Shown here piece after piece: positions 1-64,000 of a stretch of 64,000 nucleotides of DNA. The notes beneath the pieces are model-generated. The model was not told where the DNA came from, did not search any database, and was given only the letters and a program-made list of their open reading frames with translations. The first letter of the stretch is position 1, and each line of letters begins with the position of its first letter. The DNA lies in assembly GCF_002288225.1 (NCBI RefSeq), contig NZ_CP016777.1, forward strand, positions 1,240,001 to 1,304,000, in the 5' to 3' direction. This stretch comes from Candidatus Planktophila dulcis. GTDB taxonomy: Bacteria; Actinomycetota; Actinomycetes; Nanopelagicales; Nanopelagicaceae. The position numbers and the translations under genes are program-made.

Positions 1-1
1 T

Positions 2-2335
2 AAGTCTTGGACTGATGATGCACCCCAGCCTGTCGCACTTCAGGATCACGCACACGTAAAAGATCCCTTCTCCTACAAGGTCAAGCGATTCTTCTTAGGT
101 GGTGCGCTCAACCGTCACTCACTCGGTCATCAGAGACTGAGTAAGCGTTATGCCCTTGGAATTCTGTCATCCGACTGTATTTCATCATCTGCATACGGTT
201 CTGAACAGATTCTGATTGCACTCTTGCCAGCATTTGGTCTTGCAGCCTTTGCCATCTTGATGCCGATGACCGCAATTGTCTTAGCGATTCTCGTCATCAT
301 CACTTTGTCATATCGAAATGTCATCGATGTCTACACCAAGACCGGTGGCGCATATATTGTCTCGCGCGATAACTTCGGTCCAGTAGTTGCACAGATTGCA
401 GCTGTTGCACTGATGCTTGATTACATCGTCACATTAGCTATTCAGTCAGCAGCTGGTGTTGCTGCAATTATTTCAACGTTCCCTTCTCTTGAACCATACA
501 AAATGCCTATGATCTTTGCAGTCATCATCTTGTTGACCTACGGAAATCTGCGTGGAGTAAAAGAAGCTGGAAAGGCTTTTGCTTTCCCTACTTACTTCTT
601 CGTCGGCTGCATGTTCATTGTCTTTGGCATGGGTCTCTATCGCTTAGCAAATGGAACACTTCCTGTGCTCGATACCGATCTACCTGGAGCAATTCCTCTC
701 GGACAAGAACAGGGGCTGCTTACCTTTGCAGCAATCTTTATTCTGCTTCGCGCCTTTGCAAATGGTGGATCATCACTGACTGGTCTTGAAGCAATCTCTG
801 ATGGTGTTGCTCTCTTTAAGACACCTGAGCATGTCAACGCCAAGCGCACATTGGTTGTTATGAGTTGCCTTCTTGGAATCCTCGTCCTTGGTGTCTCCTA
901 CTTTGCGCATCACATCCACGCGATGCCATATGAGTCGGGTGTTCCAACTGTTATCTCTCAGATTGCAAAAGCAGCAGTAGGAACTGGAACTTTTGGAACA
1001 GTCATGTTCATCATGGTTCAGCTTGCAACAATGCTTATTCTCTTCGCTGGTGCAAACACCACATATAGCGCATTCCCATTGCTGGTGAACTTCGTGGCCG
1101 CAGATGGATATCTTCCGCGCCAATTAACAAAGCGTGGGCACCGTTTAGCTTTCTCAAATGGAATTCTCTTACTTGCAGGAGGTGGATTACTTCTTGTCAT
1201 CATCACTGCAGGATCTGTCGAACACCTCGTTGCCTTCTATGCACTCGGTGTCTTTACAGGATTTACCTTGGCTGGATTTGGTATGACTCGATATTACTTG
1301 CGGACTAAACCATCACAATGGAGAGTTAAGGTCTTTATCAATGCACTTGCAGGCTCTATCTCACTATTAATCGTCATCATCTTCTCCGTCGTGAAGTTCA
1401 CTCAAGGTGCTTGGCTAGTTCTTGTTACAGCTCCTATCTTGGTTGCAACACTTTTACGTTTACGTCGCCAATACACTCGCGAACAGGAAGCTCTCTCGGT
1501 TAAGAGTTTTGAAGAGCGCGCAACATCGATGGCCCGCCATGATGTCACTATCTTTGTAGATAGCGTTGATATCGCCACAGTCGGTGCTGTTCGTTATGCA
1601 CGAAGCCTTAAGCCACATAAGGTCAAGGCTGTTCACTTTGTTATCGATGATCGTCGTGCTGAGGCAATTCAAAAGGCGTGGGCAGAATCTGAGGCGCTGG
1701 AAGATGTGCAGTTAGATCTGATTGATTGCCCAGATCGCCGCATTGCAAATTCAGCACTTGACTATGCAATTCGTAAGACTGAAAAGCCTGATATTGAATT
1801 AACAATTCTGCTTCCTCGTCGTTCTTACTCACGATTCTTAGGTCGCCTGCTACACGATCAAACGGCTGAAGAAATTGCTGCACCAATCTCGCAGTTGCAG
1901 CGAGTTGTTGCAACGATTGTTCCTTTTGACGTCAATCGCATTACTTCTCGTGGAGATTTGCATATCCGTCACGAGCAGGAAACGTTAAGAAGTGTGAGCA
2001 CTCAGGAGAAGATCAAGCCAACACAAGTTGCCCCACAAGTCTTTGCACCCGTTACTCACTACGCAGAAGATGTCACTCCTATCGGAAAAATAGAGTGGCG
2101 TAAGCGTTCTAAGGTGCATGGTCGCGTTACCTCCATTGCAACTGCTCCACGTGGTTCTGCGCCGATGCTGCAGGTGGAAGTCTGGGATGAAACTGGCGGA
2201 ATCACTCTTAACTTCCTAGGCCGTCGTGAGATTGCAGGACTTGAAGTCGGTATGGAGATGCGTGCTGAAGGTATGGTTGGAGAAGAAGAAGGTCAGCTGA
2301 CTATCTTGAATCCATCATACGAACTACTTGTCTGA
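2..2335 (+). CDS. APC-family amino acid permease fused to a C-terminal OB-fold domain (5' partial)
   Basis: The frame is open from base 2, so the true start lies before the window; the internal TTG at 224 is not the start. The first visible residues include the LSSDCISSSAYGSEQ stretch typical of the first helix of APC-superfamily permeases, and about eleven more hydrophobic segments follow. A soluble region of about 190 residues comes after the last helix. The final ~80 residues (from about KIEWRKRSKVHGRVTS) look like the OB-fold nucleic-acid-binding domain that many actinobacteria encode as a separate small protein. Expected role: import of an amino acid or similar solute across the inner membrane; the substrate is not readable. 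The coding frame crosses the junction without a stop. The gene converges on tadA and overlaps its 3' end by 12 bases. Family call is firm; the role of the OB-fold is unknown. Confidence 0.85.
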   Translation, partial: KSWTDDAPQPVALQDHAHVKDPFSYKVKRFFLGGALNRHSLGHQRLSKRYALGILSSDCISSSAYGSEQILIALLPAFGLAAFAILMPMTAIVLAILVIITLSYRNVIDVYTKTGGAYIVSRDNFGPVVAQIAAVALMLDYIVTLAIQSAAGVAAIISTFPSLEPYKMPMIFAVIILLTYGNLRGVKEAGKAFAFPTYFFVGCMFIVFGMGLYRLANGTLPVLDTDLPGAIPLGQEQGLLTFAAIFILLRAFANGGSSLTGLEAISDGVALFKTPEHVNAKRTLVVMSCLLGILVLGVSYFAHHIHAMPYESGVPTVISQIAKAAVGTGTFGTVMFIMVQLATMLILFAGANTTYSAFPLLVNFVAADGYLPRQLTKRGHRLAFSNGILLLAGGGLLLVIITAGSVEHLVAFYALGVFTGFTLAGFGMTRYYLRTKPSQWRVKVFINALAGSISLLIVIIFSVVKFTQGAWLVLVTAPILVATLLRLRRQYTREQEALSVKSFEERATSMARHDVTIFVDSVDIATVGAVRYARSLKPHKVKAVHFVIDDRRAEAIQKAWAESEALEDVQLDLIDCPDRRIANSALDYAIRKTEKPDIELTILLPRRSYSRFLGRLLHDQTAEEIAAPISQLQRVVATIVPFDVNRITSRGDLHIRHEQETLRSVSTQEKIKPTQVAPQVFAPVTHYAEDVTPIGKIEWRKRSKVHGRVTSIATAPRGSAPMLQVEVWDETGGITLNFLGRREIAGLEVGMEMRAEGMVGEEEGQLTILNPSYELLV

Positions 2336-2752
2336 GAAGAACTCTTTCAATAGCGCTGCGCACTCATTCTCAAGCACACCTGAAGTCACCTCAACTTTAA
2401 AGATAGAACGTGGGTCTCTCAGAACATCCCATACAGATCCCACAGCGCCTGCCTTCTCATCCCATGCGCCAAAGATGAGGTGAGAGATTCGTGATTGAGC
2501 GATTGCTCCAGCACACATCGCACATGGCTCAAGAGTGACAATAAGTGTGCAACCATCAAGGCGAGAGTTCTGTAGTCGTGCTGCAGCGTTGCGGATGGCA
2601 ACTACTTCAGCATGTGCAGTTGGATCGTTATTAGCTTCACGCTCATTTGAGCCTTTACCGATTACCACTCCATCTTTATTGATAACGATGGCACCAACAG
2701 GAACATCACCAGTTACAAATGCAGATCGAGCAATAACAAGTGCTTCATTCAT
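2324..2752 (-). CDS. tadA: tRNA-specific adenosine deaminase
   Basis: TadA converts A34 to inosine in tRNA-Arg(ACG). The 142-residue protein has the cytidine-deaminase fold signature: the HAEV motif (zinc ligand plus catalytic Glu) near residue 47 and the PCAMCAGA motif with two zinc-binding cysteines near residue 77. The ATG chosen gives a slightly short N-terminus compared with E. coli TadA; the frame stays open upstream for some codons but no better start codon is close. It lies 28 bases downstream of the TadA-associated gene on the same strand, so the two are probably cotranscribed. Its presumed substrate, tRNA-Arg(ACG), is encoded at 20884-20956. Confidence 0.93.
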   Translation of the reverse strand: MNEALVIARSAFVTGDVPVGAIVINKDGVVIGKGSNEREANNDPTAHAEVVAIRNAAARLQNSRLDGCTLIVTLEPCAMCAGAIAQSRISHLIFGAWDEKAGAVGSVWDVLRDPRSIFKVEVTSGVLENECAALLKEFFSDK

Positions 2753-2780
2753 AAACTCTTCAGGCGTGCGAGATGAAATC

Positions 2781-3266
2781 TTAGGACTCCAATAACTCAG
2801 TCAGTTGCTCGCTAAATCCTAAGCGATTAGCAATTGCTTCAATCTGTTCATCGGGAAATAAATCTGCATCATCACAGAGAGTTGAAAGTTCCATGCTGTG
2901 AAGACCAAGGTCAGAGAAGATGTCGACATCACCTGCTGGAAGTGGTTCATCCTCTTCATCCGGTTGATCAAGATCGGCTAGCTCAAGAAATTCTGCTGCA
3001 ACTTCATAATCGATTGCACAACTAACATCACTGATAAAGAATTTAACATGTGTACCCAATACGCGAATAGCTAAGAAGAATTCATCATCGATAGTTATGA
3101 GAGCAACTGCCCCGCCATTTGTCTGTTGTTTTTTGAGGCGGTCAATAATGTGAGTTAGGTCATCTGGGTCAGGTAGAGATGCGATAGACCAGCGTCCATC
3201 TTCATGCCACGCCTCAATCGCGAAGTCCTGGGTTTGCTCTGACACATCTCCCATATTGGCACTCAT
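2781..3266 (-). CDS. tRNA adenosine deaminase-associated protein
   Basis: This acidic protein of about 161 residues belongs to the actinobacterial family found next to tadA. The N-terminal part ([13 protein letters not shown]) and the middle ([14 protein letters not shown], followed by [11 protein letters not shown]) match what I recall of that family; its molecular function is not established. I place the start at the ATG at 3266. The ATG at 3302 would overlap the divergent upp start, and one at 3254 is also possible. Only 34 bases separate this start from upp, so the two promoters must overlap the two coding ends. The protein is strongly acidic (a DQPDEEDEP run), which may suit binding a basic partner or an RNA enzyme complex; that is speculation. 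Confidence 0.78.
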
Positions 3267-3300
3267 TGAAGTGGAAAGAAAGCCCTGTAAGGTAGATGAC

Positions 3301-3939
3301 ATGAAAGTTCACGTTGCAAATCACCCACTGATCTCTCACAAACTTACTGTTTTACGTGATGAAAGAACGGATTCTCCGACCTTCCGACTTCTCGTCGAAG
3401 AGCTCGTGACACTGCTTGCATACGAGGCAACCCGCGAAGTGCGTACCAAGACTGTGAACATCAAGACTCCCGTGACTTCGACAACAGGATTAGTTATGGC
3501 TGAACCGCGACCAGTCGTCGTTCCCATCTTGCGTGCAGGACTTGGAATGTTAGAGGGAATGACAAAGTTGCTCCCGACAGCTCAAGTTGGATTCTTAGGA
3601 ATGGTTCGTAACGAAGAAACACTTAAGGCAACCACATATGCCAATCGACTTCCTGAAAATCTCTCTGGTCGTCAATGCTTTATTCTCGATCCGATGCTCG
3701 CAACCGGCGGCACTTTGGTCATGGCCATTAATTACTTGATTGAACGTGGCGCCGATGAGATCACAGCGATCTGTTTGCTTGCAGCTCCTGAAGGAATCAA
3801 AGTTCTCGAAGATGAATTTAAGAATGCTGGGATTCCAATTACTCTGGTGACTGGTTCACTCGATGAGAAACTCAATGAAAAGGGTTATATCGTTCCCGGT
3901 CTTGGCGATGCAGGCGATCGTCTCTACGGTGTTGTGTAA
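3301..3939 (+). CDS. upp: Uracil phosphoribosyltransferase
   Basis: Upp makes UMP from uracil and PRPP in pyrimidine salvage. The 212-residue protein begins [15 protein letters not shown], the usual start of this family. It has the PRPP-binding region (DPMLATGGT, residues ~131-139) and the C-terminal PGLGDAGDR uracil-binding motif. A longer reading from 3256 adds 15 residues without family support. The next gene (malic enzyme) begins immediately after the stop codon, so the two are probably cotranscribed. A candidate promoter (TTGAAG at 3266, 16-nt spacer, TAAGGT at 3288) ends seven bases before the ATG, which would give a nearly leaderless mRNA. Confidence 0.95.
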
Positions 3940-5316
3940 ATGGCATCAACTTCCCCTGGATACGGAATCACAATCCGTGTTGAAGGTTCTCCTGAGCTCC
4001 AACCAGTTGCGCTCATAACAACCACCATTACCAATGCAGGGGCGACTATTACCGCCCTCGACGTCGTTGAATCACTCCTTGAGAAGGTAGTCATTGACGT
4101 TACATGCGACACCATTGATGCCGATCACGCTCAAGAAATTCATGATGCACTATCAGCTCACAATGGGCTTACTGTTCGTAAAGTCAGCGATCGAACATTC
4201 TTACTCCACCTCGGTGGAAAGATTGAGGTAACTTCCAAAGTTCCTCTAAAGACTCGTGATGACCTCTCTCGCGCATACACACCTGGTGTTGCTCGTATTT
4301 CACAAGCAATCGTCGATGATCCATCAGATGTTCGCCGCCTGACAATGAAGCGCAATACGGTGGCTGTTGTTACCGATGGTTCAGCAGTACTAGGCCTAGG
4401 AAATATCGGCCCTTCGGCCGCCCTTCCTGTCATGGAAGGAAAAGCTGCACTCTTTAAGCGCTTTGCCAATGTTGATGCATGGCCAGTCTGTCTTGATACA
4501 CAAGATGTCGATGAAATCGTTCGCACGGTCCAACTCATCGCACCTGTCTATGGCGGCATCAACCTTGAAGATATCTCAGCACCGCGCTGCTTTGAAGTAG
4601 AACGTCGCCTGCGCGAACTTCTTGATATCCCTGTCTTCCACGATGATCAACATGGAACTGCCATTGTTGTTCTTGCAGCTCTGCGCAATGCGCTCAAGCT
4701 AGTGAAGAAAGATATGTCGAAGGTCAGAATCATCATGAGCGGTGCAGGAGCAGCAGGTACTGCTATTGCTCGCCTTCTGGTCTTAAGTGGTGCCACCAAC
4801 ATCATCGCATTTGATAAAGATGGTGTTATCTCAAAAGATTCTCAATCTGAAGATCCCATGCGTGATTGGTTTATTGAGAACTCAAATAAAGCGAACTTCA
4901 AAGGAAGCGTCCACGAAGCGTTGGCAGGAGCTGACATCTTTATTGGTGTGAGCGCACCAAATGTTCTCAAAGAAGCAGATATCGCATCTATGGCTGCAGG
5001 TTCCATCGTCTTTGCACTTGCCAACCCAGATCCTGAAATCGATCCAGTTATTGCTCGTAAATATGCTGCAGTTGTTGCAACAGGGCGTAGCGATCACCCA
5101 AATCAAATTAACAACGTTCTTGCCTTCCCTGGAATCTTCCGCGGACTACTCGATGCAAACGCTCACAAGATCACAGATAAGTTGCTCGTTGCCGCAGCTG
5201 AAGCGATTGCAGATTGCGTGAGCCCATCACAGCTCAACACATCATTTATTGTTCCTAGTGTCTTTGATCCCAATGTAGTAATACAGGTTGCTGCAGCAGT
5301 AAAGAAGTCGGTGTAA
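3940..5316 (+). CDS. NAD-type malic enzyme with N-terminal ACT domain
   Basis: The enzyme decarboxylates malate to pyruvate, linking the TCA cycle to gluconeogenic and anabolic precursors. Residues ~1-85 form an ACT-like ligand-binding domain (GYGITIRVEGSPELQPVA at its start). The malic enzyme core follows: the SRAYTPGVA segment, GNIGPSAALPVMEGKA, the metal-binding FHDDQHGTA segment (~residue 229) and a Rossmann NAD(P)-binding motif MSGAGAAGTAIARLL. Length (458 residues) fits single-domain bacterial malic enzymes plus ACT. The start directly abuts the upp stop codon. The ACT domain suggests allosteric control by an amino acid or other small ligand, not identifiable here. NAD rather than NADP preference is assumed, not shown. 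Confidence 0.92.
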   Translation: MASTSPGYGITIRVEGSPELQPVALITTTITNAGATITALDVVESLLEKVVIDVTCDTIDADHAQEIHDALSAHNGLTVRKVSDRTFLLHLGGKIEVTSKVPLKTRDDLSRAYTPGVARISQAIVDDPSDVRRLTMKRNTVAVVTDGSAVLGLGNIGPSAALPVMEGKAALFKRFANVDAWPVCLDTQDVDEIVRTVQLIAPVYGGINLEDISAPRCFEVERRLRELLDIPVFHDDQHGTAIVVLAALRNALKLVKKDMSKVRIIMSGAGAAGTAIARLLVLSGATNIIAFDKDGVISKDSQSEDPMRDWFIENSNKANFKGSVHEALAGADIFIGVSAPNVLKEADIASMAAGSIVFALANPDPEIDPVIARKYAAVVATGRSDHPNQINNVLAFPGIFRGLLDANAHKITDKLLVAAAEAIADCVSPSQLNTSFIVPSVFDPNVVIQVAAAVKKSV

Positions 5317-5918
5317 TGGAACTCGTTGCATCCTTTGATGAGCAGTTCACCGCTCTTGCTCCCTTTCTTTTCTATGTAATTATCGGTGCCATTGTTTTCA
5401 TTGAAACTGGACTTCTCTTTGGCTTCTTCCTACCCGGTGATTCAGTCCTCTTTAGCGCTGGTTTAGTAGCTGCAGCTCAAGGCGATATCAATATCGCAAT
5501 ATTGGTACTAATCATCTTGGCTGCTGCATTCTTTGGTGATCAAGTTGGCTTTGTCATCGGCCGCGTTGTCGGTCGTCCTTACCTTGATAAGCACACATCA
5601 CCTCGCATGCGCAGAATGATTGAGCGCTCTGAACGCTTCTATGAGAAAACTGGATGGTGGGCAGTCGTTGCTGCACGCTTCTTCCCGTGGATTCGCACCT
5701 TTGTTCCGCCTATTGCAGGTGCATCAATGATGAATTACTACAAATTCCTATCAGCCAACATAATCGGTGCTGTGCTGTGGGGAGCTGGAATTACCTTGGC
5801 TGGTTACTACGCTGCAACACTGCCGTGGGTTAAGACTTCCTCTTATGCAATAGCCGCATTCTTTATTTGTGGGTCAATCGTTTCCGGCCTTGTGAATTAT
5901 TCACGCCGCCAACGATAA
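5316..5918 (+). CDS. DedA-family inner-membrane protein
   Basis: This 200-residue multi-pass protein has the DedA hallmarks: the FIETGLLFGFFLPGDS motif near residue 28, the FGDQVGFVIGRVVGR segment and the ARFFPWIRTFVPPIAG motif near residue 120. DedA proteins act in membrane lipid and proton-motive-force homeostasis, and some are lipid scramblases or flippases. The start overlaps the malic enzyme stop by one base (TAATG). The 3' end overlaps the convergent DMT gene by 56 bases, which is long for a convergent pair. Family certain; substrate unknown. Confidence 0.92.
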   Translation: MELVASFDEQFTALAPFLFYVIIGAIVFIETGLLFGFFLPGDSVLFSAGLVAAAQGDINIAILVLIILAAAFFGDQVGFVIGRVVGRPYLDKHTSPRMRRMIERSERFYEKTGWWAVVAARFFPWIRTFVPPIAGASMMNYYKFLSANIIGAVLWGAGITLAGYYAATLPWVKTSSYAIAAFFICGSIVSGLVNYSRRQR

Positions 5919-6822
5919 CTCCCACATAGGTCATAGCAATTCCTGTCACCAAATACATAGATACCTGCACGCCATATGTTGGTGAGTAGAGATCAATCAA
6001 GAGTGAACCCACTAATTGACCGCCCACGCTAAAGAGTGTGAATGTGAGAACGCCAAGATGTTGAACAATTGTTGATGTGAAAGCAATATAGATAACTCCG
6101 ATGACACCACCTGTGTAAATCCACCAAGGACCTGCTGGAAGTGGAACAAGTTCTTCTGAGTTGATAAGTACCAAGATACTTAAGAAAATCACAAGAAATG
6201 TCGTTCCCATAATGAAGTTGAGTAGCGATGTGGTGAAACTTTGATGTGAATACTCATTGATCTGACCATTCATTGCACGCTGCACGCCAACAATCGCACC
6301 TGCAACACATCCCATAAAGACTGCAATGAGTGAGAGATTTCGTGCATCGATACGGTCATAGACCGAGATAAAGACTGCAAAGACAGTGAAGAATGCGGCG
6401 GCAATACGACGAGGTGTGATGTGTTTCTTTCCGCCACCTGTAAGCCCGATGCGATCGACAACAAGGGAGGCTGCTGTTTGACCCGCAATAGATGCAACAG
6501 AGTAGATAGCAACGCCAATAAGAGGCACGATGTGAGTCTGCACAGCAACGAAGCTGCCCCCGAGAGCGCCTGCAAAGAGAGTCCACTTGGGTAGCTCTTT
6601 ACGCGCCACCGCCCCGCGCAAATTACGAGCACCTTCTTTAATGGAAGGCGTGAAGAGGGCGATGATTGAAATGATTATCAAACCTGACCCAAATGAAACC
6701 AGCGCTGCTTCAACGCCATTTCCAATCAGATGTGAAAGTTCGCCATTAGCGCGCGCCTGAAGAGCAATCATGACTCCAGAGATTGCTGCCAGAAAATCTA
6801 GGCGCTGATTCTTGGTGGACAT
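5863..6822 (-). CDS. DMT-family transporter of the YdcZ (DUF606) type
   Basis: The 319-residue protein shows about ten hydrophobic segments, in two similar halves each starting with a pattern like AISGVMIALQARANGELS and MGCVAGAIVGVQRAMNGQIN. That doubled N/Q-G signature is typical of YdcZ-type members of the drug/metabolite transporter superfamily. Substrate unknown. The ATG at 6822 is preceded by TAGGAT with six bases between, which could be a -10 hexamer for a leaderless transcript or an AGGA ribosome-binding site. It follows the ABC-F gene on the same strand by 12 bases. The last 56 bases overlap dedA on the opposite strand. Confidence 0.85.
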   Translation of the reverse strand: MSTKNQRLDFLAAISGVMIALQARANGELSHLIGNGVEAALVSFGSGLIIISIIALFTPSIKEGARNLRGAVARKELPKWTLFAGALGGSFVAVQTHIVPLIGVAIYSVASIAGQTAASLVVDRIGLTGGGKKHITPRRIAAAFFTVFAVFISVYDRIDARNLSLIAVFMGCVAGAIVGVQRAMNGQINEYSHQSFTTSLLNFIMGTTFLVIFLSILVLINSEELVPLPAGPWWIYTGGVIGVIYIAFTSTIVQHLGVLTFTLFSVGGQLVGSLLIDLYSPTYGVQVSMYLVTGIAMTYVGVIVGGVNNSQGRKRLTHK

Positions 6823-6834
6823 AGGTAAATCCTA

Positions 6835-8607
6835 TTAACTTTCCAGCGCCAGAGTGATCTCTAGCCATTCTTCTTCGCGAGTAAGTAATTCACTCTGCAC
6901 CTTCTCAATTTCACCAGCAATTGCAATCAAACGTTCTGGATTGAAGCCTTCGTTCTCTTGCTCCTTCAGCAGTTCTGCAAGACGCTCCTTACCCTTTGCT
7001 ACCTGTCGCTCAACGCGCGTTAGATCCTTCTTCAATTGACGTTTTTCTGCAGCACTAGATGTGGATGAGAACTTTCCACCAGATGCAGCTGCAGATGCAA
7101 TTGATGCAACGCGCTGTTCAAGATATTGATCCACACCGCGCGGCAAATCACGAAGATGTTTATCGCCCAGTAACCCCCAAAATCGATCGCAGACGCGCTC
7201 TAGGAAATATCTATCGTGAGAAATCACAATCAAGGTGCCACCATAGCTGTCGAGTAAATCTTCTAACTCTGTAAGAGTCTCAATATCAAAATCATTGGTG
7301 GGCTCATCAAGGAGCAATACGTTCGGTGAATCCATCAGTAATCGTGTGAGCTGCAGACGGCGACGTTCTCCACCTGATAAATCTCCCACCGGTGTCCACT
7401 GCGCATCACGATCAAAGCCAAGGCGTTCACAGAGTTGAGATGCTGAAAGTGTTTTTCCTTTACCAATCTCCACATGTGTTGCAATATTTTCTACCGCTTC
7501 AAGTAAGCGCCATGTGGGGTCAAGTTCATCAAGGTGCTGTGTCAGAAAGGCAATCTTGACGGTAATTCCTGTAACAAGCTTGCCTGCTGCTGGTTGCAAC
7601 TGACCTGCCAAAGTGCGCATCAGAGTTGTCTTTCCAGCACCGTTAATGCCCACAATGCCAATGCGATCTCCTGGACCTATGTTCCATGTCAGGTTATCAA
7701 TCAGCTCTTTATCGCCAGCTTTGATCAGCGCATGATGAAGTTCAAAGACAGTATTACCAAGTCGGTTGAGAGCAAACTTTAAGAGCTCTGTTGAATCACG
7801 TGGTGCTGGCTCTGCTGAAATCAATTCATTGGCTGCATCAACACGAAACTTAGGTTTTGTTGTTCGCGCAGGTGCTCCGCGGCGCAGCCACGCAAGCTCT
7901 TTGCGAATCAAGTTATTACGACGAGCATCCATTGCATTGGATTGGCGAGCTCGCTCTGCCTTAGCTAAAACAAATGCTGAATACCCGCCGTCATACTCTT
8001 CTACCTTGCCAAGGACTACTTCCCACGTACGCTCGGTTACTTCATCGAGGAACCAGCGATCGTGCGTCACAACTAGTACTGCTAAATCTCTTCGGTTCTT
8101 TAAGTGGGATGCAAGCCAGGCAACGCCTTCAACATCGAGGTGGTTTGTTGGTTCATCCAGCAGAATCAAATCAAGATCGTCAATGAGTAATTTAGCTAAT
8201 CCAACACGGCGCTTTTCTCCACCAGAAAGAGATGCAAATGTGCGATCAAAGATATGGTCATCAAAGCTTCCAAAGAGGCCGGTAAAGATTTCACGGATAC
8301 GAGGATCACTTGCCCATTCATGTTTCTCGCGATGGGCGATAACTACATCGCCCACAGTTGCATGAGGGGCAGCACTATCTATTTGAGAGAGAATGCCAAT
8401 CTTTGAAGCATTCGACTTTGTTACTCGACCTGCATCAGGCTCTTCTACGCCTGCAATAATTTTCATGAGCGTGGATTTACCAGCTCCATTGCGTCCAACA
8501 ATTCCGATGCGATCGCCTTCTGAAACACCGAGTGATACTCGCTCCAGAAGTGGGCGGATATCAAAGGCTTTAGAGACCTCTTCGATATTCACTACATTGC
8601 GCGCCAC
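6835..8607 (-). CDS. ABC-F ATPase, Uup-like
   Basis: A soluble tandem-ATPase protein of 590 residues with no membrane segments, hence ABC-F rather than a transporter. ATPase 1 has GRNGAGKST (~residue 38), signature LSGGEKRR and Walker B LDLILLDEP. ATPase 2 has GINGAGKTT, LSGGERRR and NVLLLDEP. The C-terminal ~70 residues are charged and coiled-coil-like (KRQLKKDLTRVERQVAKGKERL), as in Uup. ABC-F proteins act on ribosomes to resolve stalls or confer antibiotic resistance; Uup also affects genome stability. The start codon is GTG, 24 bases from the divergent kynU start. Family certain, exact subfamily probable. Confidence 0.9.
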   Translation of the reverse strand: MARNVVNIEEVSKAFDIRPLLERVSLGVSEGDRIGIVGRNGAGKSTLMKIIAGVEEPDAGRVTKSNASKIGILSQIDSAAPHATVGDVVIAHREKHEWASDPRIREIFTGLFGSFDDHIFDRTFASLSGGEKRRVGLAKLLIDDLDLILLDEPTNHLDVEGVAWLASHLKNRRDLAVLVVTHDRWFLDEVTERTWEVVLGKVEEYDGGYSAFVLAKAERARQSNAMDARRNNLIRKELAWLRRGAPARTTKPKFRVDAANELISAEPAPRDSTELLKFALNRLGNTVFELHHALIKAGDKELIDNLTWNIGPGDRIGIVGINGAGKTTLMRTLAGQLQPAAGKLVTGITVKIAFLTQHLDELDPTWRLLEAVENIATHVEIGKGKTLSASQLCERLGFDRDAQWTPVGDLSGGERRRLQLTRLLMDSPNVLLLDEPTNDFDIETLTELEDLLDSYGGTLIVISHDRYFLERVCDRFWGLLGDKHLRDLPRGVDQYLEQRVASIASAAASGGKFSSTSSAAEKRQLKKDLTRVERQVAKGKERLAELLKEQENEGFNPERLIAIAGEIEKVQSELLTREEEWLEITLALES

Positions 8608-8631
8608 GGTAGGAGAGCGTACCTTTGAACT

Positions 8632-9906
8632 ATGAAGGTCACTGACCGCGCATATGCGTTAGAGCTCGATAAGAATGACCCTCTTGCTCCCTATCGCAGC
8701 AAATTTGTTATTACCGACCCCAATCTCTGTTATCTCGATGGGAATTCACTCGGTCGCCTGCCCCATGCAACTGTGAAAGCTGTCAGCGACTTCGTCTCCC
8801 ACGAATGGGGCAATGAAGTTGTAACAGGGTGGAGCCACTGGATTGATGAGGCACAAGTTGCAGGAGATCTCTTAGGTCGGGCAGCTCTCGGTGCAGCAGC
8901 CGGTCAAGTACTTGTCTGTGACACAACATCGGTCAACTTCTATCAACTCTGTCTTGCAGCAATTAAGGCACGCCCTGGGCGAAAGACAGTTATCACCGAC
9001 GCTGCAAACTTTCCCACCGATCGATACATCCTTGCTGGTATTGCAGAGCAACTTGGCCTCAACCTTGTCATTATTGATAATGAAGACCCAGTAGTTGCTG
9101 AGAATGAATTAATCACAGCAGAACTTCTTGAGAAATATATGTCTGAAGATGTTGCCCTCGTAACTCTTGAGGTAATTCAATATCGATCAGGTGCTCGTTC
9201 AGATATTGAATCCATTACAGATCTAGCACGCTCCTACGGTGCATTTGTTCTTTGGGATGCAAGCCATGCAACAGGTGCCATTGAGATGAACTTTGACGAG
9301 CACGGCGTAGACCTCGCAATTGGTTGCACCTATAAATATGGAAATTCAGGTCCAGGTTCACCTGCCTGGCTCTATGTGAGTAAGCGCGTGCAGAAGGAGC
9401 TTCAGGTTCCTATCCAAGGATGGTTCGGGAATGAAGATCAATTTGGAATGGGTCCTGAATTTGAGAAGGCGAAAGGCATACGAGGATTTCAGATTGCTAG
9501 CCCATCGATTATTGGAATTCGCGGTGTGCAGATCGCTTTTGAGATGATTGCTGAAGCAGGAATAGATGTCATTGCATCAAAGGCAGCAATTGGAACACAG
9601 ATGATGATCGATCTCTATGACGAGTGGCTTGAACCCCTTGGTTACACGCTTCTAACATCACGTAATCCCAAAGAGCGTGGTGGGCATATCTCTATCGGCC
9701 ATCCAGATGCTGCAAAAATCTGCGTTGCACTTCGTAAATTTGCCAACGTCATTCCAGATTTCCGCACACCGAGTGCTATCCGCTTAGCTATATCTCCCCT
9801 TCCAACTTCATATGTTGAAGTCTGGGATGGTTTCCAGCGCATCCGCGATCTCACTGAGAGCCGTCAATACGAAGAGATCCAAGGATCGGATTCACGAGTC
9901 ACATGA
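8632..9906 (+). CDS. kynU: Kynureninase
   Basis: Kynureninase is a PLP enzyme that splits kynurenine into anthranilate and alanine. The 424-residue protein begins with the family pattern FVITDPNLCYLDGNSLGRLP. It has the WDASHATGAIEM segment with the PLP-contacting Asp, and SCTYKYGNSGPGSPA-like sequence with the Schiff-base Lys (read as GCTYKYGNSGPGSPA, ~residues 228-242). It overlaps kynA by four bases (ATGA), so the two form a translationally coupled pair for tryptophan breakdown. A possible leaderless promoter reads TTGCGC (8597), 17-nt spacer, TACCTT (8620), six bases, ATG; its -35 lies inside the divergent ABC-F gene. Confidence 0.94.
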   Translation: MKVTDRAYALELDKNDPLAPYRSKFVITDPNLCYLDGNSLGRLPHATVKAVSDFVSHEWGNEVVTGWSHWIDEAQVAGDLLGRAALGAAAGQVLVCDTTSVNFYQLCLAAIKARPGRKTVITDAANFPTDRYILAGIAEQLGLNLVIIDNEDPVVAENELITAELLEKYMSEDVALVTLEVIQYRSGARSDIESITDLARSYGAFVLWDASHATGAIEMNFDEHGVDLAIGCTYKYGNSGPGSPAWLYVSKRVQKELQVPIQGWFGNEDQFGMGPEFEKAKGIRGFQIASPSIIGIRGVQIAFEMIAEAGIDVIASKAAIGTQMMIDLYDEWLEPLGYTLLTSRNPKERGGHISIGHPDAAKICVALRKFANVIPDFRTPSAIRLAISPLPTSYVEVWDGFQRIRDLTESRQYEEIQGSDSRVT

Positions 9907-10697
9907 GCGATAACTATGAATCAGCACTGACATACACTTCTTATTTAGCAGTTGATGATCTACTCAAACTTCAGAAGCCTCTCTCTGATGGACCTGAGCA
10001 TGATGAGATGCTCTTTATCATCATCCACCAAACATATGAACTCTGGTTTAAGCAACTCATCCATGAATTCCAACAGGCGCAGCGCGCACTTGAATCTGGC
10101 GATACGCACTACGCCCTCTCTATTCTCGGACGTATTCGCACCATCATGAAGGTCTGTGTTGCTCAAGTTGATATCTTGGAGACGATGACGCCACTGCAAT
10201 TCAATGCCTTCCGCGGTTATCTCTCATCTTCTAGCGGTTTTCAATCAGCACAATTTAGAAAGGTGGAGGCAATTCTTGGCCGCCGCGATAGTCGCATGGC
10301 TGGCCACCTACCTCCTGATATCCAGGCAGAGATTAAAGAGATTACTTCTGGTAATTCAATTTGGGATTCTTTCTTGGATTACCTCACTAAACGTGGGTAT
10401 TCACTACCTGCCGATGTTGTGGGGCGCAACAAGGAAGTTGCTTACGAATCTAATGCAGCTGTGCAAGATGTTCTACTGACAGTGCATCAAACAGATCCCG
10501 AGAGTGCGATGGTCTCTGAGCGCCTTGTTGATATCGATGAAGGTATTCAAGAGTGGCGCTATCGCCATGTGAAGATGGTTGAGCGCACGATTGGCCACAA
10601 GATGGGAACTGGTGGATCAAGCGGAGTGGAATACCTTGCAAGCACGCTCTTTAACCCAGTCTTTAAAGACTTATGGGAGATTCGCTCTCGCTTCTAA
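9903..10697 (+). CDS. kynA: Tryptophan 2,3-dioxygenase
   Basis: TDO is a heme dioxygenase that opens the indole ring of tryptophan to N-formylkynurenine, the first step of the kynurenine route. The 264-residue protein starts with LTYTSYLAVDDLL and has the characteristic HDEMLFIIIHQTYELWFKQ segment, whose His contributes to the active site. It also has the FNAFRGYLSSSSGFQSAQFR segment (substrate binding) and the C-terminal GTGGSSGVEYL motif. Translationally coupled to kynU. No kynurenine formamidase gene is adjacent, so the middle step is either encoded elsewhere or performed by another hydrolase. The 3' end overlaps the convergent nitroreductase by four bases. Confidence 0.95.
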   Translation: MSDNYESALTYTSYLAVDDLLKLQKPLSDGPEHDEMLFIIIHQTYELWFKQLIHEFQQAQRALESGDTHYALSILGRIRTIMKVCVAQVDILETMTPLQFNAFRGYLSSSSGFQSAQFRKVEAILGRRDSRMAGHLPPDIQAEIKEITSGNSIWDSFLDYLTKRGYSLPADVVGRNKEVAYESNAAVQDVLLTVHQTDPESAMVSERLVDIDEGIQEWRYRHVKMVERTIGHKMGTGGSSGVEYLASTLFNPVFKDLWEIRSRF

Positions 10698-11266
10698 GCA
10701 GGCAGCCCTTTAATCACTAGCTCTGATAGAGCAAGACGTTCGCGCTTTGCAGTTTCTCTTTCAAGAAGTGGTCCTGCAAGTTTTTCAGGTGCATCCTGTG
10801 TTCCGACTGCAATCACAACAACAGGAATGAGTTCTGGGGCAATGGAGAGCACTTCTTGTGCCACTGCCTTATCAAATCCAGTCATCTGGTGGGCAATTAA
10901 TCCGCGGTGGTGGGCTTCAATAACAAGCTGAGCAACTGCCAGACCGCAGTCATATTGGTAATCAGCATGGATAGAACCATCGCCGCGAACTGTCTTTCCT
11001 GCCACCAAAATCAGAGATGAAGAGTTCTTAGCCCATGACTTATTGAAATCACCGAGTGAAGAGAGAATCTGAGAGAAGACTTCATCGCCACGCTTTCCCA
11101 CAAAGAAGCGCCATGGCTGTCCATTAAATGCAGAAGCTGCCCAACGTGCTGCTTCGAGGATCGCTGTGAGATCTTCGTTGTTGATTGACGCAGTTTCGTT
11201 AAATGAACGAGGGCTGCGACGGGTTGCGATGATTTCGTGAACGGGAACTGAAGTCTCTGCTTTCAT
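10694..11266 (-). CDS. Nitroreductase-family FMN oxidoreductase
   Basis: A 190-residue protein of the nitroreductase fold. The N-terminal IIATRRSPRSF motif binds the FMN phosphate, AARWAASAFNGQPWRFFV is the central family signature, and the C-terminal half carries HHRGLIAHQMTGFD. Members reduce nitro compounds, quinones, flavins or enones using NAD(P)H; the natural substrate cannot be read. It is encoded convergently to the kyn genes with a four-base overlap, so a functional link is not implied. The ATG at 11266 is preceded by TAAAGT and seven bases, compatible with a leaderless start. Confidence 0.87.
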   Translation of the reverse strand: MKAETSVPVHEIIATRRSPRSFNETASINNEDLTAILEAARWAASAFNGQPWRFFVGKRGDEVFSQILSSLGDFNKSWAKNSSSLILVAGKTVRGDGSIHADYQYDCGLAVAQLVIEAHHRGLIAHQMTGFDKAVAQEVLSIAPELIPVVVIAVGTQDAPEKLAGPLLERETAKRERLALSELVIKGLPA

Positions 11267-11309
11267 AACGCGTACTTTATTGCCTGCTTAGGTTCACCGC
11301 ACTTTGAAA

Positions 11310-12731
11310 TTACTGCTTCTTCGTATTGATCACTTCAATCTTTTCGCCATAGGCAGCTTCTGCAATCTCTTTGCGGCGCTTAATATAGGCATCAGATGCA
11401 CCAGTGATGAGATGTTCAAAACGTTGTTCACCTTTAATGAGTGGGTGTAGCTCTGTGGCCGTGTTCTGAGATCCCCATATTGGAGGTTCTTGACGAGTCA
11501 CCTGCACAACAATATGTGGGTTGATAAAGCGATAGAGGAGTGCAAGGCGACGAAGTCCCATATATGCAACGTGGCGCATGCCACGATTGATGTGTTCTTG
11601 AATGCGCAACTGGTTATAACGTAACCATGAGGGACGAATAGGTTCTTCTCTCACAGCTAATTCATACAAAATCTTTGCAATCTCTGCCCCACCTGTTGGA
11701 TCAGGTAGCTCTGCACATTTCTTACTCAATCGTGCACGCACATCAGCATCTTGTAACTTCTTAACCGTTGCAGTGACATCACCAAGGTCTGCTTGGTTAG
11801 CGCGCAAGGCAAATCCCATGTCATGGCACCACTGCGCGCGCGCTTCTTGATCATCTGTTCCTCGAATATTGGAGACAAAGACTGTGGGAACCTGAGCTGG
11901 CAAGAGCTCGTGGACTCCGTTGTAACCAGTTGCGCAGACGCTGGCATCGAAGGCGTGAAGCACTCGAGCAAGTGGGAAGTGGCGCACGACGCGGATATCA
12001 AGGCCAGCAGGTGCAAGAGACTTTCCATCTTTATCCAGTGGTTGCTTGGTGAGGATGACTTGCAGATCTTTCCATCCGAGCAAGCCTGAGAGAGCTGCAG
12101 TCATCTTCTCATTCACATCGCTATCGCCAGTTCCGAGTTGAACAAGAACTGCTGGGCGGTTGAGATCAAGGCCTAGAACTTTGCGAGCCTCATCGCGCGA
12201 TAGCGCAGTATCTTTTTGAAAGAGTGAGACAGAAGATGTAAGCCGCGCATCTTTACGTTCTGCAGTTGGCCCAAAGTCATATGCACGAGCAAAGTCGCCT
12301 GGCTCGACGATGTAATCCATCATCTGTGATTGCAAACCTAAAACAAAACGTTGTGGCTTCTTCTGCCATAAACCGCGTCGTACCCAGACTAATGCCAACT
12401 TTGGATGTGAAACTTTTGCAGCGATAACTCCTGGATAAGGAACAACACCATCGAATGACATGACGCGAGCGCCCGTCTCATCAACGAGAGCAAGTAAACG
12501 ATCTCGTAAGTATTCATCCCATTTTTCACGAGACATCCACATGCGATCACGACCTGGGATGTATTCACAACGAATTCCCATAAATTCTGGAATCTCTGCA
12601 ATACCGCCCGCCATCGAAACAATAATGGGATTTGCATATTCTTTAAGAGCCAACGCAATTGCACTTGCACGTGCAAGGTGTCCCATTCCCACGCCATTGC
12701 TGGTCGCAAGAATAATTGTTGGTTTTTCCAT
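11310..12731 (-). CDS. GT-B fold glycosyltransferase (MurG/UGT-like)
   Basis: The 473-residue protein has an N-terminal TSNGVGMGHLARASAIA motif equivalent to the glycine-rich acceptor loop of GT-B enzymes such as MurG. A central VLVQLGTGDSD segment opens the second domain, and CATGYNGVHELLPAQVPTVFVSN corresponds to the nucleotide-sugar-binding region. The last ~110 residues are basic and rich in aromatic residues and may contact the membrane. I start at the ATG at 12731; a TTG nine bases upstream is possible. Donor and acceptor sugars are unknown. It diverges from the class III aminotransferase at 12901, which could act in the same pathway, but this is only proximity. Confidence 0.78.
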   Translation of the reverse strand: MEKPTIILATSNGVGMGHLARASAIALALKEYANPIIVSMAGGIAEIPEFMGIRCEYIPGRDRMWMSREKWDEYLRDRLLALVDETGARVMSFDGVVPYPGVIAAKVSHPKLALVWVRRGLWQKKPQRFVLGLQSQMMDYIVEPGDFARAYDFGPTAERKDARLTSSVSLFQKDTALSRDEARKVLGLDLNRPAVLVQLGTGDSDVNEKMTAALSGLLGWKDLQVILTKQPLDKDGKSLAPAGLDIRVVRHFPLARVLHAFDASVCATGYNGVHELLPAQVPTVFVSNIRGTDDQEARAQWCHDMGFALRANQADLGDVTATVKKLQDADVRARLSKKCAELPDPTGGAEIAKILYELAVREEPIRPSWLRYNQLRIQEHINRGMRHVAYMGLRRLALLYRFINPHIVVQVTRQEPPIWGSQNTATELHPLIKGEQRFEHLITGASDAYIKRRKEIAEAAYGEKIEVINTKKQ

Positions 12732-12900
12732 AAGGCTCAAAGGTTATCAACCCTTTACGCGTAAGCCACGCGGGAAAATCCCTATTAGTTGCAAACTTTT
12801 TTGCCTTCAGAGATACTTATCTCGCGTTAATTCGCAACCTTAAAGGAGAGTACTTCTCAAACAGTTTCTAAATCAGAAACATTTGCCGTACAGCTTTACA
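12732..12900. other. Divergent intergenic region with small inverted repeats
   Basis: These 169 bases separate a glycosyltransferase (minus strand) from a class III aminotransferase (plus strand). A short hairpin, GTTTCT with AGAAAC (arms 12864-12869 and 12875-12880), precedes the aminotransferase, and a weaker one lies near 12847-12858. AAAGGAG at 12842 is about 50 bases from the ATG, too far for ordinary ribosome binding. I see no riboswitch class that I recognise. Confidence 0.35.
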
Positions 12901-14307
12901 ATGACTACACAAGCAGCGATTAGATCGCAACACAGTGCAACACATCGTTATGTACCAACAACATCAACACCAATATCACCCGAAAAGGTTGCCGCAGTCC
13001 TAGCAGCCGAATGGGACCTCTTCACCAAGAGCACCCATGGCTCTGCAGCTGAGAGCAAGCGAGCATTTAACTCACTGCCTCTAGGTGTCACATCTAGCTT
13101 CCAGCACTGGGATCCATACCCAATCTCCATCGTCTCCGCCAAGGGCGCATATATGACCGATGTCGATGGGCGTCAGCTCCTTGACCTGTCTATGGGCTTT
13201 GGCGCAATGCTCGCTGGCCACCTCAACCCAATTGTGGTGGAAGAAGTGCAGTCAGCGCTCACCCAGGGAATGCTCTTTGTCACCCCTTCACCTACCTCTA
13301 CCGATGCTGCAGAGAGAATCTGTAAGCGCTTTGGTATCGATCAGGTTCGATTCACCAACTCAGGCACTGAATCAACGATGTATGCAGTTCGCGTTGCTCG
13401 CTCTGCCACCGGGAGAATGGGAATTCTCAAAGTTGAAGGCGGATATCACGGCAGCTATGACCCATTCGTTGTCTCTGCAAAACCTCCACTGAATAAGGCA
13501 GGCAAGGCAGGCAAGCCAACTCCTTACATCGAACCTAACTTGGTTCCAGGAGATATCTACGTTGTTCCATTTAACAACATCCCTGCTTTAGAGAAAATGT
13601 TTAGGAAGAATGCAAAGAAGATTGCGTGCTTTATCGTTGAACCAGTTCTTGAAAACCTTGCAATCATTCTTCCTGATTCTGGTTACCTTGAACGTGTTCG
13701 CGAACTTTGCGATCAATACGATGTTGTCCTTATCTTTGATGAGGTAAAAACAGGACTAACAGCAGGAGCACACGGTGCATCTGCTCGTTTAGGTGTGAAG
13801 CCAGACCTTATTACCCTTGCTAAATCAATCGGTGGTGGACTTCCACTTGCTGCCTTCGGCGGTAAGAAGAAGTACATGGACTTCGTTACCAACGGCAAGA
13901 TGGCTCACTTCGGTACCTTTAACGGTAATCCCCTTGCAATGGCAGGTGTTCGAGCAATCGATCGCATCTGTTCAGATGAAGTTCTCGAAATTGCAGAGGA
14001 TTTCAACCTTCAGGCACTTACTCGCATCGGTGAAATCATTGATGAGTACCAGCTTCCGGCACATACAGTCGGCTTCGGTATCAAGGGCTGCGTTACTTGG
14101 TCAACAACACCAGTGCGCAACTACCGCGATTACAAGGCAACTGACTTTGGTGTTGCTGAAGCACACTGGCTCTTTGCCCTTAACCGCGGCATCATCACTC
14201 CTCCAGGACTTGATGAGCAATGGTTAATCTCTGTATCTCACGGCCAAACAGAGATTGATATGTTGGTTGAAGATTTCCGTGAATTCGCTAAGGCAATACG
14301 CGCTTAA
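12901..14307 (+). CDS. Class III aminotransferase (glutamate-1-semialdehyde aminomutase-like)
   Basis: A PLP enzyme of 468 residues. Recognisable parts are the VDGRQLLDLSMGFGAMLAGH segment, the PLP-phosphate region FTNSGTESTMYAVRVAR, the GGYHGSYD motif typical of the HemL-like branch, the cofactor-binding FDEVKTG motif and the Schiff-base lysine in LAKSIGGGLPL. It is not the regular hemL by context, as no other heme-synthesis gene is nearby, and could be an amine:pyruvate or related transaminase or aminomutase. An upstream TTG at 12883 is an alternative start. The gene ends in a strong hairpin terminator at 14315-14366. Confidence 0.83.
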   Translation: MTTQAAIRSQHSATHRYVPTTSTPISPEKVAAVLAAEWDLFTKSTHGSAAESKRAFNSLPLGVTSSFQHWDPYPISIVSAKGAYMTDVDGRQLLDLSMGFGAMLAGHLNPIVVEEVQSALTQGMLFVTPSPTSTDAAERICKRFGIDQVRFTNSGTESTMYAVRVARSATGRMGILKVEGGYHGSYDPFVVSAKPPLNKAGKAGKPTPYIEPNLVPGDIYVVPFNNIPALEKMFRKNAKKIACFIVEPVLENLAIILPDSGYLERVRELCDQYDVVLIFDEVKTGLTAGAHGASARLGVKPDLITLAKSIGGGLPLAAFGGKKKYMDFVTNGKMAHFGTFNGNPLAMAGVRAIDRICSDEVLEIAEDFNLQALTRIGEIIDEYQLPAHTVGFGIKGCVTWSTTPVRNYRDYKATDFGVAEAHWLFALNRGIITPPGLDEQWLISVSHGQTEIDMLVEDFREFAKAIRA

Positions 14308-14314
14308 ATTTAAG

Positions 14315-14366
14315 AATAGAAAAGGCCCCGCACTCTCCCTCAAAGAGTACGGGGCCTTTTCTATTT
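14315..14366. terminator. Bidirectional hairpin terminator
   Basis: A long inverted repeat: AATAGAAAAGGCCCCG then ACTCT on the left arm, AGAGT then CGGGGCCTTTTCTATT on the right, with one unpaired base on each side and a short CCCTCAA loop. A-rich and T-rich flanks give a U-tract in both directions. It sits between the convergent aminotransferase and PhoX-like genes and can end both transcripts. Confidence 0.93.
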
Positions 14367-14385
14367 ATTTAGTTGTGTCCCGGAG

Positions 14386-15999
14386 TTAAGAACCGAAAAC
14401 AGTCTTCCAATCAGAGATTGTCAGGCTGTAGTAAGCGCCACCTTCAAGAGTCTTCTGGTTGAACTTCAAGATTCCAGAAGATGACTTTGTGGTCAGATCT
14501 GGACGCGCTGTATATGCGCCAGTTGTGTGTACCTGAGCGTTGAAGTAGAAGTACTTCTTTGTATCGCCAGGCCTTGCCACTATTGATGTGACATCGATGA
14601 TTCCTGATGATTCCTCATCAGTTGTCATGAACTTTGAGCCATCCGCAGAGAAGTGATCTGGGTTGAACTGTGCAACTGTTGCAAGCTTTGAATCCTTAAT
14701 GCGGAAAGCAACGATTCGTGCAACCAGTGCGTTTTTGCCTGGATCTTCTTGGATCAAGACAACGCCATCAGATGTAACAGCCAGGTTATCTGGCTTGCTC
14801 AAGAATGGAGCTTCTGTTCCATCAAGAAGGAGTTCAAGCTTTGCGCCAAGTTCAGGCTTTTGACCATCAACAAATGTCAGTCTCCATAGTCCGCCACCAT
14901 CGCGTGAAACGCTTGGTGTTGCTGGGTTTGGAGTTGTTGCGCCTGGATCCTTGTTGGATTCAGTAGTCAAGAAGTAGAAGACGTTTGGATTTGATGGATC
15001 CCATTCGCCATCTTCAACGCGAGACATTTCTGTTCCCTTTGCAGCATGATCTACCTGCTGAGTCTTCATATCGCCATCCCAGATTGTCTTTGCGAATGTC
15101 ACATCGACAGCCTTGTTCTTGCCATATGCGGCGCGGAATGCGTTGTCATTTGCGATATTTGGAATGCTCATAACGTGAAGGTCACCGTTTGTGAGGCCTG
15201 CCTTATCAGCAAATGTTCCTGACGCTGTCTTTGTTCCGACATACATGAAGAGCTGAGAATCTGTTGCATCTCCATCTTCGTTACCCATGACAACAGTGTT
15301 CTTGCCTGGCTTGAGGTTAGGCATCAAGTTCTCCCATGATGCAAGTCCCATACGTGGAAGGTTGATTCCCTTTCCATCCATGTCGAATGCGAATCCGCGA
15401 CCGTAACCGCTATCGCCATCTTCTTCACCTGAAAGGAATACTGCTCCTTCATAACCAAGTGTTGTTGATCCATCCTTGAATGAAAGTGCTCCTGCTTGTA
15501 CGAGAGTTGCTGAACAGAAACGGCTGATGAAGCTATCCATGCCAACTGTTTGTGTCTTTGGCGCAGCTCCAACTGGAGATTCTTGGTATTGACCTGTGTT
15601 GTAGTTGTAGAAGCTCCATGATGTAACCATGTCTGAAGCCCTGAGAACACGATCGCCTGCCTTGTTCAATGTGAACTTAGTAATTGATGTTCCCTGGATT
15701 GCCTTGCCCTTATCTGCAGCCTTAGCCAATGTTCCGATTGCTCCATATGAAGGAACTTCGTGAACTGAAAGAAGTGTGATTGTTCCATCTGCATTGCGCA
15801 TTGCGCCCATTCCATCTGGAATACCTTGAATGGTAAAGCCAGAGAATGTATCTCCTGCGTAAGCAAGTGGCTTAATCTCTGCTGCATCTGTTGAAGAAGT
15901 GATGTATTCAGGCTTTGTAAGCACTGAGTTTGCTACAGCTGTTCCCGCAAGCAATGTTGCTATCGAGAGCACCGCAGCTACTTTGTAGCGAAGCTTCAT
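14386..15999 (-). CDS. Exported PhoX-like (DUF839-type) phosphatase
   Basis: The start at 15999 gives MKLRYKVAAVLSIATLLAGTAVA, a clear Sec signal peptide, preceded by AAGGGA about 10 bases upstream; a longer reading to 16110 would bury the signal. The mature part (~510 residues) has family segments SRVEDGEWDPSNPNVFYF, GGLWRLTF, KPDNLAV, LIQEDPGKNA and TTDEESSGIIDVTSI. These resemble the calcium-dependent PhoX/DUF839 beta-propeller enzymes that release phosphate from organic phosphoesters outside the cytoplasm. Substrate range is not readable and no activity is proven. It diverges from a secreted Rieske protein; the shared 171-base upstream region holds a PHO-box-like repeat (16138-16155). Confidence 0.78.
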   Translation of the reverse strand: MKLRYKVAAVLSIATLLAGTAVANSVLTKPEYITSSTDAAEIKPLAYAGDTFSGFTIQGIPDGMGAMRNADGTITLLSVHEVPSYGAIGTLAKAADKGKAIQGTSITKFTLNKAGDRVLRASDMVTSWSFYNYNTGQYQESPVGAAPKTQTVGMDSFISRFCSATLVQAGALSFKDGSTTLGYEGAVFLSGEEDGDSGYGRGFAFDMDGKGINLPRMGLASWENLMPNLKPGKNTVVMGNEDGDATDSQLFMYVGTKTASGTFADKAGLTNGDLHVMSIPNIANDNAFRAAYGKNKAVDVTFAKTIWDGDMKTQQVDHAAKGTEMSRVEDGEWDPSNPNVFYFLTTESNKDPGATTPNPATPSVSRDGGGLWRLTFVDGQKPELGAKLELLLDGTEAPFLSKPDNLAVTSDGVVLIQEDPGKNALVARIVAFRIKDSKLATVAQFNPDHFSADGSKFMTTDEESSGIIDVTSIVARPGDTKKYFYFNAQVHTTGAYTARPDLTTKSSSGILKFNQKTLEGGAYYSLTISDWKTVFGS

Positions 16000-16027
16000 A
16001 TTGATCCATTTCCCTTGAGTCCGAATT

Positions 16028-16043
16028 GAGCCGGGTTCGGCTC
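16028..16043. repeat. Short inverted repeat in the PhoX-like gene leader
   Basis: GAGCCG, a four-base loop GGTT, then CGGCTC, about 30 bases before the PhoX-like start codon. It could be a small 5'-UTR hairpin or an operator half; no U-tract follows on the minus strand. Confidence 0.4.
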
Positions 16044-16137
16044 GACCATGTGGCGAAAGTTTGGCTTGCCCGGAAATCTGAAGAGAAAATGCAGGGTGAA
16101 ATTGAAGCAAAGACTTACCTCAACCTTTTCTCAGCAA

Positions 16138-16155
16138 ATTCACTACCCGTTCACC
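16138..16155 (+). promoter_or_regulatory. PHO-box-like direct repeat
   Basis: ATTCACT and GTTCACC are spaced by ACCC, giving an exact 11-base period. GTTCACC is the published consensus direct-repeat unit for PhoP binding in Streptomyces. The pair lies 16 bases before the Rieske start and about 140 bases before the divergent PhoX-like gene. Only two units are convincing, so this is a candidate. Confidence 0.42.
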
Positions 16156-16170
16156 TTTCTCATTTACGAT

Positions 16171-16785
16171 ATGAAAGTGAATGCAATTTCGCGAAGAATC
16201 CTGGGTTTCGGATTCATATCCGCCCTAGCCACAATCGCCTTTCCAGCGCTGGCTGCGACAACACCACCAATAAAGTGCCGAGTTCTTGGGCAAACCACTA
16301 CCTACAAGGGCAAGCTCTATACCTGCATCAAGGCAAAGAGCAAAGGTAAGACTGTCCTGGCTTGGGATTCTGGGAAGGTTATTCCTGTTACAAAACCTTC
16401 TCCATCTGCATCAGCCACAGCATCCCCAGCACCTTCTGCGACACCAACTCAATCGGCCGCAGCTGTTGTTAATAAGATTGATATTCCTATTGCCAAATCT
16501 TCAGAAGTTCCAGCAAATTCAACAAAGTCATTTACCGCTAAGAATCGTTATGGGTATAGCACTACCTATTTCATCGCTCGAGGCTCAGATGGACTCATTG
16601 GGATGAATGCCACCTGCACACATAATGGGTGCACTGTGAAACAAGAGAGTGAAGGTCTGCTCTGTCCTTGCCATAGCGCGCTCTTTGATCCTAAGAATGG
16701 TGCGCTACTGCGGGGACCTGCCTCATATCCACTTGAGCGTGTACCAGTGCGTGAAGCAGATGGCACAATCTATATAACTGATTAA
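16171..16785 (+). CDS. Exported Rieske [2Fe-2S] protein
   Basis: A 204-residue protein with an N-terminal signal peptide (ISRRILGFGFISALATIAFPALA), starting at the ATG at 16171. Next come a short cysteine-containing segment (YKGKLYTCIKAKSKGKT), a Ser/Ala/Pro-rich linker (residues ~70-95) and a C-terminal Rieske domain. Cluster ligands are in CTHNGC and CPCHSALFD; the spacing fits small soluble Rieske proteins rather than cytochrome bc1 QcrA. It probably carries electrons or serves as a redox protein outside the membrane; the partner is unknown. The RR in the leader might suggest Tat export, expected for a folded Fe-S protein, although only RR without a full consensus is seen. It converges on the PpgK-like gene with a four-base overlap. 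Confidence 0.87.
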   Translation: MKVNAISRRILGFGFISALATIAFPALAATTPPIKCRVLGQTTTYKGKLYTCIKAKSKGKTVLAWDSGKVIPVTKPSPSASATASPAPSATPTQSAAAVVNKIDIPIAKSSEVPANSTKSFTAKNRYGYSTTYFIARGSDGLIGMNATCTHNGCTVKQESEGLLCPCHSALFDPKNGALLRGPASYPLERVPVREADGTIYITD

Positions 16786-17528
16786 AGCTGCCAGGCACGC
16801 ACTCCGCCAGCAACTCCAGCAGAGTTCGGAACAATCACAACGTCATCGCCCATCAAATTAAGGTCACGTTGTTGAATGCTGTGTGAATTACCGCCACCGA
16901 TATAGAGGCGATCCCAGAGGAATACTGGGCGAAGTTCAGAGACCATCAAGCGCACGCGGCGTGACCAGAATGTATTTCCCATTCGGTGGCGTTCGCGATC
17001 GCCAATCCAGGTGTCATATGTTGTATTGCGGCGGGTTGTTGCATGTGAAAGTTCAAAGTGCGGAGAAAGCTTTCCGCCGTGGAAGACTGAGAAACCAAGA
17101 CCAGTTCCAAGAGTCAGAACGATTTCAAGTCCTGAACCAGTAACTACGCCTGCACCATGTACTTCTGCATCATTTAAAACTTTAGCTGGCATGCCCAAAC
17201 GTTCAGCAACTGCGGCTTCTGCATCAAAGCCCCACCACTGATCCTTTAGTTCTTGGTTCATACGTGTATGCGGACCGGCATCATTGATGTAGTGAGGGGT
17301 TGCAACTACAACACCATTACGAATCATCCCTGGCAGACCAACAGTGACGCGCGCTGCCTTAGGAAGAGACTTTGCGATTGACTCAACGGTGTCGAGGAAG
17401 CGTTCAGGTGAAAGTGGGTATGGGGTCTGCACACGCGTTGGAGCTGCGTGCATAGTTCCCGATTCATCAAGAACACAGCTCTTAATAAAGAGACCACCGC
17501 AGTCGATGGAGAGAGTGAATTGGCTCAT
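16782..17528 (-). CDS. Polyphosphate glucokinase-like ROK protein
   Basis: The 248-residue protein aligns by eye with actinobacterial PpgK. It has an N-terminal phosphate-binding strand (LSIDCGGLFIKS), a LPGMIRNGVV segment, LNDAEVHGAG, the TLGTGLGFSVF motif and the C-terminal RVRLMVSELRPVFLWDRLYIGGGNS that distinguishes PpgK from other ROK kinases. PpgK phosphorylates glucose with polyphosphate or ATP. Oddly, the usual DxGGTxxK motif reads DCGGLFIK, with the Thr replaced, so catalytic efficiency or substrate may differ. It is the last gene of a minus-strand run, overlapping the ABM gene by four bases (ATGA). Confidence 0.78.
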   Translation of the reverse strand: MSQFTLSIDCGGLFIKSCVLDESGTMHAAPTRVQTPYPLSPERFLDTVESIAKSLPKAARVTVGLPGMIRNGVVVATPHYINDAGPHTRMNQELKDQWWGFDAEAAVAERLGMPAKVLNDAEVHGAGVVTGSGLEIVLTLGTGLGFSVFHGGKLSPHFELSHATTRRNTTYDTWIGDRERHRMGNTFWSRRVRLMVSELRPVFLWDRLYIGGGNSHSIQQRDLNLMGDDVVIVPNSAGVAGGVRAWQL

Positions 17529-17815
17529 GAGAGTGGATCCATAACGGTAATCATTTCACCAAAAACTAGATCTTTAGCCACGCTCTGCCATTCCTTACTG
17601 TTCTGATTAACCATATGCGAATCCCATGATGGGCGATCACTCCAGATTTCCCAGACATTTACAACGTTCTCTTTTTGAGTATCGCGATAAATATCGATGA
17701 ATTCACACCCAGATTCGGTGCGAATCACAGAGATGTGCTTGGTAAGACCTTCAACAAACTCTTCATATTTTCCTGGGCGCACATCAATAGCCACAAAGAG
17801 GAAGATTTTGCTCAC
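17525..17815 (-). CDS. Antibiotic biosynthesis monooxygenase (ABM)-fold protein
   Basis: A 96-residue single-domain protein that starts FLFVAIDVRPGKYEEFVEGL and contains ESGCEFIDIYRDTQKENVVNVWEIWSD; both are typical of the dimeric ferredoxin-like ABM fold. Such proteins include quinol monooxygenases, heme-degrading enzymes and stress proteins without known chemistry. It lies 17 bases downstream of the FtsH-like gene and is coupled to the PpgK-like gene. Function unknown. Confidence 0.8.
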   Translation of the reverse strand: MSKIFLFVAIDVRPGKYEEFVEGLTKHISVIRTESGCEFIDIYRDTQKENVVNVWEIWSDRPSWDSHMVNQNSKEWQSVAKDLVFGEMITVMDPLS

Positions 17816-17832
17816 TGGATAACGATACCTGC

Positions 17833-20094
17833 TTATCCAATGACTGGTAAATGCACGTCAGGAATTCTATGTTCGCGATGAGCGACAACTGATGCGCTGT
17901 GATATTTCTCAATCTCACCCAAGAAATTGGCATCGAGGTATGGACGGCCATCAACCATTGAGCCCTTCACCCCTTCGATGACTGCTGCCACATCTTCTCC
18001 CGACATTGTTTTATATGTCTCGAGAGCATGCGCTAGCGCCAATACTTGATTGCGATTTTCAAGCAATATCTCTTCAGCTTGAGTCAACAATGAACTTAAG
18101 TTCTCTTCGATGCGATCGCTCAAAGCCATTCTCATCTGCTTCTCAGTGTCTTCTTTTCCTTTTCCACCACCAGGAGAACCCATCTCAAAGCGACGGTTAC
18201 TCACGTGTGATGAAATGGTTGAGCCCATTCCCCAATGTCCTTCCATCAAGGATGCAATAGTGGTCGCACTCTCGAGGTCTCCTGAAACACCGGATGAGTT
18301 ATCTCCATCAAAGAACATTCGCTCACCGGCCAATGATGCGAGTGAAACCAAAATATCTGACTTATATTCACTCTTCCAGCGAGTGAACTGATCATCGGGC
18401 GGAATACTTGCCACCATTCCTAAGTAATCAGAACCCTTTTCAATCGTTGCTAAATCAATAGACATATGTTGGCGCGTGCGATGGGCCATGACAGCGTGAC
18501 ATGCTTCATGAACAGCAATTGCATGTCGCTCGCGCTCGATGTATTCAACATCTTCCGATGGGCCAAGCTCTTTCTGTTGCTTGGCCTTAACAATGTCTGA
18601 CCATTCAATAGATGTTCGGCCATTACGAATAGCCATAATCAACGCTTCGTTGATTGTGTCTTTAATCGTCGCACCAGTTGCATAAGGAGTAATCGTTGCA
18701 ATCTTGTCGATCTCATCCGCCGTCAGTGAGTGTGAAACCTTTGAAAGATATCCCTCATATGTGCGCACGCGTCCAGCTTTACTTGGATATCCAACGCGAT
18801 ACATACGATCAATACGTCCAGGACGTAAGAGCGCTTCATCAAGTGCTTCAGGCATATTGGTTGCCATTACAACAAGGATTCGATACTTCGGTGGATTCTT
18901 TGGGCGCATGCCAAGTGTTCTGCGCACCACTCTGTTAAAGAAACCACGTGGCTTCTTAAGGCCAGAAAGTTCGGTCAAGAGCGCTTGCAGCGTTCCCATT
19001 CCACCGCCTCCACCACCTGCAGCTCCACCCATAACAAACTTCTCACGTGCAATCGCAGAGGTTGCAGATTCGGAGAGATACGTGCCTCCGTGGCAATTGC
19101 TCTTAAATATTGAGGTTGCATCCATAGTGGAATTTCTCTGTGGGCCACCGGCCGAGACAATTCCACGATTGCCTAGTGAATCTGCCTCATCGAAGAAGAC
19201 AACAACTCCACCGTAGCGAAGAGCTAACTTACGAAGTTTGCGAAAGAGGCTCTTAACCTTGAGCACGCCAACACCAAAGAACATATTGGTAAAGGCACCT
19301 GGATCTACGAATACGAATGGTTTACCTGTTTCTCCCGCCATTGATTCAGCCATCAGCGTCTTACCTGTTCCAGGAGGGCCCCACAAGAGAATTCCGCCTG
19401 GGACATATCCACCATGCTTTTCAATCTCCTCCGGTGTTTCAAGGAAGAGAAGATTTTCACGGATGCGGTTGAGAACATGATCTTGTCCCCAGACATCGCT
19501 AAATCGAGTTCTGATGTCATCAGGGAAGTAAGTATCAACACCACCGCGGCTTAGGAACCAGAAGATTGCACCGAATTGAATGATGACAAAGAAGACAGCA
19601 AAGAGAAGTTGTCCTAGAAATGGAAGTGCGGTGATGAATGCTTTAGGGGCTAAGAAGAGCGCTTTGATTGGTGGTTCGTCATAAATAGCACCGAGGATGA
19701 CGGCAAGAAGGAAGATAACAAGTGACCATTTGAGAACGCGCGAGAGGCGAAAACGAGTCCAGTCACTGAGTCTATGAACTTGACGATCGATAAATGCAAA
19801 ATACTTTGTCCAAATGCCGTGATAGGGCGCAAGAAGCTCGGCGATAAGGAAGTGAATCTGGCGAATGACTTCAATGACAGCGAGAACTAGGAGCCAAGAT
19901 TTAGAGCGCGCAGTCTCTCTCAGCGCATCTTCAACGCTAAGAATGGGGTTTTCCGCAAGGCTTGACCAAGTTAGAACTAGGAAGGTGATACCAAAGAGGA
20001 GTAAGAATTTAATGCGGTCGTAAAATGAGAGATGGATGCGAGTCTTTCTGTCAGTATCGCGTGGACGACTCGTTACTTTTTCAATCTGACTCAT
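17833..20094 (-). CDS. Divergent membrane-bound FtsH-like AAA+ zinc protease
   Basis: A 753-residue protein with about four N-terminal membrane segments (roughly residues 28-46, 67-85, 121-137 and 158-182). The AAA+ module has Walker A GPPGTGKT (~239), pore-like MFFGVGV, Walker B VVFFDEAD (~297) and arginine finger RPGR (~424). The M41 protease domain has HEACH (~529, usually HEAGH) and a downstream SGDLESAT segment likely to give the third zinc ligand. About 105 residues separate Walker B from sensor 1, roughly twice the FtsH spacing, and this insert contains a run of glycines (~357-365). An active ATP-dependent membrane protease is expected, but not the housekeeping FtsH. Its start overlaps an upstream lipoprotein gene by four bases. 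Confidence 0.85.
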   Translation of the reverse strand: MSQIEKVTSRPRDTDRKTRIHLSFYDRIKFLLLFGITFLVLTWSSLAENPILSVEDALRETARSKSWLLVLAVIEVIRQIHFLIAELLAPYHGIWTKYFAFIDRQVHRLSDWTRFRLSRVLKWSLVIFLLAVILGAIYDEPPIKALFLAPKAFITALPFLGQLLFAVFFVIIQFGAIFWFLSRGGVDTYFPDDIRTRFSDVWGQDHVLNRIRENLLFLETPEEIEKHGGYVPGGILLWGPPGTGKTLMAESMAGETGKPFVFVDPGAFTNMFFGVGVLKVKSLFRKLRKLALRYGGVVVFFDEADSLGNRGIVSAGGPQRNSTMDATSIFKSNCHGGTYLSESATSAIAREKFVMGGAAGGGGGGMGTLQALLTELSGLKKPRGFFNRVVRRTLGMRPKNPPKYRILVVMATNMPEALDEALLRPGRIDRMYRVGYPSKAGRVRTYEGYLSKVSHSLTADEIDKIATITPYATGATIKDTINEALIMAIRNGRTSIEWSDIVKAKQQKELGPSEDVEYIERERHAIAVHEACHAVMAHRTRQHMSIDLATIEKGSDYLGMVASIPPDDQFTRWKSEYKSDILVSLASLAGERMFFDGDNSSGVSGDLESATTIASLMEGHWGMGSTISSHVSNRRFEMGSPGGGKGKEDTEKQMRMALSDRIEENLSSLLTQAEEILLENRNQVLALAHALETYKTMSGEDVAAVIEGVKGSMVDGRPYLDANFLGEIEKYHSASVVAHREHRIPDVHLPVIG

Positions 20095-20738
20095 TTTGCT
20101 CCCTGTACTGTGTATGACTTCACGATCTCTTCAATGACTTTCTTATTCTTTGTGTAGCAAGTAGTCGCGCATCGAACCATGAAGATATATAGAGTCGAAC
20201 GATCATTAGACATTAATGAGGTCTGGTTTAGTGTCTGTTCTACTCCATCGATGGAGAAGCTATAGATGGTTTGAATGCCACGGGCACCTTTTTCCACTAC
20301 TTCCCCATCTTCAAGAATCTTAAAATCAGGAACTCCCAAATCAACTCCCTCAGCTAATTGCGTGATGGGGGTAATGACATCGCGAAGAGAGTTGTAGGAA
20401 AAATCATTTGCTTCAGGACCGGTCAAGTCTCGAACTCTGACAAAAACAAGCGGTGATGTTGGTGGCTTTAAGGTAAATACTTGTGAGACTTTTACCTTCG
20501 GATCAGTTGAGTATGCGACCTGCCATCTGACTAGAGATTGTCGTGAATCGGTTTCATCATCTGATGAACTCTTTTCATACTTATTGAGTGCAGCAGTGCT
20601 GAGTCCAGTCCAGTTCTTTGGGACCGAGAAGAAAACTCCATCTGCCTTTGAGGCTGGGTACAACTTGGAACTTTCACCGCAGCCTGTTAGTAGAAGGGTT
20701 AAGGTCAAAGACAGACCAAGGGCGCGCACGCTTCTCAT
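20091..20738 (-). CDS. Lipoprotein of unknown function
   Basis: A 215-residue protein with a lipoprotein signal (SLTLTLLLTGCGES, lipobox LTGC near residue 20). The mature part begins with an FSVPKNWTGLS pattern reminiscent of the PsbP/Mog1-like fold seen in LpqN-type lipoproteins, and has two cysteines in the ATTCYT region. Fold assignment is tentative. Its stop overlaps the FtsH-like start (ATGA), so the two products are probably made together. A membrane-anchored outer-face partner or adaptor for the protease is plausible but inferred from position only. Confidence 0.7.
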   Translation of the reverse strand: MRSVRALGLSLTLTLLLTGCGESSKLYPASKADGVFFSVPKNWTGLSTAALNKYEKSSSDDETDSRQSLVRWQVAYSTDPKVKVSQVFTLKPPTSPLVFVRVRDLTGPEANDFSYNSLRDVITPITQLAEGVDLGVPDFKILEDGEVVEKGARGIQTIYSFSIDGVEQTLNQTSLMSNDRSTLYIFMVRCATTCYTKNKKVIEEIVKSYTVQGAK

Positions 20739-20837
20739 TCCGAGATTCTGCCTGAGAAAACAGGAGTCCGCTAGATGAAATCAGGCTGCTACCGGCAGGT
20801 GCACGCCCGCTTTTTTCCTCTGGTGAGCGTGATTGGG

Positions 20838-20879
20838 CAAAAAGAAAAGCCCCCGGTGTGAAAGGCACCGAGAGCTTAA
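20838..20879 (-). terminator. Terminator of tRNA-Arg
   Basis: On the minus strand, directly after the tRNA, an 11-pair stem (AGCTCTCGGTG with CACCGGGGGCT, including G-U pairs) is followed by a T-rich run (TTTTCTTTTT). This is a canonical intrinsic terminator. Confidence 0.9.
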
Positions 20880-20883
20880 CTTG

Positions 20884-20956
20884 TGCGCGCGAAGGGATTC
20901 GAACCCCTAACCTTCTGATCCGTAGTCAGATGCTCTATCCGTTGAGCTACGCACGC
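20884..20956 (-). tRNA. tRNA-Arg (anticodon ACG)
   Basis: The minus strand folds as a standard cloverleaf: acceptor arms GCGTGCG and CGCGCGC, D-arm TAGCTCAACGGATAGAGCA, anticodon loop CTACGGA (anticodon ACG) on a TCTGA/TCAGA stem, and a GGTTCGAATCC T-arm. The discriminator is A and the 3' CCA is not encoded. A34 is expected to become inosine through TadA (2324-2752) to read CGU, CGC and CGA. Confidence 0.96.
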
Positions 20957-21040
20957 TTATTGAATTGTGTATTGCGAATGCGAATACTACAGGCTTTTTC
21001 TAACCTTGAAAAACTGCCCTAATTAAGCCTATTTCAATGC

Positions 21041-23740
<2,700 letters not shown>

Positions 23741-23744
<4 letters not shown>

Positions 23745-24346
23745 AGTTTCTTTGCAACTCCGATTTCACCGGGGCGTTCAAAGATGATCTGGTATCCAAC
23801 AGCCTTATAGAAGGCGAGTGCGTTCTGATTCTTTGCACTTAAAATCAGGTGAACACCTTGAGAACCAGCGCTGCGCAACGAATCCTCCATTGCCTGCATC
23901 AACTTCTTTCCCCACCCTTTTCCTTGCATCTCTGGAACAAGGTTGATGTGTGCATGTGAGGGGAATTCTTCGAGGAACTCAGATGGTGACCGCAAAGGAT
24001 TATGAATCAGATGAGCAATTCTTTCATCTCTGCTCCATGAATCCTGCTGAGAGAGATCGGGCTTTCTATAGAAGGCTTGCTTGGCAGGCCACCACACCGC
24101 GTCAGTAACTGATTCAAATGAGTTCGTATCAAGAGTTGCAATGCAATATCCCAGAGGGACTCCATCATCATTTTGCACTACATAACAATGATCTGCGGAT
24201 AGGTGCAGATAGGGACCGACCCAAATATCACCCAATAGATCTGGTTGGTCAAAAATTCCCGTTGCATCTTTACCTGAATCCCCAGTGATGACGCAGATGT
24301 CATAGAGAGTTCGCTCATCTTCTAGAGAGGCTAAACGAATATTCAT
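23741..24346 (-). CDS. GNAT-family N-acetyltransferase
   Basis: A 201-residue protein with the GNAT core. The acetyl-CoA loop appears as VPEMQGKGWGKKLMQAM (~residues 137-153), followed by HLILSAKNQNALAFYKAVGYQIIFE, the usual C-terminal signature. The length and the N-terminal DERTLYDICVITGDSGKDA segment resemble GNAT domains fused to or encoded beside GH84/GH20 hexosaminidases, which could suggest acetylation of an amino sugar. That is an inference from context. It follows the aldolase by two bases and is the last gene of the minus-strand sugar operon. Confidence 0.85.
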
Positions 24347-24348
24347 CG

Positions 24349-25179
24349 CTACTTCAATAGCGCTAGAAGTCGAGCAACTTCAGATGCAACAGCGTCGCGG
24401 CCTGGAGCGATGTATTTGCGAGGATCTACTAACTTCGGATTGGCACCGAGCGCTTGGCGAATTTCATGGGTGAAGACATTGTTAAGGTGAGTTGCAATAT
24501 TGATCTTGCTCATCCCAGACTTCACAGCCCTCTGTAAATCAGGATCACTGACACCAGATGATCCATGCAAGACAAGAGGAACTCCCACAGTCTTTGCGAT
24601 CTCTGCAATCAAGTCAAAATCAAGCGTTGCATCGCGAGTGGTCATTGCATGAGAAGAGCCAACAGCCACAGCCAATAAGTGCGCTCCAGTAGCCTCTGCA
24701 AAGGCCTTTGCCTCTAAGGGATTAGTTCGAACTCCAGGGGCGTGAACGCCATCCTTGCCACCGACTTCACCGATCTCAACTTCAAGGGTTGCGCCATAAC
24801 TCTTGCAGAGATCTGCCATGCGAGCACTGGCTGCGACGTTCTCATCATAAGAAAGCTTTGACCCATCGAACATTACTGAGTCATAACCGAGATCAAGTGC
24901 TTGCTTAACTAGATCTTCACTCTCCGCGTGATCAAGGTGAACAGATACGGGAACAGTTGCACCTTCTGCGATAGCAATTGTTGCAACAGAGATTGGCTTT
25001 AACCCTTTGTGATAGCTAACGCAGTTCTCGCTGATCTGCAAGATGACAGGAAGTTTTGCTTGCTCTGCCCCAGCTACGAGTGCTTCAGCATGCTCGAGCA
25101 AGATAACGTTAAATGCACCAACGGCAGAACCAGCACTCTTAGCTTCGAGTACTAGCTTGCCTGCATTTGTCCGTGACAT
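24349..25179 (-). CDS. Class II ketose-bisphosphate aldolase (GatY/KbaY-like)
   Basis: A zinc-dependent aldolase of 276 residues. Motifs are VGAFNVILLEHAEAL at the N-terminus, the HLDHAE motif (~residue 80; catalytic Asp and zinc His), VGSSHAM and LHGSSGVSD with further zinc and phosphate-contacting residues, and KINIATHLN. Length and motif set fit tagatose-1,6-bisphosphate aldolases (GatY/KbaY/AgaY) as well as short fructose-bisphosphate aldolases. Its place between a DeoR regulator and amino-sugar genes favours a catabolic ketose aldolase. Specificity is not decided by sequence. Confidence 0.85.
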   Translation of the reverse strand: MSRTNAGKLVLEAKSAGSAVGAFNVILLEHAEALVAGAEQAKLPVILQISENCVSYHKGLKPISVATIAIAEGATVPVSVHLDHAESEDLVKQALDLGYDSVMFDGSKLSYDENVAASARMADLCKSYGATLEVEIGEVGGKDGVHAPGVRTNPLEAKAFAEATGAHLLAVAVGSSHAMTTRDATLDFDLIAEIAKTVGVPLVLHGSSGVSDPDLQRAVKSGMSKINIATHLNNVFTHEIRQALGANPKLVDPRKYIAPGRDAVASEVARLLALLK

Positions 25180-25187
25180 CGCGCTCC

Positions 25188-25982
25188 TTAGACAATCACG
25201 ATTTCAACGCCAAGTGCGCGGAAATCTTTGACTATCTTAGGGTCTATTCCATCATCTGTAATGAGGACATCAATTTCACTAATGGGGCGGATAGATGCAA
25301 ATGCGCTCTTGGCAAACTTGGAACTATCTGTGACAACGACAATCTTGCGGGCACGTGCTGCAATCTGGCGATTGACTCGGGCTTCATCTTCATGTCGAGC
25401 TGCTGCGCCAATGACTGAATCAATTGCTTCAACGCCAAGGAATGCAATATCAATATTGACTTCCTTCAATACCTCTTCAGCAAATGGTCCCGTGAGCTCA
25501 TATGACTGTGGGCGAGCAACCCCACCAGTCACAACAATCTTGATTTGATGTCGCACAGTCAGCTCAGCCGCAATATTCACTGCGTTTGTAACGACAGTGA
25601 GCGCTGGTTGAAGATCAGATGGATCACCAGGTGCGAACTCTGAACGAGCAACAATGGCGCGAGCAACGGCTGTTGTCGTTGTTCCACCGTTGATGCCGAT
25701 GATGTCATAGCGAGAGACCATCTCAGCCGCAGCCTGCGCTATCCGCTGCTTTACCTCATCTTCTTTTGCAACCTTATAGGTCAGTGGAATACCGAGTGAT
25801 CCACCGGTTGCAACAGCGCCACCGTGTGTGCGAGAAAGAAGTTGTTTCTTTGCTAGCGAATCAAAATCTCTGCGAATAGTTGCAGCCGAAACTTCTAACT
25901 CTTGTGCGACATCTTCTACTTCAACGCTACCTTTTTCGACAACTATCTCCAAGATTCTGGAAAGTCGTTCTTGTCTACTCAC
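25188..25982 (-). CDS. DeoR-family transcription regulator (AgaR-like)
   Basis: A 264-residue regulator. The N-terminal winged helix-turn-helix spans ~residues 3-57 (VEVEDVAQELEVSAATIRRD as the HTH), followed by the DeoR sugar-phosphate sensor domain with INGGTTTTAVA and IDIAFLGVEAID segments. DeoR proteins usually repress sugar operons and release DNA when a phosphorylated sugar binds. It overlaps the permease gene upstream by four bases and precedes the aldolase by eight, so it is part of the operon it likely controls. A candidate binding site is the 11-base-period repeat at 29193-29210. Confidence 0.88.
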   Translation of the reverse strand: MSRQERLSRILEIVVEKGSVEVEDVAQELEVSAATIRRDFDSLAKKQLLSRTHGGAVATGGSLGIPLTYKVAKEDEVKQRIAQAAAEMVSRYDIIGINGGTTTTAVARAIVARSEFAPGDPSDLQPALTVVTNAVNIAAELTVRHQIKIVVTGGVARPQSYELTGPFAEEVLKEVNIDIAFLGVEAIDSVIGAAARHEDEARVNRQIAARARKIVVVTDSSKFAKSAFASIRPISEIDVLITDDGIDPKIVKDFRALGVEIVIV

Positions 25983-26833
25983 TTCACGCTACCGGCAGTA
26001 AGTCCGCCAACGAGCCACTTCTCGATGAGACCAAAGAGGATGACGACTGGAACAATGGCAATCAAAGAGCCTGCAAAGAGGTACTGCCACTGCACTTGAT
26101 AGAAACCAATAAGGGCGGTTAGGCCAACCGTCAGTGGCTCTTGCTCGGGCGATGATGTCAATGTGAGAGCAATTACGAACTCATTCCATGCGGCGATAAA
26201 TGTGAAGATAAATGCCGTCGCAAGTCCAGGAAGAGAGAGTGGAAGAACGATGCGCACGAGTGTTGAGACGCGGCTGCATCCGTCAATCCATGCAGCTTCT
26301 TCAATCTCCTGAGGGATGCTTGAAAAGAAGCTAGAGAGGATCCAGATAGAAAATGCCATGTTAAATGCGGCATAGACAAGAATCAGTCCCAAATAAGTGT
26401 TTACAAGATTTAACTTTGCAATCTCGCGGAAGATTCCAATTACCAAAGCAGTAGGTGCAAACATTTGTGTGACAAGAACTAAGAAGAGGAAGACCTTGCG
26501 GCCGCGGAAATTATTACGTGCAACGTAATAGGCAGCAGGAACTGCAATAAAGATTACGATGAGGGTTGCTGACATAGAAATGATAAATGAGCTCTTGATA
26601 AAGGTTCCAAGAGGAATCTCTTTCCACACATTTATGAAGTTCTCAAATGCCCACTTCTTAGGAAAATATGTAGGGGGAATTGAGGTGATCTCTTCCTTAG
26701 GTTTGAGTGCTGTAAGAAGCATCTGAAAGTAAGGTGCAAAGAAGAGGAAACCCAAGACCCATGCAGAGATGGTCAAGCTGACCTTCTTGCCGGTAAAGCG
26801 CTTATGGCGCTTAGGAAGGAGGATTGTTGTCAT
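25979..26833 (-). CDS. Carbohydrate ABC transporter permease (MalG-type)
   Basis: A 284-residue inner-membrane protein with six predicted helices. It carries the CUT1 EAA motif (IPQEIEEAAWIDGCSRVSTLVRIVLPLSLPGL) that docks to the ATPase, and an N-terminal tail followed by TSIPPTYFPKKW, typical of MalG-type subunits. It is the second permease of the importer, overlapping the first by four bases (ATGA). No ATPase gene is in the operon. Confidence 0.93.
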   Translation of the reverse strand: MTTILLPKRHKRFTGKKVSLTISAWVLGFLFFAPYFQMLLTALKPKEEITSIPPTYFPKKWAFENFINVWKEIPLGTFIKSSFIISMSATLIVIFIAVPAAYYVARNNFRGRKVFLFLVLVTQMFAPTALVIGIFREIAKLNLVNTYLGLILVYAAFNMAFSIWILSSFFSSIPQEIEEAAWIDGCSRVSTLVRIVLPLSLPGLATAFIFTFIAAWNEFVIALTLTSSPEQEPLTVGLTALIGFYQVQWQYLFAGSLIAIVPVVILFGLIEKWLVGGLTAGSVK

Positions 26834-27720
26834 GAGTTCCGCTCCTGGCTCTTGGAGACCTTTAGGAAGATGCCGATAAAGATCAGAATGATGATCAAGT
26901 TAAGAGATGCCATTGAGGCAGATTGGCCAATATCTTGATCACGGAAGGAGATCTTGTATCCAAGGGTTGTGGTCGTATCAGTCTCATAACCAGGGCCACC
27001 TGCAGTGATAACCCAGATGATTGGGAAGGCATTAAAGATATTAATCAAGTTAATTGCCATGGCAACTAAGAGTGCAGGCTTAATCAATGGGAATTTGATG
27101 AATCGATAACCCTTCCAGGCTGTTGCACCATCAACAGTGGATGATTCAACAATGTCATCTGGAATAGTTGCAAGTCCTGCAAGGATGACAAAGGATGTAA
27201 AGGGAATTGATACAAAGACTGCAACAATCATCAACCAGACAAATGATTGTTTTGGATTTGCAAGAAAATCTACTGGTTCCTTATATAAATGTAGATCAAT
27301 CAAAATCTTGTTCAGCACACCGTAATATGGGTCGAGAATCCACTTCCAAATTGTTGAGCTCATAACTACTGATGCTGCCCAGGGAATAATCACTGCCCAG
27401 CGAACAACTTTGCGCCCCGGATACTTTGCATTGAGAAGTTGGGCCACCGGCAAAGAAATAATGATTGTAAAGAAGACAATTCCTACTACCCAAATAAAGG
27501 TGCGGATAAGGACGTTAGGTAGATCTGGGTTGGCAAGGAGTGTTTGATAGTTTTCAAGGCCTGCCCAACCTTTGGTAATTCCTGATGAGCTCACATCTTG
27601 GAAAGATGTGCGGATCATTTCAAATGCTGGCCAGAGTACAAATCCAAAGATCATAAAGAGCGCCGGGAAGATCCACGGAAAGGCACCGAGACGTGACTTG
27701 CGTTTGAGCATATTCGGCAT
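26830..27720 (-). CDS. Carbohydrate ABC transporter permease (MalF-type)
   Basis: A 296-residue membrane protein with six helices, WIFPALFMIFGFVLWPAFEMIRTSF at the N-terminus and an EAA-like loop (TIPDDIVESSTVDGATAWKGYRFIKFPLIKPAL). It pairs with the MalG-type subunit to form the channel for the sugar delivered by the binding protein at 27855-29090. Separated from that gene by 134 bases with a stable hairpin (27786-27813). Likely substrate: an amino-sugar oligosaccharide, by context. Confidence 0.92.
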   Translation of the reverse strand: MPNMLKRKSRLGAFPWIFPALFMIFGFVLWPAFEMIRTSFQDVSSSGITKGWAGLENYQTLLANPDLPNVLIRTFIWVVGIVFFTIIISLPVAQLLNAKYPGRKVVRWAVIIPWAASVVMSSTIWKWILDPYYGVLNKILIDLHLYKEPVDFLANPKQSFVWLMIVAVFVSIPFTSFVILAGLATIPDDIVESSTVDGATAWKGYRFIKFPLIKPALLVAMAINLINIFNAFPIIWVITAGGPGYETDTTTTLGYKISFRDQDIGQSASMASLNLIIILIFIGIFLKVSKSQERNS

Positions 27721-27785
27721 TCGCCCTGATCTCCTTAGATGTGATTGCGGTCATTCTAATTGTTGCCAGAAATATAAAGTAGAGC

Positions 27786-27813
27786 GGGGGTTCGCGATTA
27801 TTCGCGAACCCCC
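27786..27813. terminator. Hairpin between binding-protein and permease genes
   Basis: A perfect 12-base-pair stem (GGGGGTTCGCGA / TCGCGAACCCCC) with a TTAT loop. No strong U-tract follows on the minus strand, so it may be a partial terminator or a 3' stabiliser. Either role would let the binding protein be made in excess of the permeases. Same layout as 60786-60819. Confidence 0.75.
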
Positions 27814-27854
27814 AACCCTTACTTCTTTGTCACCAAGAGTGACAGGTCGTGCGA

Positions 27855-29090
27855 CTACTTAGAAGCTGCAAGCGCCTTTGCTTGGAGTGCATCCATAGTC
27901 TTCTTTGGATTTACAAGTGCTGTTCCGATCTGCTGCTGGATAGCACCCTTAACTGCTGGGAATGCTGCCTGATCTCCTGGATAGAAGATTGCAGATGGAA
28001 GCAACTTGATGAATGGTGCGAGCTTTGCATCCTTGGCTGCGATTGCTCCTGCTGACTTAGTCGCAGGAATAAATCCGCCTGCAGCCTTAAGGAATGCTGC
28101 GTAGTTTGTTGGCTCGAAGATGAAGTCCATCCACTTCGTGATTTCAGCCTTATGTCCATTTGCCTTGTATGCAGTGAAGTAATCCTGAACACCAAGTGTT
28201 ACAGGCTTCTTTCCTGGAGCAGCAACGAATGAACCTGAACCGATGTTGATTGAAGCTCCACCGTTGTCCTTAAGCCATCCTTCAAGGAAGACTGAACCGT
28301 TGATGAATGCCGCCTTACCTGCTGCAAAGAGTGCCTGTGCACATGCCGTGCGGTCACACTTAGCTGGGTTTGGCTGTGTCAACTTCTGATCTGTGAGCTT
28401 CTTAAGGAATTCCATTGTCTGGATATTTTCCTTAGAGTTAAGAACCCACTTGCCATTCTTAAACATTACGCCACCGTTACCGCCAGCCCAGATTGCGAAT
28501 TCAGCTTGTGCTTCTTCTGGTCCAAGTGGAAGTGCATATGGGTAAACGCCTGGAACCTTAGCCTTGATCTGCTTGAGAACCTTCTCAAGTTCAGGCCAGG
28601 TTGTTGGAAGCTTTGTTACGCCAGCCTTCTTAAGGATGTCCTTGTTATAGAAGAGTGCGCGTGCTGATGCTAAGTCTGGAACAGCGTAAGCAATGCCGTT
28701 GTACTTAGAGTTGTTAAGGAATGTTGGGACGATGTCATCAAGAGTTGCCTTGCTGACTACTTCATCCGCACGGTAGAGAAGACCTTCAGCAGCAGCTGCT
28801 GAGTAGTCGCCCTTGTTAACAATGTCAGGTGTCTGACCTGTTGCAACAAGTGTCTTTACCTTGTCATCGATTGTTTCCCATGAAACTACGTTGACTGAAA
28901 CTTTGATTGTTGGGTTTGCCTTTGTAAATCTTGCTGAGAGTTCATCCCAGTATGGCTGCATATTTGCGTAATCTGCTGCGACCATCTTTAGTTCGACTGG
29001 ATCTGCTGCCTTAGCTGATGTGCCAAGGACAGAAGCTGCGATCAAACCTGTAGCTGCAACGAGTGCGCTGAGGCGAGTCACTTTCTTCAT
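27855..29090 (-). CDS. Extracellular sugar-binding protein of ABC transporter
   Basis: The start at 29090 gives a 411-residue protein with a signal peptide (MKKVTRLSALVAATGLIAAS ending in AKA) and a good ribosome-binding site (AGGAG, ~8 bases upstream). No lipobox Cys is visible near the cleavage site. The mature protein has the type I solute-binding (MalE/UgpB-like) layout: EDTI-like SWETIDDKVKTLVATGQTPDIV near the start and conserved WPELEKVLKQIKAK, FINGSVFLEGW and TKWMDFIFEPTNYAAFL segments. It heads the minus-strand operon with two permeases, DeoR regulator, aldolase and GNAT protein. Confidence 0.92.
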   Translation of the reverse strand: MKKVTRLSALVAATGLIAASVLGTSAKAADPVELKMVAADYANMQPYWDELSARFTKANPTIKVSVNVVSWETIDDKVKTLVATGQTPDIVNKGDYSAAAAEGLLYRADEVVSKATLDDIVPTFLNNSKYNGIAYAVPDLASARALFYNKDILKKAGVTKLPTTWPELEKVLKQIKAKVPGVYPYALPLGPEEAQAEFAIWAGGNGGVMFKNGKWVLNSKENIQTMEFLKKLTDQKLTQPNPAKCDRTACAQALFAAGKAAFINGSVFLEGWLKDNGGASINIGSGSFVAAPGKKPVTLGVQDYFTAYKANGHKAEITKWMDFIFEPTNYAAFLKAAGGFIPATKSAGAIAAKDAKLAPFIKLLPSAIFYPGDQAAFPAVKGAIQQQIGTALVNPKKTMDALQAKALAASK

Positions 29091-29192
29091 GCGTATTACT
29101 CCTGACGGGTTTAGGCCCCGGTAAAGGGGCTTCGTTGGAGGTAGTCGACCACCTTCGATGAGGTAAAGCAACGATTTGCAGGTAACTGTTTG

Positions 29193-29210
29193 ATAACGAA
29201 CACATAACGA
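29193..29210. promoter_or_regulatory. Candidate DeoR/AgaR operator, direct repeat
   Basis: ATAACGA occurs twice with four bases between (11-base period; TCGTTAT on the other strand), in the 174-base region between the divergent binding-protein and SIS genes. DeoR-family regulators of the AgaR type often bind direct repeats at about one helical turn. The site lies upstream of the -35 of the plus-strand operon. Inference only. Confidence 0.4.
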
Positions 29211-29228
29211 CAAAAATGTGCAAAATTC

Positions 29229-29258
29229 TTGACTTTAGCATCGCCCTACGCCTACGGT
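29229..29258 (+). promoter_or_regulatory. Promoter of the SIS-ROK-nagA operon
   Basis: TTGACT (29229-29234), an 18-base spacer, and TACGGT (29253-29258) followed after six bases by the ATG at 29265. This geometry would start the transcript at or next to the start codon, and no Shine-Dalgarno sequence is visible. Confidence 0.55.
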
Positions 29259-29264
29259 TGCGCC

Positions 29265-30146
29265 ATGACAACCGCCCTCCACGCAGATGCCGAAATCGCC
29301 TCCCAGCCCCAGATCTGGCGCCAGGTAGCTGACTTCGCCCCTAGCGTCTTTGGCAAGCTCCCCCAGAAGGGCGAGCGCGTTGCCGTCGTGGGCTGCGGAA
29401 GCTCCTGGTTTATGTCGATGGCATATGCCTCACTGCGTGAAGCTGCCGGCCATGGCGAGACCGATGTATACGCCGGATCTGAATTTAACTATGACCGTAA
29501 ATATGACCGCGTTGTCTCCATCTCTCGCTCTGGGACAACATCTGAAATCGTAGAACTTCTTGGCAAAATCAAGACACCGTCAGTTGTCCTTACAGCGATT
29601 CATAACTCCCCTGTTGAAGATCGTGCAACTGAAACCATCATTATGGATTTCGCAGATGAGCAATCAGTACTACAAACTCGTTGGGCAACAGCGGCCCTTG
29701 GTCTGCTCCGCGCTCACCTTGGCTTTGATCTCAACTCTATTGTCAAAGATGCTGAGGCAGCACTTGCAAGTGATATCTCAAATCTCGTTGAAGTAGAACA
29801 GATCAGCTTCCTTGGACGTGGTTGGACAATCGGCCTTGCACATGAGGCAGCGCTGAAGACTCGCGAATCATCACAGTTCTGGGCTGAGGCATATCCGGCA
29901 CTTGATTACCGCCACGGTCCTCTTTCTATCTCACAGCCAGGTCGCGCAGTCTGGGCATTTGGCGATATCCCTGCTGACTTAGTCCGCGATATCAAATCAA
30001 CGGGCGCTCTCTTTGAATCAAGCACTCTCGACCCAATGGCCCATCTGATCCGTGCTCAGCGTGTAGCAATCGCTATCGCTAAGAAGCGTGGAGTAGATGC
30101 TGATAATCCACGCGGTCTAGCACGCTCCATCATTCTCGATAAGTAA
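29265..30146 (+). CDS. SIS-domain amino-sugar-phosphate isomerase/deaminase (AgaS-like)
   Basis: A 293-residue protein starting at the ATG at 29265 (an upstream reading from 29229 would extend into the promoter). Two SIS domains are visible: the first with VAVVGCGSSWFMSMAYASLREAAG and VSISRSGTTSEIVELL, the second with FLGRGWTIGLAHEAALKTRESS. The layout matches GlmS C-terminal halves and AgaS, but the glutamine-amidotransferase domain is absent, so it should convert an amino-sugar phosphate to a ketose phosphate and ammonia. It seems to replace nagB here. Cotranscribed with the ROK kinase 14 bases downstream. Confidence 0.87.
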   Translation: MTTALHADAEIASQPQIWRQVADFAPSVFGKLPQKGERVAVVGCGSSWFMSMAYASLREAAGHGETDVYAGSEFNYDRKYDRVVSISRSGTTSEIVELLGKIKTPSVVLTAIHNSPVEDRATETIIMDFADEQSVLQTRWATAALGLLRAHLGFDLNSIVKDAEAALASDISNLVEVEQISFLGRGWTIGLAHEAALKTRESSQFWAEAYPALDYRHGPLSISQPGRAVWAFGDIPADLVRDIKSTGALFESSTLDPMAHLIRAQRVAIAIAKKRGVDADNPRGLARSIILDK

Positions 30147-30160
30147 TTACACTCATCTCT

Positions 30161-31063
30161 GTGAGCTATGTAGTCGCAGTAGATGTAGGCGGAACCGAGA
30201 TCAAGAGCGCTCTGGTCGACTCTGATTTCAACGTTATCGCAACTACCACTGCGCCTACTCCAAAGGCCGATACAACCGGCGTCGAAACCGTGAAAGCAAT
30301 CGCTGCCATCGTCGCACAATTTTCCACACAACATCCTGTTGATGCTGTCGGATTAGCAGTACCAGGCGCACTCGATGAGCCAGCAGGAACATCTCGTTGG
30401 TCAGGCAATCTGCAGTGGAAGAACCTTCCTATTCGTAATCTCTTAGAAGATGCCATCAAGATTCCAGTTGCATTCGGCCATGATGTGCGCACAGCAGCTG
30501 TTGCTGAGATGCGCAGTGGCGCAGCAAAAGGTGCTCGCAATGCAATCTTTATTCCCGTTGGAACCGGTATTGCTGCAGCGCTGATCATCGATGGCGAGAT
30601 TCGATCTGCAGAAGGATTTGCAGGCGAGATCGGCCATGTGAATGTCAATGGCAAATATCCATGCGTCTGTGGCAAGAGTGGATGTTTAGAACCTGCAGCA
30701 TCGACTCTCGCAATCAGTAAAGCCTATGAAGCGCAATCCGGAAAGAGCGGAACTACCACTGAGGAAATTTACAAACTTGTTGTTGCAGGCGATGCTGTTG
30801 CAATAAATGTTTGGAACGATGCAACGGCTGCCATGGCGCGTGCATGTGAATTACTCATCACCATTCTTGCACCAGAAGTAATTGTCTTTGGTGGCGGACT
30901 ATCTAATGCAGGAGAGACATTCCTTAAGCCTATTAGAGATTACTTAGATTCATCTCTGACCTTCCAGCGCAAACCCCGACTTGAAATTGCACATTACGGC
31001 GCAAAGGCCGGAACTATTGGTTGTGCGATGTTGGCATTTGATCGTGTGAAGGCAGGCAAGTAA
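30161..31063 (+). CDS. ROK-family sugar kinase, probable N-acetylhexosamine kinase
   Basis: A 300-residue kinase with a GTG start. The N-terminal ATP-binding motif is VAVDVGGTEIKSALV. FGHDVRTAAVAEM gives the catalytic Asp region, and the ROK zinc signature is GHVNVNGKYPCVCGKSGCLE. The gene lies between the SIS isomerase and nagA and overlaps nagA by one base. Expected reaction: phosphorylation at C6 of GlcNAc or GalNAc (or glucose) released by the GH20 enzyme. Specificity is inferred from context. Confidence 0.87.
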   Translation: MSYVVAVDVGGTEIKSALVDSDFNVIATTTAPTPKADTTGVETVKAIAAIVAQFSTQHPVDAVGLAVPGALDEPAGTSRWSGNLQWKNLPIRNLLEDAIKIPVAFGHDVRTAAVAEMRSGAAKGARNAIFIPVGTGIAAALIIDGEIRSAEGFAGEIGHVNVNGKYPCVCGKSGCLEPAASTLAISKAYEAQSGKSGTTTEEIYKLVVAGDAVAINVWNDATAAMARACELLITILAPEVIVFGGGLSNAGETFLKPIRDYLDSSLTFQRKPRLEIAHYGAKAGTIGCAMLAFDRVKAGK

Positions 31064-32154
31064 TGCATATCCACGGATCATCTGCCGTTGTTGATGGAAA
31101 GCTGCAAGAGAAGGTCTGCATTAAGGGTGCCGATGGAGTCATCACTGCAATCACTCTGAACTGCGCAGAAACTCCTGATTCAAGCCACTCTGGCACTTTG
31201 ATTCCGGGCTTCGTTGATATCCACTCACATGGTGGCGCTGGCTTCTACTTCTCAGATCTCTCACCTGAAAATGTTGCAGCAGCGCGCAATACCCACCTTT
31301 CCCATGGCACAACAACTCATATTGCATCCCTTGTCACAGAACCCATTGGTGTTCTTGAAGAACAGATTCTGCGATTAGTTCCGATGGTTAACGCTGGTGT
31401 CTTTGAAGGCATTCACTTAGAAGGTCCTTACCTATCTCATGCACGCTGCGGAGCACACGAGCCATCCCTGTTGCGCTCACCTGATATCGATGAACTATCC
31501 GCTCTGCTTGATGCAGGGCAAGGTGCAATCACGATGATCACTCTTGCTCCAGAACTCGATAGCGGCATTGAAGCAGTTGAATACTTAACTTCCCGTGGAA
31601 TTACTGTGGCCCTTGGCCATTCACAAGCAGATGCAGCAACTACTAACGCTGCCTTTGCAGCAGGGGCTAAGCTCGTTACCCACTTCAGCAATGGGATGCC
31701 TAAGCCATCAGCGGGTGCAACAACTATCGCTGAAGCATCACTTGCCGAGAAGCGAATTCCACTTGAAATGATTATTGATGGAGTTCACGTCTCTAATGAA
31801 ATCCTCAAAGAAGTTCTCGCATCCGGTGATCAACGCACTATTTTGATTACAGATTCGATGTCGGCGGCAGGTGGTGCTGACGGTAGTTACTCGATTGGAT
31901 CCCTGGATGTAGTGGTCATTGATGGAGTAGCACGATTGACTTCAAATCATTCTTTGGCAGGAAGTACGCTCACCATGGATCAGGCGTTTATCAACTTCCT
32001 CAAAGTAAATAACAACATTGTTGATTGCGTATTTGCAGCATCCACTCTGCCTGCAAAGACCCTTGGTCTGCATGCAGTCGGTGAGATCGCGGTTGGAAAG
32101 AAGACACATATTCTCGAATACACGGGTACTGAAATTAAGGTGGTTGCCTCATGA
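31063..32154 (+). CDS. nagA: N-acetylglucosamine-6-phosphate deacetylase
   Basis: A 363-residue amidohydrolase. Signatures are PGFVDIHSHGGAG (metal-binding HxH), the HLEGPYLSHARCGAH segment with the metal-ligand Glu, VALGHSQADA and THFSNGMPKPS with later metal-binding His residues, and ITDSMSAAGGADG with the catalytic Asp. It removes the acetyl group from GlcNAc-6-P (or GalNAc-6-P in AgaA-type enzymes), yielding the substrate for the SIS protein. Start overlaps the kinase stop (TAATG); its stop overlaps the SnoaL-like gene. Confidence 0.94.
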   Translation: MHIHGSSAVVDGKLQEKVCIKGADGVITAITLNCAETPDSSHSGTLIPGFVDIHSHGGAGFYFSDLSPENVAAARNTHLSHGTTTHIASLVTEPIGVLEEQILRLVPMVNAGVFEGIHLEGPYLSHARCGAHEPSLLRSPDIDELSALLDAGQGAITMITLAPELDSGIEAVEYLTSRGITVALGHSQADAATTNAAFAAGAKLVTHFSNGMPKPSAGATTIAEASLAEKRIPLEMIIDGVHVSNEILKEVLASGDQRTILITDSMSAAGGADGSYSIGSLDVVVIDGVARLTSNHSLAGSTLTMDQAFINFLKVNNNIVDCVFAASTLPAKTLGLHAVGEIAVGKKTHILEYTGTEIKVVAS

Positions 32155-32570
32155 GTTCACTCGAATCTAATCGCCAAGCAGCTGCTGATTTCTTTGAACA
32201 AATCTGGAATCAGAAAGATGAATCAGCTATCGATCGCTTTATCGCACTTGATGCAGCAGGTAATGACCCAAAGTTTGGTGTGGGGCGTGAATCTTTTCGC
32301 GAACAGTGGAAGAAGTGGCATGCAGCATTTCCTGATCTTCACTTTGATGTTCGAGAAATCATCGCTGAAGGCGATCGCGTTGTAACTCGTTGGCATCTGA
32401 CTGGAACACACACCGGTGCTGAGTATTTAGGTAAGGCGGCATCGGGTGCAAAGATTGCCGTTGATGGTGTTTCCATCGACACCATTAAAGATGGCGTTGT
32501 GCTTGATGGATTTGATGCCTGGGATTCACTCGGTTTCCGTGAACAACTAGGAATTATCAAGCCGCTTTAA
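32151..32570 (+). CDS. SnoaL-like ester cyclase/NTF2-fold protein
   Basis: A 139-residue single-domain protein with the SnoaL-type pattern: FFEQIWNQKDESAIDRFIA, WHAAFPDLHFDVREIIAEGDRVVTRWHLTGTHTG and GVSIDTIKDGVVLDGFDAWDSLGF. Such proteins are small alpha+beta barrels acting as cyclases, isomerases or binding proteins; many have no known activity. It is translationally coupled to nagA (ATGA), the last gene of the operon. Role in amino-sugar use unknown. Confidence 0.83.
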   Translation: MSSLESNRQAAADFFEQIWNQKDESAIDRFIALDAAGNDPKFGVGRESFREQWKKWHAAFPDLHFDVREIIAEGDRVVTRWHLTGTHTGAEYLGKAASGAKIAVDGVSIDTIKDGVVLDGFDAWDSLGFREQLGIIKPL

Positions 32571-32618
32571 AGTCCTGCATCTCTTTTTCTATCGCAGATT
32601 AGTTTGTTACAAAAGGTA

Positions 32619-32646
32619 AGAGGCGCCTAGTTTCCTAGGCGCCTCT
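32619..32646. terminator. Hairpin terminator between convergent operons
   Basis: A perfect 12-base-pair stem (AGAGGCGCCTAG / CTAGGCGCCTCT) with a TTTC loop, between the SnoaL-like gene and the convergent nucleotidase. The following U-run is weak in both directions, but position and stability support termination. Confidence 0.75.
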
Positions 32647-32673
32647 AATCCCGATTACCCTCTAATCGAGAAT

Positions 32674-34689
32674 TTACGCGACTTTCTTAATACGACCATC
32701 TGCTGCTGGAACTTGGGTTACCTTTCCAGCGGCTAGATCTGCCTTAAGAGCATCTACAAAGAGATCAAGGAGTGCTCCCTGAACCTTTGCTTGAGCTGGT
32801 GAGAACACATTCACATAGCCATCTCCACCGTAGATAACGAAGTCGAGTGTTGTGATTGTGTATTGCTTTGCATCCTTAGGAATTGCAGTTCCATCTAGCT
32901 TTGTTACTTCAACAATTCGGCTACCAGCCGGCTTTGTTGAGTCAAAGCTGAACTTGAATCCTGAAATCTGTGGGAAACGTCCATCACCTGGGTAGTTTCC
33001 TCCGACTCCATTTTCAAGTGCCTTCCACAGGTTTTCACCAGTTACTACTGATGTAGCAATCTGATTTCCAAATGGGAAGACTGTGAATGCATCTCCTAAC
33101 GTCACATCAAGCGCCCCTGTCCCGGTGCGCACAAGTGAAGTATTTGCAGGAATGTATGTCTTTGCAGGGAAGGTATCGCGTATTCCACCACCATTTTGAA
33201 CTGCGAAATCTGTCTTGTATTTAGCGCGCATGAGATCTGCAATGTAATTACCCATTGGAGTTTCTCCAGAGCGTTCTACTGCCGGTGTTCCACCACGTGG
33301 GAAGACACCTGAAACTGTTCCGATCTTCACATCTAGCTTGGCGGTGAGTTGGTCCTTATAGGTCTTCACCATCGCAGCAGCTGCAGCATCTTGAGTTGTT
33401 ACTGTGCTTAAGACACCTGTGTTGATAGTTGGTGCAGCAGCCTTCAATACATGCTGGATTGATTGACCAACTACTTTTCCGCGCTTGATACAGATCTGGG
33501 TACGTGTGTACTCAACGCCTGCATTGCGAGTCTGGCCGAGGACAACTGGATTGGTTCGAATTGTTCCTGGAGTCAGTGTTGCAAAAGTCTGGTGGCTATG
33601 GCCACCGTAGATTGCAGTTGCTCCCTTGATCTGTGCAGCTAACTCATTGAGTTGACCCTTTGCAGTTCCATCAGAGTTCTGTAGCCAACCCTGGTGAAGG
33701 AGTGCAATAACAATCTCAGCGCCAGCAGCCTTAGCCTCTGTAATCGCCTTATTTACCCCAGCAACACCTGGGTTAATTGTGATGGTCTGCTTGGCACCAG
33801 ATGCACTTACGTAATCCAAGTTACCTGGGAATACCTGTTCAATAGTCTCTGGGGTATTGGAGCCGACAACGCCGACTTTCACGCCACCACGTTCGATTAT
33901 CGAGAAGTTCTTCATCTGCTTGGTTCCTGATTTAAGAACTGCAAGTGAGTCTGCGTCATAGTTTGAGACAACCCACTGGAAATTTGAGAGACCGATCATT
34001 TTATTGAGGTGATCTAGCTTTCGGTCATGCTCGTGATTTCCTGGAATTGAAACATCGAGTTTGATTGAGTTAAGAGTTTCAATGGTTGGAATTTCTTCAA
34101 ATTCAGTTGAGATAGGTGGCGCGGCACCAATGTTGTCACCGGATGAGAGAGCAATGGTTGCTACGTTTGCTTTGCGGTCCGCTTCCCAGTTGCTAGCCAA
34201 TAGCGCTGCTCCGAATGATGTGCCGACCTCAATCGCTCCATGGAGATCACTGAGCTGTAGGACCTGCACTGCTTTGTTCGTAGGAGAGGCAACAGTTGCA
34301 AGTTGTGCTGCTGTGTAGGACTTAGTTGATGCTTTTGGTTGTGAAAAACCATACTCATTCACTGCCTGAACAACAGGAGTACCTGCAGGTTGACCGATCA
34401 CAACGGGCATTGTCACAACGTTATTAGCCTTCGCTGGGACAAAGATTGGACATGAGCCAGCACCAGCTGAAACTACATAACCAGAAATCTTTGGTTCCAC
34501 ATCCACACCTGGTGTCCATCGAACAACAACTCCACCAGAGCCAAGATATGAAGTAACACTTGTTGGCGCATTAGGTAGTGCATATGTTGATGCCTGTGCA
34601 CTTGGGGCTATAACGAGCCCAGTTGCCGCGATGACCGCGGTTGATAGAAAGAATGAAAAAGCTGATTTGAGCATAATTGAGGATTTCAT
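32674..34689 (-). CDS. Secreted 5'-nucleotidase/metallophosphatase with N-terminal FN3-like domain
   Basis: A 671-residue exported protein. A signal peptide (residues ~1-33) ends near APSAQA, followed by a fibronectin-III-like domain (~35-125; PNAPTSVTSY through WTPG to VNEYG). The metallophosphatase domain follows with VLQLSDLHGAIE (metal ligands), GDNIGAAP, PGNHEHD and GGHSHQT. The C-terminal 5'-nucleotidase domain has NYIADLMRAKY, NGGGIRDTF and YGGDGY. It probably releases phosphate from nucleotides outside the cell. Alternative start ATG at 34674. Its upstream region holds 11-base-period PHO-box-like repeats and a palindrome next to the start codon. Confidence 0.92.
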   Translation of the reverse strand: MKSSIMLKSAFSFFLSTAVIAATGLVIAPSAQASTYALPNAPTSVTSYLGSGGVVVRWTPGVDVEPKISGYVVSAGAGSCPIFVPAKANNVVTMPVVIGQPAGTPVVQAVNEYGFSQPKASTKSYTAAQLATVASPTNKAVQVLQLSDLHGAIEVGTSFGAALLASNWEADRKANVATIALSSGDNIGAAPPISTEFEEIPTIETLNSIKLDVSIPGNHEHDRKLDHLNKMIGLSNFQWVVSNYDADSLAVLKSGTKQMKNFSIIERGGVKVGVVGSNTPETIEQVFPGNLDYVSASGAKQTITINPGVAGVNKAITEAKAAGAEIVIALLHQGWLQNSDGTAKGQLNELAAQIKGATAIYGGHSHQTFATLTPGTIRTNPVVLGQTRNAGVEYTRTQICIKRGKVVGQSIQHVLKAAAPTINTGVLSTVTTQDAAAAAMVKTYKDQLTAKLDVKIGTVSGVFPRGGTPAVERSGETPMGNYIADLMRAKYKTDFAVQNGGGIRDTFPAKTYIPANTSLVRTGTGALDVTLGDAFTVFPFGNQIATSVVTGENLWKALENGVGGNYPGDGRFPQISGFKFSFDSTKPAGSRIVEVTKLDGTAIPKDAKQYTITTLDFVIYGGDGYVNVFSPAQAKVQGALLDLFVDALKADLAAGKVTQVPAADGRIKKVA

Positions 34690-34709
34690 GAGAGGAGTTA
34701 ACTCTTCTC
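34690..34709. repeat. 20-bp palindrome abutting the nucleotidase start codon
   Basis: GAGA, one base, GAGTT on the left arm and AACTC, one base, TCTC on the right arm, broken only by one mismatched pair. It touches the ATG at 34689 and covers the ribosome-binding region (GGAGAAGAG on the minus strand). It could be an operator or an mRNA hairpin that limits translation. Confidence 0.5.
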
Positions 34710-34721
34710 CTTATTTTTTAA

Positions 34722-34761
34722 TTGGAATAGAAAGTGAAGAGCAGGTTAATTACTGGTGAAA
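34722..34761 (-). promoter_or_regulatory. PHO-box-like array upstream of the secreted nucleotidase
   Basis: On the minus strand four heptamers stand in exact 11-base register: TTTCACC, ATTAACC, CTTCACT and ATTCCAA (spacers AGTA, TGCT, TTCT). The first three keep most of the Streptomyces PhoP unit GTTCACC and the fourth is degenerate. The array starts 33 bases upstream of the nucleotidase ATG, in the gap after the FprA-type gene. Confidence 0.52.
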
Positions 34762-34766
34762 ACTCC

Positions 34767-36041
34767 CTACAAGCCCGCTCTGCTTAGCAGATCCTGGCGG
34801 TCCACAAACTTGCGACGTGGCTTTCCAACCGATTCACCTGCAGCAACTTCAGCAGTGTTGATTGCCTGCCAGTGCTGCTGAGTTACAACCCTGTTATGTG
34901 TAATTACATCGGTGATATCACCTGAAGTTTTAGGTGTTCCAAGATCTTCAAGGAGCAACTGCATCACATCAGCTGCATCCGATTTATTGGTGCCGATAAC
35001 CCCTGAAGGTCCGCGTTTTGCCCATCCAACGACATAGACATTTTCACTTACTCGGCCATCGGTATTAACAACCTTGCCCTTTTCGTAAGGAATTCCTTCA
35101 AGAGATGCTGCCTCATAACCAATGGCGGTAATTACTAAGCCACACTTAATACTGAAGGTTTCATCACTTCCGGTCTTCTGGAAGACAACTTCTTCAACAC
35201 GAGCGTTGCCCTTGATCTCCTTAGGTGTTGCCAAAAACTGGAACTTCATCGTGCGTTCGTGGTTGGTGGCATCTTTTTCCGAAATCAAAAGCATTGCATC
35301 GAGATTGCTCTTCACATCTTTCTCAGGTGCATCTCCTGCGCGAGCAATGGCCGCTTCTATATCTGCCTTATCCATGACTACGTTGGTGTGTTCTAGCTTA
35401 GGAAGGTCGCGAAGTTCAGGTGAGGTAAAGGCTGCATGCTCAGGGCCACGACGGGCGCTGATGATTACTGTGCGCACTTTGCTCTCTTTAAAAGTATCAA
35501 TTGCATGATCTGCCGTATCAGTTGGATCTAGCTCACTTGGCTCAAGTGCCAACATGCGAGCAACATCCATCGCTACATTTCCAGCGCCAATAACGACTGC
35601 CGTATTGGTACTCAAATCAATTGATTCATCTTTGAAATCAGGGTGCGAGTTATACCAAGGCACGAAAGTCGCTGCAGACATTGATCCCGGAAGATCTTCG
35701 CCAGGAATTCCGAGTTTCTTGCCGAGTGCTGTACCTGTTGCAATTACAACAGCGTCGTACTTCTCTTTAAGCTGTTCGATGGTGAGATCGCTACCAAGCT
35801 CAACGTTTGCAAATAATCTGAAGTTTGGTTCATTAGCAACTTTTTCAAATACCTTGGCAACTGTCTTAATCTTTGGGTGATCAGGTGCAACACCGCTACG
35901 AACCAAGCCCCAAGGGGTTGGAAGACGCTCAATCATGTCAATTGCGAATTGGAGTTCTTCTGTTTGAAGATTCTGCAGAGCAAGGGCTGCAAAGTAGCCG
36001 GCAGGTCCTGCACCGACGATTGCTACTTTGTATTGAGGCAC
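34767..36041 (-). CDS. fprA: FprA-type ferredoxin/adrenodoxin-NADP+ reductase
   Basis: A 424-residue flavoprotein with an N-terminal FAD-binding Rossmann motif (VAIVGAGPAGYFAALAL), the LPTPWGLVRSGVAPDHPK segment highly typical of adrenodoxin-reductase-like enzymes, and a second Rossmann motif for NADP (VVIGAGNVAMDVARML). The C-terminal VVGWAKRGPSGVIGTNK segment is also diagnostic. It passes electrons between NADPH and ferredoxin and could feed the P450 at 52989 or other ferredoxin-dependent enzymes. Start codon is GTG at 36041 with AAAGGA five bases before it. Confidence 0.93.
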   Translation of the reverse strand: MPQYKVAIVGAGPAGYFAALALQNLQTEELQFAIDMIERLPTPWGLVRSGVAPDHPKIKTVAKVFEKVANEPNFRLFANVELGSDLTIEQLKEKYDAVVIATGTALGKKLGIPGEDLPGSMSAATFVPWYNSHPDFKDESIDLSTNTAVVIGAGNVAMDVARMLALEPSELDPTDTADHAIDTFKESKVRTVIISARRGPEHAAFTSPELRDLPKLEHTNVVMDKADIEAAIARAGDAPEKDVKSNLDAMLLISEKDATNHERTMKFQFLATPKEIKGNARVEEVVFQKTGSDETFSIKCGLVITAIGYEAASLEGIPYEKGKVVNTDGRVSENVYVVGWAKRGPSGVIGTNKSDAADVMQLLLEDLGTPKTSGDITDVITHNRVVTQQHWQAINTAEVAAGESVGKPRRKFVDRQDLLSRAGL

Positions 36042-36065
36042 ACGAATCCTTTGCTAAAGAAATAC

Positions 36066-36157
36066 TGGCGGAGACGAGGAGATTTGAACTCCTGAAGGCT
36101 TTTACACCTTACCTCGTTAGCAGTGAGGCGCACTCGACCGGGCTATGCGACGTCTCC
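36066..36157 (-). tRNA. tRNA-Ser (anticodon GCT)
   Basis: A class II tRNA on the minus strand: acceptor arms GGAGACG and CGTCTCC, anticodon loop CTGCTAA with GCT, a long variable arm and a GAGTTCAAATCTC T-arm. The CCA end is encoded (36066-36068). Reads AGC and AGU. The last anticodon-stem pair is A-C, a minor irregularity. Confidence 0.95.
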
Positions 36158-36201
36158 AAGTGGTGAGGCAAGTCTAGCGCGTGAAGGAATGGGTAATCAC
36201 T

Positions 36202-36756
36202 TCAGGCCTGAGACCGCTTCCGCGTGAAGATTCTCAGGGCAACGAGGCTAAAGAGTAGAGATGAAACTAGTAAGGCTGCGATGGAAAGTGGCTTCCAGGA
36301 CGTTGGGTCTTGGGGGCGAATCTCATCACCGGGTACATCAATCAGCTGTTCTCCACCAACTGGCAATCCTTCAATTGTGTAGGGCGCATGATCATTCCCA
36401 ACTAATTCAATGCTCACCAACTGCTCACCAGATTTATCAGCGAATTGGAAGGTATTCAGGTGAAACCATTGATTGTAAATACGCATTATCTTTCGTCCAT
36501 CTAAGTACACATGAGCATGCCCTTCACCATTGACATGACGCATCGAAGCCATCTCGGGACGCCATGTAAAGCCTGCTGTGAGAACGCGAACATTAAACCC
36601 ACCCGTTGGATCTTTGGTAATTTCAAGTGTGGCAGTGGGGGCATCAACCTTTGAAATCTCATGAATCGCACTTGCACCATCGGTGTGAGCAATGGCAGGA
36701 CTACTGGTTGCAAATGTCAGAATCCATATGGTCAGTAGGGTGGAAATTAACTTCAC
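36202..36756 (-). CDS. Membrane-anchored exported protein of unknown function
   Basis: A 184-residue protein with a signal peptide (MKLISTLLTIWILTFATSSP, cleavage after AIA), an extracytoplasmic domain of about 120 residues and a C-terminal membrane helix (~155-175) followed by a basic tail. The domain holds a histidine-rich GEGHAHVYLDGRK motif and NDHAPYTIEG, which could bind metal. I do not recognise a named family with certainty; topology and the motif recall domains in copper-handling or PEFG-type surface proteins. It diverges from another exported protein at 36871 across a region with a PHO-box-like repeat. Confidence 0.72.
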   Translation of the reverse strand: MKLISTLLTIWILTFATSSPAIAHTDGASAIHEISKVDAPTATLEITKDPTGGFNVRVLTAGFTWRPEMASMRHVNGEGHAHVYLDGRKIMRIYNQWFHLNTFQFADKSGEQLVSIELVGNDHAPYTIEGLPVGGEQLIDVPGDEIRPQDPTSWKPLSIAALLVSSLLFSLVALRIFTRKRSQA

Positions 36757-36799
36757 CCTGAAAATATAGTGTAGGAAATGAAAATGTAATATCTCAAGT

Positions 36800-36817
36800 G
36801 TTCACTTTATATTCACT
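36800..36817 (+). promoter_or_regulatory. PHO-box-like direct repeat between two exported-protein genes
   Basis: GTTCACT and ATTCACT separated by TTAT give an exact 11-base period. Six of seven positions agree between the units, and TTCAC matches the GTTCACC unit of actinobacterial PhoP sites. It lies 18 bases upstream of the -35 of the gene at 36871, a suitable place for an activator. Confidence 0.52.
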
Positions 36818-36835
36818 TAAGACGCTCTTTATCTT

Positions 36836-36864
36836 TTGACATGTTTTTTTCACCAACTTAGGCT
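36836..36864 (+). promoter_or_regulatory. Consensus promoter for a leaderless transcript
   Basis: TTGACA (36836-36841), a 17-base spacer, TAGGCT (36859-36864), then six bases to the ATG at 36871. Transcription would begin at or beside the A of the start codon. This is the best promoter match in the window. Confidence 0.72.
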
Positions 36865-36870
36865 TCTGGT

Positions 36871-37359
36871 ATGAAGCTAAGAATTCTGACCTTAAGTGCC
36901 ATTCTCATCGCATCCGGAGTAGCGCCTTCTCACGCTGCAACTGTGACAGATAAGATCGTTGTGAATAAGAAAACTGTTGTTACATATTCACTTGCTAACT
37001 CTGTCACTCTCAATCCCAATGGATGTGAAGAGGTCTACATCAAGTACACAATAGATAATTCTTACAACTTCCCAAATGCCTATGTCATGTTTGGACTTTA
37101 TTCAGCCGAAAATAACGAGGCACAGTCAATTTATGTTCAACCTGGAAACGGGAAGAATGGACAAGGTAAAGATGCCTGGGTGGGTGATAAGGAAATGATC
37201 TTCTGTGGGAAAGCTAAGAGCTATGTCAATGAATACGGCGACAAGGTCACCGCACCTGCATTCTCAAAGGGGAAATACACTTTTTCTGCGCGCTTTACAA
37301 TTCTCAAACCTAAATTGTCTACAACTCAATCTAAGAAGATAGCTTTCACGGTTAACTAG
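36871..37359 (+). CDS. Small exported protein of unknown function
   Basis: A 162-residue protein with a signal peptide (MKLRILTLSAILIASGVAPS, cleavage after HAA or nearby). The rest looks all-beta: VTYSLANSVTLNP, EEVYIKYTIDNSY, AYVMFGLYSAE, MIFCGKAKSYVN and KYTFSARFTI strands. Two cysteines (about residues 50 and 111) could form a disulfide, so an immunoglobulin-like fold is likely. I do not recognise a family. It has its own near-consensus promoter and a PHO-box-like repeat upstream. It ends eight bases before the convergent putA stop. Confidence 0.75.
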   Translation: MKLRILTLSAILIASGVAPSHAATVTDKIVVNKKTVVTYSLANSVTLNPNGCEEVYIKYTIDNSYNFPNAYVMFGLYSAENNEAQSIYVQPGNGKNGQGKDAWVGDKEMIFCGKAKSYVNEYGDKVTAPAFSKGKYTFSARFTILKPKLSTTQSKKIAFTVN

Positions 37360-37367
37360 TAATTGGC

Positions 37368-40300
37368 TTAGGTAAGCCCTGAACATGCTGGCTTAGGCCC
37401 ACCGTTGGGATTGCCATAACGGTGATAGGTGATTGCAACTGATTGCTCGAGCAACCATCGAGGAGTTTCGATATCTCCACGTTGCGCAATAGGGCGATGA
37501 TCTACCGAAATGCCTTTGAGCATCTCCTCATAAATGGGTGGCTTACTTGAAGCAAGCCAGCGAATGCGAGCATATTTCTCTTTCACATCCCTTAAGTCAG
37601 TTGTGAAAATAACCTTTGCCCCAGTTTTTTCAGAGATGTAATGAATCAGTGACTTTTCATCTTGTGTCGTTGATTCATCGACTACAACAACAATTGGCGC
37701 TAAGTAATGACGATAACGCTGGAAGTTCTTCTCAACAATTAGACCACTTCGATCGATTGCTTGTGAACCAACTTTTGCCCACCATGTGTTCACACCAAAG
37801 ATTGCAGCCTCTACATTCGTCACTTGCAGCCAGTTGCGAAGTGTGTTGACGTAGTTAAGTCCGCCAGCTTTAGCGTTAGGTCCAACAGCAGAGCGCTTCC
37901 ATCCACCAAATGGTTGGCGATTAACAATCGCCCCAGTAATTCCGCGGTTCACATAAAGGTTTCCAGCCTCAATGCGATTGATCCACTCTTCGCACTCTTT
38001 CTCATCAAGAGATTGAATTCCAGCTGTTAACCCAAAATCTGTTTCATTCTGCCAAGTAATTGCTGTATCAAAATCTGGCGCTTCAATCACAGCAAGTACT
38101 GGACCAAACCACTCATTGCGATGTGACCAAGACTTTGCTTTCACTCCAAGCTTCACACCTGGGCGCCACATGAGTCCTGCATCATCTAATTGCTTAGGTT
38201 CAACAAGCCATGTTTCACCATGCTCAAGTTCTGTGAATGCGCGGGTGAGTGCTGCCTCTGATGGGCGAATGATGGGGCCTACCGTTGTTGAGAAATCCCA
38301 TCCTGCTCCCACATGCAGAGATTCCACAGCATCTTTGAGCTGACGAACGAATGCTGGGTCGTTATAGATATGGGTATCAACGATTGCAATCGATGCTGCA
38401 GAGCACTTCTGTCCTGCGTGCCCAAAAGCTGATTGCACTAAATCTTTGACTGCTGCATCGATATCAGCACACGCTGAGATAAGGACTGCATTCTTTCCGC
38501 TGGTCTCAGCCATCAAATTGATTTCAGGGCGCCAAGAAGTAAAGAGTGATGCGGTATCAAAGGATCCGGTAAGGATTACGCCATCAATTCCTGAATTAGT
38601 AACGAGATACTTTCCATTTTCATCATCGCGCATCGGCAAGAACTGCAGAACATCTTGTGGCACTCCGCCAGCCCACAGATGGCTAACGATCTCCCATGCT
38701 GTGGCAACAGTCTCTGGTGCAGGTTTGAGAATGACGGTATTTCCTGCAGCAAGGGCAGCACACACTCCGCCCATTGGAATTGCATAAGGGAAGTTCCACG
38801 GTGGAATAACAAGAATGGTTCCAAGAGGAGTTGACTCACCAAAGTTCTGCGCAGTAGTTGCATAGAAGCGCGCGAAGTCGATTGCCTCTGCAACTTCAGG
38901 ATCTGCCTCGGCTACTGTCTTTCCTGCATCGCGCGACATCACAGCAATTGTCTCTGTTGTTGCCTTTGCCATCACATCAGCTGCCTGAAAGAGAATATCT
39001 GTGCGCTCCTGTATTGAGAGTGCACTCCACTTCTCTTGTGCTTTTTTGGCTGTGGCAATCGCTGTATCAACATCTTTAGTCGAACCAACTGAATAGTGAT
39101 ACCAAACTTTGCCATTATCGGAAGGATCAGTTCCCTCTTCTTGCTCCTTGGTAAATACTTCTTTCCCATTGATTACTAATGGAATCTCTTGATCTTTAAT
39201 CGCACGAACCTTCTTCATTGCCTTGGAGACGGCGTTGATGAAGTTAGGTTCAGTCGGATCAGCATTGCGTTCATTCTCAAAGGTTGTTGAAGTATTTGTC
39301 AGATGCTCCACATGGCGAAGGGACTCAGTAGTAATTGTGTGACGCTCTGAAATCGACTTGAGGAAACGCTCTTCTTGTTCCTTAAACTTCTTTGGGTTCT
39401 TCGAGATTTCAAATGCAGCCTTCAAATAGTTCTCATCCGATGTGTTCTCATCGAGGCGACGAACAAGATAGGCGACAGCTGCGGCAAAATCATCTTTACG
39501 AGTCACCGGCGCATAGAGAAGAACGGGCTGACCTGCACGAGTCACAGCAAGTGCTTCAGCATTTGCCATACCTTCAAGCATTTCAATATCTATTTGATCT
39601 AGGACACCGCGAGACTTTGCGACTTCAATCGCCCATGTCATGTGAAATAGGTTGTGGGATGCAATGCCGATGCGCACAGCCTTTGAATGTTCAGGGCGAA
39701 GGGCAGCATCGATTAGGCGCACGTAAGAAGCATCAACATCTGACTTTGTTCGATAAGGCGCAGGGCTCCATCCATGAAGTTCTGCTTCAGCACGCTCCAT
39801 TGCAAGGTTTGCACCTTTTACTAAGCGCACCTTGATGGATCCACCGCTGCGTGCATAACGCTTCTGCGACCATTGCACGAGATCGCCAAAGAATTGATGT
39901 GCTTCAGGCAAATATGCCTGCAGAACAATTCCGGCCTTCATGGATTCAAACTCTGCTTCATCCAGTACGCGCATGAATGCTGCAACTGTCATTGGAAGAT
40001 CGCGATACTCCTCCATATCCAGGTTTACAAATACTCCATGCTGTTGTGCTTCGCGATAGAGAATGCGCATCTTTTCTGAAACTCGAGTAATTGAACCTTC
40101 GACATCGATGATGATGAGTTGAGCAACAATGGATGAGAGTTTAACTGAAATGTAATTTACTTCTGGGCGGCGCATCATCTCCAGAATCGATTGGAAGCGA
40201 AGCTCTGCTTCATGATCACCAAGGACAGCTTCACCTAAAACGTTGATGTTCAGGGCAATACCTTTATCACTGCGCTTACCCATGTGCTTTGAAAGTTTCT

Positions 40301-40697
40301 CAACTTCAGATGCAAGAATTAAATCTTTTGAAAGAGCGCGCACTCTCTGGTGCACTGCTGCGACTACTGGTGTTGGCACTACATGTGAAAGAACTCCAAT
40401 TGCATGTAGGCCAATACCGTTGAGTGGACCAAAGCCGGTGATGCTTGCCTTCTTTGCAGCCCGACGGAAAATACGTGAGGAAGATTTCACGGATGAAATG
40501 CGCATCACTTCATCGGTCAGAGTGATGGTCGCTTCAATTGCCTCAGGATCTTTAAATAATCGTGCAACTCGCTTACGGTTGGCTTTCTCGCGACGATCGC
40601 GCAACTTATCTGACTCTTTCATCAACGCTTGAGTTCGCGTGATTGCAGTGGCTGCTAGCTTGTCTAAGGCTGCATCTGTCTCAAAAATTGAGGGCAT
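37368..40697 (-). CDS. putA: Bifunctional proline dehydrogenase / glutamate-semialdehyde dehydrogenase
   Basis: An 1109-residue fusion enzyme converting proline to glutamate. The N-terminal half is the FAD-dependent PRODH barrel (VRLVKGANLAMERAEAELHGW near 290-310 and IASHNLFHMTWA). The second half is an aldehyde dehydrogenase with VIPPWNFPYAIPMGG, ILTGSFDTASLF, the general-base segment AETSGKNA and the catalytic Cys in GHAGQKCSAAS. No N-terminal DNA-binding domain is present, so it is an enzyme, not a repressor. TAACCT lies six bases before the ATG on the minus strand. It diverges from the aminopeptidase P gene; both could serve use of proline-rich peptides. Confidence 0.95.
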   Translation of the reverse strand: MPSIFETDAALDKLAATAITRTQALMKESDKLRDRREKANRKRVARLFKDPEAIEATITLTDEVMRISSVKSSSRIFRRAAKKASITGFGPLNGIGLHAIGVLSHVVPTPVVAAVHQRVRALSKDLILASEVEKLSKHMGKRSDKGIALNINVLGEAVLGDHEAELRFQSILEMMRRPEVNYISVKLSSIVAQLIIIDVEGSITRVSEKMRILYREAQQHGVFVNLDMEEYRDLPMTVAAFMRVLDEAEFESMKAGIVLQAYLPEAHQFFGDLVQWSQKRYARSGGSIKVRLVKGANLAMERAEAELHGWSPAPYRTKSDVDASYVRLIDAALRPEHSKAVRIGIASHNLFHMTWAIEVAKSRGVLDQIDIEMLEGMANAEALAVTRAGQPVLLYAPVTRKDDFAAAVAYLVRRLDENTSDENYLKAAFEISKNPKKFKEQEERFLKSISERHTITTESLRHVEHLTNTSTTFENERNADPTEPNFINAVSKAMKKVRAIKDQEIPLVINGKEVFTKEQEEGTDPSDNGKVWYHYSVGSTKDVDTAIATAKKAQEKWSALSIQERTDILFQAADVMAKATTETIAVMSRDAGKTVAEADPEVAEAIDFARFYATTAQNFGESTPLGTILVIPPWNFPYAIPMGGVCAALAAGNTVILKPAPETVATAWEIVSHLWAGGVPQDVLQFLPMRDDENGKYLVTNSGIDGVILTGSFDTASLFTSWRPEINLMAETSGKNAVLISACADIDAAVKDLVQSAFGHAGQKCSAASIAIVDTHIYNDPAFVRQLKDAVESLHVGAGWDFSTTVGPIIRPSEAALTRAFTELEHGETWLVEPKQLDDAGLMWRPGVKLGVKAKSWSHRNEWFGPVLAVIEAPDFDTAITWQNETDFGLTAGIQSLDEKECEEWINRIEAGNLYVNRGITGAIVNRQPFGGWKRSAVGPNAKAGGLNYVNTLRNWLQVTNVEAAIFGVNTWWAKVGSQAIDRSGLIVEKNFQRYRHYLAPIVVVVDESTTQDEKSLIHYISEKTGAKVIFTTDLRDVKEKYARIRWLASSKPPIYEEMLKGISVDHRPIAQRGDIETPRWLLEQSVAITYHRYGNPNGGPKPACSGLT

Positions 40698-40771
40698 TTA
40701 GCAAGGTTATCAAGGGTTATTTGTCTTTGCTCACCCTATAAATGTGAGATTAAAGAGCGTAGGATTCAAAT

Positions 40772-42226
40772 ATGAATAACGAGAATGCAGACGTTACGAC
40801 AGATAAGCCAAAGCGCGTTCACGACCAGGTGCCTTCTGAGCTCTTCGCTAACTTTATGAAATCCGGCTGGACGCCATCTGAGCTAACAGATATCGCGCCA
40901 CTCGAAGTTGTGACCTACGCATATTCACGTCGCCAAGTGTTATCAGCTGCCTATAAGGGAATTCGTCTCGTTCTCCCTGCTGGCGGATACAAGGTTCGTG
41001 CCAATGACACTGATTACAACTACCGTCCACATAGTGCATTTGTGTATTACAGCGGTGTGCAAGGAGCTGATGCAACTGCAGATGCTGTTCTTGTCCTAGA
41101 ACCATCAGGTGATTCACATATTACTTACCTCTACATGCACCCTCGCTCAACGCGCGATACTGATGCTTTCTATCGCGATGCAAAGTATGGAGAACTCTGG
41201 GTTGGGCGTCGCTTCACACTTGATGAAGCAAAGTCGCGCTATCAAATAGATACTCTTCAATTAAATGATCTTGAAGCTTTATTGAGTGATGGCAAAGAGA
41301 CTCTCACGCTACGCAGCGTTGATCCCGCAGTGGACCCTAAGGTGAAGAAGCATGATCGTGAAGAAGAATTTGCAACTTTCGTCTCAGAGCAGCGTCTGTG
41401 CAAAGATGAATATGAAATCCGTGAGATGCAGGCAGCAGTTGATGCAACAGCGCTCGGCTTCAACGATGTCATCCATGCGATGCCTGCGGCAGTTGAAACA
41501 CCTCGTGGTGAACGCGTTCTCGATGCTGCCTTCTATGGTCGTGCTCGAATTCTTGGTAATGATTTGGGATATAACACCATCGTGGGTGCAGGTTCACATG
41601 CATGTGTGCTGCACTGGATTCGCAATGACGGAGATGTTCGTCGCGGAGAGTTAGTACTTATTGATGCTGGTGTTGAAGTGGAATCCTTCTACACAGCAGA
41701 TATCACCCGCACACTGCCCGTCGATGGCAAGTTCACTCCTGCTCAGCGCGCGCTCTATATGTTGGTCTATGAGTCACAACTTGCAGGCTTTGCAGCAATT
41801 AAGCCTGGAGTACTTTTCTCCGAAATTAATAAAGCCTGCCAAGCAGTATTGGCAAAGGGCTTGGCAGATATGGGAGTGCTTACCGTTTCAGCAGAGGAAT
41901 CACTGAAGCCAGAAGTTGGTCTACATCGCCGTTGGACTCTTCACGGTGTGAGCCATCACTTAGGACTCGATGTTCACGACTGTGCACAAGCTCGTAAGGA
42001 TCAGTATCTCGATGCACCTCTACGTGAAGGCATGGTTCTCACAGTTGAGCCAGGACTCTATATCCAACCTGATGATGAACTCTTCGCACCTGAATATCGC
42101 GGTATCGGAATTCGCATTGAAGATGATGTTGTTGTCACTGCAGATGGTTGCCGCAATATCTCTGAGGATATTCCACGCCACCCAGATGAAATTGAAAAGT
42201 GGATGAAGGCCGTCTTAGGACGCTAG
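40772..42226 (+). CDS. pepP: Xaa-Pro aminopeptidase (aminopeptidase P)
   Basis: A 484-residue M24 metallopeptidase. The N-terminal creatinase-like domain (~1-180) has the YRPHSAFVYYSGVQ region. The pita-bread domain holds the metal ligands in LVLIDAGVEVESFYTADITRT (two Asp), GVSHHLGLDVHD (His), VLTVEPGLYI (Glu) and GIRIEDDVVV (Glu). It cleaves N-terminal residues from Xaa-Pro peptides, feeding proline to the divergent putA. TAGGAT ends seven bases before the ATG, readable as a leaderless -10 or an AGGA ribosome-binding site. The 3' end overlaps the convergent crcB by 12 bases. Confidence 0.94.
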   Translation: MNNENADVTTDKPKRVHDQVPSELFANFMKSGWTPSELTDIAPLEVVTYAYSRRQVLSAAYKGIRLVLPAGGYKVRANDTDYNYRPHSAFVYYSGVQGADATADAVLVLEPSGDSHITYLYMHPRSTRDTDAFYRDAKYGELWVGRRFTLDEAKSRYQIDTLQLNDLEALLSDGKETLTLRSVDPAVDPKVKKHDREEEFATFVSEQRLCKDEYEIREMQAAVDATALGFNDVIHAMPAAVETPRGERVLDAAFYGRARILGNDLGYNTIVGAGSHACVLHWIRNDGDVRRGELVLIDAGVEVESFYTADITRTLPVDGKFTPAQRALYMLVYESQLAGFAAIKPGVLFSEINKACQAVLAKGLADMGVLTVSAEESLKPEVGLHRRWTLHGVSHHLGLDVHDCAQARKDQYLDAPLREGMVLTVEPGLYIQPDDELFAPEYRGIGIRIEDDVVVTADGCRNISEDIPRHPDEIEKWMKAVLGR

Positions 42227-42553
42227 CTGATAGCCCGCGTAAGCGGCAAGTAAACCAAAGGCGATAGAAGCCACGAGGTTTGCTGCAACCACTTTGTACT
42301 TCTTTAACTCATATCCAAGGTAAAGATCGATAATGAATGTCGACCATGTTGTGAATGAGCCAGCGAAGCCGATTGCTAGAAAATCATGCCAGCGCTCGGT
42401 TGTAGCAAAAGTTGCACCGATTAAGAATGATCCCAGAATATTGACTGTGAAAGTTCCCACTGGTTTATCGGTGAACTTCCTAAAGTATTGATCTACTAAG
42501 AAGCGAGCAGGGGCGCCGATTGCCGCACCAAGAATCACCATCAGCGTATTCAT
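42215..42553 (-). CDS. crcB: Fluoride channel subunit CrcB/Fluc (second of pair)
   Basis: A 112-residue four-helix protein with the Fluc signatures GAAIGAPARFLVDQYF at the N-terminus, GTFTVNILGSFLIG (conserved Asn) and GFAGSFTTWSTFIIDLYL (the GxxGxxTTFSTF-type motif around the pore). Fluc dimers export fluoride passively. Two paralogues are encoded in tandem with a four-base overlap, which in other bacteria form a heterodimer. Last gene of the sdh-holin-crcB run. Confidence 0.92.
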   Translation of the reverse strand: MNTLMVILGAAIGAPARFLVDQYFRKFTDKPVGTFTVNILGSFLIGATFATTERWHDFLAIGFAGSFTTWSTFIIDLYLGYELKKYKVVAANLVASIAFGLLAAYAGYQLAS

Positions 42554-42903
42554 GCTCGCACCTTCACAAATCTACGTGCGGCCTTGAGTGATAAGTGAGC
42601 AACCACTAGTGATGCAACGATATTTACGAGTAAGTAGGTGAGGCCAGCTTCTTCAGGTGCTACAGCCTCATATGTCACGGCAGAGAATGTCGAGAGTCCA
42701 CCGCAGAAACCTGGCAAGAGGAAATAACGCAATTCAGTGATGCCCCGTCGCTCCATGAAAACCATAAAAACCATAGCCAGAGTAACTCCAAGTAAGTTGG
42801 CAGCTAGAGTTCCGAGCCCGCTTGAAGGAATTAAGAGTGAGAGAAACCAGCGAGTGAGGGAACCGAGGATGCCTCCGAGGGAGACAAGCCAGACGGCCCT
42901 CAA
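42550..42903 (-). CDS. crcB: Fluoride channel subunit CrcB/Fluc (first of pair)
   Basis: A 117-residue four-helix membrane protein. It has SLGGILGSLTRWFLSLL near the N-terminus, GTLAANLLGVTLAMVFM (conserved Asn) and LPGFCGGLSTFSAVTYEA. The sequence differs clearly from its neighbour at 42215, as expected for the two chains of a heterodimeric Fluc. It starts four bases after the holin-like gene, in the sdh operon; no fluoride riboswitch precedes it. Confidence 0.9.
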   Translation of the reverse strand: MRAVWLVSLGGILGSLTRWFLSLLIPSSGLGTLAANLLGVTLAMVFMVFMERRGITELRYFLLPGFCGGLSTFSAVTYEAVAPEEAGLTYLLVNIVASLVVAHLSLKAARRFVKVRA

Positions 42904-42906
42904 GAG

Positions 42907-43248
42907 TTACACCAACTTCTTAGTTGATTTAAAGAGTGTGGTGATCACGCTGATGATGAGGGAGGCAAGAAGTGCGGACCAGAATCCTGTGACTTCTAAC
43001 TTCTCACTCCATCGCGCGGTCAGCGACAGCATCGCCGCATTAACCACAAAGAGGAAGAGGCCGAAGGTAACGATGGAGACTGGAAAAGTTAAGACTTTAA
43101 TGATGGAGCCGAAGACGCTATTAATGAGACCCAAGAGCAGAGCGACCCAGAGATAGGTAGTTAGGCCACCATCGACGGTGATGCCAGGAACTATCAGCGT
43201 TGCAATCCACATTGAGAATGCAAGCACTGCCCAGCGGATGAGCAACAT
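42907..43248 (-). CDS. Four-helix membrane protein of the phage-holin-IV superfamily
   Basis: A 113-residue protein with four hydrophobic segments and the family pattern IVPGITVDGGLTTYLWVALLLGLINSVF followed by LTFPVSIVTFGLFLFVVNAAML. These housekeeping actinobacterial and cyanobacterial proteins share a name with phage holins, but no phage gene is nearby and a lysis role is not indicated. The start overlaps the sdhB stop by one base. Function unknown. Confidence 0.83.
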   Translation of the reverse strand: MLLIRWAVLAFSMWIATLIVPGITVDGGLTTYLWVALLLGLINSVFGSIIKVLTFPVSIVTFGLFLFVVNAAMLSLTARWSEKLEVTGFWSALLASLIISVITTLFKSTKKLV

Positions 43249-44006
43249 TAGTTGCGCTTTTCTCGCTTTAACAGTCCTGAGAACATGCGAGCTGGATCGT
43301 ATTTAATATCAACAACGCGCTCCTTCATTGGAATGATTGCGTTGTCGGTGATCTTGATGTGCTCTGGGCACACTTCAGTACAGCACTTTGTGATGTTACA
43401 CATTCCGAGACCATGCTCTTCTTGTGCCGTGCGCTTACGGTTCTTCAACATATCAAGTGGGTGCATATCAAGCTCTGCGATGCGAATAAAGAATCGTGGG
43501 CCAGCAAATGACTTCTTGTTCTCTTCATGATCGCGGACTACGTGACATACATCCTGACATAGGAAGCACTCAATGCACTTACGGAACTCTTGGCTTCGCT
43601 CAACGTCAACCTGTTCCATGCGAGCTTGCCCTGGAGCTAGATCTTTTGGATGTTCGTATGCAGGAATCTCCATCGACTTCTTATAGTTAAATGAGACGTC
43701 TGTAACGAGATCTTTAATGATTGGGAATGCTCGAAGTGGCGTCACAGTAATGGTTTCATTCTCATCAAAGGATGCAACCTGAGTCATGCAAGCAAGACGT
43801 GGCTTTCCGTTGATCTCCATAGAACAAGATCCACACTTGCCAGCCTTACAGTTCCAACGAACAGCTAAGTCGCCCATCTGTGTTGCTTGAACGCGGTGAA
43901 TAACATCGAGAACAACTTCGCCCTCGTTGACATCTACCTGAACATCTTTAAGACCACCGTCTGTTGCATCTCCTCGCCAGATGCGAAGATTAAGTTTGCG
44001 CGCCAT
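43248..44006 (-). CDS. sdhB: Succinate dehydrogenase iron-sulfur subunit
   Basis: A 252-residue subunit with three cluster sites: CKAGKCGSC plus a later Cys for [2Fe-2S] (~residues 54-76), CIECFLCQDVC (~142-152) and CNITKCCTEVCPEH (~201-215) for the other clusters. It transfers electrons from SdhA to the membrane anchor. The gene overlaps sdhA by one base. The linker between the N- and C-terminal domains resembles the Sdh1 type of mycobacteria rather than E. coli SdhB. Confidence 0.94.
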   Translation of the reverse strand: MARKLNLRIWRGDATDGGLKDVQVDVNEGEVVLDVIHRVQATQMGDLAVRWNCKAGKCGSCSMEINGKPRLACMTQVASFDENETITVTPLRAFPIIKDLVTDVSFNYKKSMEIPAYEHPKDLAPGQARMEQVDVERSQEFRKCIECFLCQDVCHVVRDHEENKKSFAGPRFFIRIAELDMHPLDMLKNRKRTAQEEHGLGMCNITKCCTEVCPEHIKITDNAIIPMKERVVDIKYDPARMFSGLLKREKRN

Positions 44007-45895
44007 TAGTTGGTTCCGCCTTTCGCAATTTCTGCCGGTGTCATGTACTTCTCGAGTTCGTGAACATCAAAGAGGTCAAAGAGCTCTTTCGGAATTACTG
44101 GGAGGGCCTGCGCCTTGATATTGACTTGGTTGCCATCGAAAGATGAGATGTGATTGACCTGACGCCAGGTGCTATTCATTCCTGGGAAATCATCGCGAGT
44201 GTGACCACCACGTGATTCTTCACGAAGCAGTGCTGACTTTGCAGTTGATTCAGCAACGAGCAACATATTGTCGAGATCGAATGCCAAGTGGAATCCTGGG
44301 TTGAACTTACGTCCACCAGCTACTGCAACCTCCTTACTGCGAGCGCGGATATCGGCAATCTTTGCGATTGCATCGATGATCTCAGCACGTGTGCGAATAA
44401 TTCCAACCAAGTTGTGTGTGACTTCTTGAAGTTCTGCGTGAAGTGAATAGGAATTCTCTCCACCTTCACGACTAAAGGGAGCCTCAATGCGAATGGCTGC
44501 TGCCTTGATAGTTGCATCAGAGACAGGGTTTGCACCGGCGCTCTTCACATACTGCGCAGCACCTGCACCTGCGCGACGACCAAAGACAAGTAAATCTGTG
44601 AGTGAGTTACCACCGAGACGATTTGATCCATGCATACCGCCAGCGACTTCACCTGCGGCATAGAGTCCTGGGACTCCAATTGCCGCTGCTGTATCTGGCT
44701 CTACCTCAACGCCACCCATGACGTAGTGACATGTGGGGCCAACTTCCATCGCTTCCTTGGTGATATCTACGCCAGCCAGCTCATAGAACTGGTGCCACAT
44801 AGATGGAAGACGCTTCTTAATAATCTCTGCGGGAATTCGCTTGGAAACATCGAGGAATACTCCACCGTGTTCTGTGCCACGACCAGCTTTAACCTCTGTA
44901 TTAATCGCACGGGCAACCTCATCGCGAGGAAGAAGCTCTGGCGGACGTCGGTTATTGTCCTGATCTTCATACCAACGATCTGCTTCTGCTTCGTTATCTG
45001 CGTACTTATCCTTAAATACATCTGGGATGTACTTAAACATAAAGCGTTCACCCTCTGAGTTGGTAAGGATTCCACCTTCACCACGAACAGATTCTGTTAC
45101 GAGAATTCCGCGTACTGATGGTGGCCAGACCATTCCTGTTGGGTGGAACTGCAAGAACTCCATATCAACAAGGTTTGCACCAGCTTTGAGAGCAAGTGCA
45201 TGCCCATCGCCTGTGCCTTCCCAAGAGTTAGAAGTAATCTTGAAAGTCTTTCCTACGCCGCCAGTTGCAATAACAACTGCTGGTGCTTCAAAGAGAACTT
45301 CTTCGCCACTTTCGCGCCAGTAACCGTATGCGCCGGCAATCTTGCCATTCTCTTTAAGAATTTCAGTGATGGTGCACTCTGCAAAGACTTTAATCTTTGC
45401 TTCCATATCGCCAAATTCGCGACCATCTTTCTGCTGCAACTGAACAATCTTCTGCTGCATCGTGCGGATGATTTCAAGTCCTGTGCGATCTCCTACGTGT
45501 GCAAGGCGTGGATATTCATGTCCACCGAAGTTACGTTGTGAAATCTTTCCTTCTTTGGTGCGATCAAAGAGTGCGCCCCATGTCTCAAGCTCCCAGATGC
45601 GATCTGGTGCTTCTTTCGCATGAAGTTCTGCCATGCGATAGTGATTAAGGAATTTTCCACCGCGCATCGTGTCGCGAAAGTGAACCATCCAACTGTCGTT
45701 GTCATTGACGTTACCCATAGAGGCAGCAGCGCCGCCTTCTGCCATAACAGTGTGGGCCTTACCAAAAAGTGACTTGCAGATAATTGCAACGCTCAGGCCT
45801 GCCTCGCGTGCTTCAACAGCTGCACGAAGACCTGCTCCACCTGCACCAATTACTAGGACGTCGTACTTATGTCGTTCGAGTGTCATATCTGTCAT
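44006..45895 (-). CDS. sdhA: Succinate dehydrogenase flavoprotein subunit
   Basis: A 629-residue subunit with an N-terminal FAD motif ([21 protein letters not shown]). It has the flavin-linking region [11 protein letters not shown], substrate-site residues in [11 protein letters not shown]-type sequence ([15 protein letters not shown]), GGIKTN-equivalent [11 protein letters not shown] and a C-terminal [10 protein letters not shown] active-site motif. It oxidises succinate to fumarate. Operon order sdhC-sdhA-sdhB is that of mycobacterial Sdh1. An internal ATG four codons in is an alternative start. Confidence 0.95.
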
Positions 45896-45901
45896 CGTCC
45901 T

Positions 45902-46702
45902 TTAGAAGAAGTAGAAATTGGTCCAGGCGCCAGTTGCAACTTGGCGAACGTAGATATCTGCAAAAGCAACTCCAGCAAGTGAGTACCAAGCAAATTGCTG
46001 ATGCTTATGGTTAAGAGCTGAAACCAAAGTCCAAAGCTTGTAACGCACAGGATGCTTAGAGAAGTGCTTTAAGCGACCACCAACTGTGTGGCGACATGTG
46101 TGACAAGACAATGAGTAGAACCAGAGAAGTGTTGAGCTCACAAGAAGCACAACAGTTCCAACGCTCATATGTCCCCACTCACCCTCAACGCTCTTAAAGG
46201 AAATGATTGCGTCATAGGTAAGGAATACGTTAAAGACAAGACCTGCATAGAAGAACCAACGGTGCGCGTTCTGCAAGATAAGAGGTGCACGAGTTTCACC
46301 CGTGTACTTTGTATGTGGTTCAGCAACTGCGCATGCAGGTGGTGATAACCAGAAAGCACGGTAGTAAGCCTTGCGGTAGTAGTAACAAGTCATACGGAAA
46401 CCAAGTGGGAAGATCAAAATAATAAGCGCAGGAGAGAGTGCGAAGTTAAAGACTTGCGCACTAACTGGAGTCCATCCAAAGATTGTCGCTTCAGGTACAC
46501 ATGCCTCTGAAAGACACGGGGAATAGAAAGGTGAAATCAAATGGTCTTTGTAGTAATTCGCACCTTCGAATGCACGAAATGTTGCATAGATAACGAATGA
46601 GAAGAGAACTCCAAAGGTAATCGCAGGCTCTAACCACCATTTATCGGTGCGTAGCGTGCGCTCTTTGATCTTCGCGCGCGTTGGAGAAAAAACTCCGGAC
46701 AT
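45902..46702 (-). CDS. sdhC: Succinate dehydrogenase membrane anchor, Sdh1 type
   Basis: A 266-residue single membrane subunit with about five helices, encoded six bases before sdhA. It resembles the one-chain anchor of mycobacterial Sdh1 rather than the SdhC/SdhD heme b pair. Features are the FRMTCYYYRKAYYRAFWLSPPACAVAEP segment, AHRWFFYAGLVFNVFLTYDAI, a SLSCHTCRHTVGGR motif and WTLVSALNHKHQQFAWYSLAGVAFADIYVR. His and Cys pairs could carry a cofactor. A ribosome-binding site AGGGGAG precedes the ATG. Confidence 0.88.
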   Translation of the reverse strand: MSGVFSPTRAKIKERTLRTDKWWLEPAITFGVLFSFVIYATFRAFEGANYYKDHLISPFYSPCLSEACVPEATIFGWTPVSAQVFNFALSPALIILIFPLGFRMTCYYYRKAYYRAFWLSPPACAVAEPHTKYTGETRAPLILQNAHRWFFYAGLVFNVFLTYDAIISFKSVEGEWGHMSVGTVVLLVSSTLLWFYSLSCHTCRHTVGGRLKHFSKHPVRYKLWTLVSALNHKHQQFAWYSLAGVAFADIYVRQVATGAWTNFYFF

Positions 46703-46821
46703 ATCTGCTCCCCTGGATTCTTACGACTTATGAGAGAAGTGTGCGCTTACAAGCGTAAGTGCGCTAGGCGGGAACCCTCGTAAAGCTTATGAAGTCAGCC
46801 ACAACGCGAGAGGGAAATGCG

Positions 46822-46850
46822 AAACCCACCACAGTATCTGGGGCGGGTTT
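46822..46850 (-). terminator. Hairpin after tRNA-Ser(TGA)
   Basis: A nine-pair stem on the minus strand (AAACCCGCC / GGTGGGTTT, one G-U pair) just downstream of the tRNA. It probably separates tRNA transcription from the sdh operon; the downstream U-content is modest. Confidence 0.65.
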
Positions 46851-46861
46851 GGCATTACGCG

Positions 46862-46944
46862 CGGAGGACGTGGGATTTGAACCCACGAAGGTTTCCCTTG
46901 CCGGTTTTCAAGACCGGTGCACTCGGCCGCTATGCGAGTCCTCC
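46862..46944 (-). tRNA. tRNA-Ser (anticodon TGA)
   Basis: A class II cloverleaf on the minus strand: acceptor GGAGGAC / GTCCTCC, anticodon loop CTTGAAA with TGA on a CCGGT/ACCGG stem, long variable arm, GGGTTCAAATCCC T-arm, discriminator G, CCA not encoded. It lies 49 bases after the HAD gene of the serS operon and may be cotranscribed with it. Confidence 0.96.
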
Positions 46945-46993
46945 GTGGGAGAGATTACCCGAAATCGGCTTCTTGGAAAAATCGTCTAGTTAT

Positions 46994-47824
46994 TTACGCT
47001 GGAAGTTCAAGCAATTGCTCGATGATGATTGCAACACCATCTTCTTCACAAGGACCAGCAATGCCCTTTGCATATTTGACTCCATCAGGATGGCCATCTG
47101 CCATTGCAAATGATCGACCACACCATTCAAGCATCGAGAAATCATTGGGATTATCACCAAATGAAACACAATCGGCTGCATTTAGGCCAAGTCGTTCTGC
47201 CATCTTTGCAAGAGTCATTCCTTTAGAAACACCGAGTGCTGAAATTTCCAGAAGTGAATCAGAAGGGTTGGAGTGCGTCACTGTCACAACATCTTTGAGT
47301 TCAACGAGTGCGATTGCAAGCATCTCATCAGATGAAAGCTCCTGCTGAGAGCAACGGGCTAGGATTTTCAGCGCAGGAGAGGTAATTACCTCTTCAATCT
47401 TTTCAACACCGACATTATCAAGGCCCACATCCCAGCGTGGAATATATGCCTTCTCACGGTGGAAGTAATTATGTGATTCAACAGCAAATGAAATCTGTGG
47501 GATTACTTTGCGAAGACGGTTTACTGCCTCCAGTTGAGCATCTACTGGAATAAGCCATTCCTCTAAGACTTTAGCGTTATGCAAGTCATACAACATTGCA
47601 CCATTGCCACAGATTGCATTGCCAATTCCAAATGCCTCTTTAATCTCAGGCATCCAACGTGGAGGACGGCCTGTCACAAAGAATATGTGCACGCCCATCT
47701 CATGCGCTTTTCTAAAGGCATCAATAGTGCGCTGGGTAATGTCGCCGTAGTGAGCGACGATGGTTCCGTCGAGATCAGATGCGATTAACTTTGGGCGGCG
47801 CTGGAAATCTTGGTGAACGCTCAC
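46994..47824 (-). CDS. HAD-superfamily (Cof-type) phosphatase
   Basis: A 276-residue hydrolase. HAD motif I is LIASDLDGT (nucleophile Asp), motif [11 protein letters not shown], and motifs III/IV read [13 protein letters not shown] and [14 protein letters not shown]. The Cof-type C2 cap sits between motifs II and III (~85-190). Likely removes phosphate from a sugar phosphate or nucleotide; substrate not readable. The GTG start overlaps the serS stop (GTGA), so it is translationally coupled to serS. Confidence 0.9.
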
Positions 47825-49089
47825 ACAAGCTCGAATTTCTTCATTCCAAGGAATGGTTGAAGGGCTGCAGGAACATTGACTGTGCCATCTGCATTCTGAT
47901 GGTTTTCAAGAATGGCAACAATCATGCGAGGAATAGCTACCAAAGTGCCATTCAGCGTAGCAATCGCCTTAGTGCCCTCTGCATCCTTGTAGCGAATATT
48001 CAAGCGACGAGCCTGGAATTCGGTGCAGTTAGATGTACTTGTTACCTCGCGATAAGCGCCTTGTGTGGGAATCCACGCTTCGATATCAAATTTACGTGTT
48101 GCAGATGATCCAAGATCTCCTGATGCGACATCAATCACGCGGAATGGGATCTCCATCGCGTTCAGGAAATCTTTCTCCCACTGCAATAGACGCTGATGTT
48201 CTGCCTTGGCATCTTCTGGCTTACAGAAGGTAAACATCTCGACCTTATCAAATTGGTGCACGCGAATGATTCCACGAGTGTCTTTTCCATATGTTCCAGC
48301 TTCGCGGCGGAAACATGTTGAGTAACCGGCATAGCGAAGTGGCAACTTATCTGCAGGCAAGATTTCATCCATATGCATTGCAGCCAGTGGAACTTCAGAA
48401 GTTCCAACAAGATAGACATCATCTTTTTCAATGCGATAGACATTCTCTGCAGCTTGTCCTAGAAACCCTGTGCCTTCCATTGCAGCAGGATTAACAAGCA
48501 CTGGTGGAATTACTGGTGAGAAACCGTTCTTGAGTGCACTTTGGATTGCATAGTTAACAAGTGCGAATTCAAGCAGTGCACCAACGCCAGTGAGATAGTA
48601 AGAACGAGAGCCTGCAACCTTGGCGCCGCGCTCAGTATCAATAGCGCCAAGCAACTTACCTAATTCGACGTGATCTTTTGGTTCAAAGCCATCTTTAGCA
48701 AAGTCACGTGGTGTGCCCACATGTTCGATAGTGACGAAATCTTCTTCTCCACCAATTGGTGCCTCAGTATCAAGCAAGTTTGAAAGCTGAAGAAGTAAAG
48801 CCTTTGCCTTGTCTTCAATCTCAGAACGCTTTGTGTCAGCTGCCTTGACCTTGTCAGCTAACTCTTTTGCATTGGCAAGCAGAGCCGCCTTTTCATCACC
48901 CTTAGCTGAGCCCACGCTCTTTGAGAGAACGTTCTGTTCTTGGCGTAGAGTTTCAAATTCTGAGAGGGCAGCGCGCTTGATCTCATCGATGGTAATGATC
49001 TGATCTACGAGCTCAACGTTTTCCCCACGGCCCTTTTGAGAAGCACGGACGACATCAGGGTTATCACGTAGGAACTTGATATCAATCAT
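47821..49089 (-). CDS. serS: Seryl-tRNA synthetase
   Basis: A 422-residue class II synthetase. The N-terminal long coiled-coil arm (~30-100) reads the variable arm of tRNA-Ser. Class II motif 2 is [21 protein letters not shown], motif 3 contains the [19 protein letters not shown] region, and the serine pocket lies in [12 protein letters not shown]. The start overlaps pheA by four bases. Both visible tRNA-Ser genes (36066 and 46862) are its substrates. Confidence 0.96.
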
Positions 49090-49928
49090 GAACGCACCTC
49101 TCGTGGATAAGAACCTAAGAATCTAATGTCATCGCATATCGCGCGAAGCTCTTCAATCGAACTACCGACGGGAGCATCCTTGATATGGCCTTCGACGTCA
49201 ATAATGAAATGGTAGTGACCTAGTTCGCGACCTGTTGGACGTGACTGGATGAATGTCAGGTTGACGTCATGTTTTGCAAAAACCTGGAGGATTTCAAGCA
49301 AAGCGCCTGCATGGTCGATATCGATAAAGACCGCCATTGAGGTGCGATCGTTTCCTGTTGGCTCAGGCATCCATCCAGGCTTTTGAGCACAGATGAATCG
49401 AGTGACGGCTCCTGCATTGTCACCAATATTGTCTTGGCGGATTTCTAGCCCGAAATGTTCAGCTGCTGCACTCGATGCAATCGCTGCATCAAGATCGCCT
49501 TTGCTCACAGCTTCAGCTGCGGCAGATGTTGATGCGGTGGGAACAATCTCTGCATGCGGATAGTTAGCTGCAATATATGCACGGCACTGGGATTCAGCGT
49601 GTGGATGTGTGCCGATGCGTTTAATTGATGTAACACCTGGCTTTGTCATAAATGCAAAGGTGACAGGCAAAGTGACTTCACTTGCAATCGTCAGTGGGTC
49701 TCCACTTGCGAGTTCATCAAGTGTGCGAGCAACAACTCCCTCAACAGAATTTTCGATAGGAACCAGTGCATATTGTGCTTCGCCCTTGCGCACAGCATCG
49801 AGTGCGGCTGTGACATTTGCATAAGGAATCTTCACATCGCTATCGCATGTGATCTTCTTAAGAGCTGCCTCAGTAAATGTGCCGACAGGGCCTAAGTAGG
49901 CGAATGTATGGCTTTCGGTGGCGCTCAC
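49086..49928 (-). CDS. pheA: Prephenate dehydratase
   Basis: A 280-residue enzyme converting prephenate to phenylpyruvate in phenylalanine synthesis. The N-terminal dehydratase domain has [26 protein letters not shown] and the catalytic region with [13 protein letters not shown]. The C-terminal ACT domain (~200-275) has the regulatory [21 protein letters not shown] motif, suggesting feedback control by phenylalanine. The start codon is GTG. No chorismate mutase domain is fused. It is followed directly by serS. Confidence 0.94.
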
Positions 49929-49931
49929 CGG

Positions 49932-50627
49932 TTAAGGATACCTGAGTACCTCGCGTGCATGTGACGGCTTATTTGTGATGAGAATATCGACGCCCACCTT
50001 CTCGCAGAGTTTGATATCTGCGGCATCATCAACAGTCCAGACATTGAGCGACTTTCCGAGCTTTTTGATTCGCATTGCACGGACGGGCTCTTCACGCAGC
50101 TCATTGATTCCAGGGCCGATGGAAGTCGCAGAAGATAACTTTGCCTGAAACCACTGGGTGTTCTTATGCATCAGAAATGTTGTTGAAATAGATGGATCAA
50201 GACGTTTCATCTTCTCTATTGCAAACCAACTAAATGACATTACTGACACCTCAATCTTTTCAATTCCTTTAGTTGTCTGCAGAGTTTCGACAACGACTTC
50301 TTCGATCCGATTGCCTGAAATGACTGGGTGCTTTGTCTCAATGAGCACGCCCTTTTTATTCTTGACTGCGAAGGCGAGAAACTCACCGAGAGTCAGAATC
50401 TGTGGGTATGCACGCGATACCTCTTTATATGTCATCTCGGCAATCAACCCAGGATTTCCTGCGCGCTCGAGCATGCTCGCGTTATGCCAGAGAACGGCAA
50501 CCTCATCTTTGGTTAATCGGACATCGCACTCAAAACCATCAGCTCCTTGAGCCACCGCGCCTTCATAGGCAGCAAGGGTGAGCTCTGGATAGTCTGCGCT
50601 AGCGCCGCGGTGAGCATAGATAAGCAT
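49932..50627 (-). CDS. Glycerophosphodiester phosphodiesterase
   Basis: A 231-residue GDPD-fold protein starting at the ATG at 50627 (MLIYAHRGASADYPELT); a longer reading from 50666 would run into the divergent phosphatase gene. Catalytic residues are visible in AHRGAS, the FECDVRLTKDEVAVLWHN segment (Glu, Asp and His) and IETKHP. The product releases glycerol-3-phosphate from phospholipid head-group diesters. No signal peptide, so cytoplasmic. First gene of the GDPD-pheA-serS-HAD run; no PHO-box-like repeat is seen upstream. Confidence 0.9.
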   Translation of the reverse strand: MLIYAHRGASADYPELTLAAYEGAVAQGADGFECDVRLTKDEVAVLWHNASMLERAGNPGLIAEMTYKEVSRAYPQILTLGEFLAFAVKNKKGVLIETKHPVISGNRIEEVVVETLQTTKGIEKIEVSVMSFSWFAIEKMKRLDPSISTTFLMHKNTQWFQAKLSSATSIGPGINELREEPVRAMRIKKLGKSLNVWTVDDAADIKLCEKVGVDILITNKPSHAREVLRYP

Positions 50628-50664
50628 GAGACTTAAGAGTAGCAAAGAGATTAGGCTTACCCGC

Positions 50665-51435
50665 ATGAGCTATTTCGCAACGTCTGCGCGATCTGCCGTT
50701 GGCCTTGTTCGAAGTGGCAATGAAGATAGCGGCCTTGCATCATCGCGCCTTGTTGCCGTTGCAGATGGAATGGGCGGACATGCTGCAGGTGAAGTCGCAT
50801 CCAAGATTGCGATTACAACTCTTTCTGAACTCTCTGCAATCTTTACCAATCCAGAGATTGATTCAGAATCAGCCGATGACATCTATCTCAATGCATCTCA
50901 CGAGATTGATCAAGCACTTAAAGTCGAAGTTGCTGAGAACCCACAGCTAGCTGGAATGGGAACGACTCTCACCTCTTTATTCCTGCGCGATAACTCGGTA
51001 GCGCTGCTCCATATTGGTGATTCCCGTGCCTATCGCCTGCGCGGTAACTCATTTGAGCAGCTCAGCGTTGACCACACTGTTATTCAAGAACTACTCAATC
51101 AGGGTGCCATCTCTGAATCAGATATTGCAACCCACCCTCAGCGCTCTGTGCTGACTCAAGTCTTGATGGGTGAGGGAAATCTGGAACTTCCTCTTCCGGT
51201 ATTCGAAGGAAAAATTAAGGATCGCTATCTAGTATGCAGTGATGGTTTGAGCTCAGTACTGACTGATAAAGAGATGAAATCTCTTATCAAGGGCAAGGAT
51301 CGTGATGAGGCAGTCAACGCTCTTATCGATGCAACCTATATCAACGGTGCACCCGATAACGTGACTGTAGTAATTGCAGATCTCGTGGAAGAAGAACAGC
51401 CATCTACTACCGAAAAGATAGGAGCAGCCCAATGA
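50665..51435 (+). CDS. pstP: PP2C-type Ser/Thr protein phosphatase (PstP-like)
   Basis: A 256-residue protein starting at the ATG at 50665. PP2C motifs appear in order: LVRSGNEDSG, VADGMGGHAAGEVAS, GMGTTLTSL, LHIGDSRAYRL, LVCSDGLS and PDNVTVVIADL, with the metal-binding Asp residues in place. It should dephosphorylate PknB and its targets. Mycobacterial PstP is about twice as long, with a membrane helix and an outer domain; here only the cytoplasmic catalytic domain is present. Its stop overlaps the pknB start (ATGATG). TAGGCT ends eight bases before the ATG. Confidence 0.92.
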   Translation: MSYFATSARSAVGLVRSGNEDSGLASSRLVAVADGMGGHAAGEVASKIAITTLSELSAIFTNPEIDSESADDIYLNASHEIDQALKVEVAENPQLAGMGTTLTSLFLRDNSVALLHIGDSRAYRLRGNSFEQLSVDHTVIQELLNQGAISESDIATHPQRSVLTQVLMGEGNLELPLPVFEGKIKDRYLVCSDGLSSVLTDKEMKSLIKGKDRDEAVNALIDATYINGAPDNVTVVIADLVEEEQPSTTEKIGAAQ

Positions 51436-52979
51436 TGAACTCATTGCTCGGCGGTCGCTATCTACTCGGTCAGATGATTGGCACAGGCGGAATGGCAGAT
51501 GTTTATATCGCCCAAGATCAACGTCTCTCACGTGAAGTTGCCATCAAGATTCTCCGTAGTGATTTAGCAAAAGATCCAGCATTTGTTTCACGCTTTCGCA
51601 AAGAGGCAAAAGCTGCTGCTGGTCTTAACCATCCCGGCATCGTTGCTGTCTATGACTCTGGTGAAGAACCTGCTCCTTATATTGTGATGGAGCTTGTCTC
51701 AGGCCACACGCTGCGCGAACTTATTCATCAAGGTGAGCGCCTTCCACTGAATCGCGCGCTGGAGATAACAGAAGGAATTCTTGCAGGGCTTGAATATTCA
51801 CATGAGCGCCAGATAGTTCACCGCGATATCAAACCTGCAAACGTCATGATTACCGATAACGGTGATGTGAAGGTGATGGACTTTGGAATTGCTCGCGCAA
51901 TGGATGACCTCGGTGCAACACTAACCAGCACATGGAATGTTGTTGGAACTGCGCAATATCTCTCACCTGAACAAGCTGTGGGAGAACCTGCTGATTCACG
52001 TAGCGATATCTACTCAACGGGATGTTTACTCTTTGAATTACTGACAGGTGAGCCACCGTTTACTGGAGAGACACCTGTGTCGATTGCATACCAACATGCA
52101 TCCAGTACTGCCCCACTAGTGCGCACTTTAAAATCTGAATTGCCTGAAGGTATTGAAATTGTTCTCGCTGTTGCACTCTCTAAGAAACCTGAAGATCGTT
52201 ATCAAAGTGCACAAGCAATGCTCGATGACATTGCAAAGGTGCGTGCTGGTGAAGAGGTAACAACCAAGATTGCAACAGAGCCATTTATGACTCGACGCCG
52301 CGCCATCATCTTTGGCGGTTCATTCTTTGCTGCAATTGCCCTATCAATCACAGGATTACTGATGAGCGGTGGCGGTGCCAATTCAGGGCCAATGGTTCCA
52401 AACGTTGTGGGATTAAGTGAAGAGATGGCACGTGCTCTCCTTACTGATTATTCAGTAACAATTAAGCGTGCCCACGATGGTGTGATTCCAAGAGATCGCG
52501 TTGCTAGCCAATTACCGCTTGCGACAACACGAGCACAGATTGGTTCAGCTGTTGTCCTTACTATCTCTGACGGACCAGGAGATGCCATCGTTCCTGACAA
52601 TCTTGTTGGCATGTCACTTATTGATGCGCGATCTGCGCTCACATCAGTTGGTCTTCTTGTCTCTCAAACAATTGCCTCGCCTTCAGATCAACCTCAAGGA
52701 ACTGTTCTTGATGTGATGCCTGCAGTGGGATCAGTAACAGAGGCAGGAAGTTCTGTCATTCTCACCATCGCAAGTGGTGAGGTAACAGTTCCGAACTTGA
52801 TCGGTATCGAAGCAATTCAAGCTAAGACTCTACTTATCCAAGCAGGATTTTTGATTAAGGAGTTTTATGATTACGACTCAGCACAACCAGCTGGAGTTGT
52901 TATTCGACAAGCACCGGAGGCTTCAACAACGCAGACAATTGGTAAGTCAGTAACAATTACGATTAACAGAGCTCCATAG
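51432..52979 (+). CDS. pknB: PASTA-domain Ser/Thr protein kinase
   Basis: A 515-residue membrane kinase. Kinase motifs: Gly loop GTGGMADVY (~17), catalytic Lys in AIKIL (~39), HRDIKPANV (~130) and DFG (~150), with an activation loop ending VVGTAQYLSPEQA. One membrane helix (~291-312) is followed by three PASTA repeats (~318-380, 385-448 and 452-515), which sense muropeptides outside the cell; mycobacterial PknB has four. It controls cell-wall growth and division. Coupled to pstP. No pknA, pbpA or rodA is present between the genes. Confidence 0.95.
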   Translation: MMNSLLGGRYLLGQMIGTGGMADVYIAQDQRLSREVAIKILRSDLAKDPAFVSRFRKEAKAAAGLNHPGIVAVYDSGEEPAPYIVMELVSGHTLRELIHQGERLPLNRALEITEGILAGLEYSHERQIVHRDIKPANVMITDNGDVKVMDFGIARAMDDLGATLTSTWNVVGTAQYLSPEQAVGEPADSRSDIYSTGCLLFELLTGEPPFTGETPVSIAYQHASSTAPLVRTLKSELPEGIEIVLAVALSKKPEDRYQSAQAMLDDIAKVRAGEEVTTKIATEPFMTRRRAIIFGGSFFAAIALSITGLLMSGGGANSGPMVPNVVGLSEEMARALLTDYSVTIKRAHDGVIPRDRVASQLPLATTRAQIGSAVVLTISDGPGDAIVPDNLVGMSLIDARSALTSVGLLVSQTIASPSDQPQGTVLDVMPAVGSVTEAGSSVILTIASGEVTVPNLIGIEAIQAKTLLIQAGFLIKEFYDYDSAQPAGVVIRQAPEASTTQTIGKSVTITINRAP

Positions 52980-52988
52980 GAGATACCC

Positions 52989-54170
52989 ATGGATTGTCCA
53001 CACAAGCACAATCTTCCATCCGATGGAACTCCACTAAAGCCTTCGCCCACTCTTGACTACTGGCGCGAATCATCTGCAATCACTCCACTTTCTTTTCCTG
53101 GTGGCCATGAAGGCTGGATTGCACTTGAGCAGCAAATTTCTCAAGAGATTCTTATGGATACGCGATTTAGCCAACAACCTCACCGCTTTCCAGGATTAGC
53201 TCCTCAGCAAAGTCCGGAAGAGTTCATTGATGAGCGAGATAAATTGGCCATAAAAACAGCAGATTTATTGGCCCTCGATGGGGATCAACATAGAAAGTGT
53301 CGCAAGACAGTTACATCCAAATTCTCATTTAAGGCAGTTAACTCCTATACAGAAGCGGTCTCTGCTCTTGTATCTAAACAATTGAGCCATCTTCTTGAAC
53401 AACCGCAACCTGTCGACCTCACTGAACATTTCAGCGAGCCGATTTCAATTGCAAACCATGCCTTTGTACTCGGAATTCCAGATTCAATGGTGAAGGAATT
53501 TGAACGAACATTTGTTGGATCGGTGAGCAGAGAAGAGCGCATCAAGTACCTGCGCGATGTGTATCAATACAAATTAGAGAATCCTGGTGAGGACGTCATC
53601 TCTCACCTCATTCAATCCGAGCTCACACAAGCTGAGGTAGAAGGCCTTATCTACGTTTTCTTCACATCTGGTCGCGACTCCGTTGCTTACATGATCTCAA
53701 CGAGTATGGTCGCGCTGCTTCAGAATCCAGATCAACTTAATCTCCTTCGAAATAGCCTTCCTGTACCTGCAGAAGCCATCGAGGAGCTCATGCGCTTCTG
53801 CGCCATGTTTGTCACTCTCTTTCCTCGAACCGCACTGGAAGATCTGGAGCTAAGTGGTGAGAAAATTCAAGCAGGTCAGAGCATTTCGGTATCCCCCGTC
53901 GCAGTAAACCGAGATCCACGAATCTGGAGTGAACCCAATTCGCTCAAGCTAGATCGTGAAGTAAAGGCGCATCTCTCTTTTGGCCATGGTATTCACGGAT
54001 GTCTGGGACAACAGTTGGCACGATTGGTAATTCAAGAATCACTCACACAATTACTTAGAGCAATAAACTCGATTGAGTTGGTCTCTGCAGAGCAATTAGA
54101 GCCAATGGAGTTTGCTCACCCTGTTGCAACTTACAAAGTGGGAAGTGTGTTTATCAACTTTAAGAAGTAA
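52989..54170 (+). CDS. Cytochrome P450
   Basis: A 393-residue P450. The heme-binding loop is FGHGIHGCLGQQLAR (~345-359, Cys thiolate). The K-helix ExxR is in EELMRF, followed by the PPR-like FPRTALEDLEL. The I-helix proton-relay motif reads SGRDS in place of the usual AGxDT, a conservative change. Length and motifs fit soluble bacterial class I P450s that use a ferredoxin and reductase; the FprA-type reductase at 34767 is one possible partner, but no ferredoxin gene is adjacent. It starts nine bases after pknB, likely in the same transcript. Substrate unknown. Confidence 0.93.
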   Translation: MDCPHKHNLPSDGTPLKPSPTLDYWRESSAITPLSFPGGHEGWIALEQQISQEILMDTRFSQQPHRFPGLAPQQSPEEFIDERDKLAIKTADLLALDGDQHRKCRKTVTSKFSFKAVNSYTEAVSALVSKQLSHLLEQPQPVDLTEHFSEPISIANHAFVLGIPDSMVKEFERTFVGSVSREERIKYLRDVYQYKLENPGEDVISHLIQSELTQAEVEGLIYVFFTSGRDSVAYMISTSMVALLQNPDQLNLLRNSLPVPAEAIEELMRFCAMFVTLFPRTALEDLELSGEKIQAGQSISVSPVAVNRDPRIWSEPNSLKLDREVKAHLSFGHGIHGCLGQQLARLVIQESLTQLLRAINSIELVSAEQLEPMEFAHPVATYKVGSVFINFKK

Positions 54171-54175
54171 GGCAA

Positions 54176-54805
54176 TTACCTAGAGCTACCGACAACAGGA
54201 GATAGTCCAACAGCACGCTTTGGTGCATCTACATCTCCGCACTTGACTAACCAGTTCGCAAGCATGAGATGTCCATGTTCAGTTAAAACAGATTCGGGAT
54301 GGAACTGCACACCTTCAATAGGAAGAGTTGTGTGTCGCATCGACATCACAACTCCTGATTCAGTAGATCCTGTAATTTCAAGAACTGCTGGAACAGTGTC
54401 GCGCTCTACTGCAAGTGAGTGATAACGAGTTGCCATAAATGGCGATGGAAGATTTGTTAGTACACCTGCACCGTTATGAATTACTTGTGAAGTCTTTCCA
54501 TGAAGAAGCTCTGGTGCACGAGAGACAGTTGCACCAAATGCTTCACCGATTGCTTGGTGTCCAAGACATACTCCAAAGAGTGGGATGGATTTCTCTGCAC
54601 AGAAATTAATCATCGCAATACTGACGCCAGCTTTATCGGGAGTGCCAGGTCCTGGTGAGATCAAGACCCCGTCGTATTTGCCCGCCTCACTCGCCTCGAC
54701 TTCATCATTGCGAACAACGGTGCACTCAGCGCCCAATTGCTGCAGATACTGCACCAGATTGAAGACGAAGGAGTCATAGTTATCGATGACGAGGATTCGA
54801 GCCAT
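54176..54805 (-). CDS. pabA: Glutamine amidotransferase of anthranilate/aminodeoxychorismate synthase
   Basis: A 209-residue class I amidotransferase starting at MARILVIDNYDSFVFNL (54805). It contains ISPGPGTPD, the nucleophile Cys in LFGVCLGHQAIGEAFG, and the His-Glu pair in GVQFHPESVLTEHG. It supplies ammonia for anthranilate (TrpG) or para-aminobenzoate (PabA) synthesis. In actinobacteria this gene regularly sits beside crgA and pknB, as here, and is named trpG or pabA without proof of one role. It diverges from crgA with 28 bases between starts. Confidence 0.92.
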   Translation of the reverse strand: MARILVIDNYDSFVFNLVQYLQQLGAECTVVRNDEVEASEAGKYDGVLISPGPGTPDKAGVSIAMINFCAEKSIPLFGVCLGHQAIGEAFGATVSRAPELLHGKTSQVIHNGAGVLTNLPSPFMATRYHSLAVERDTVPAVLEITGSTESGVVMSMRHTTLPIEGVQFHPESVLTEHGHLMLANWLVKCGDVDAPKRAVGLSPVVGSSR

Positions 54806-54833
54806 GCCGTAATTGTGCTGTAACCTAGGCCCC

Positions 54834-55100
54834 ATGCCAAAGTCGAAATTGCGTAAGAAGGTTCAGGAGCAACACGCTCACGAAGAACAGCACCACATTG
54901 AAGAAGAGTCAGTTCTTCTCGAGAGCCCCTCATGGCTTGCGCCCGTCATGGTCGCCAACTTCCTCATCGGCCTCTTCTGGATCGTAGTCTTCTATGTCAG
55001 CCAGACTGCATATCCAATCCCAGGCATCGGTGCTTGGAACATGATCATTGGATTTAGCTTTATTGCAGTTGGTTTCTCACTCGCAACCAAGTGGCGTTAA
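54834..55100 (+). CDS. crgA: Cell division protein CrgA
   Basis: An 88-residue protein beginning MPKSKLRKK, with a charged His/Glu-rich N-terminus and two membrane helices (about 37-57 and 68-85) around a short periplasmic loop with PGIGAWN. This is the layout of CrgA, an actinobacterial septum factor that interacts with FtsZ and FtsI. TAACCT lies seven bases before the ATG. The 3' end overlaps the convergent MFS gene by four bases. Confidence 0.93.
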   Translation: MPKSKLRKKVQEQHAHEEQHHIEEESVLLESPSWLAPVMVANFLIGLFWIVVFYVSQTAYPIPGIGAWNMIIGFSFIAVGFSLATKWR

Positions 55101-56284
55101 TCCTTATAACTTCTTAAGTAAGGAATTGTGGCTGAGCAACTCAGCACTAAGAAGAAAAATGGAAGCCACAATCCAGCGCGTGCTCCAGAGTTATCAATCA
55201 ATTGACCAGCAATGAAACTTGAAAGTGCTCCGGTTAATGGAATGCCTGCCGTTGCTAACGAAATCGCCTGAGTCATTTGTGACTCAGGGACCGAACCCGT
55301 AATGAGCGATAAGCCATTGGGAAGTAGCGGTGCAATACACATGCCCTGCAAAAATAGAGCTACACCTAGTAGATAAAAATTATTGATAAACGGAAATGAA
55401 AACGCGATAGTGGTCATTCCGACTATGTATCCAAGATATCGAGCTCCATGAGAAATCTTCCAACGGATTGCTCCGTTTATGATCGCAGAGACAGCACCAC
55501 CTAGCGCCCACACTCCAAGAAGTAATCCTGCGGCAGATTTCATTCCGCGTTCATTTGCAAATGCGACGACGCTGATATTTATTGCTGAAAAAGATCCCCC
55601 TGCAATAGTGAGCGGGATTGCAATTGCTTGCAATTGTCTATTTCGCATTACAGATTTTGCTTTTATCCCAGACTCTCGTGGGTGGATTCCCGGATCCGAA
55701 TTTCTGTGAAATGCAATGAGAGGTGCGCCGATGAGGAGAAAGATGATTCCAAGGATGATGCCGGCCATGGGCGCAATTGCAGTAACCACGGCTGTGGTGA
55801 TTACAGGCCCGATGATGTAGATCATTTCATCGAGGAAACTTTCAAATACATATGAAGTTGAAAGTAGGTGTGGATCTTTCTTATCAATCATATGCATCCA
55901 GCGACGACGGGTCATAGAACCCACGCTCAGAGATGCAGATTCAGCTAAAAAGATTGTTAGGAACCAACTCCAGATCGGTGCTTCATTCTTGACTAAGAGA
56001 ATGAAGGTGATGAATGCAGAAACTCGAATAGGAACTGCAGTGAGCAGAACTCTCCGCTGCCCAAAGTGATCGGCTGCCTTAGCCCAGAGTGGAATAGAAA
56101 TTACTGTCGTTAGCGCAGCAACCCCAGTTAAAGCACCTGCAATCGAATATCGTTTATCGACAGAGTGAACAAAGAGAATAATTGCAATGGTGTCCATTGC
56201 AATTGGCATGCGAGCAATGAACCCTGCTGAAGCAATTCGCACCGCACCGGGTCTTGCAAATAATTCCCCGTAAGTACTTAACAA
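55097..56284 (-). CDS. MFS transporter
   Basis: A 395-residue protein with about twelve membrane segments. The MFS loop 2-3 motif reads AKAADHFGQRRVLL, and the central loop follows helix 6 at about residue 200 (HRNSDPGIHPRES). It lies 13 bases downstream of the GH78 rhamnosidase on the same strand, so it may move a breakdown product or a related sugar. Direction and substrate cannot be read. Confidence 0.85.
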   Translation of the reverse strand: MLSTYGELFARPGAVRIASAGFIARMPIAMDTIAIILFVHSVDKRYSIAGALTGVAALTTVISIPLWAKAADHFGQRRVLLTAVPIRVSAFITFILLVKNEAPIWSWFLTIFLAESASLSVGSMTRRRWMHMIDKKDPHLLSTSYVFESFLDEMIYIIGPVITTAVVTAIAPMAGIILGIIFLLIGAPLIAFHRNSDPGIHPRESGIKAKSVMRNRQLQAIAIPLTIAGGSFSAINISVVAFANERGMKSAAGLLLGVWALGGAVSAIINGAIRWKISHGARYLGYIVGMTTIAFSFPFINNFYLLGVALFLQGMCIAPLLPNGLSLITGSVPESQMTQAISLATAGIPLTGALSSFIAGQLIDNSGARAGLWLPFFFLVLSCSATIPYLRSYKD

Positions 56285-56297
56285 TTATTCTCTGTTC

Positions 56298-59000
56298 TTA
56301 GCCAGCGACTTTAAATGCAGCGATTGATGGTGCACTCGCTGTCACTTCGTAAGCTCCGTATCCCACTTCAACGCCATTCGAGACCGTCTTGCCATTGACT
56401 CGAAGAACAGAATTAGTAGAGAGCGGGAAATCTATTACTGCGCGAGATCCAAATGGAACAGTAATCTTTGCAGATAGGACGCTATCCCCAACAATCTCCC
56501 AAGAAATTCCAGCTGCGCCAAAGGGAGTGTTGATATCGGCTGATGCATATGTAAATCCTTGACCAGGACGTGGAGCAAATGTGATGTGGCGATATCCAGG
56601 ATTCTTTGTCGTAGGAGCGATTCCTGCGACATTACGGTAAACCCAATCAATCACTGCGCCATAGGCATAGTGATTGAAGGAGATCATTGATGCATCTGGC
56701 TGGTCCTCTGAAGCAGTTGCCATTTCACCCTTATGGATTGATCCATCTTCGCGGATAGCATCCCAACGCTCCCAAATAGTTGTTGCCTTCTGATCAACTT
56801 GGTAGAGCCATGAACGCACCTTGCGACGCATCAACATTGTGTATGCAGCATCAAAGTGACCATTTTTAGAGAGTGCATGCAAGATGAGTGGAGTCCCAAG
56901 GAAGCCAGTGGTGATCTTTCCTTCATCTGCAATAACCATATCGCTTAGGATCTTTGCAACTGCAGCTTTTTCAGAAGCTGGAACAATTCCGAACTCAAGT
57001 GCGATAGAACAACCAGCAGTTGTCTCTTTCGCTTCTTGGCCAAAGTGCTCCCAAATATCTTTCTTGAGTGTTGCCGCCAACTCTGTGAACTTCTTCTGGT
57101 GTGCAGCATCTCCCACAAGCGCCTCAGTATCAGCAGCAAGTTGGGCTGTGTTTGCAAAAAATGCATTGGCTACAAACTGTGCCTTAACCTTTGAAAGCCA
57201 CGGTTGATCCTCGGGCGCATCTGGATCGCACCAATCGCCAAATTGGAACTCTTCAGGTAAAAACTTCTCACCTTTACGATGGGCAGACAAACTTTCAACG
57301 TATGCGCGAATACTTTCGACTTGTTGCTTGAGCGTTGCTGCGCTGCCGTATGACTCATACGCTGCCATCGGAACGATAGTTGCAGCATCTGCCCAGCCTG
57401 CGCGGTCTGTAATTACCCAGCCACCATCACCTGGTGACGGTTGCTTCGACAAAATATCTGGCACTACTGCGCCAACTCCTCCTACACGCTTCTGATCAAC
57501 CCAAAGATCGGTCAACCAGTTTCGCCAGAAGCTACCGAGTTTGAAGAGAGTATTTGATGTCATCGCGATCGCCTGCGCATCACCTGTCCACCCAAGACGC
57601 TCATCGCGCTGTGGGCAATCGGTTGGAACAGAGACCATATTGTCTGCGATAGACCAGACAACATTCTGATGTAGGCGGTTAAGTCGCGCATCAGATGAAG
57701 TAAAGAATCCACGTCGTTCATTGGCAGATGAGATTGCAACACCGACTGCAGAAATGAACTTTGCAGGACCTGTCACTTCAGCAAACTGGAACCCGTGGAA
57801 TGTGAACTTTGGTTCAAGAACATGGCGACCATCGCGATCGAGAGTGAAGTGATCTGTTGCCTTCGCTGTACGAAGTGCTGCAGTATGCAGATTTGGGCCC
57901 GGCTCAAGTACTTCAGCATGGCGGATAGTGACTACATCGCCCTTCTTGCCATCAACTGTAAGTCGAACCCAACCAGAAATATTCTGAGTGAAATCAAGAA
58001 GTGTGCGGGTAGTGTTCTTTGAATCGAGAATTCTTGAAGCAAATTCATCAACCTTTACAACGCGGGTAGAAGTACGTGCAACGAGTGTCTCCTTGGCAAA
58101 TGGATATATAACAGGTGCTGCCCATGCCGAGTCATTAAACCCAACGAGCTGCCAACCCTTCTGGCGCTTTGTGTAGTCGATAGTTGTTCCGTCATAGATA
58201 TCTGCAAACTGGATTTCACCACTAGATACTTTCCATGACTTATCGGATGCAACGACATCTTTAGAGCCATCCACATATGTAATCTCAAGTTGAGCAAGTA
58301 AATGCAGGTTCTTGCCATAGTTGTCATACATATTCATAAAGCCGAGCTTGCCGCGAGTCCATCCGTCGCCAAGTTCAGCGCTGATGCAGTTTCCACCATC
58401 TTGAACCAGAGAAGTGACATCGTAGGTAATGAAGGTGCGACGGTCATCGTATGCAGTCCAGCCTGGTGTGAAGAATTCTTGCGTTACCGGGATGGCATTG
58501 AGATACAGGGTGTGAATTCCTTCAGATGTTGCATAAAGGCGCGCCTTCGCAACTTTCTTTGAAGCTTGAAATTCTTTACGAAGTATAGGTGATGGCTCAG
58601 AGTGAGAAGATGCATCGCCAATGGACTCGCCAGTTAATTCACTTCCTGAAGCTAGGCCAGTCTCAAAGGTTGCATACGGGCTAAATTCTGACCAGCCATA
58701 TTGAGTTGCAATACGTACGCGCAGATGACGGACTTCGCGGCCTTTGCTGATGTGACCAGAAGCTAGGATTTCTATCTGATCTGCACTTGTAACTGCAGCA
58801 GATGTAATGACATCACCCATCTCACCGACAGATGAAATCTCATAAGCCAATTGAACTGCATCTGGGCGTTCGCTAGTGATCTGCCATGTCAGTTGCGGGT
58901 CAACAATGGGAAGACCAATCAAGTCAGCTGAGAACTGTGTTTGAAGCCCAATAATTCTTGTTGCTTCATCGCGTTGTGATGCAGCTGGTAGTGATGACAT
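56298..59000 (-). CDS. Alpha-L-rhamnosidase (GH78), cytoplasmic
   Basis: A 900-residue multidomain enzyme. The N-terminal FN3-like and beta-sandwich domains (~10-330) include the LYLNAIPVTQEFFTPGWTAYD segment. The (alpha/alpha)6 catalytic barrel has TDCPQRDERLGW (~460-471, with conserved acidic residues) and a TTIWERWD segment (~735) with the probable general base. A C-terminal beta domain contains GYRHITFAPRPG. There is no signal peptide, so rhamnosides must be imported before hydrolysis, consistent with the ABC genes just upstream. AAGGGG precedes the ATG. Confidence 0.94.
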   Translation of the reverse strand: MSSLPAASQRDEATRIIGLQTQFSADLIGLPIVDPQLTWQITSERPDAVQLAYEISSVGEMGDVITSAAVTSADQIEILASGHISKGREVRHLRVRIATQYGWSEFSPYATFETGLASGSELTGESIGDASSHSEPSPILRKEFQASKKVAKARLYATSEGIHTLYLNAIPVTQEFFTPGWTAYDDRRTFITYDVTSLVQDGGNCISAELGDGWTRGKLGFMNMYDNYGKNLHLLAQLEITYVDGSKDVVASDKSWKVSSGEIQFADIYDGTTIDYTKRQKGWQLVGFNDSAWAAPVIYPFAKETLVARTSTRVVKVDEFASRILDSKNTTRTLLDFTQNISGWVRLTVDGKKGDVVTIRHAEVLEPGPNLHTAALRTAKATDHFTLDRDGRHVLEPKFTFHGFQFAEVTGPAKFISAVGVAISSANERRGFFTSSDARLNRLHQNVVWSIADNMVSVPTDCPQRDERLGWTGDAQAIAMTSNTLFKLGSFWRNWLTDLWVDQKRVGGVGAVVPDILSKQPSPGDGGWVITDRAGWADAATIVPMAAYESYGSAATLKQQVESIRAYVESLSAHRKGEKFLPEEFQFGDWCDPDAPEDQPWLSKVKAQFVANAFFANTAQLAADTEALVGDAAHQKKFTELAATLKKDIWEHFGQEAKETTAGCSIALEFGIVPASEKAAVAKILSDMVIADEGKITTGFLGTPLILHALSKNGHFDAAYTMLMRRKVRSWLYQVDQKATTIWERWDAIREDGSIHKGEMATASEDQPDASMISFNHYAYGAVIDWVYRNVAGIAPTTKNPGYRHITFAPRPGQGFTYASADINTPFGAAGISWEIVGDSVLSAKITVPFGSRAVIDFPLSTNSVLRVNGKTVSNGVEVGYGAYEVTASAPSIAAFKVAG

Positions 59001-59027
59001 GTCGATCCCCTTTATGTTGATTTAAAA

Positions 59028-59858
59028 CTAACCCTTAACAGAGCCAGCTGTAAGTCCTGAAACGATTTTCTTATTGAAGATAATGAAGACAATCAGTGGT
59101 GGAATTGTGATGAGCAAAATGTCAGTGAAGAGTAAGTTGTACTGAGTCAAGTAAGCGCTCTGGAAGTAAAAGAGAGTTAACTGCACGGTAGCGTTATCAC
59201 TGCCAGGCAGGAAGTAGAGCGGATTGGTAAAGTCATTAAAGACTGCCACTGAAGTTGTAACAATGATTGTTACATTAACAGGCATCAATAGTGGGAAAAT
59301 GATTCGGCGCCATAGCGCAAATCCAGTGCAACCATCCATCGCTGCAGCTTCATCAATTTCTTTAGGAATTGATGCAATAAATCCCTTATAAATCAATATT
59401 GAGAACGCAGCACTGTATGCAACTTCAATGAAGATGAGTCCCTGGATTGTCTTGAAGAGATGAAGGCGTTGCAGAACCCAGATTGTTGGAACAACGGCTG
59501 GCGGAACTACCAGTCCAGCAAGAACCATAATATTTGCAAAATTTGTTAGCTTTCCAGGTCGGCGCGCGAAGATAAATGCTGCCATCGAGCACACAATTAC
59601 AATCAGAGTGACCGAAACTACCGTGAGGATTGTTGAGTTGATGAATGCTCTGATCACAACTCCGTCGCTAGTCTCCAGCACGGTCTTAATGTTTTGCCAG
59701 AGCAGAAACTTCTCTGGCATTTCGAAATTGAATTGATATGACTCTTTGGAATTCTTGGCAGAAGTCAGAAATATTAGATAGAAGGGCGCTGCAAAGACAA
59801 AAAGCCCAATAGGGACTGCCACGAAATCTATCCAGTTCTTACGAAGGAATTTCTTCAT
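59028..59858 (-). CDS. Carbohydrate ABC transporter permease (MalG-type)
   Basis: A 276-residue membrane protein with six helices. The EAA loop is IPKEIDEAAAMDGCTGFALWRRIIFPLLMPV, and the last residues (KKIVSGLTAGSVKG) match the MalG C-terminus that enters the ATPase groove. It overlaps the MalF-type gene by four bases and precedes the rhamnosidase by 27 bases. Likely imports rhamnosides. Confidence 0.93.
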   Translation of the reverse strand: MKKFLRKNWIDFVAVPIGLFVFAAPFYLIFLTSAKNSKESYQFNFEMPEKFLLWQNIKTVLETSDGVVIRAFINSTILTVVSVTLIVIVCSMAAFIFARRPGKLTNFANIMVLAGLVVPPAVVPTIWVLQRLHLFKTIQGLIFIEVAYSAAFSILIYKGFIASIPKEIDEAAAMDGCTGFALWRRIIFPLLMPVNVTIIVTTSVAVFNDFTNPLYFLPGSDNATVQLTLFYFQSAYLTQYNLLFTDILLITIPPLIVFIIFNKKIVSGLTAGSVKG

Positions 59859-60754
59859 GCCTGCTTCTCCTTCTTATTGAAGAACCAGTAAACAGGTCCG
59901 ACGATTGCCAGAACGAAGAAGAGAAGAATTACGTTTCCTGCAGTTGCGAGGCCATAGAAGCCTGCTTGGTATTGCTTGTAATTAATTGAAGCAATCACAT
60001 CTGAGAGGAAGCCCGGACCACCGTTAGTCATGGCCCAAATCAAATCGAATGAGCGCAGACCGCCGATAAAACTTAAAATGACTACTGCGGAAGTTGCTGG
60101 TTGGACTAATGGCAAGGTGATGTTTCTAAATTTGTCCCAGGCGCCTCCACCATCGACAGCCAGCGCTTCGTAATATTCTTGTGGAATGCTTGCAAGTCCT
60201 GCCATATAGAGAACTGTTGCTATTCCAACACCTTTCCACACATCAACAAAGGCGACAGAAAATAGGGGCAAGAGATTTGGGTCAACTAACCAGCCAGGTC
60301 CATAGGTTTCCCAGCCAATTGTTTTGCCGAAGGAGACAATCGCTTTATTGATCGCTCCATAATTCGGATCCATAAGGATGCTAAAGGTAAAGCCAACTCC
60401 AATTGTTGAAACCAATACCGGGAAATATACGACTGAGCGTAAGAAACCTTTAGCTCGAAGACGTCCGGTGAGTAGAAGTGCAAGAGCTAAACCAAAGACT
60501 ACTTTTAGGCCTGATGTCACTACTCCATAGATCAAGGTATTTTTGAATCCGATAGCAAGTGAAGCTTCTTTAAAGTATTGAATAAAGTTCTCAAAGCCAA
60601 CAAATTCCCAATCAAAGAGCGTCCATCGTGTCATGGAGAAGAAGAACGAAACAATTGTGGGAATAACGAAGAAAATTGTAAAGATAATTCCGATTGGCGC
60701 TACTAAGGCATAGGAGTACGGATTTTCAATCTTTTTTTGCTTTGCCTTACTCAC
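59855..60754 (-). CDS. Carbohydrate ABC transporter permease (MalF-type)
   Basis: A 299-residue membrane protein with six helices, beginning with a basic tail and YALVAPIGIIFTIFFVIPTIVSFFFSMTRW. Its EAA loop reads IPQEYYEALAVDGGGAWDKFRNITLPLVQPAT. It pairs with the MalG-type subunit at 59028. A 78-base gap with a very stable hairpin separates it from the binding-protein gene. Confidence 0.92.
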   Translation of the reverse strand: MSKAKQKKIENPYSYALVAPIGIIFTIFFVIPTIVSFFFSMTRWTLFDWEFVGFENFIQYFKEASLAIGFKNTLIYGVVTSGLKVVFGLALALLLTGRLRAKGFLRSVVYFPVLVSTIGVGFTFSILMDPNYGAINKAIVSFGKTIGWETYGPGWLVDPNLLPLFSVAFVDVWKGVGIATVLYMAGLASIPQEYYEALAVDGGGAWDKFRNITLPLVQPATSAVVILSFIGGLRSFDLIWAMTNGGPGFLSDVIASINYKQYQAGFYGLATAGNVILLFFVLAIVGPVYWFFNKKEKQA

Positions 60755-60785
60755 AGATCACCATTTCATAAAAATTAAATAAGAG

Positions 60786-60819
60786 AAACTGGTGGGCCAC
60801 CGAAGTGGCCCACCAGTTT
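60786..60819. terminator. Hairpin with UUCG loop between binding-protein and permease genes
   Basis: A perfect 15-base-pair stem (AAACTGGTGGGCCAC / GTGGCCCACCAGTTT). On the minus-strand transcript the loop is UUCG closed by C-G, the hyperstable tetraloop. A moderately U-rich stretch follows. Likely a partial terminator or mRNA stabiliser that sets the binding protein to permease ratio. Confidence 0.8.
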
Positions 60820-60832
60820 TATTGATTCTTAA

Positions 60833-62128
60833 TTACCAGCCCTTAATTCCGAGCTGCTTTGCCTGCTTAACGACATCTGCATCGTATGCAGCTGCTGCCT
60901 TCTTAGCAGTTGTGATTCCTAGTCCAACCTCGACGAGAATCTTTTCAAGGTTTGGACCCTTGATTGGTGAAACGAATTCAAGTGCCGGAGCAGTTGCATT
61001 CTTAGCGAAGTACTTCATGACGTCCTGTATTGCACCTGGAAGAGCGTTAGGAATGCTTGCTGCCTTGATGTAATAAGGTCCGCCAGCAAAACCTTCAACG
61101 CTGTTCATGACGTCGACTGCCTTAGCTGAAGTCAACCAGCCAACAAACTTCGCTGCAGCTGCAGCGTTCTTTGTAGCCGCCGGAATGTATGTGCCAGATG
61201 GAACCCATACTGTTACACCATTAACGCTCGCCTTTGGACCTGGTTGAGCAAAGAAGCCAACATCCTCAAGGTTTGCAGGCTGCTGTGCAGCAATCTGTGG
61301 GATAGCCCAAGTAGCCATTGGATAGTGAGCACCTTGACCTAGCGCAAGCTTATCGAGTGCTTGTGCATATGTGGTTGATGCATAGTCACGGTTGAAGTAG
61401 TTGAGCTTCTTGATCTCTTCAATGTACTCAAATCCGCGAAGTGCAGTTTTGTTCTTTGCATACTTCTCCTTATTTGCTGTGTAATCAGCAGCAAAGTTTG
61501 GGTGCGCAGCTTGAACGTTGTAGTAATCGGCAAGAACGAAGAGCTGTGAAGTCCAAGTTTCCTTGTATGACTGGATAACTGGATCAATTCCAGCAGCCTT
61601 GATCTTCTTGTTGTTAGCCATGAACTCATCCCAAGTTGTTGGAATCTTTAGCTTGAGCTTTGCGTAAATCTTCTTGTTGTAGAGGATTCCGCCAACGCTT
61701 GCTGTTCCAAATGGAACTCCGTAAATTTTCTTATTAGCAGAAACTACTGGGTAAAAACCGGAGAGAACATTTTTCATGAATGGCTGACTTGTCATGTCAA
61801 GAAGATTCTTTGTAGGAGCAAGAGCCTGGAAGAGTGATCCGGAGTTGTATGTGAATACATCTTCCATTGAACCTGTTGCAAGCTTTGTCTTAACAAGGTT
61901 ATCTCCATCTGTGCCACCTGGACGAAGAACTACAGTGACCTTGTTGCCAGGGTTTGCTTTCTCGTAGGCAGTTACAAGTGCCTTAGCAACATCCTGGTTG
62001 CTCTGGCCGTTATCAATGAGCCAAGTAATTTCTGTATCTGCAGCTTGTGATGGAGCAGCAACTGTCGCTCCAAAGACAAGAGCGAGAGGTAGAGCGAGAG
62101 CAATCCCGCGCTTCATCATTGTCTTCAT
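60833..62128 (-). CDS. Extracellular sugar-binding protein of the rhamnoside ABC importer
   Basis: A 431-residue exported protein with a signal peptide (KRGIALALPLALVFGATVAA, cleavage after SQA) and no clear lipobox. Type I solute-binding features: TEITWLIDNGQSNQDVAKALVTAYEKANPG at the N-terminus, GVPFGTASVGGILYNKKIYAKL, and YIPAATKNAAAAAKFVGWL near the C-terminus. A strong ribosome-binding site (AGGAGG, four bases from the start) and a LacI-type operator at 62151-62168 precede it. It heads the operon with two permeases, GH78 and MFS. Confidence 0.92.
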   Translation of the reverse strand: MKTMMKRGIALALPLALVFGATVAAPSQAADTEITWLIDNGQSNQDVAKALVTAYEKANPGNKVTVVLRPGGTDGDNLVKTKLATGSMEDVFTYNSGSLFQALAPTKNLLDMTSQPFMKNVLSGFYPVVSANKKIYGVPFGTASVGGILYNKKIYAKLKLKIPTTWDEFMANNKKIKAAGIDPVIQSYKETWTSQLFVLADYYNVQAAHPNFAADYTANKEKYAKNKTALRGFEYIEEIKKLNYFNRDYASTTYAQALDKLALGQGAHYPMATWAIPQIAAQQPANLEDVGFFAQPGPKASVNGVTVWVPSGTYIPAATKNAAAAAKFVGWLTSAKAVDVMNSVEGFAGGPYYIKAASIPNALPGAIQDVMKYFAKNATAPALEFVSPIKGPNLEKILVEVGLGITTAKKAAAAYDADVVKQAKQLGIKGW

Positions 62129-62150
62129 CTATCCTCCTGAGGTAGATTTT

Positions 62151-62168
62151 GGTTGAATCGTTTCAACC
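62151..62168. promoter_or_regulatory. LacI-family operator
   Basis: GGTTGAATCGTTTCAACC is an 18-base palindrome with a central CG, perfect except for the bases next to the CG; this is the usual form of LacI/GalR-family operators. It lies 22 bases before the binding-protein start codon. The LacI-family gene at 63642-64000 is the obvious candidate to bind it. Confidence 0.8.
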
Positions 62169-62271
62169 TTAAGGGGGAATTTAGTGGTGGTGTGACCTAG
62201 CCGTCAATGAATTTGGGGAGAAGATTGGTAACGGTTTCATCACGTTTTTACGCCTGCCAAAGCCTTGATTA

Positions 62272-62284
62272 TTGAACATTTCAA
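62272..62284. promoter_or_regulatory. Possible second, degenerate LacI half-site pair
   Basis: TTGAA, three bases, TTCAA. The right half (TTTCAACC) is identical to that of the main operator, but the centre is one base short and lacks CG. It lies about 85 bases before the lactate dehydrogenase ATG and could link that gene to the same regulator. Confidence 0.35.
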
Positions 62285-62369
62285 CCCATACCCTAGGGAC
62301 TGGCCTTTTATACTTCGACTCGATCCTCCACCGATCTTCGATTTGTGGCAAAAAGGTCATATCTATTAA

Positions 62370-63641
62370 ATGGATTCAATTCCACTGAGCGTAACTAAGG
62401 GCGGTTCCTGCGTGGGAAAGAATGTAAAGCGTCAGTTCCCAAAGCCCTCAGAGCTTGCACCGCTGCTTAAGTTTTCCTTGCCTACCCTGCGCCGCAAGAA
62501 GCGTCGCCTTGAGCAGGCTTACACAATCTGGGATCTGCGCGATATTGCCAAGCGCCGCACACCCAAAGGTCCATTTGATTACACCGATGGATCTGCAGAG
62601 AGTGAAGTAAGCCTCGAGCGAGCACGTCAGGCATATCGTGACCTCGAATTCATCCCAAGCATTCTTAAAGATGTATCAACTGCAGATTTAACGCGCACCT
62701 CTCTCGGTGAAACATTCTCAATGCCAGTAGGTATTGCTCCAACTGGTTTTACTCGCATGATGCAGACTCAAGGCGAAATCGCTGGTGCTCGTGCTGCTGA
62801 GAAATTTGGAATTCCATTTACTCTCTCAACTCTTGGAACAAGCACAATCGAAGATGTAGTCGCTGCTGCCCCTGATGGTCGCAACTGGTTCCAGTTATAT
62901 ATGTGGAAAGACCGCGAAGGAAGCATGGCACTTGTTGAACGTGCAAAGCGTGCTGGCGTTAAAAACCTCATGCTTACCGTTGATGTTCCTGCAGCGGGAC
63001 AACGTATTCGTGATTACCGCAATGGACTTACCGTTCCTCCACGTTTAACTGCAGGAACAGTTATTAACGCAATCCCAAGACCTGCATGGTGGATTAACTT
63101 CTTAACCACACCTTCCATAGAATTTGCATCCATGAAGAATTGGGAAGGCACCGTTGGTGAACTCCTTGATTACATGTTTGATCCCACCATGACTTGGGAG
63201 GATCTCAAATGGATTCGCGAGCAGTGGGATGGCACATTGACTGTTAAAGGAATTCAGAATCTTGATGATGCAAAGAAAGCTGCAAAGTTAGGTGCTGACG
63301 CAATTCTTCTTTCAAACCACGGTGGTCGCCAGCTTGATCGTGCCCCAGTGATGTTGCATCTGCTTGCAGATATTAAGAAGGAATTTAAGAAGGATTACGA
63401 AATCCATATCGATACTGGAATCATGCATGGCGCAGATGTTCTGGCTGCTGTGGCACTCGGTGCTCAATTTACTTATGTGGGCCGTGCATACCTTTATGGC
63501 CTGATGGCTGGTGGGCAAGATGGTGTTGAGAGAGCTCTAGAGATTATGCGCACTCAGATGGTTCGTAATATGAAGTTACTTGGCGTCAATTCACTTGATG
63601 AGTTAACACCGAAGCATGTTCGCTTCCTCAATCGTCAGTAA
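62370..63641 (+). CDS. lldD: FMN-dependent L-lactate dehydrogenase / alpha-hydroxy-acid oxidase
   Basis: A 423-residue flavoenzyme. Conserved parts are the FDYTDGSAESEVSLERA segment, MPVGIAPTGFTRMM, WFQLYMWKD, the FMN-contacting LTVKGIQNLDDAKKAAKLGADAILLSNHGGRQLD (active-site His in SNHGGR) and GRAYLYGLMAGGQDGV. It oxidises L-lactate to pyruvate and passes electrons to quinone. A GTG at 62412 is another possible start, fitting the usual shorter N-terminus. Next to the rhamnoside operon it could use L-lactate formed from lactaldehyde in rhamnose breakdown. The stop directly abuts the convergent lacI-type stop. Confidence 0.92.
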   Translation: MDSIPLSVTKGGSCVGKNVKRQFPKPSELAPLLKFSLPTLRRKKRRLEQAYTIWDLRDIAKRRTPKGPFDYTDGSAESEVSLERARQAYRDLEFIPSILKDVSTADLTRTSLGETFSMPVGIAPTGFTRMMQTQGEIAGARAAEKFGIPFTLSTLGTSTIEDVVAAAPDGRNWFQLYMWKDREGSMALVERAKRAGVKNLMLTVDVPAAGQRIRDYRNGLTVPPRLTAGTVINAIPRPAWWINFLTTPSIEFASMKNWEGTVGELLDYMFDPTMTWEDLKWIREQWDGTLTVKGIQNLDDAKKAAKLGADAILLSNHGGRQLDRAPVMLHLLADIKKEFKKDYEIHIDTGIMHGADVLAAVALGAQFTYVGRAYLYGLMAGGQDGVERALEIMRTQMVRNMKLLGVNSLDELTPKHVRFLNRQ

Positions 63642-64000
63642 TTAGCGCTTTCCTGTTGATGCGCGTTCAACTAGTTGTGGTTGGAAGCGAATTTGCTGAT
63701 GCTCATGCGTTTCAGCTTCTTCACACTCATTGAGCAATAAATCTGCTGCTGTAACGCCCATCTGATATGCAGGCTGAGAAATGGAAGAAAGTGGTACCGC
63801 CGCTGATGCAGCAAATTCAATATCATCATAGCCAAGAACTGAAACTTGTTCTGGGATCCTCAATTTGTTTTCTCGCAAGGTGCGCATAACTCCGAGTGCC
63901 AACAAATCATTTGCACAGAAGATTGCGGTGGGAATTGTCTTCAAGGCTAAAATCTTCTTAGCCGCCTCTTCGCCTTGAGTGGTATTCATAAGTGAAACTC
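63642..64000 (-). CDS. LacI-family transcription regulator (5' end beyond the window)
   Basis: The visible 119 residues are the C-terminal part of a LacI/GalR ligand-binding domain: GEEAAKKILALKTIPTAIFCANDLLALGVMRTLRENKLRIPEQVSVLGYDD, then LSSISQPAYQMGVTAADLLL. The frame is open to the window edge, so the ATG at 63989 is internal; the DNA-binding domain lies outside. It probably represses the rhamnoside operon through the palindrome at 62151-62168, released by a rhamnose-containing ligand. Ligand identity is inferred from the neighbours. Confidence 0.9.
   Translation of the reverse strand, partial: VSLMNTTQGEEAAKKILALKTIPTAIFCANDLLALGVMRTLRENKLRIPEQVSVLGYDDIEFAASAAVPLSSISQPAYQMGVTAADLLLNECEEAETHEHQQIRFQPQLVERASTGKR

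Follow-up and report, generated by a model that had tools for sequence, protein, structure and literature searches.

The nucleotidase locus

The window, by which we mean the whole stretch of 64,000 nucleotides analysed (G000:C1:1240001-1304000 of a single-contig genome of 1,348,019 bases; G+C about 47%), contains a gap of 77 bases that separates two co-directional ORFs, and 29 of these bases are occupied by a candidate PHO box. The features of the locus are as follows:

32674..34689, minus strand: secreted 5'-nucleotidase, 671 aa (signal peptide by eye; Metallophos PF00149, 5_nucleotid_C PF02872)
34696..34701, minus strand: putative -10 hexamer TTAACT, -12 to -7 from the ATG
34722..34728, minus strand: ATTCCAA, putative fourth unit, unsupported (3/7 matches to GTTCACC; unit score -11.9)
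34733..34761, minus strand: predicted PHO box of three direct-repeat units in 11-base register, -72 to -44 from the ATG
34733..34739, minus strand: unit 3, CTTCACT (5/7 matches)
34744..34750, minus strand: unit 2, ATTAACC (5/7 matches)
34755..34761, minus strand: unit 1, TTTCACC (6/7 matches)
34767..36041, minus strand: co-directional oxidoreductase ORF upstream of the box (Pyr_redox_2)

From 34761 to 34722 the minus strand reads TTTCACC-AGTA-ATTAACC-TGCT-CTTCACT-TTCT-ATTCCAA. The oxidoreductase ORF stops 5 bases before the box, which starts exactly 72 bases 5' of the nucleotidase start codon. Among NCBIfam models the nucleotidase matched 5'-nucleotidase, UshA and cyclic-nucleotide phosphodiesterase families best, all under cut-off. 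An 11-nt unit with the core GTTCACC is described for Streptomyces coelicolor (PMC4415409), and the array contains three such units, where at least two direct repeats with a GTTCACC-like 7-nt core are taken to make a PHO box. A reading made from the sequence alone had proposed a four-unit array in strict 11-base register, directly upstream of an exported nucleotidase. The register is exact and the position and export signal of the gene hold, but three units stand and the fourth does not: the unit matrix gave registers one to four of the array scores of 10.5, 7.5, 7.5 and -11.9, and among 21 orthologues (of the 22 introduced below; L066 was omitted here and from the period scan) the fourth register averaged -9.4 and the register preceding the first unit -15.0. 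With three of seven matches, ATTCCAA was rejected as a unit.

A terminator-like stem with a T tail (34690-34709, plus strand; 0.4 expected by chance) overlaps the region of the putative -10 hexamer and start codon of the nucleotidase.

The array compared with chance

Under a first-order Markov model, with the published consensus alone and on both strands of the window, 0.13 occurrences of three units with at least 16 of 21 matches are expected, and three positions were observed, the array included. Because three window positions score equally well, the consensus match alone is suggestive but not proof. Consensus scoring was thus unable to settle whether the array is real, and we therefore built an independent training set from pstC promoters. 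The pstC gene was represented by 30 loci from 88 matching genomes; exclusion of the genome's own locus and of L090 and L103 left 27 training loci from 27 other genomes of the family, whose sites (23 distinct) yielded a matrix of 29 positions and 32 bits that includes no nucleotidase sequence, the matrix search being seeded with our own consensus. Leave-one-out scores of the 27 sites ranged from 18.5 to 43.4 (median 37.1), and the best place was unchanged in every case.

When 253,013 bases were ranked on both strands (the window together with stretches chosen for their pho genes, regulators or pattern sites, a part of the 1,348,019-base genome), the top score was that of the genome's own pstC (39.1); the window array came next (24.3), then ppk (10.7) and a site inside an ORF (9.9). 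In 3 Mb of simulated first-order Markov DNA the highest score was 20.4 bits, short of the 24.3 of the array. The repeat period points the same way: the mean best three-unit score of 21 nucleotidase sequences was 10.6 at period 11 and at most -2.7 at any of the others tried (7-15), and period 11 also gave the highest mean among these periods for ppk (15 sequences), phoU (17) and pstC (30, where the comparison is circular).

Raw counts tell less. Genome-wide, the two-unit pattern was found 11 times and its reversed control 17 times, whereas the matrix ranking over 253 kb favours the pho genes; a two-unit motif is too short for counts to reveal enrichment. Since the raw pattern lacks genome-wide enrichment, support for the array rests on position and conservation, not on counts. 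Among ten sites with one mismatch, one is the pstC box; six others were inspected, of which two lie within long ORFs, one overlaps the end of an ORF and three are intergenic or in a short ORF. A covariance model built from the 23 distinct sites, applied to the whole genome (150 of 681 first-look candidates scored), returned five matches that included the own pstC box and did not include the window array; scored directly on the array, the model gave 10.5 bits (E 0.057). Some match at E up to 1 was present in 35 of 41 genomes of the genus, and in G016 one match coincides by coordinates with the nucleotidase box (E 0.007).

Conservation upstream of nucleotidase orthologues

Of 151 genomes of the family, 31 have a nucleotidase match (30 as loci); 14 named loci brought the total to 44 loci (L033-L076), 42 of them with upstream DNA (L072 and L074 without). 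Three duplicates were dropped (L038 = L037, L068 = L036, L073 = L039), 15 loci of a second genus were analysed apart, and L046 and L060 stand outside the resulting set of 22 orthologues of the window type, which comprise 18 distinct arrays. A free search for the best three-unit array placed its start at -72 in 19 of the 22; the other three have it at -74, -73 and -61. Its score was reached by none of 17,600 null windows (from the same loci and of the same length as the searched stretch) in 14 orthologues and by 0.1 to 2.8% of them in the other eight, L044 being the weakest. The orthologue of L046 has no box (P 0.31) and that of L060 a weak one (P 0.02). In the second genus, which has a different upstream region, the units are weaker but phased: 24 of 27 with a score of at least 2 share one phase relative to the inferred GTG start; two of the 15 loci have no such unit. 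The expectation that the repeat would be conserved before orthologous nucleotidases was thus borne out for the 22 window-type loci and for the second genus, with L046 negative and L060 weak.

In the second genus (L047-L059, L061, L076) a palindrome like TTCGAACATTTGTTCGAA lies 5' of the nucleotidase start. It resembles what we take to be the actinobacterial LexA/SOS box, and it probably serves the gene neighbouring the nucleotidase.

Boxes at other genes

Four further pho genes of the same genome carry the motif upstream: pstC (ATTCAGC/GTTCACC/GTTCACT), pstS (GTTCACT/TGTTTCC/GTTTACC, read in the window genome only), ppk (GTTCATG/GATTACC/ATTCACC) and phoU (GTTTACC/GTTCATT/(TGACTTT)/ATTCACC). 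PhoU, PstA, PstB, PstC and Ppk are above their NCBIfam cut-offs, and PstS is below. Across the family, pstC promoters show a three-unit box, e.g., TTTCACC-ATTC-GTTCACC-TTCT-GTTAACT. A repeat of 11 bases at pst and pho genes, which the earlier reading had called for, is therefore present at pstC (the own gene and 27 other genomes), ppk, phoU and the own pstS.

A second model match lies 3.0-3.1 kb downstream on the same strand in seven of 41 genomes of the genus; these matches fit the distance from pstC to pstS in the window genome, and the gene concerned is presumably pstS there too. In two genomes pstC follows directly behind phoU (L090 in G085 and L103 in G079), with best box scores of -1.3 and 11.0, and by coordinates the same order occurs in G028, G051, G067 and G097, whose pstC loci are outside the 30. 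The phoU promoters of the genomes with this order carry a box (L158, L159, L162-L165), and in these members of the genus the pst operon seems to have been placed under the box of the phoU promoter.

Within the window, a shorter box precedes another secreted protein:

36800..36817, plus strand: two-unit PHO-like box GTTCACT-TTAT-ATTCACT, 71 bases before a secreted ORF of 162 aa
36871..37359, plus strand: 162-aa protein (signal peptide by eye; no Pfam family over cut-off)

A search of 16 genomes yielded a single orthologue of this protein, with GTTAACC-ACTT-ATTCACT at -72 and differing flanks, and the protein is possibly a member of the Pho regulon.

Two other sites were recorded. ATTCACT-ACCC-GTTCACC (16138-16155, plus strand) lies at -33 from a secreted Rieske ORF (16171-16785, plus strand). 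It is the best match of the covariance model in the window (16.1 bits at 16139, above the nucleotidase array), and its phase differs from that of the other boxes. Matches to the Rieske protein occurred in 16 genomes, and eight homologues were examined: the one nearest in sequence (L171, 54% identical) has a weaker pair at -33, pairs occur at -20 in L172, at -52 in L173 and at -47 in L174, and the remaining four showed nothing clear. The second site, TTTCAGA-GTAA-TTTCACC-TAAA-ATTCGCC (L031 5487-5515; G000:C1:313486-313514, plus strand), follows directly on one ORF and precedes by about 100 bases another that by eye resembles 6-phosphogluconate dehydrogenase; it is possibly a further box, or possibly chance.

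Promoter geometry

The distance from box to start codon is nearly constant within each gene. For pstC, a start codon follows 72 or 73 bases after the start of the box in 28 of 28 promoters; in 24 of them this is also the first ATG or GTG, and the other four have an earlier one (at 48, 55, 57 or 64). With 130 bases searched, the ppk arrays lie at -50 in all 14 of the 15 loci that have a readable start (L153 has none; in a longer stretch the best place of L145 is elsewhere, at -133), several of them being weak (scores -6.5 to 19.6). The phase of the phoU arrays, i.e., their distance to the start codon modulo 11, is 6 or 7 in 13 of 17 loci, 5 in three and 2 in one. Counted by units with a score of at least 5, phase 6 or 7 accounts for 73 of 76 units in pstC (28 loci), 33 of 46 in the nucleotidase (22 loci), 10 of 10 in ppk (6 of 15 loci) and 38 of 41 in phoU (13 of 17 loci, the ppk and phoU counts being of loci with the start codon at the extrapolated place).

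A hexamer resembling a -10 element ends 6-7 bases before the start codon, as in leaderless promoters. In the nucleotidase promoters (-12 to -7) both of its end bases are T in all 22; among the 28 pstC promoters, as scored, 22 have A at -11 and 20 have T at -7, and in ppk it reads xAnnnT in 14 of 14. Some hexamers are purine-rich (AAGGAT in the own pstC, GAGACT in ppk) and these could be ribosome-binding sequences instead. Across the four genes, the repeats stand mostly in one helical phase to a -10-like hexamer that ends about six bases short of the start codon. This suggests leaderless promoters that depend on an activator, with the regulator held in a fixed helical phase to the -10 element. 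We lean towards a single rule for the Nanopelagicaceae, by which PHO repeats lie at -72, -61, -50, -39 or -28 (11n+6, shifted by one base in some) from a leaderless start and so would fix the phase of the regulator to the -10 across pstC, ppk, phoU and the nucleotidase; new regulon members would then be predictable, e.g., the 162-aa protein at 36871-37359.

The sensor-regulator genes and the likely ligand of the box

A candidate two-component system lies next to phoU:

G000:C1:357318-358007: response regulator of the RegX3/PhoP type, beside the kinase, divergent from phoU
G000:C1:358004-359065: SenX3/PhoR-like kinase, adjoining phoU, divergent
G000:C1:359155-359811, plus strand: phoU (PhoU above the NCBIfam cut-off)

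The best match of the regulator among solved structures is Mycobacterium tuberculosis RegX3 (E 5.8e-98), which we take to be the orthologue of Streptomyces PhoP, and the recognition helices are near-identical (DTKTLDVHIKRLRSKIE versus DTKTLDVHVKRLRSKIE in RegX3). The names of regulator and kinase rest on this match and on the neighbourhood, because neither protein passes any of the NCBIfam cut-offs listed; a PhoR/SenX3-PhoP/RegX3 pair next to phoU is nevertheless recognisable.

We consider the array to be the PHO box operator of this RegX3/PhoP-type regulator, with a probability of about 0.87, the putative binding and phosphate response being predicted from the repeats, their conservation and the genes nearby. 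Upon phosphate limitation, the kinase would phosphorylate the RegX3-like regulator, whose DNA-binding domains would bind the 11-base repeats head to tail at -72 to -44. The bound regulator would then recruit RNA polymerase to a promoter with a -10-like hexamer and without a recognisable -35, and a leaderless transcript would begin at or beside the ATG. The exported nucleotidase would in turn free phosphate from nucleotides, and PstSCAB would import this phosphate.

The genome encodes five OmpR-type DNA-binding proteins, of which one is over the MtrA cut-off, one is GlnR-like and two are without an assignment, and the array might instead be bound by another of them, chiefly the GlnR-like regulator of nitrogen metabolism, alone or in competition with the PhoP-type protein. 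GlnR sites have an 11-base spacing and the consensus gTnAC-n6-GaAAC. Among solved structures, the GlnR-like regulator matches two OmpR-family regulators of no specific name most strongly (8hih, 8hig); a chain named GlnR is a further match (4o1h, E 5.5e-26). GTnAC is matched by unit 3 of 15 of the 22 nucleotidase arrays, versus 7 of 27 pstC boxes. However, neither GTnAC nor GAAAC fits any of the three units in the window, and it is a matrix trained on a phosphate gene that ranks the array second, at a position common with pstC. We therefore regard binding by such a regulator as unlikely at this locus. Because unit 3 fits a GlnR-type core in 15 of the 22 arrays, nitrogen cross-control is possible in relatives; joint control by PhoP and GlnR is the topic of one paper (PMC9206729).

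Even less likely, in our view, is a PHO box that acts as a repressor site or roadblock rather than for activation, or that mainly serves a differently placed start site. PHO boxes in activating as well as in repressing positions have been described in Streptomyces (PMC7244524), but between the box and the ATG here lie 43 bases, the conserved -10-like hexamer among them, and no sigma-70 consensus promoter was found near the array (a weak point, since 0.4 are expected by chance). Coincidence, i.e., TTCACC-like words falling into register by chance in an A+T-rich gap, could appeal to the three window positions of equal consensus score and to a two-unit pattern no commoner than its reversed control, but it is very improbable, being contradicted by a register and an exact distance to the ATG that are kept over 22 orthologues, by the peak at period 11 and by simulated DNA without any site at the score of the array. 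The PHO-box interpretation is thus the one we retain, and the proposal that the array is of the Streptomyces type gains support from its second rank under the pstC matrix, the conserved register and position, and the boxes at pst, ppk and phoU.

Comparison with known systems and significance

In Streptomyces, boxes occur at pstS and ppk, operators comprise two to five units, and a 5'-nucleotidase is regulated by PhoP (PMC7866108). The array described here shares with the Streptomyces PHO box the 11-base direct repeats and the core. Unlike those of Streptomyces, it lies in a window of about 47% G+C and a genome of 1.35 Mb, its units vary at position 1, where about half have G, and to some extent at position 4, where C or A occurs, and it stands at a constant distance from its putatively leaderless start codon, a ruler that was read from Nanopelagicaceae promoters alone. 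In Microlunatus phosphovorus, the PolR site GTTCACnnnnnGTTCaC was footprinted 5' of a pit gene and is present in five bound promoters, and the targets of PolR include pstS and ppk (PMC6754071); its repeat and spacing are the same as those of the array. PolS-PolR, however, was proposed there to respond to oxygen (PMC6754071), whereas the regulator beside phoU in the window genome is RegX3-like. The pho box of Escherichia coli PhoB is likewise composed of tandem 11-base units, but its core is CTGTCAT instead of GTTCACC (PMC4415409). With the mycobacterial SenX3-RegX3 system the likeness is one of proteins and gene order: the regulator matches RegX3 best, and the genes here are divergent from phoU. 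A poor -35 is a feature of Escherichia coli PhoB promoters.

Freshwater bacteria of this kind are hard to grow, and phosphorus often limits plankton. The open-licence PMC papers among the top-ranked results of our literature search name no PHO box for Nanopelagicales. Actinobacteria of the Baltic Sea are reported to show strong expression of pstS, and regX3/senX3 to make up 25% of the regulatory transcripts in the free-living prokaryotes of that study (PMC13086504). What we describe is very probably a genuine PHO box of the Streptomyces type in a streamlined freshwater bacterium of the Nanopelagicaceae, as judged from repeats and comparative genomics. Its promoter ruler is unusually exact. The box also indicates that a Streptomyces-type regulatory code has been kept through genome streamlining, with a tight promoter geometry. 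With the phosphate-starvation operator known, the genes that these bacteria use upon phosphate depletion would become readable from genomes and metatranscriptomes.
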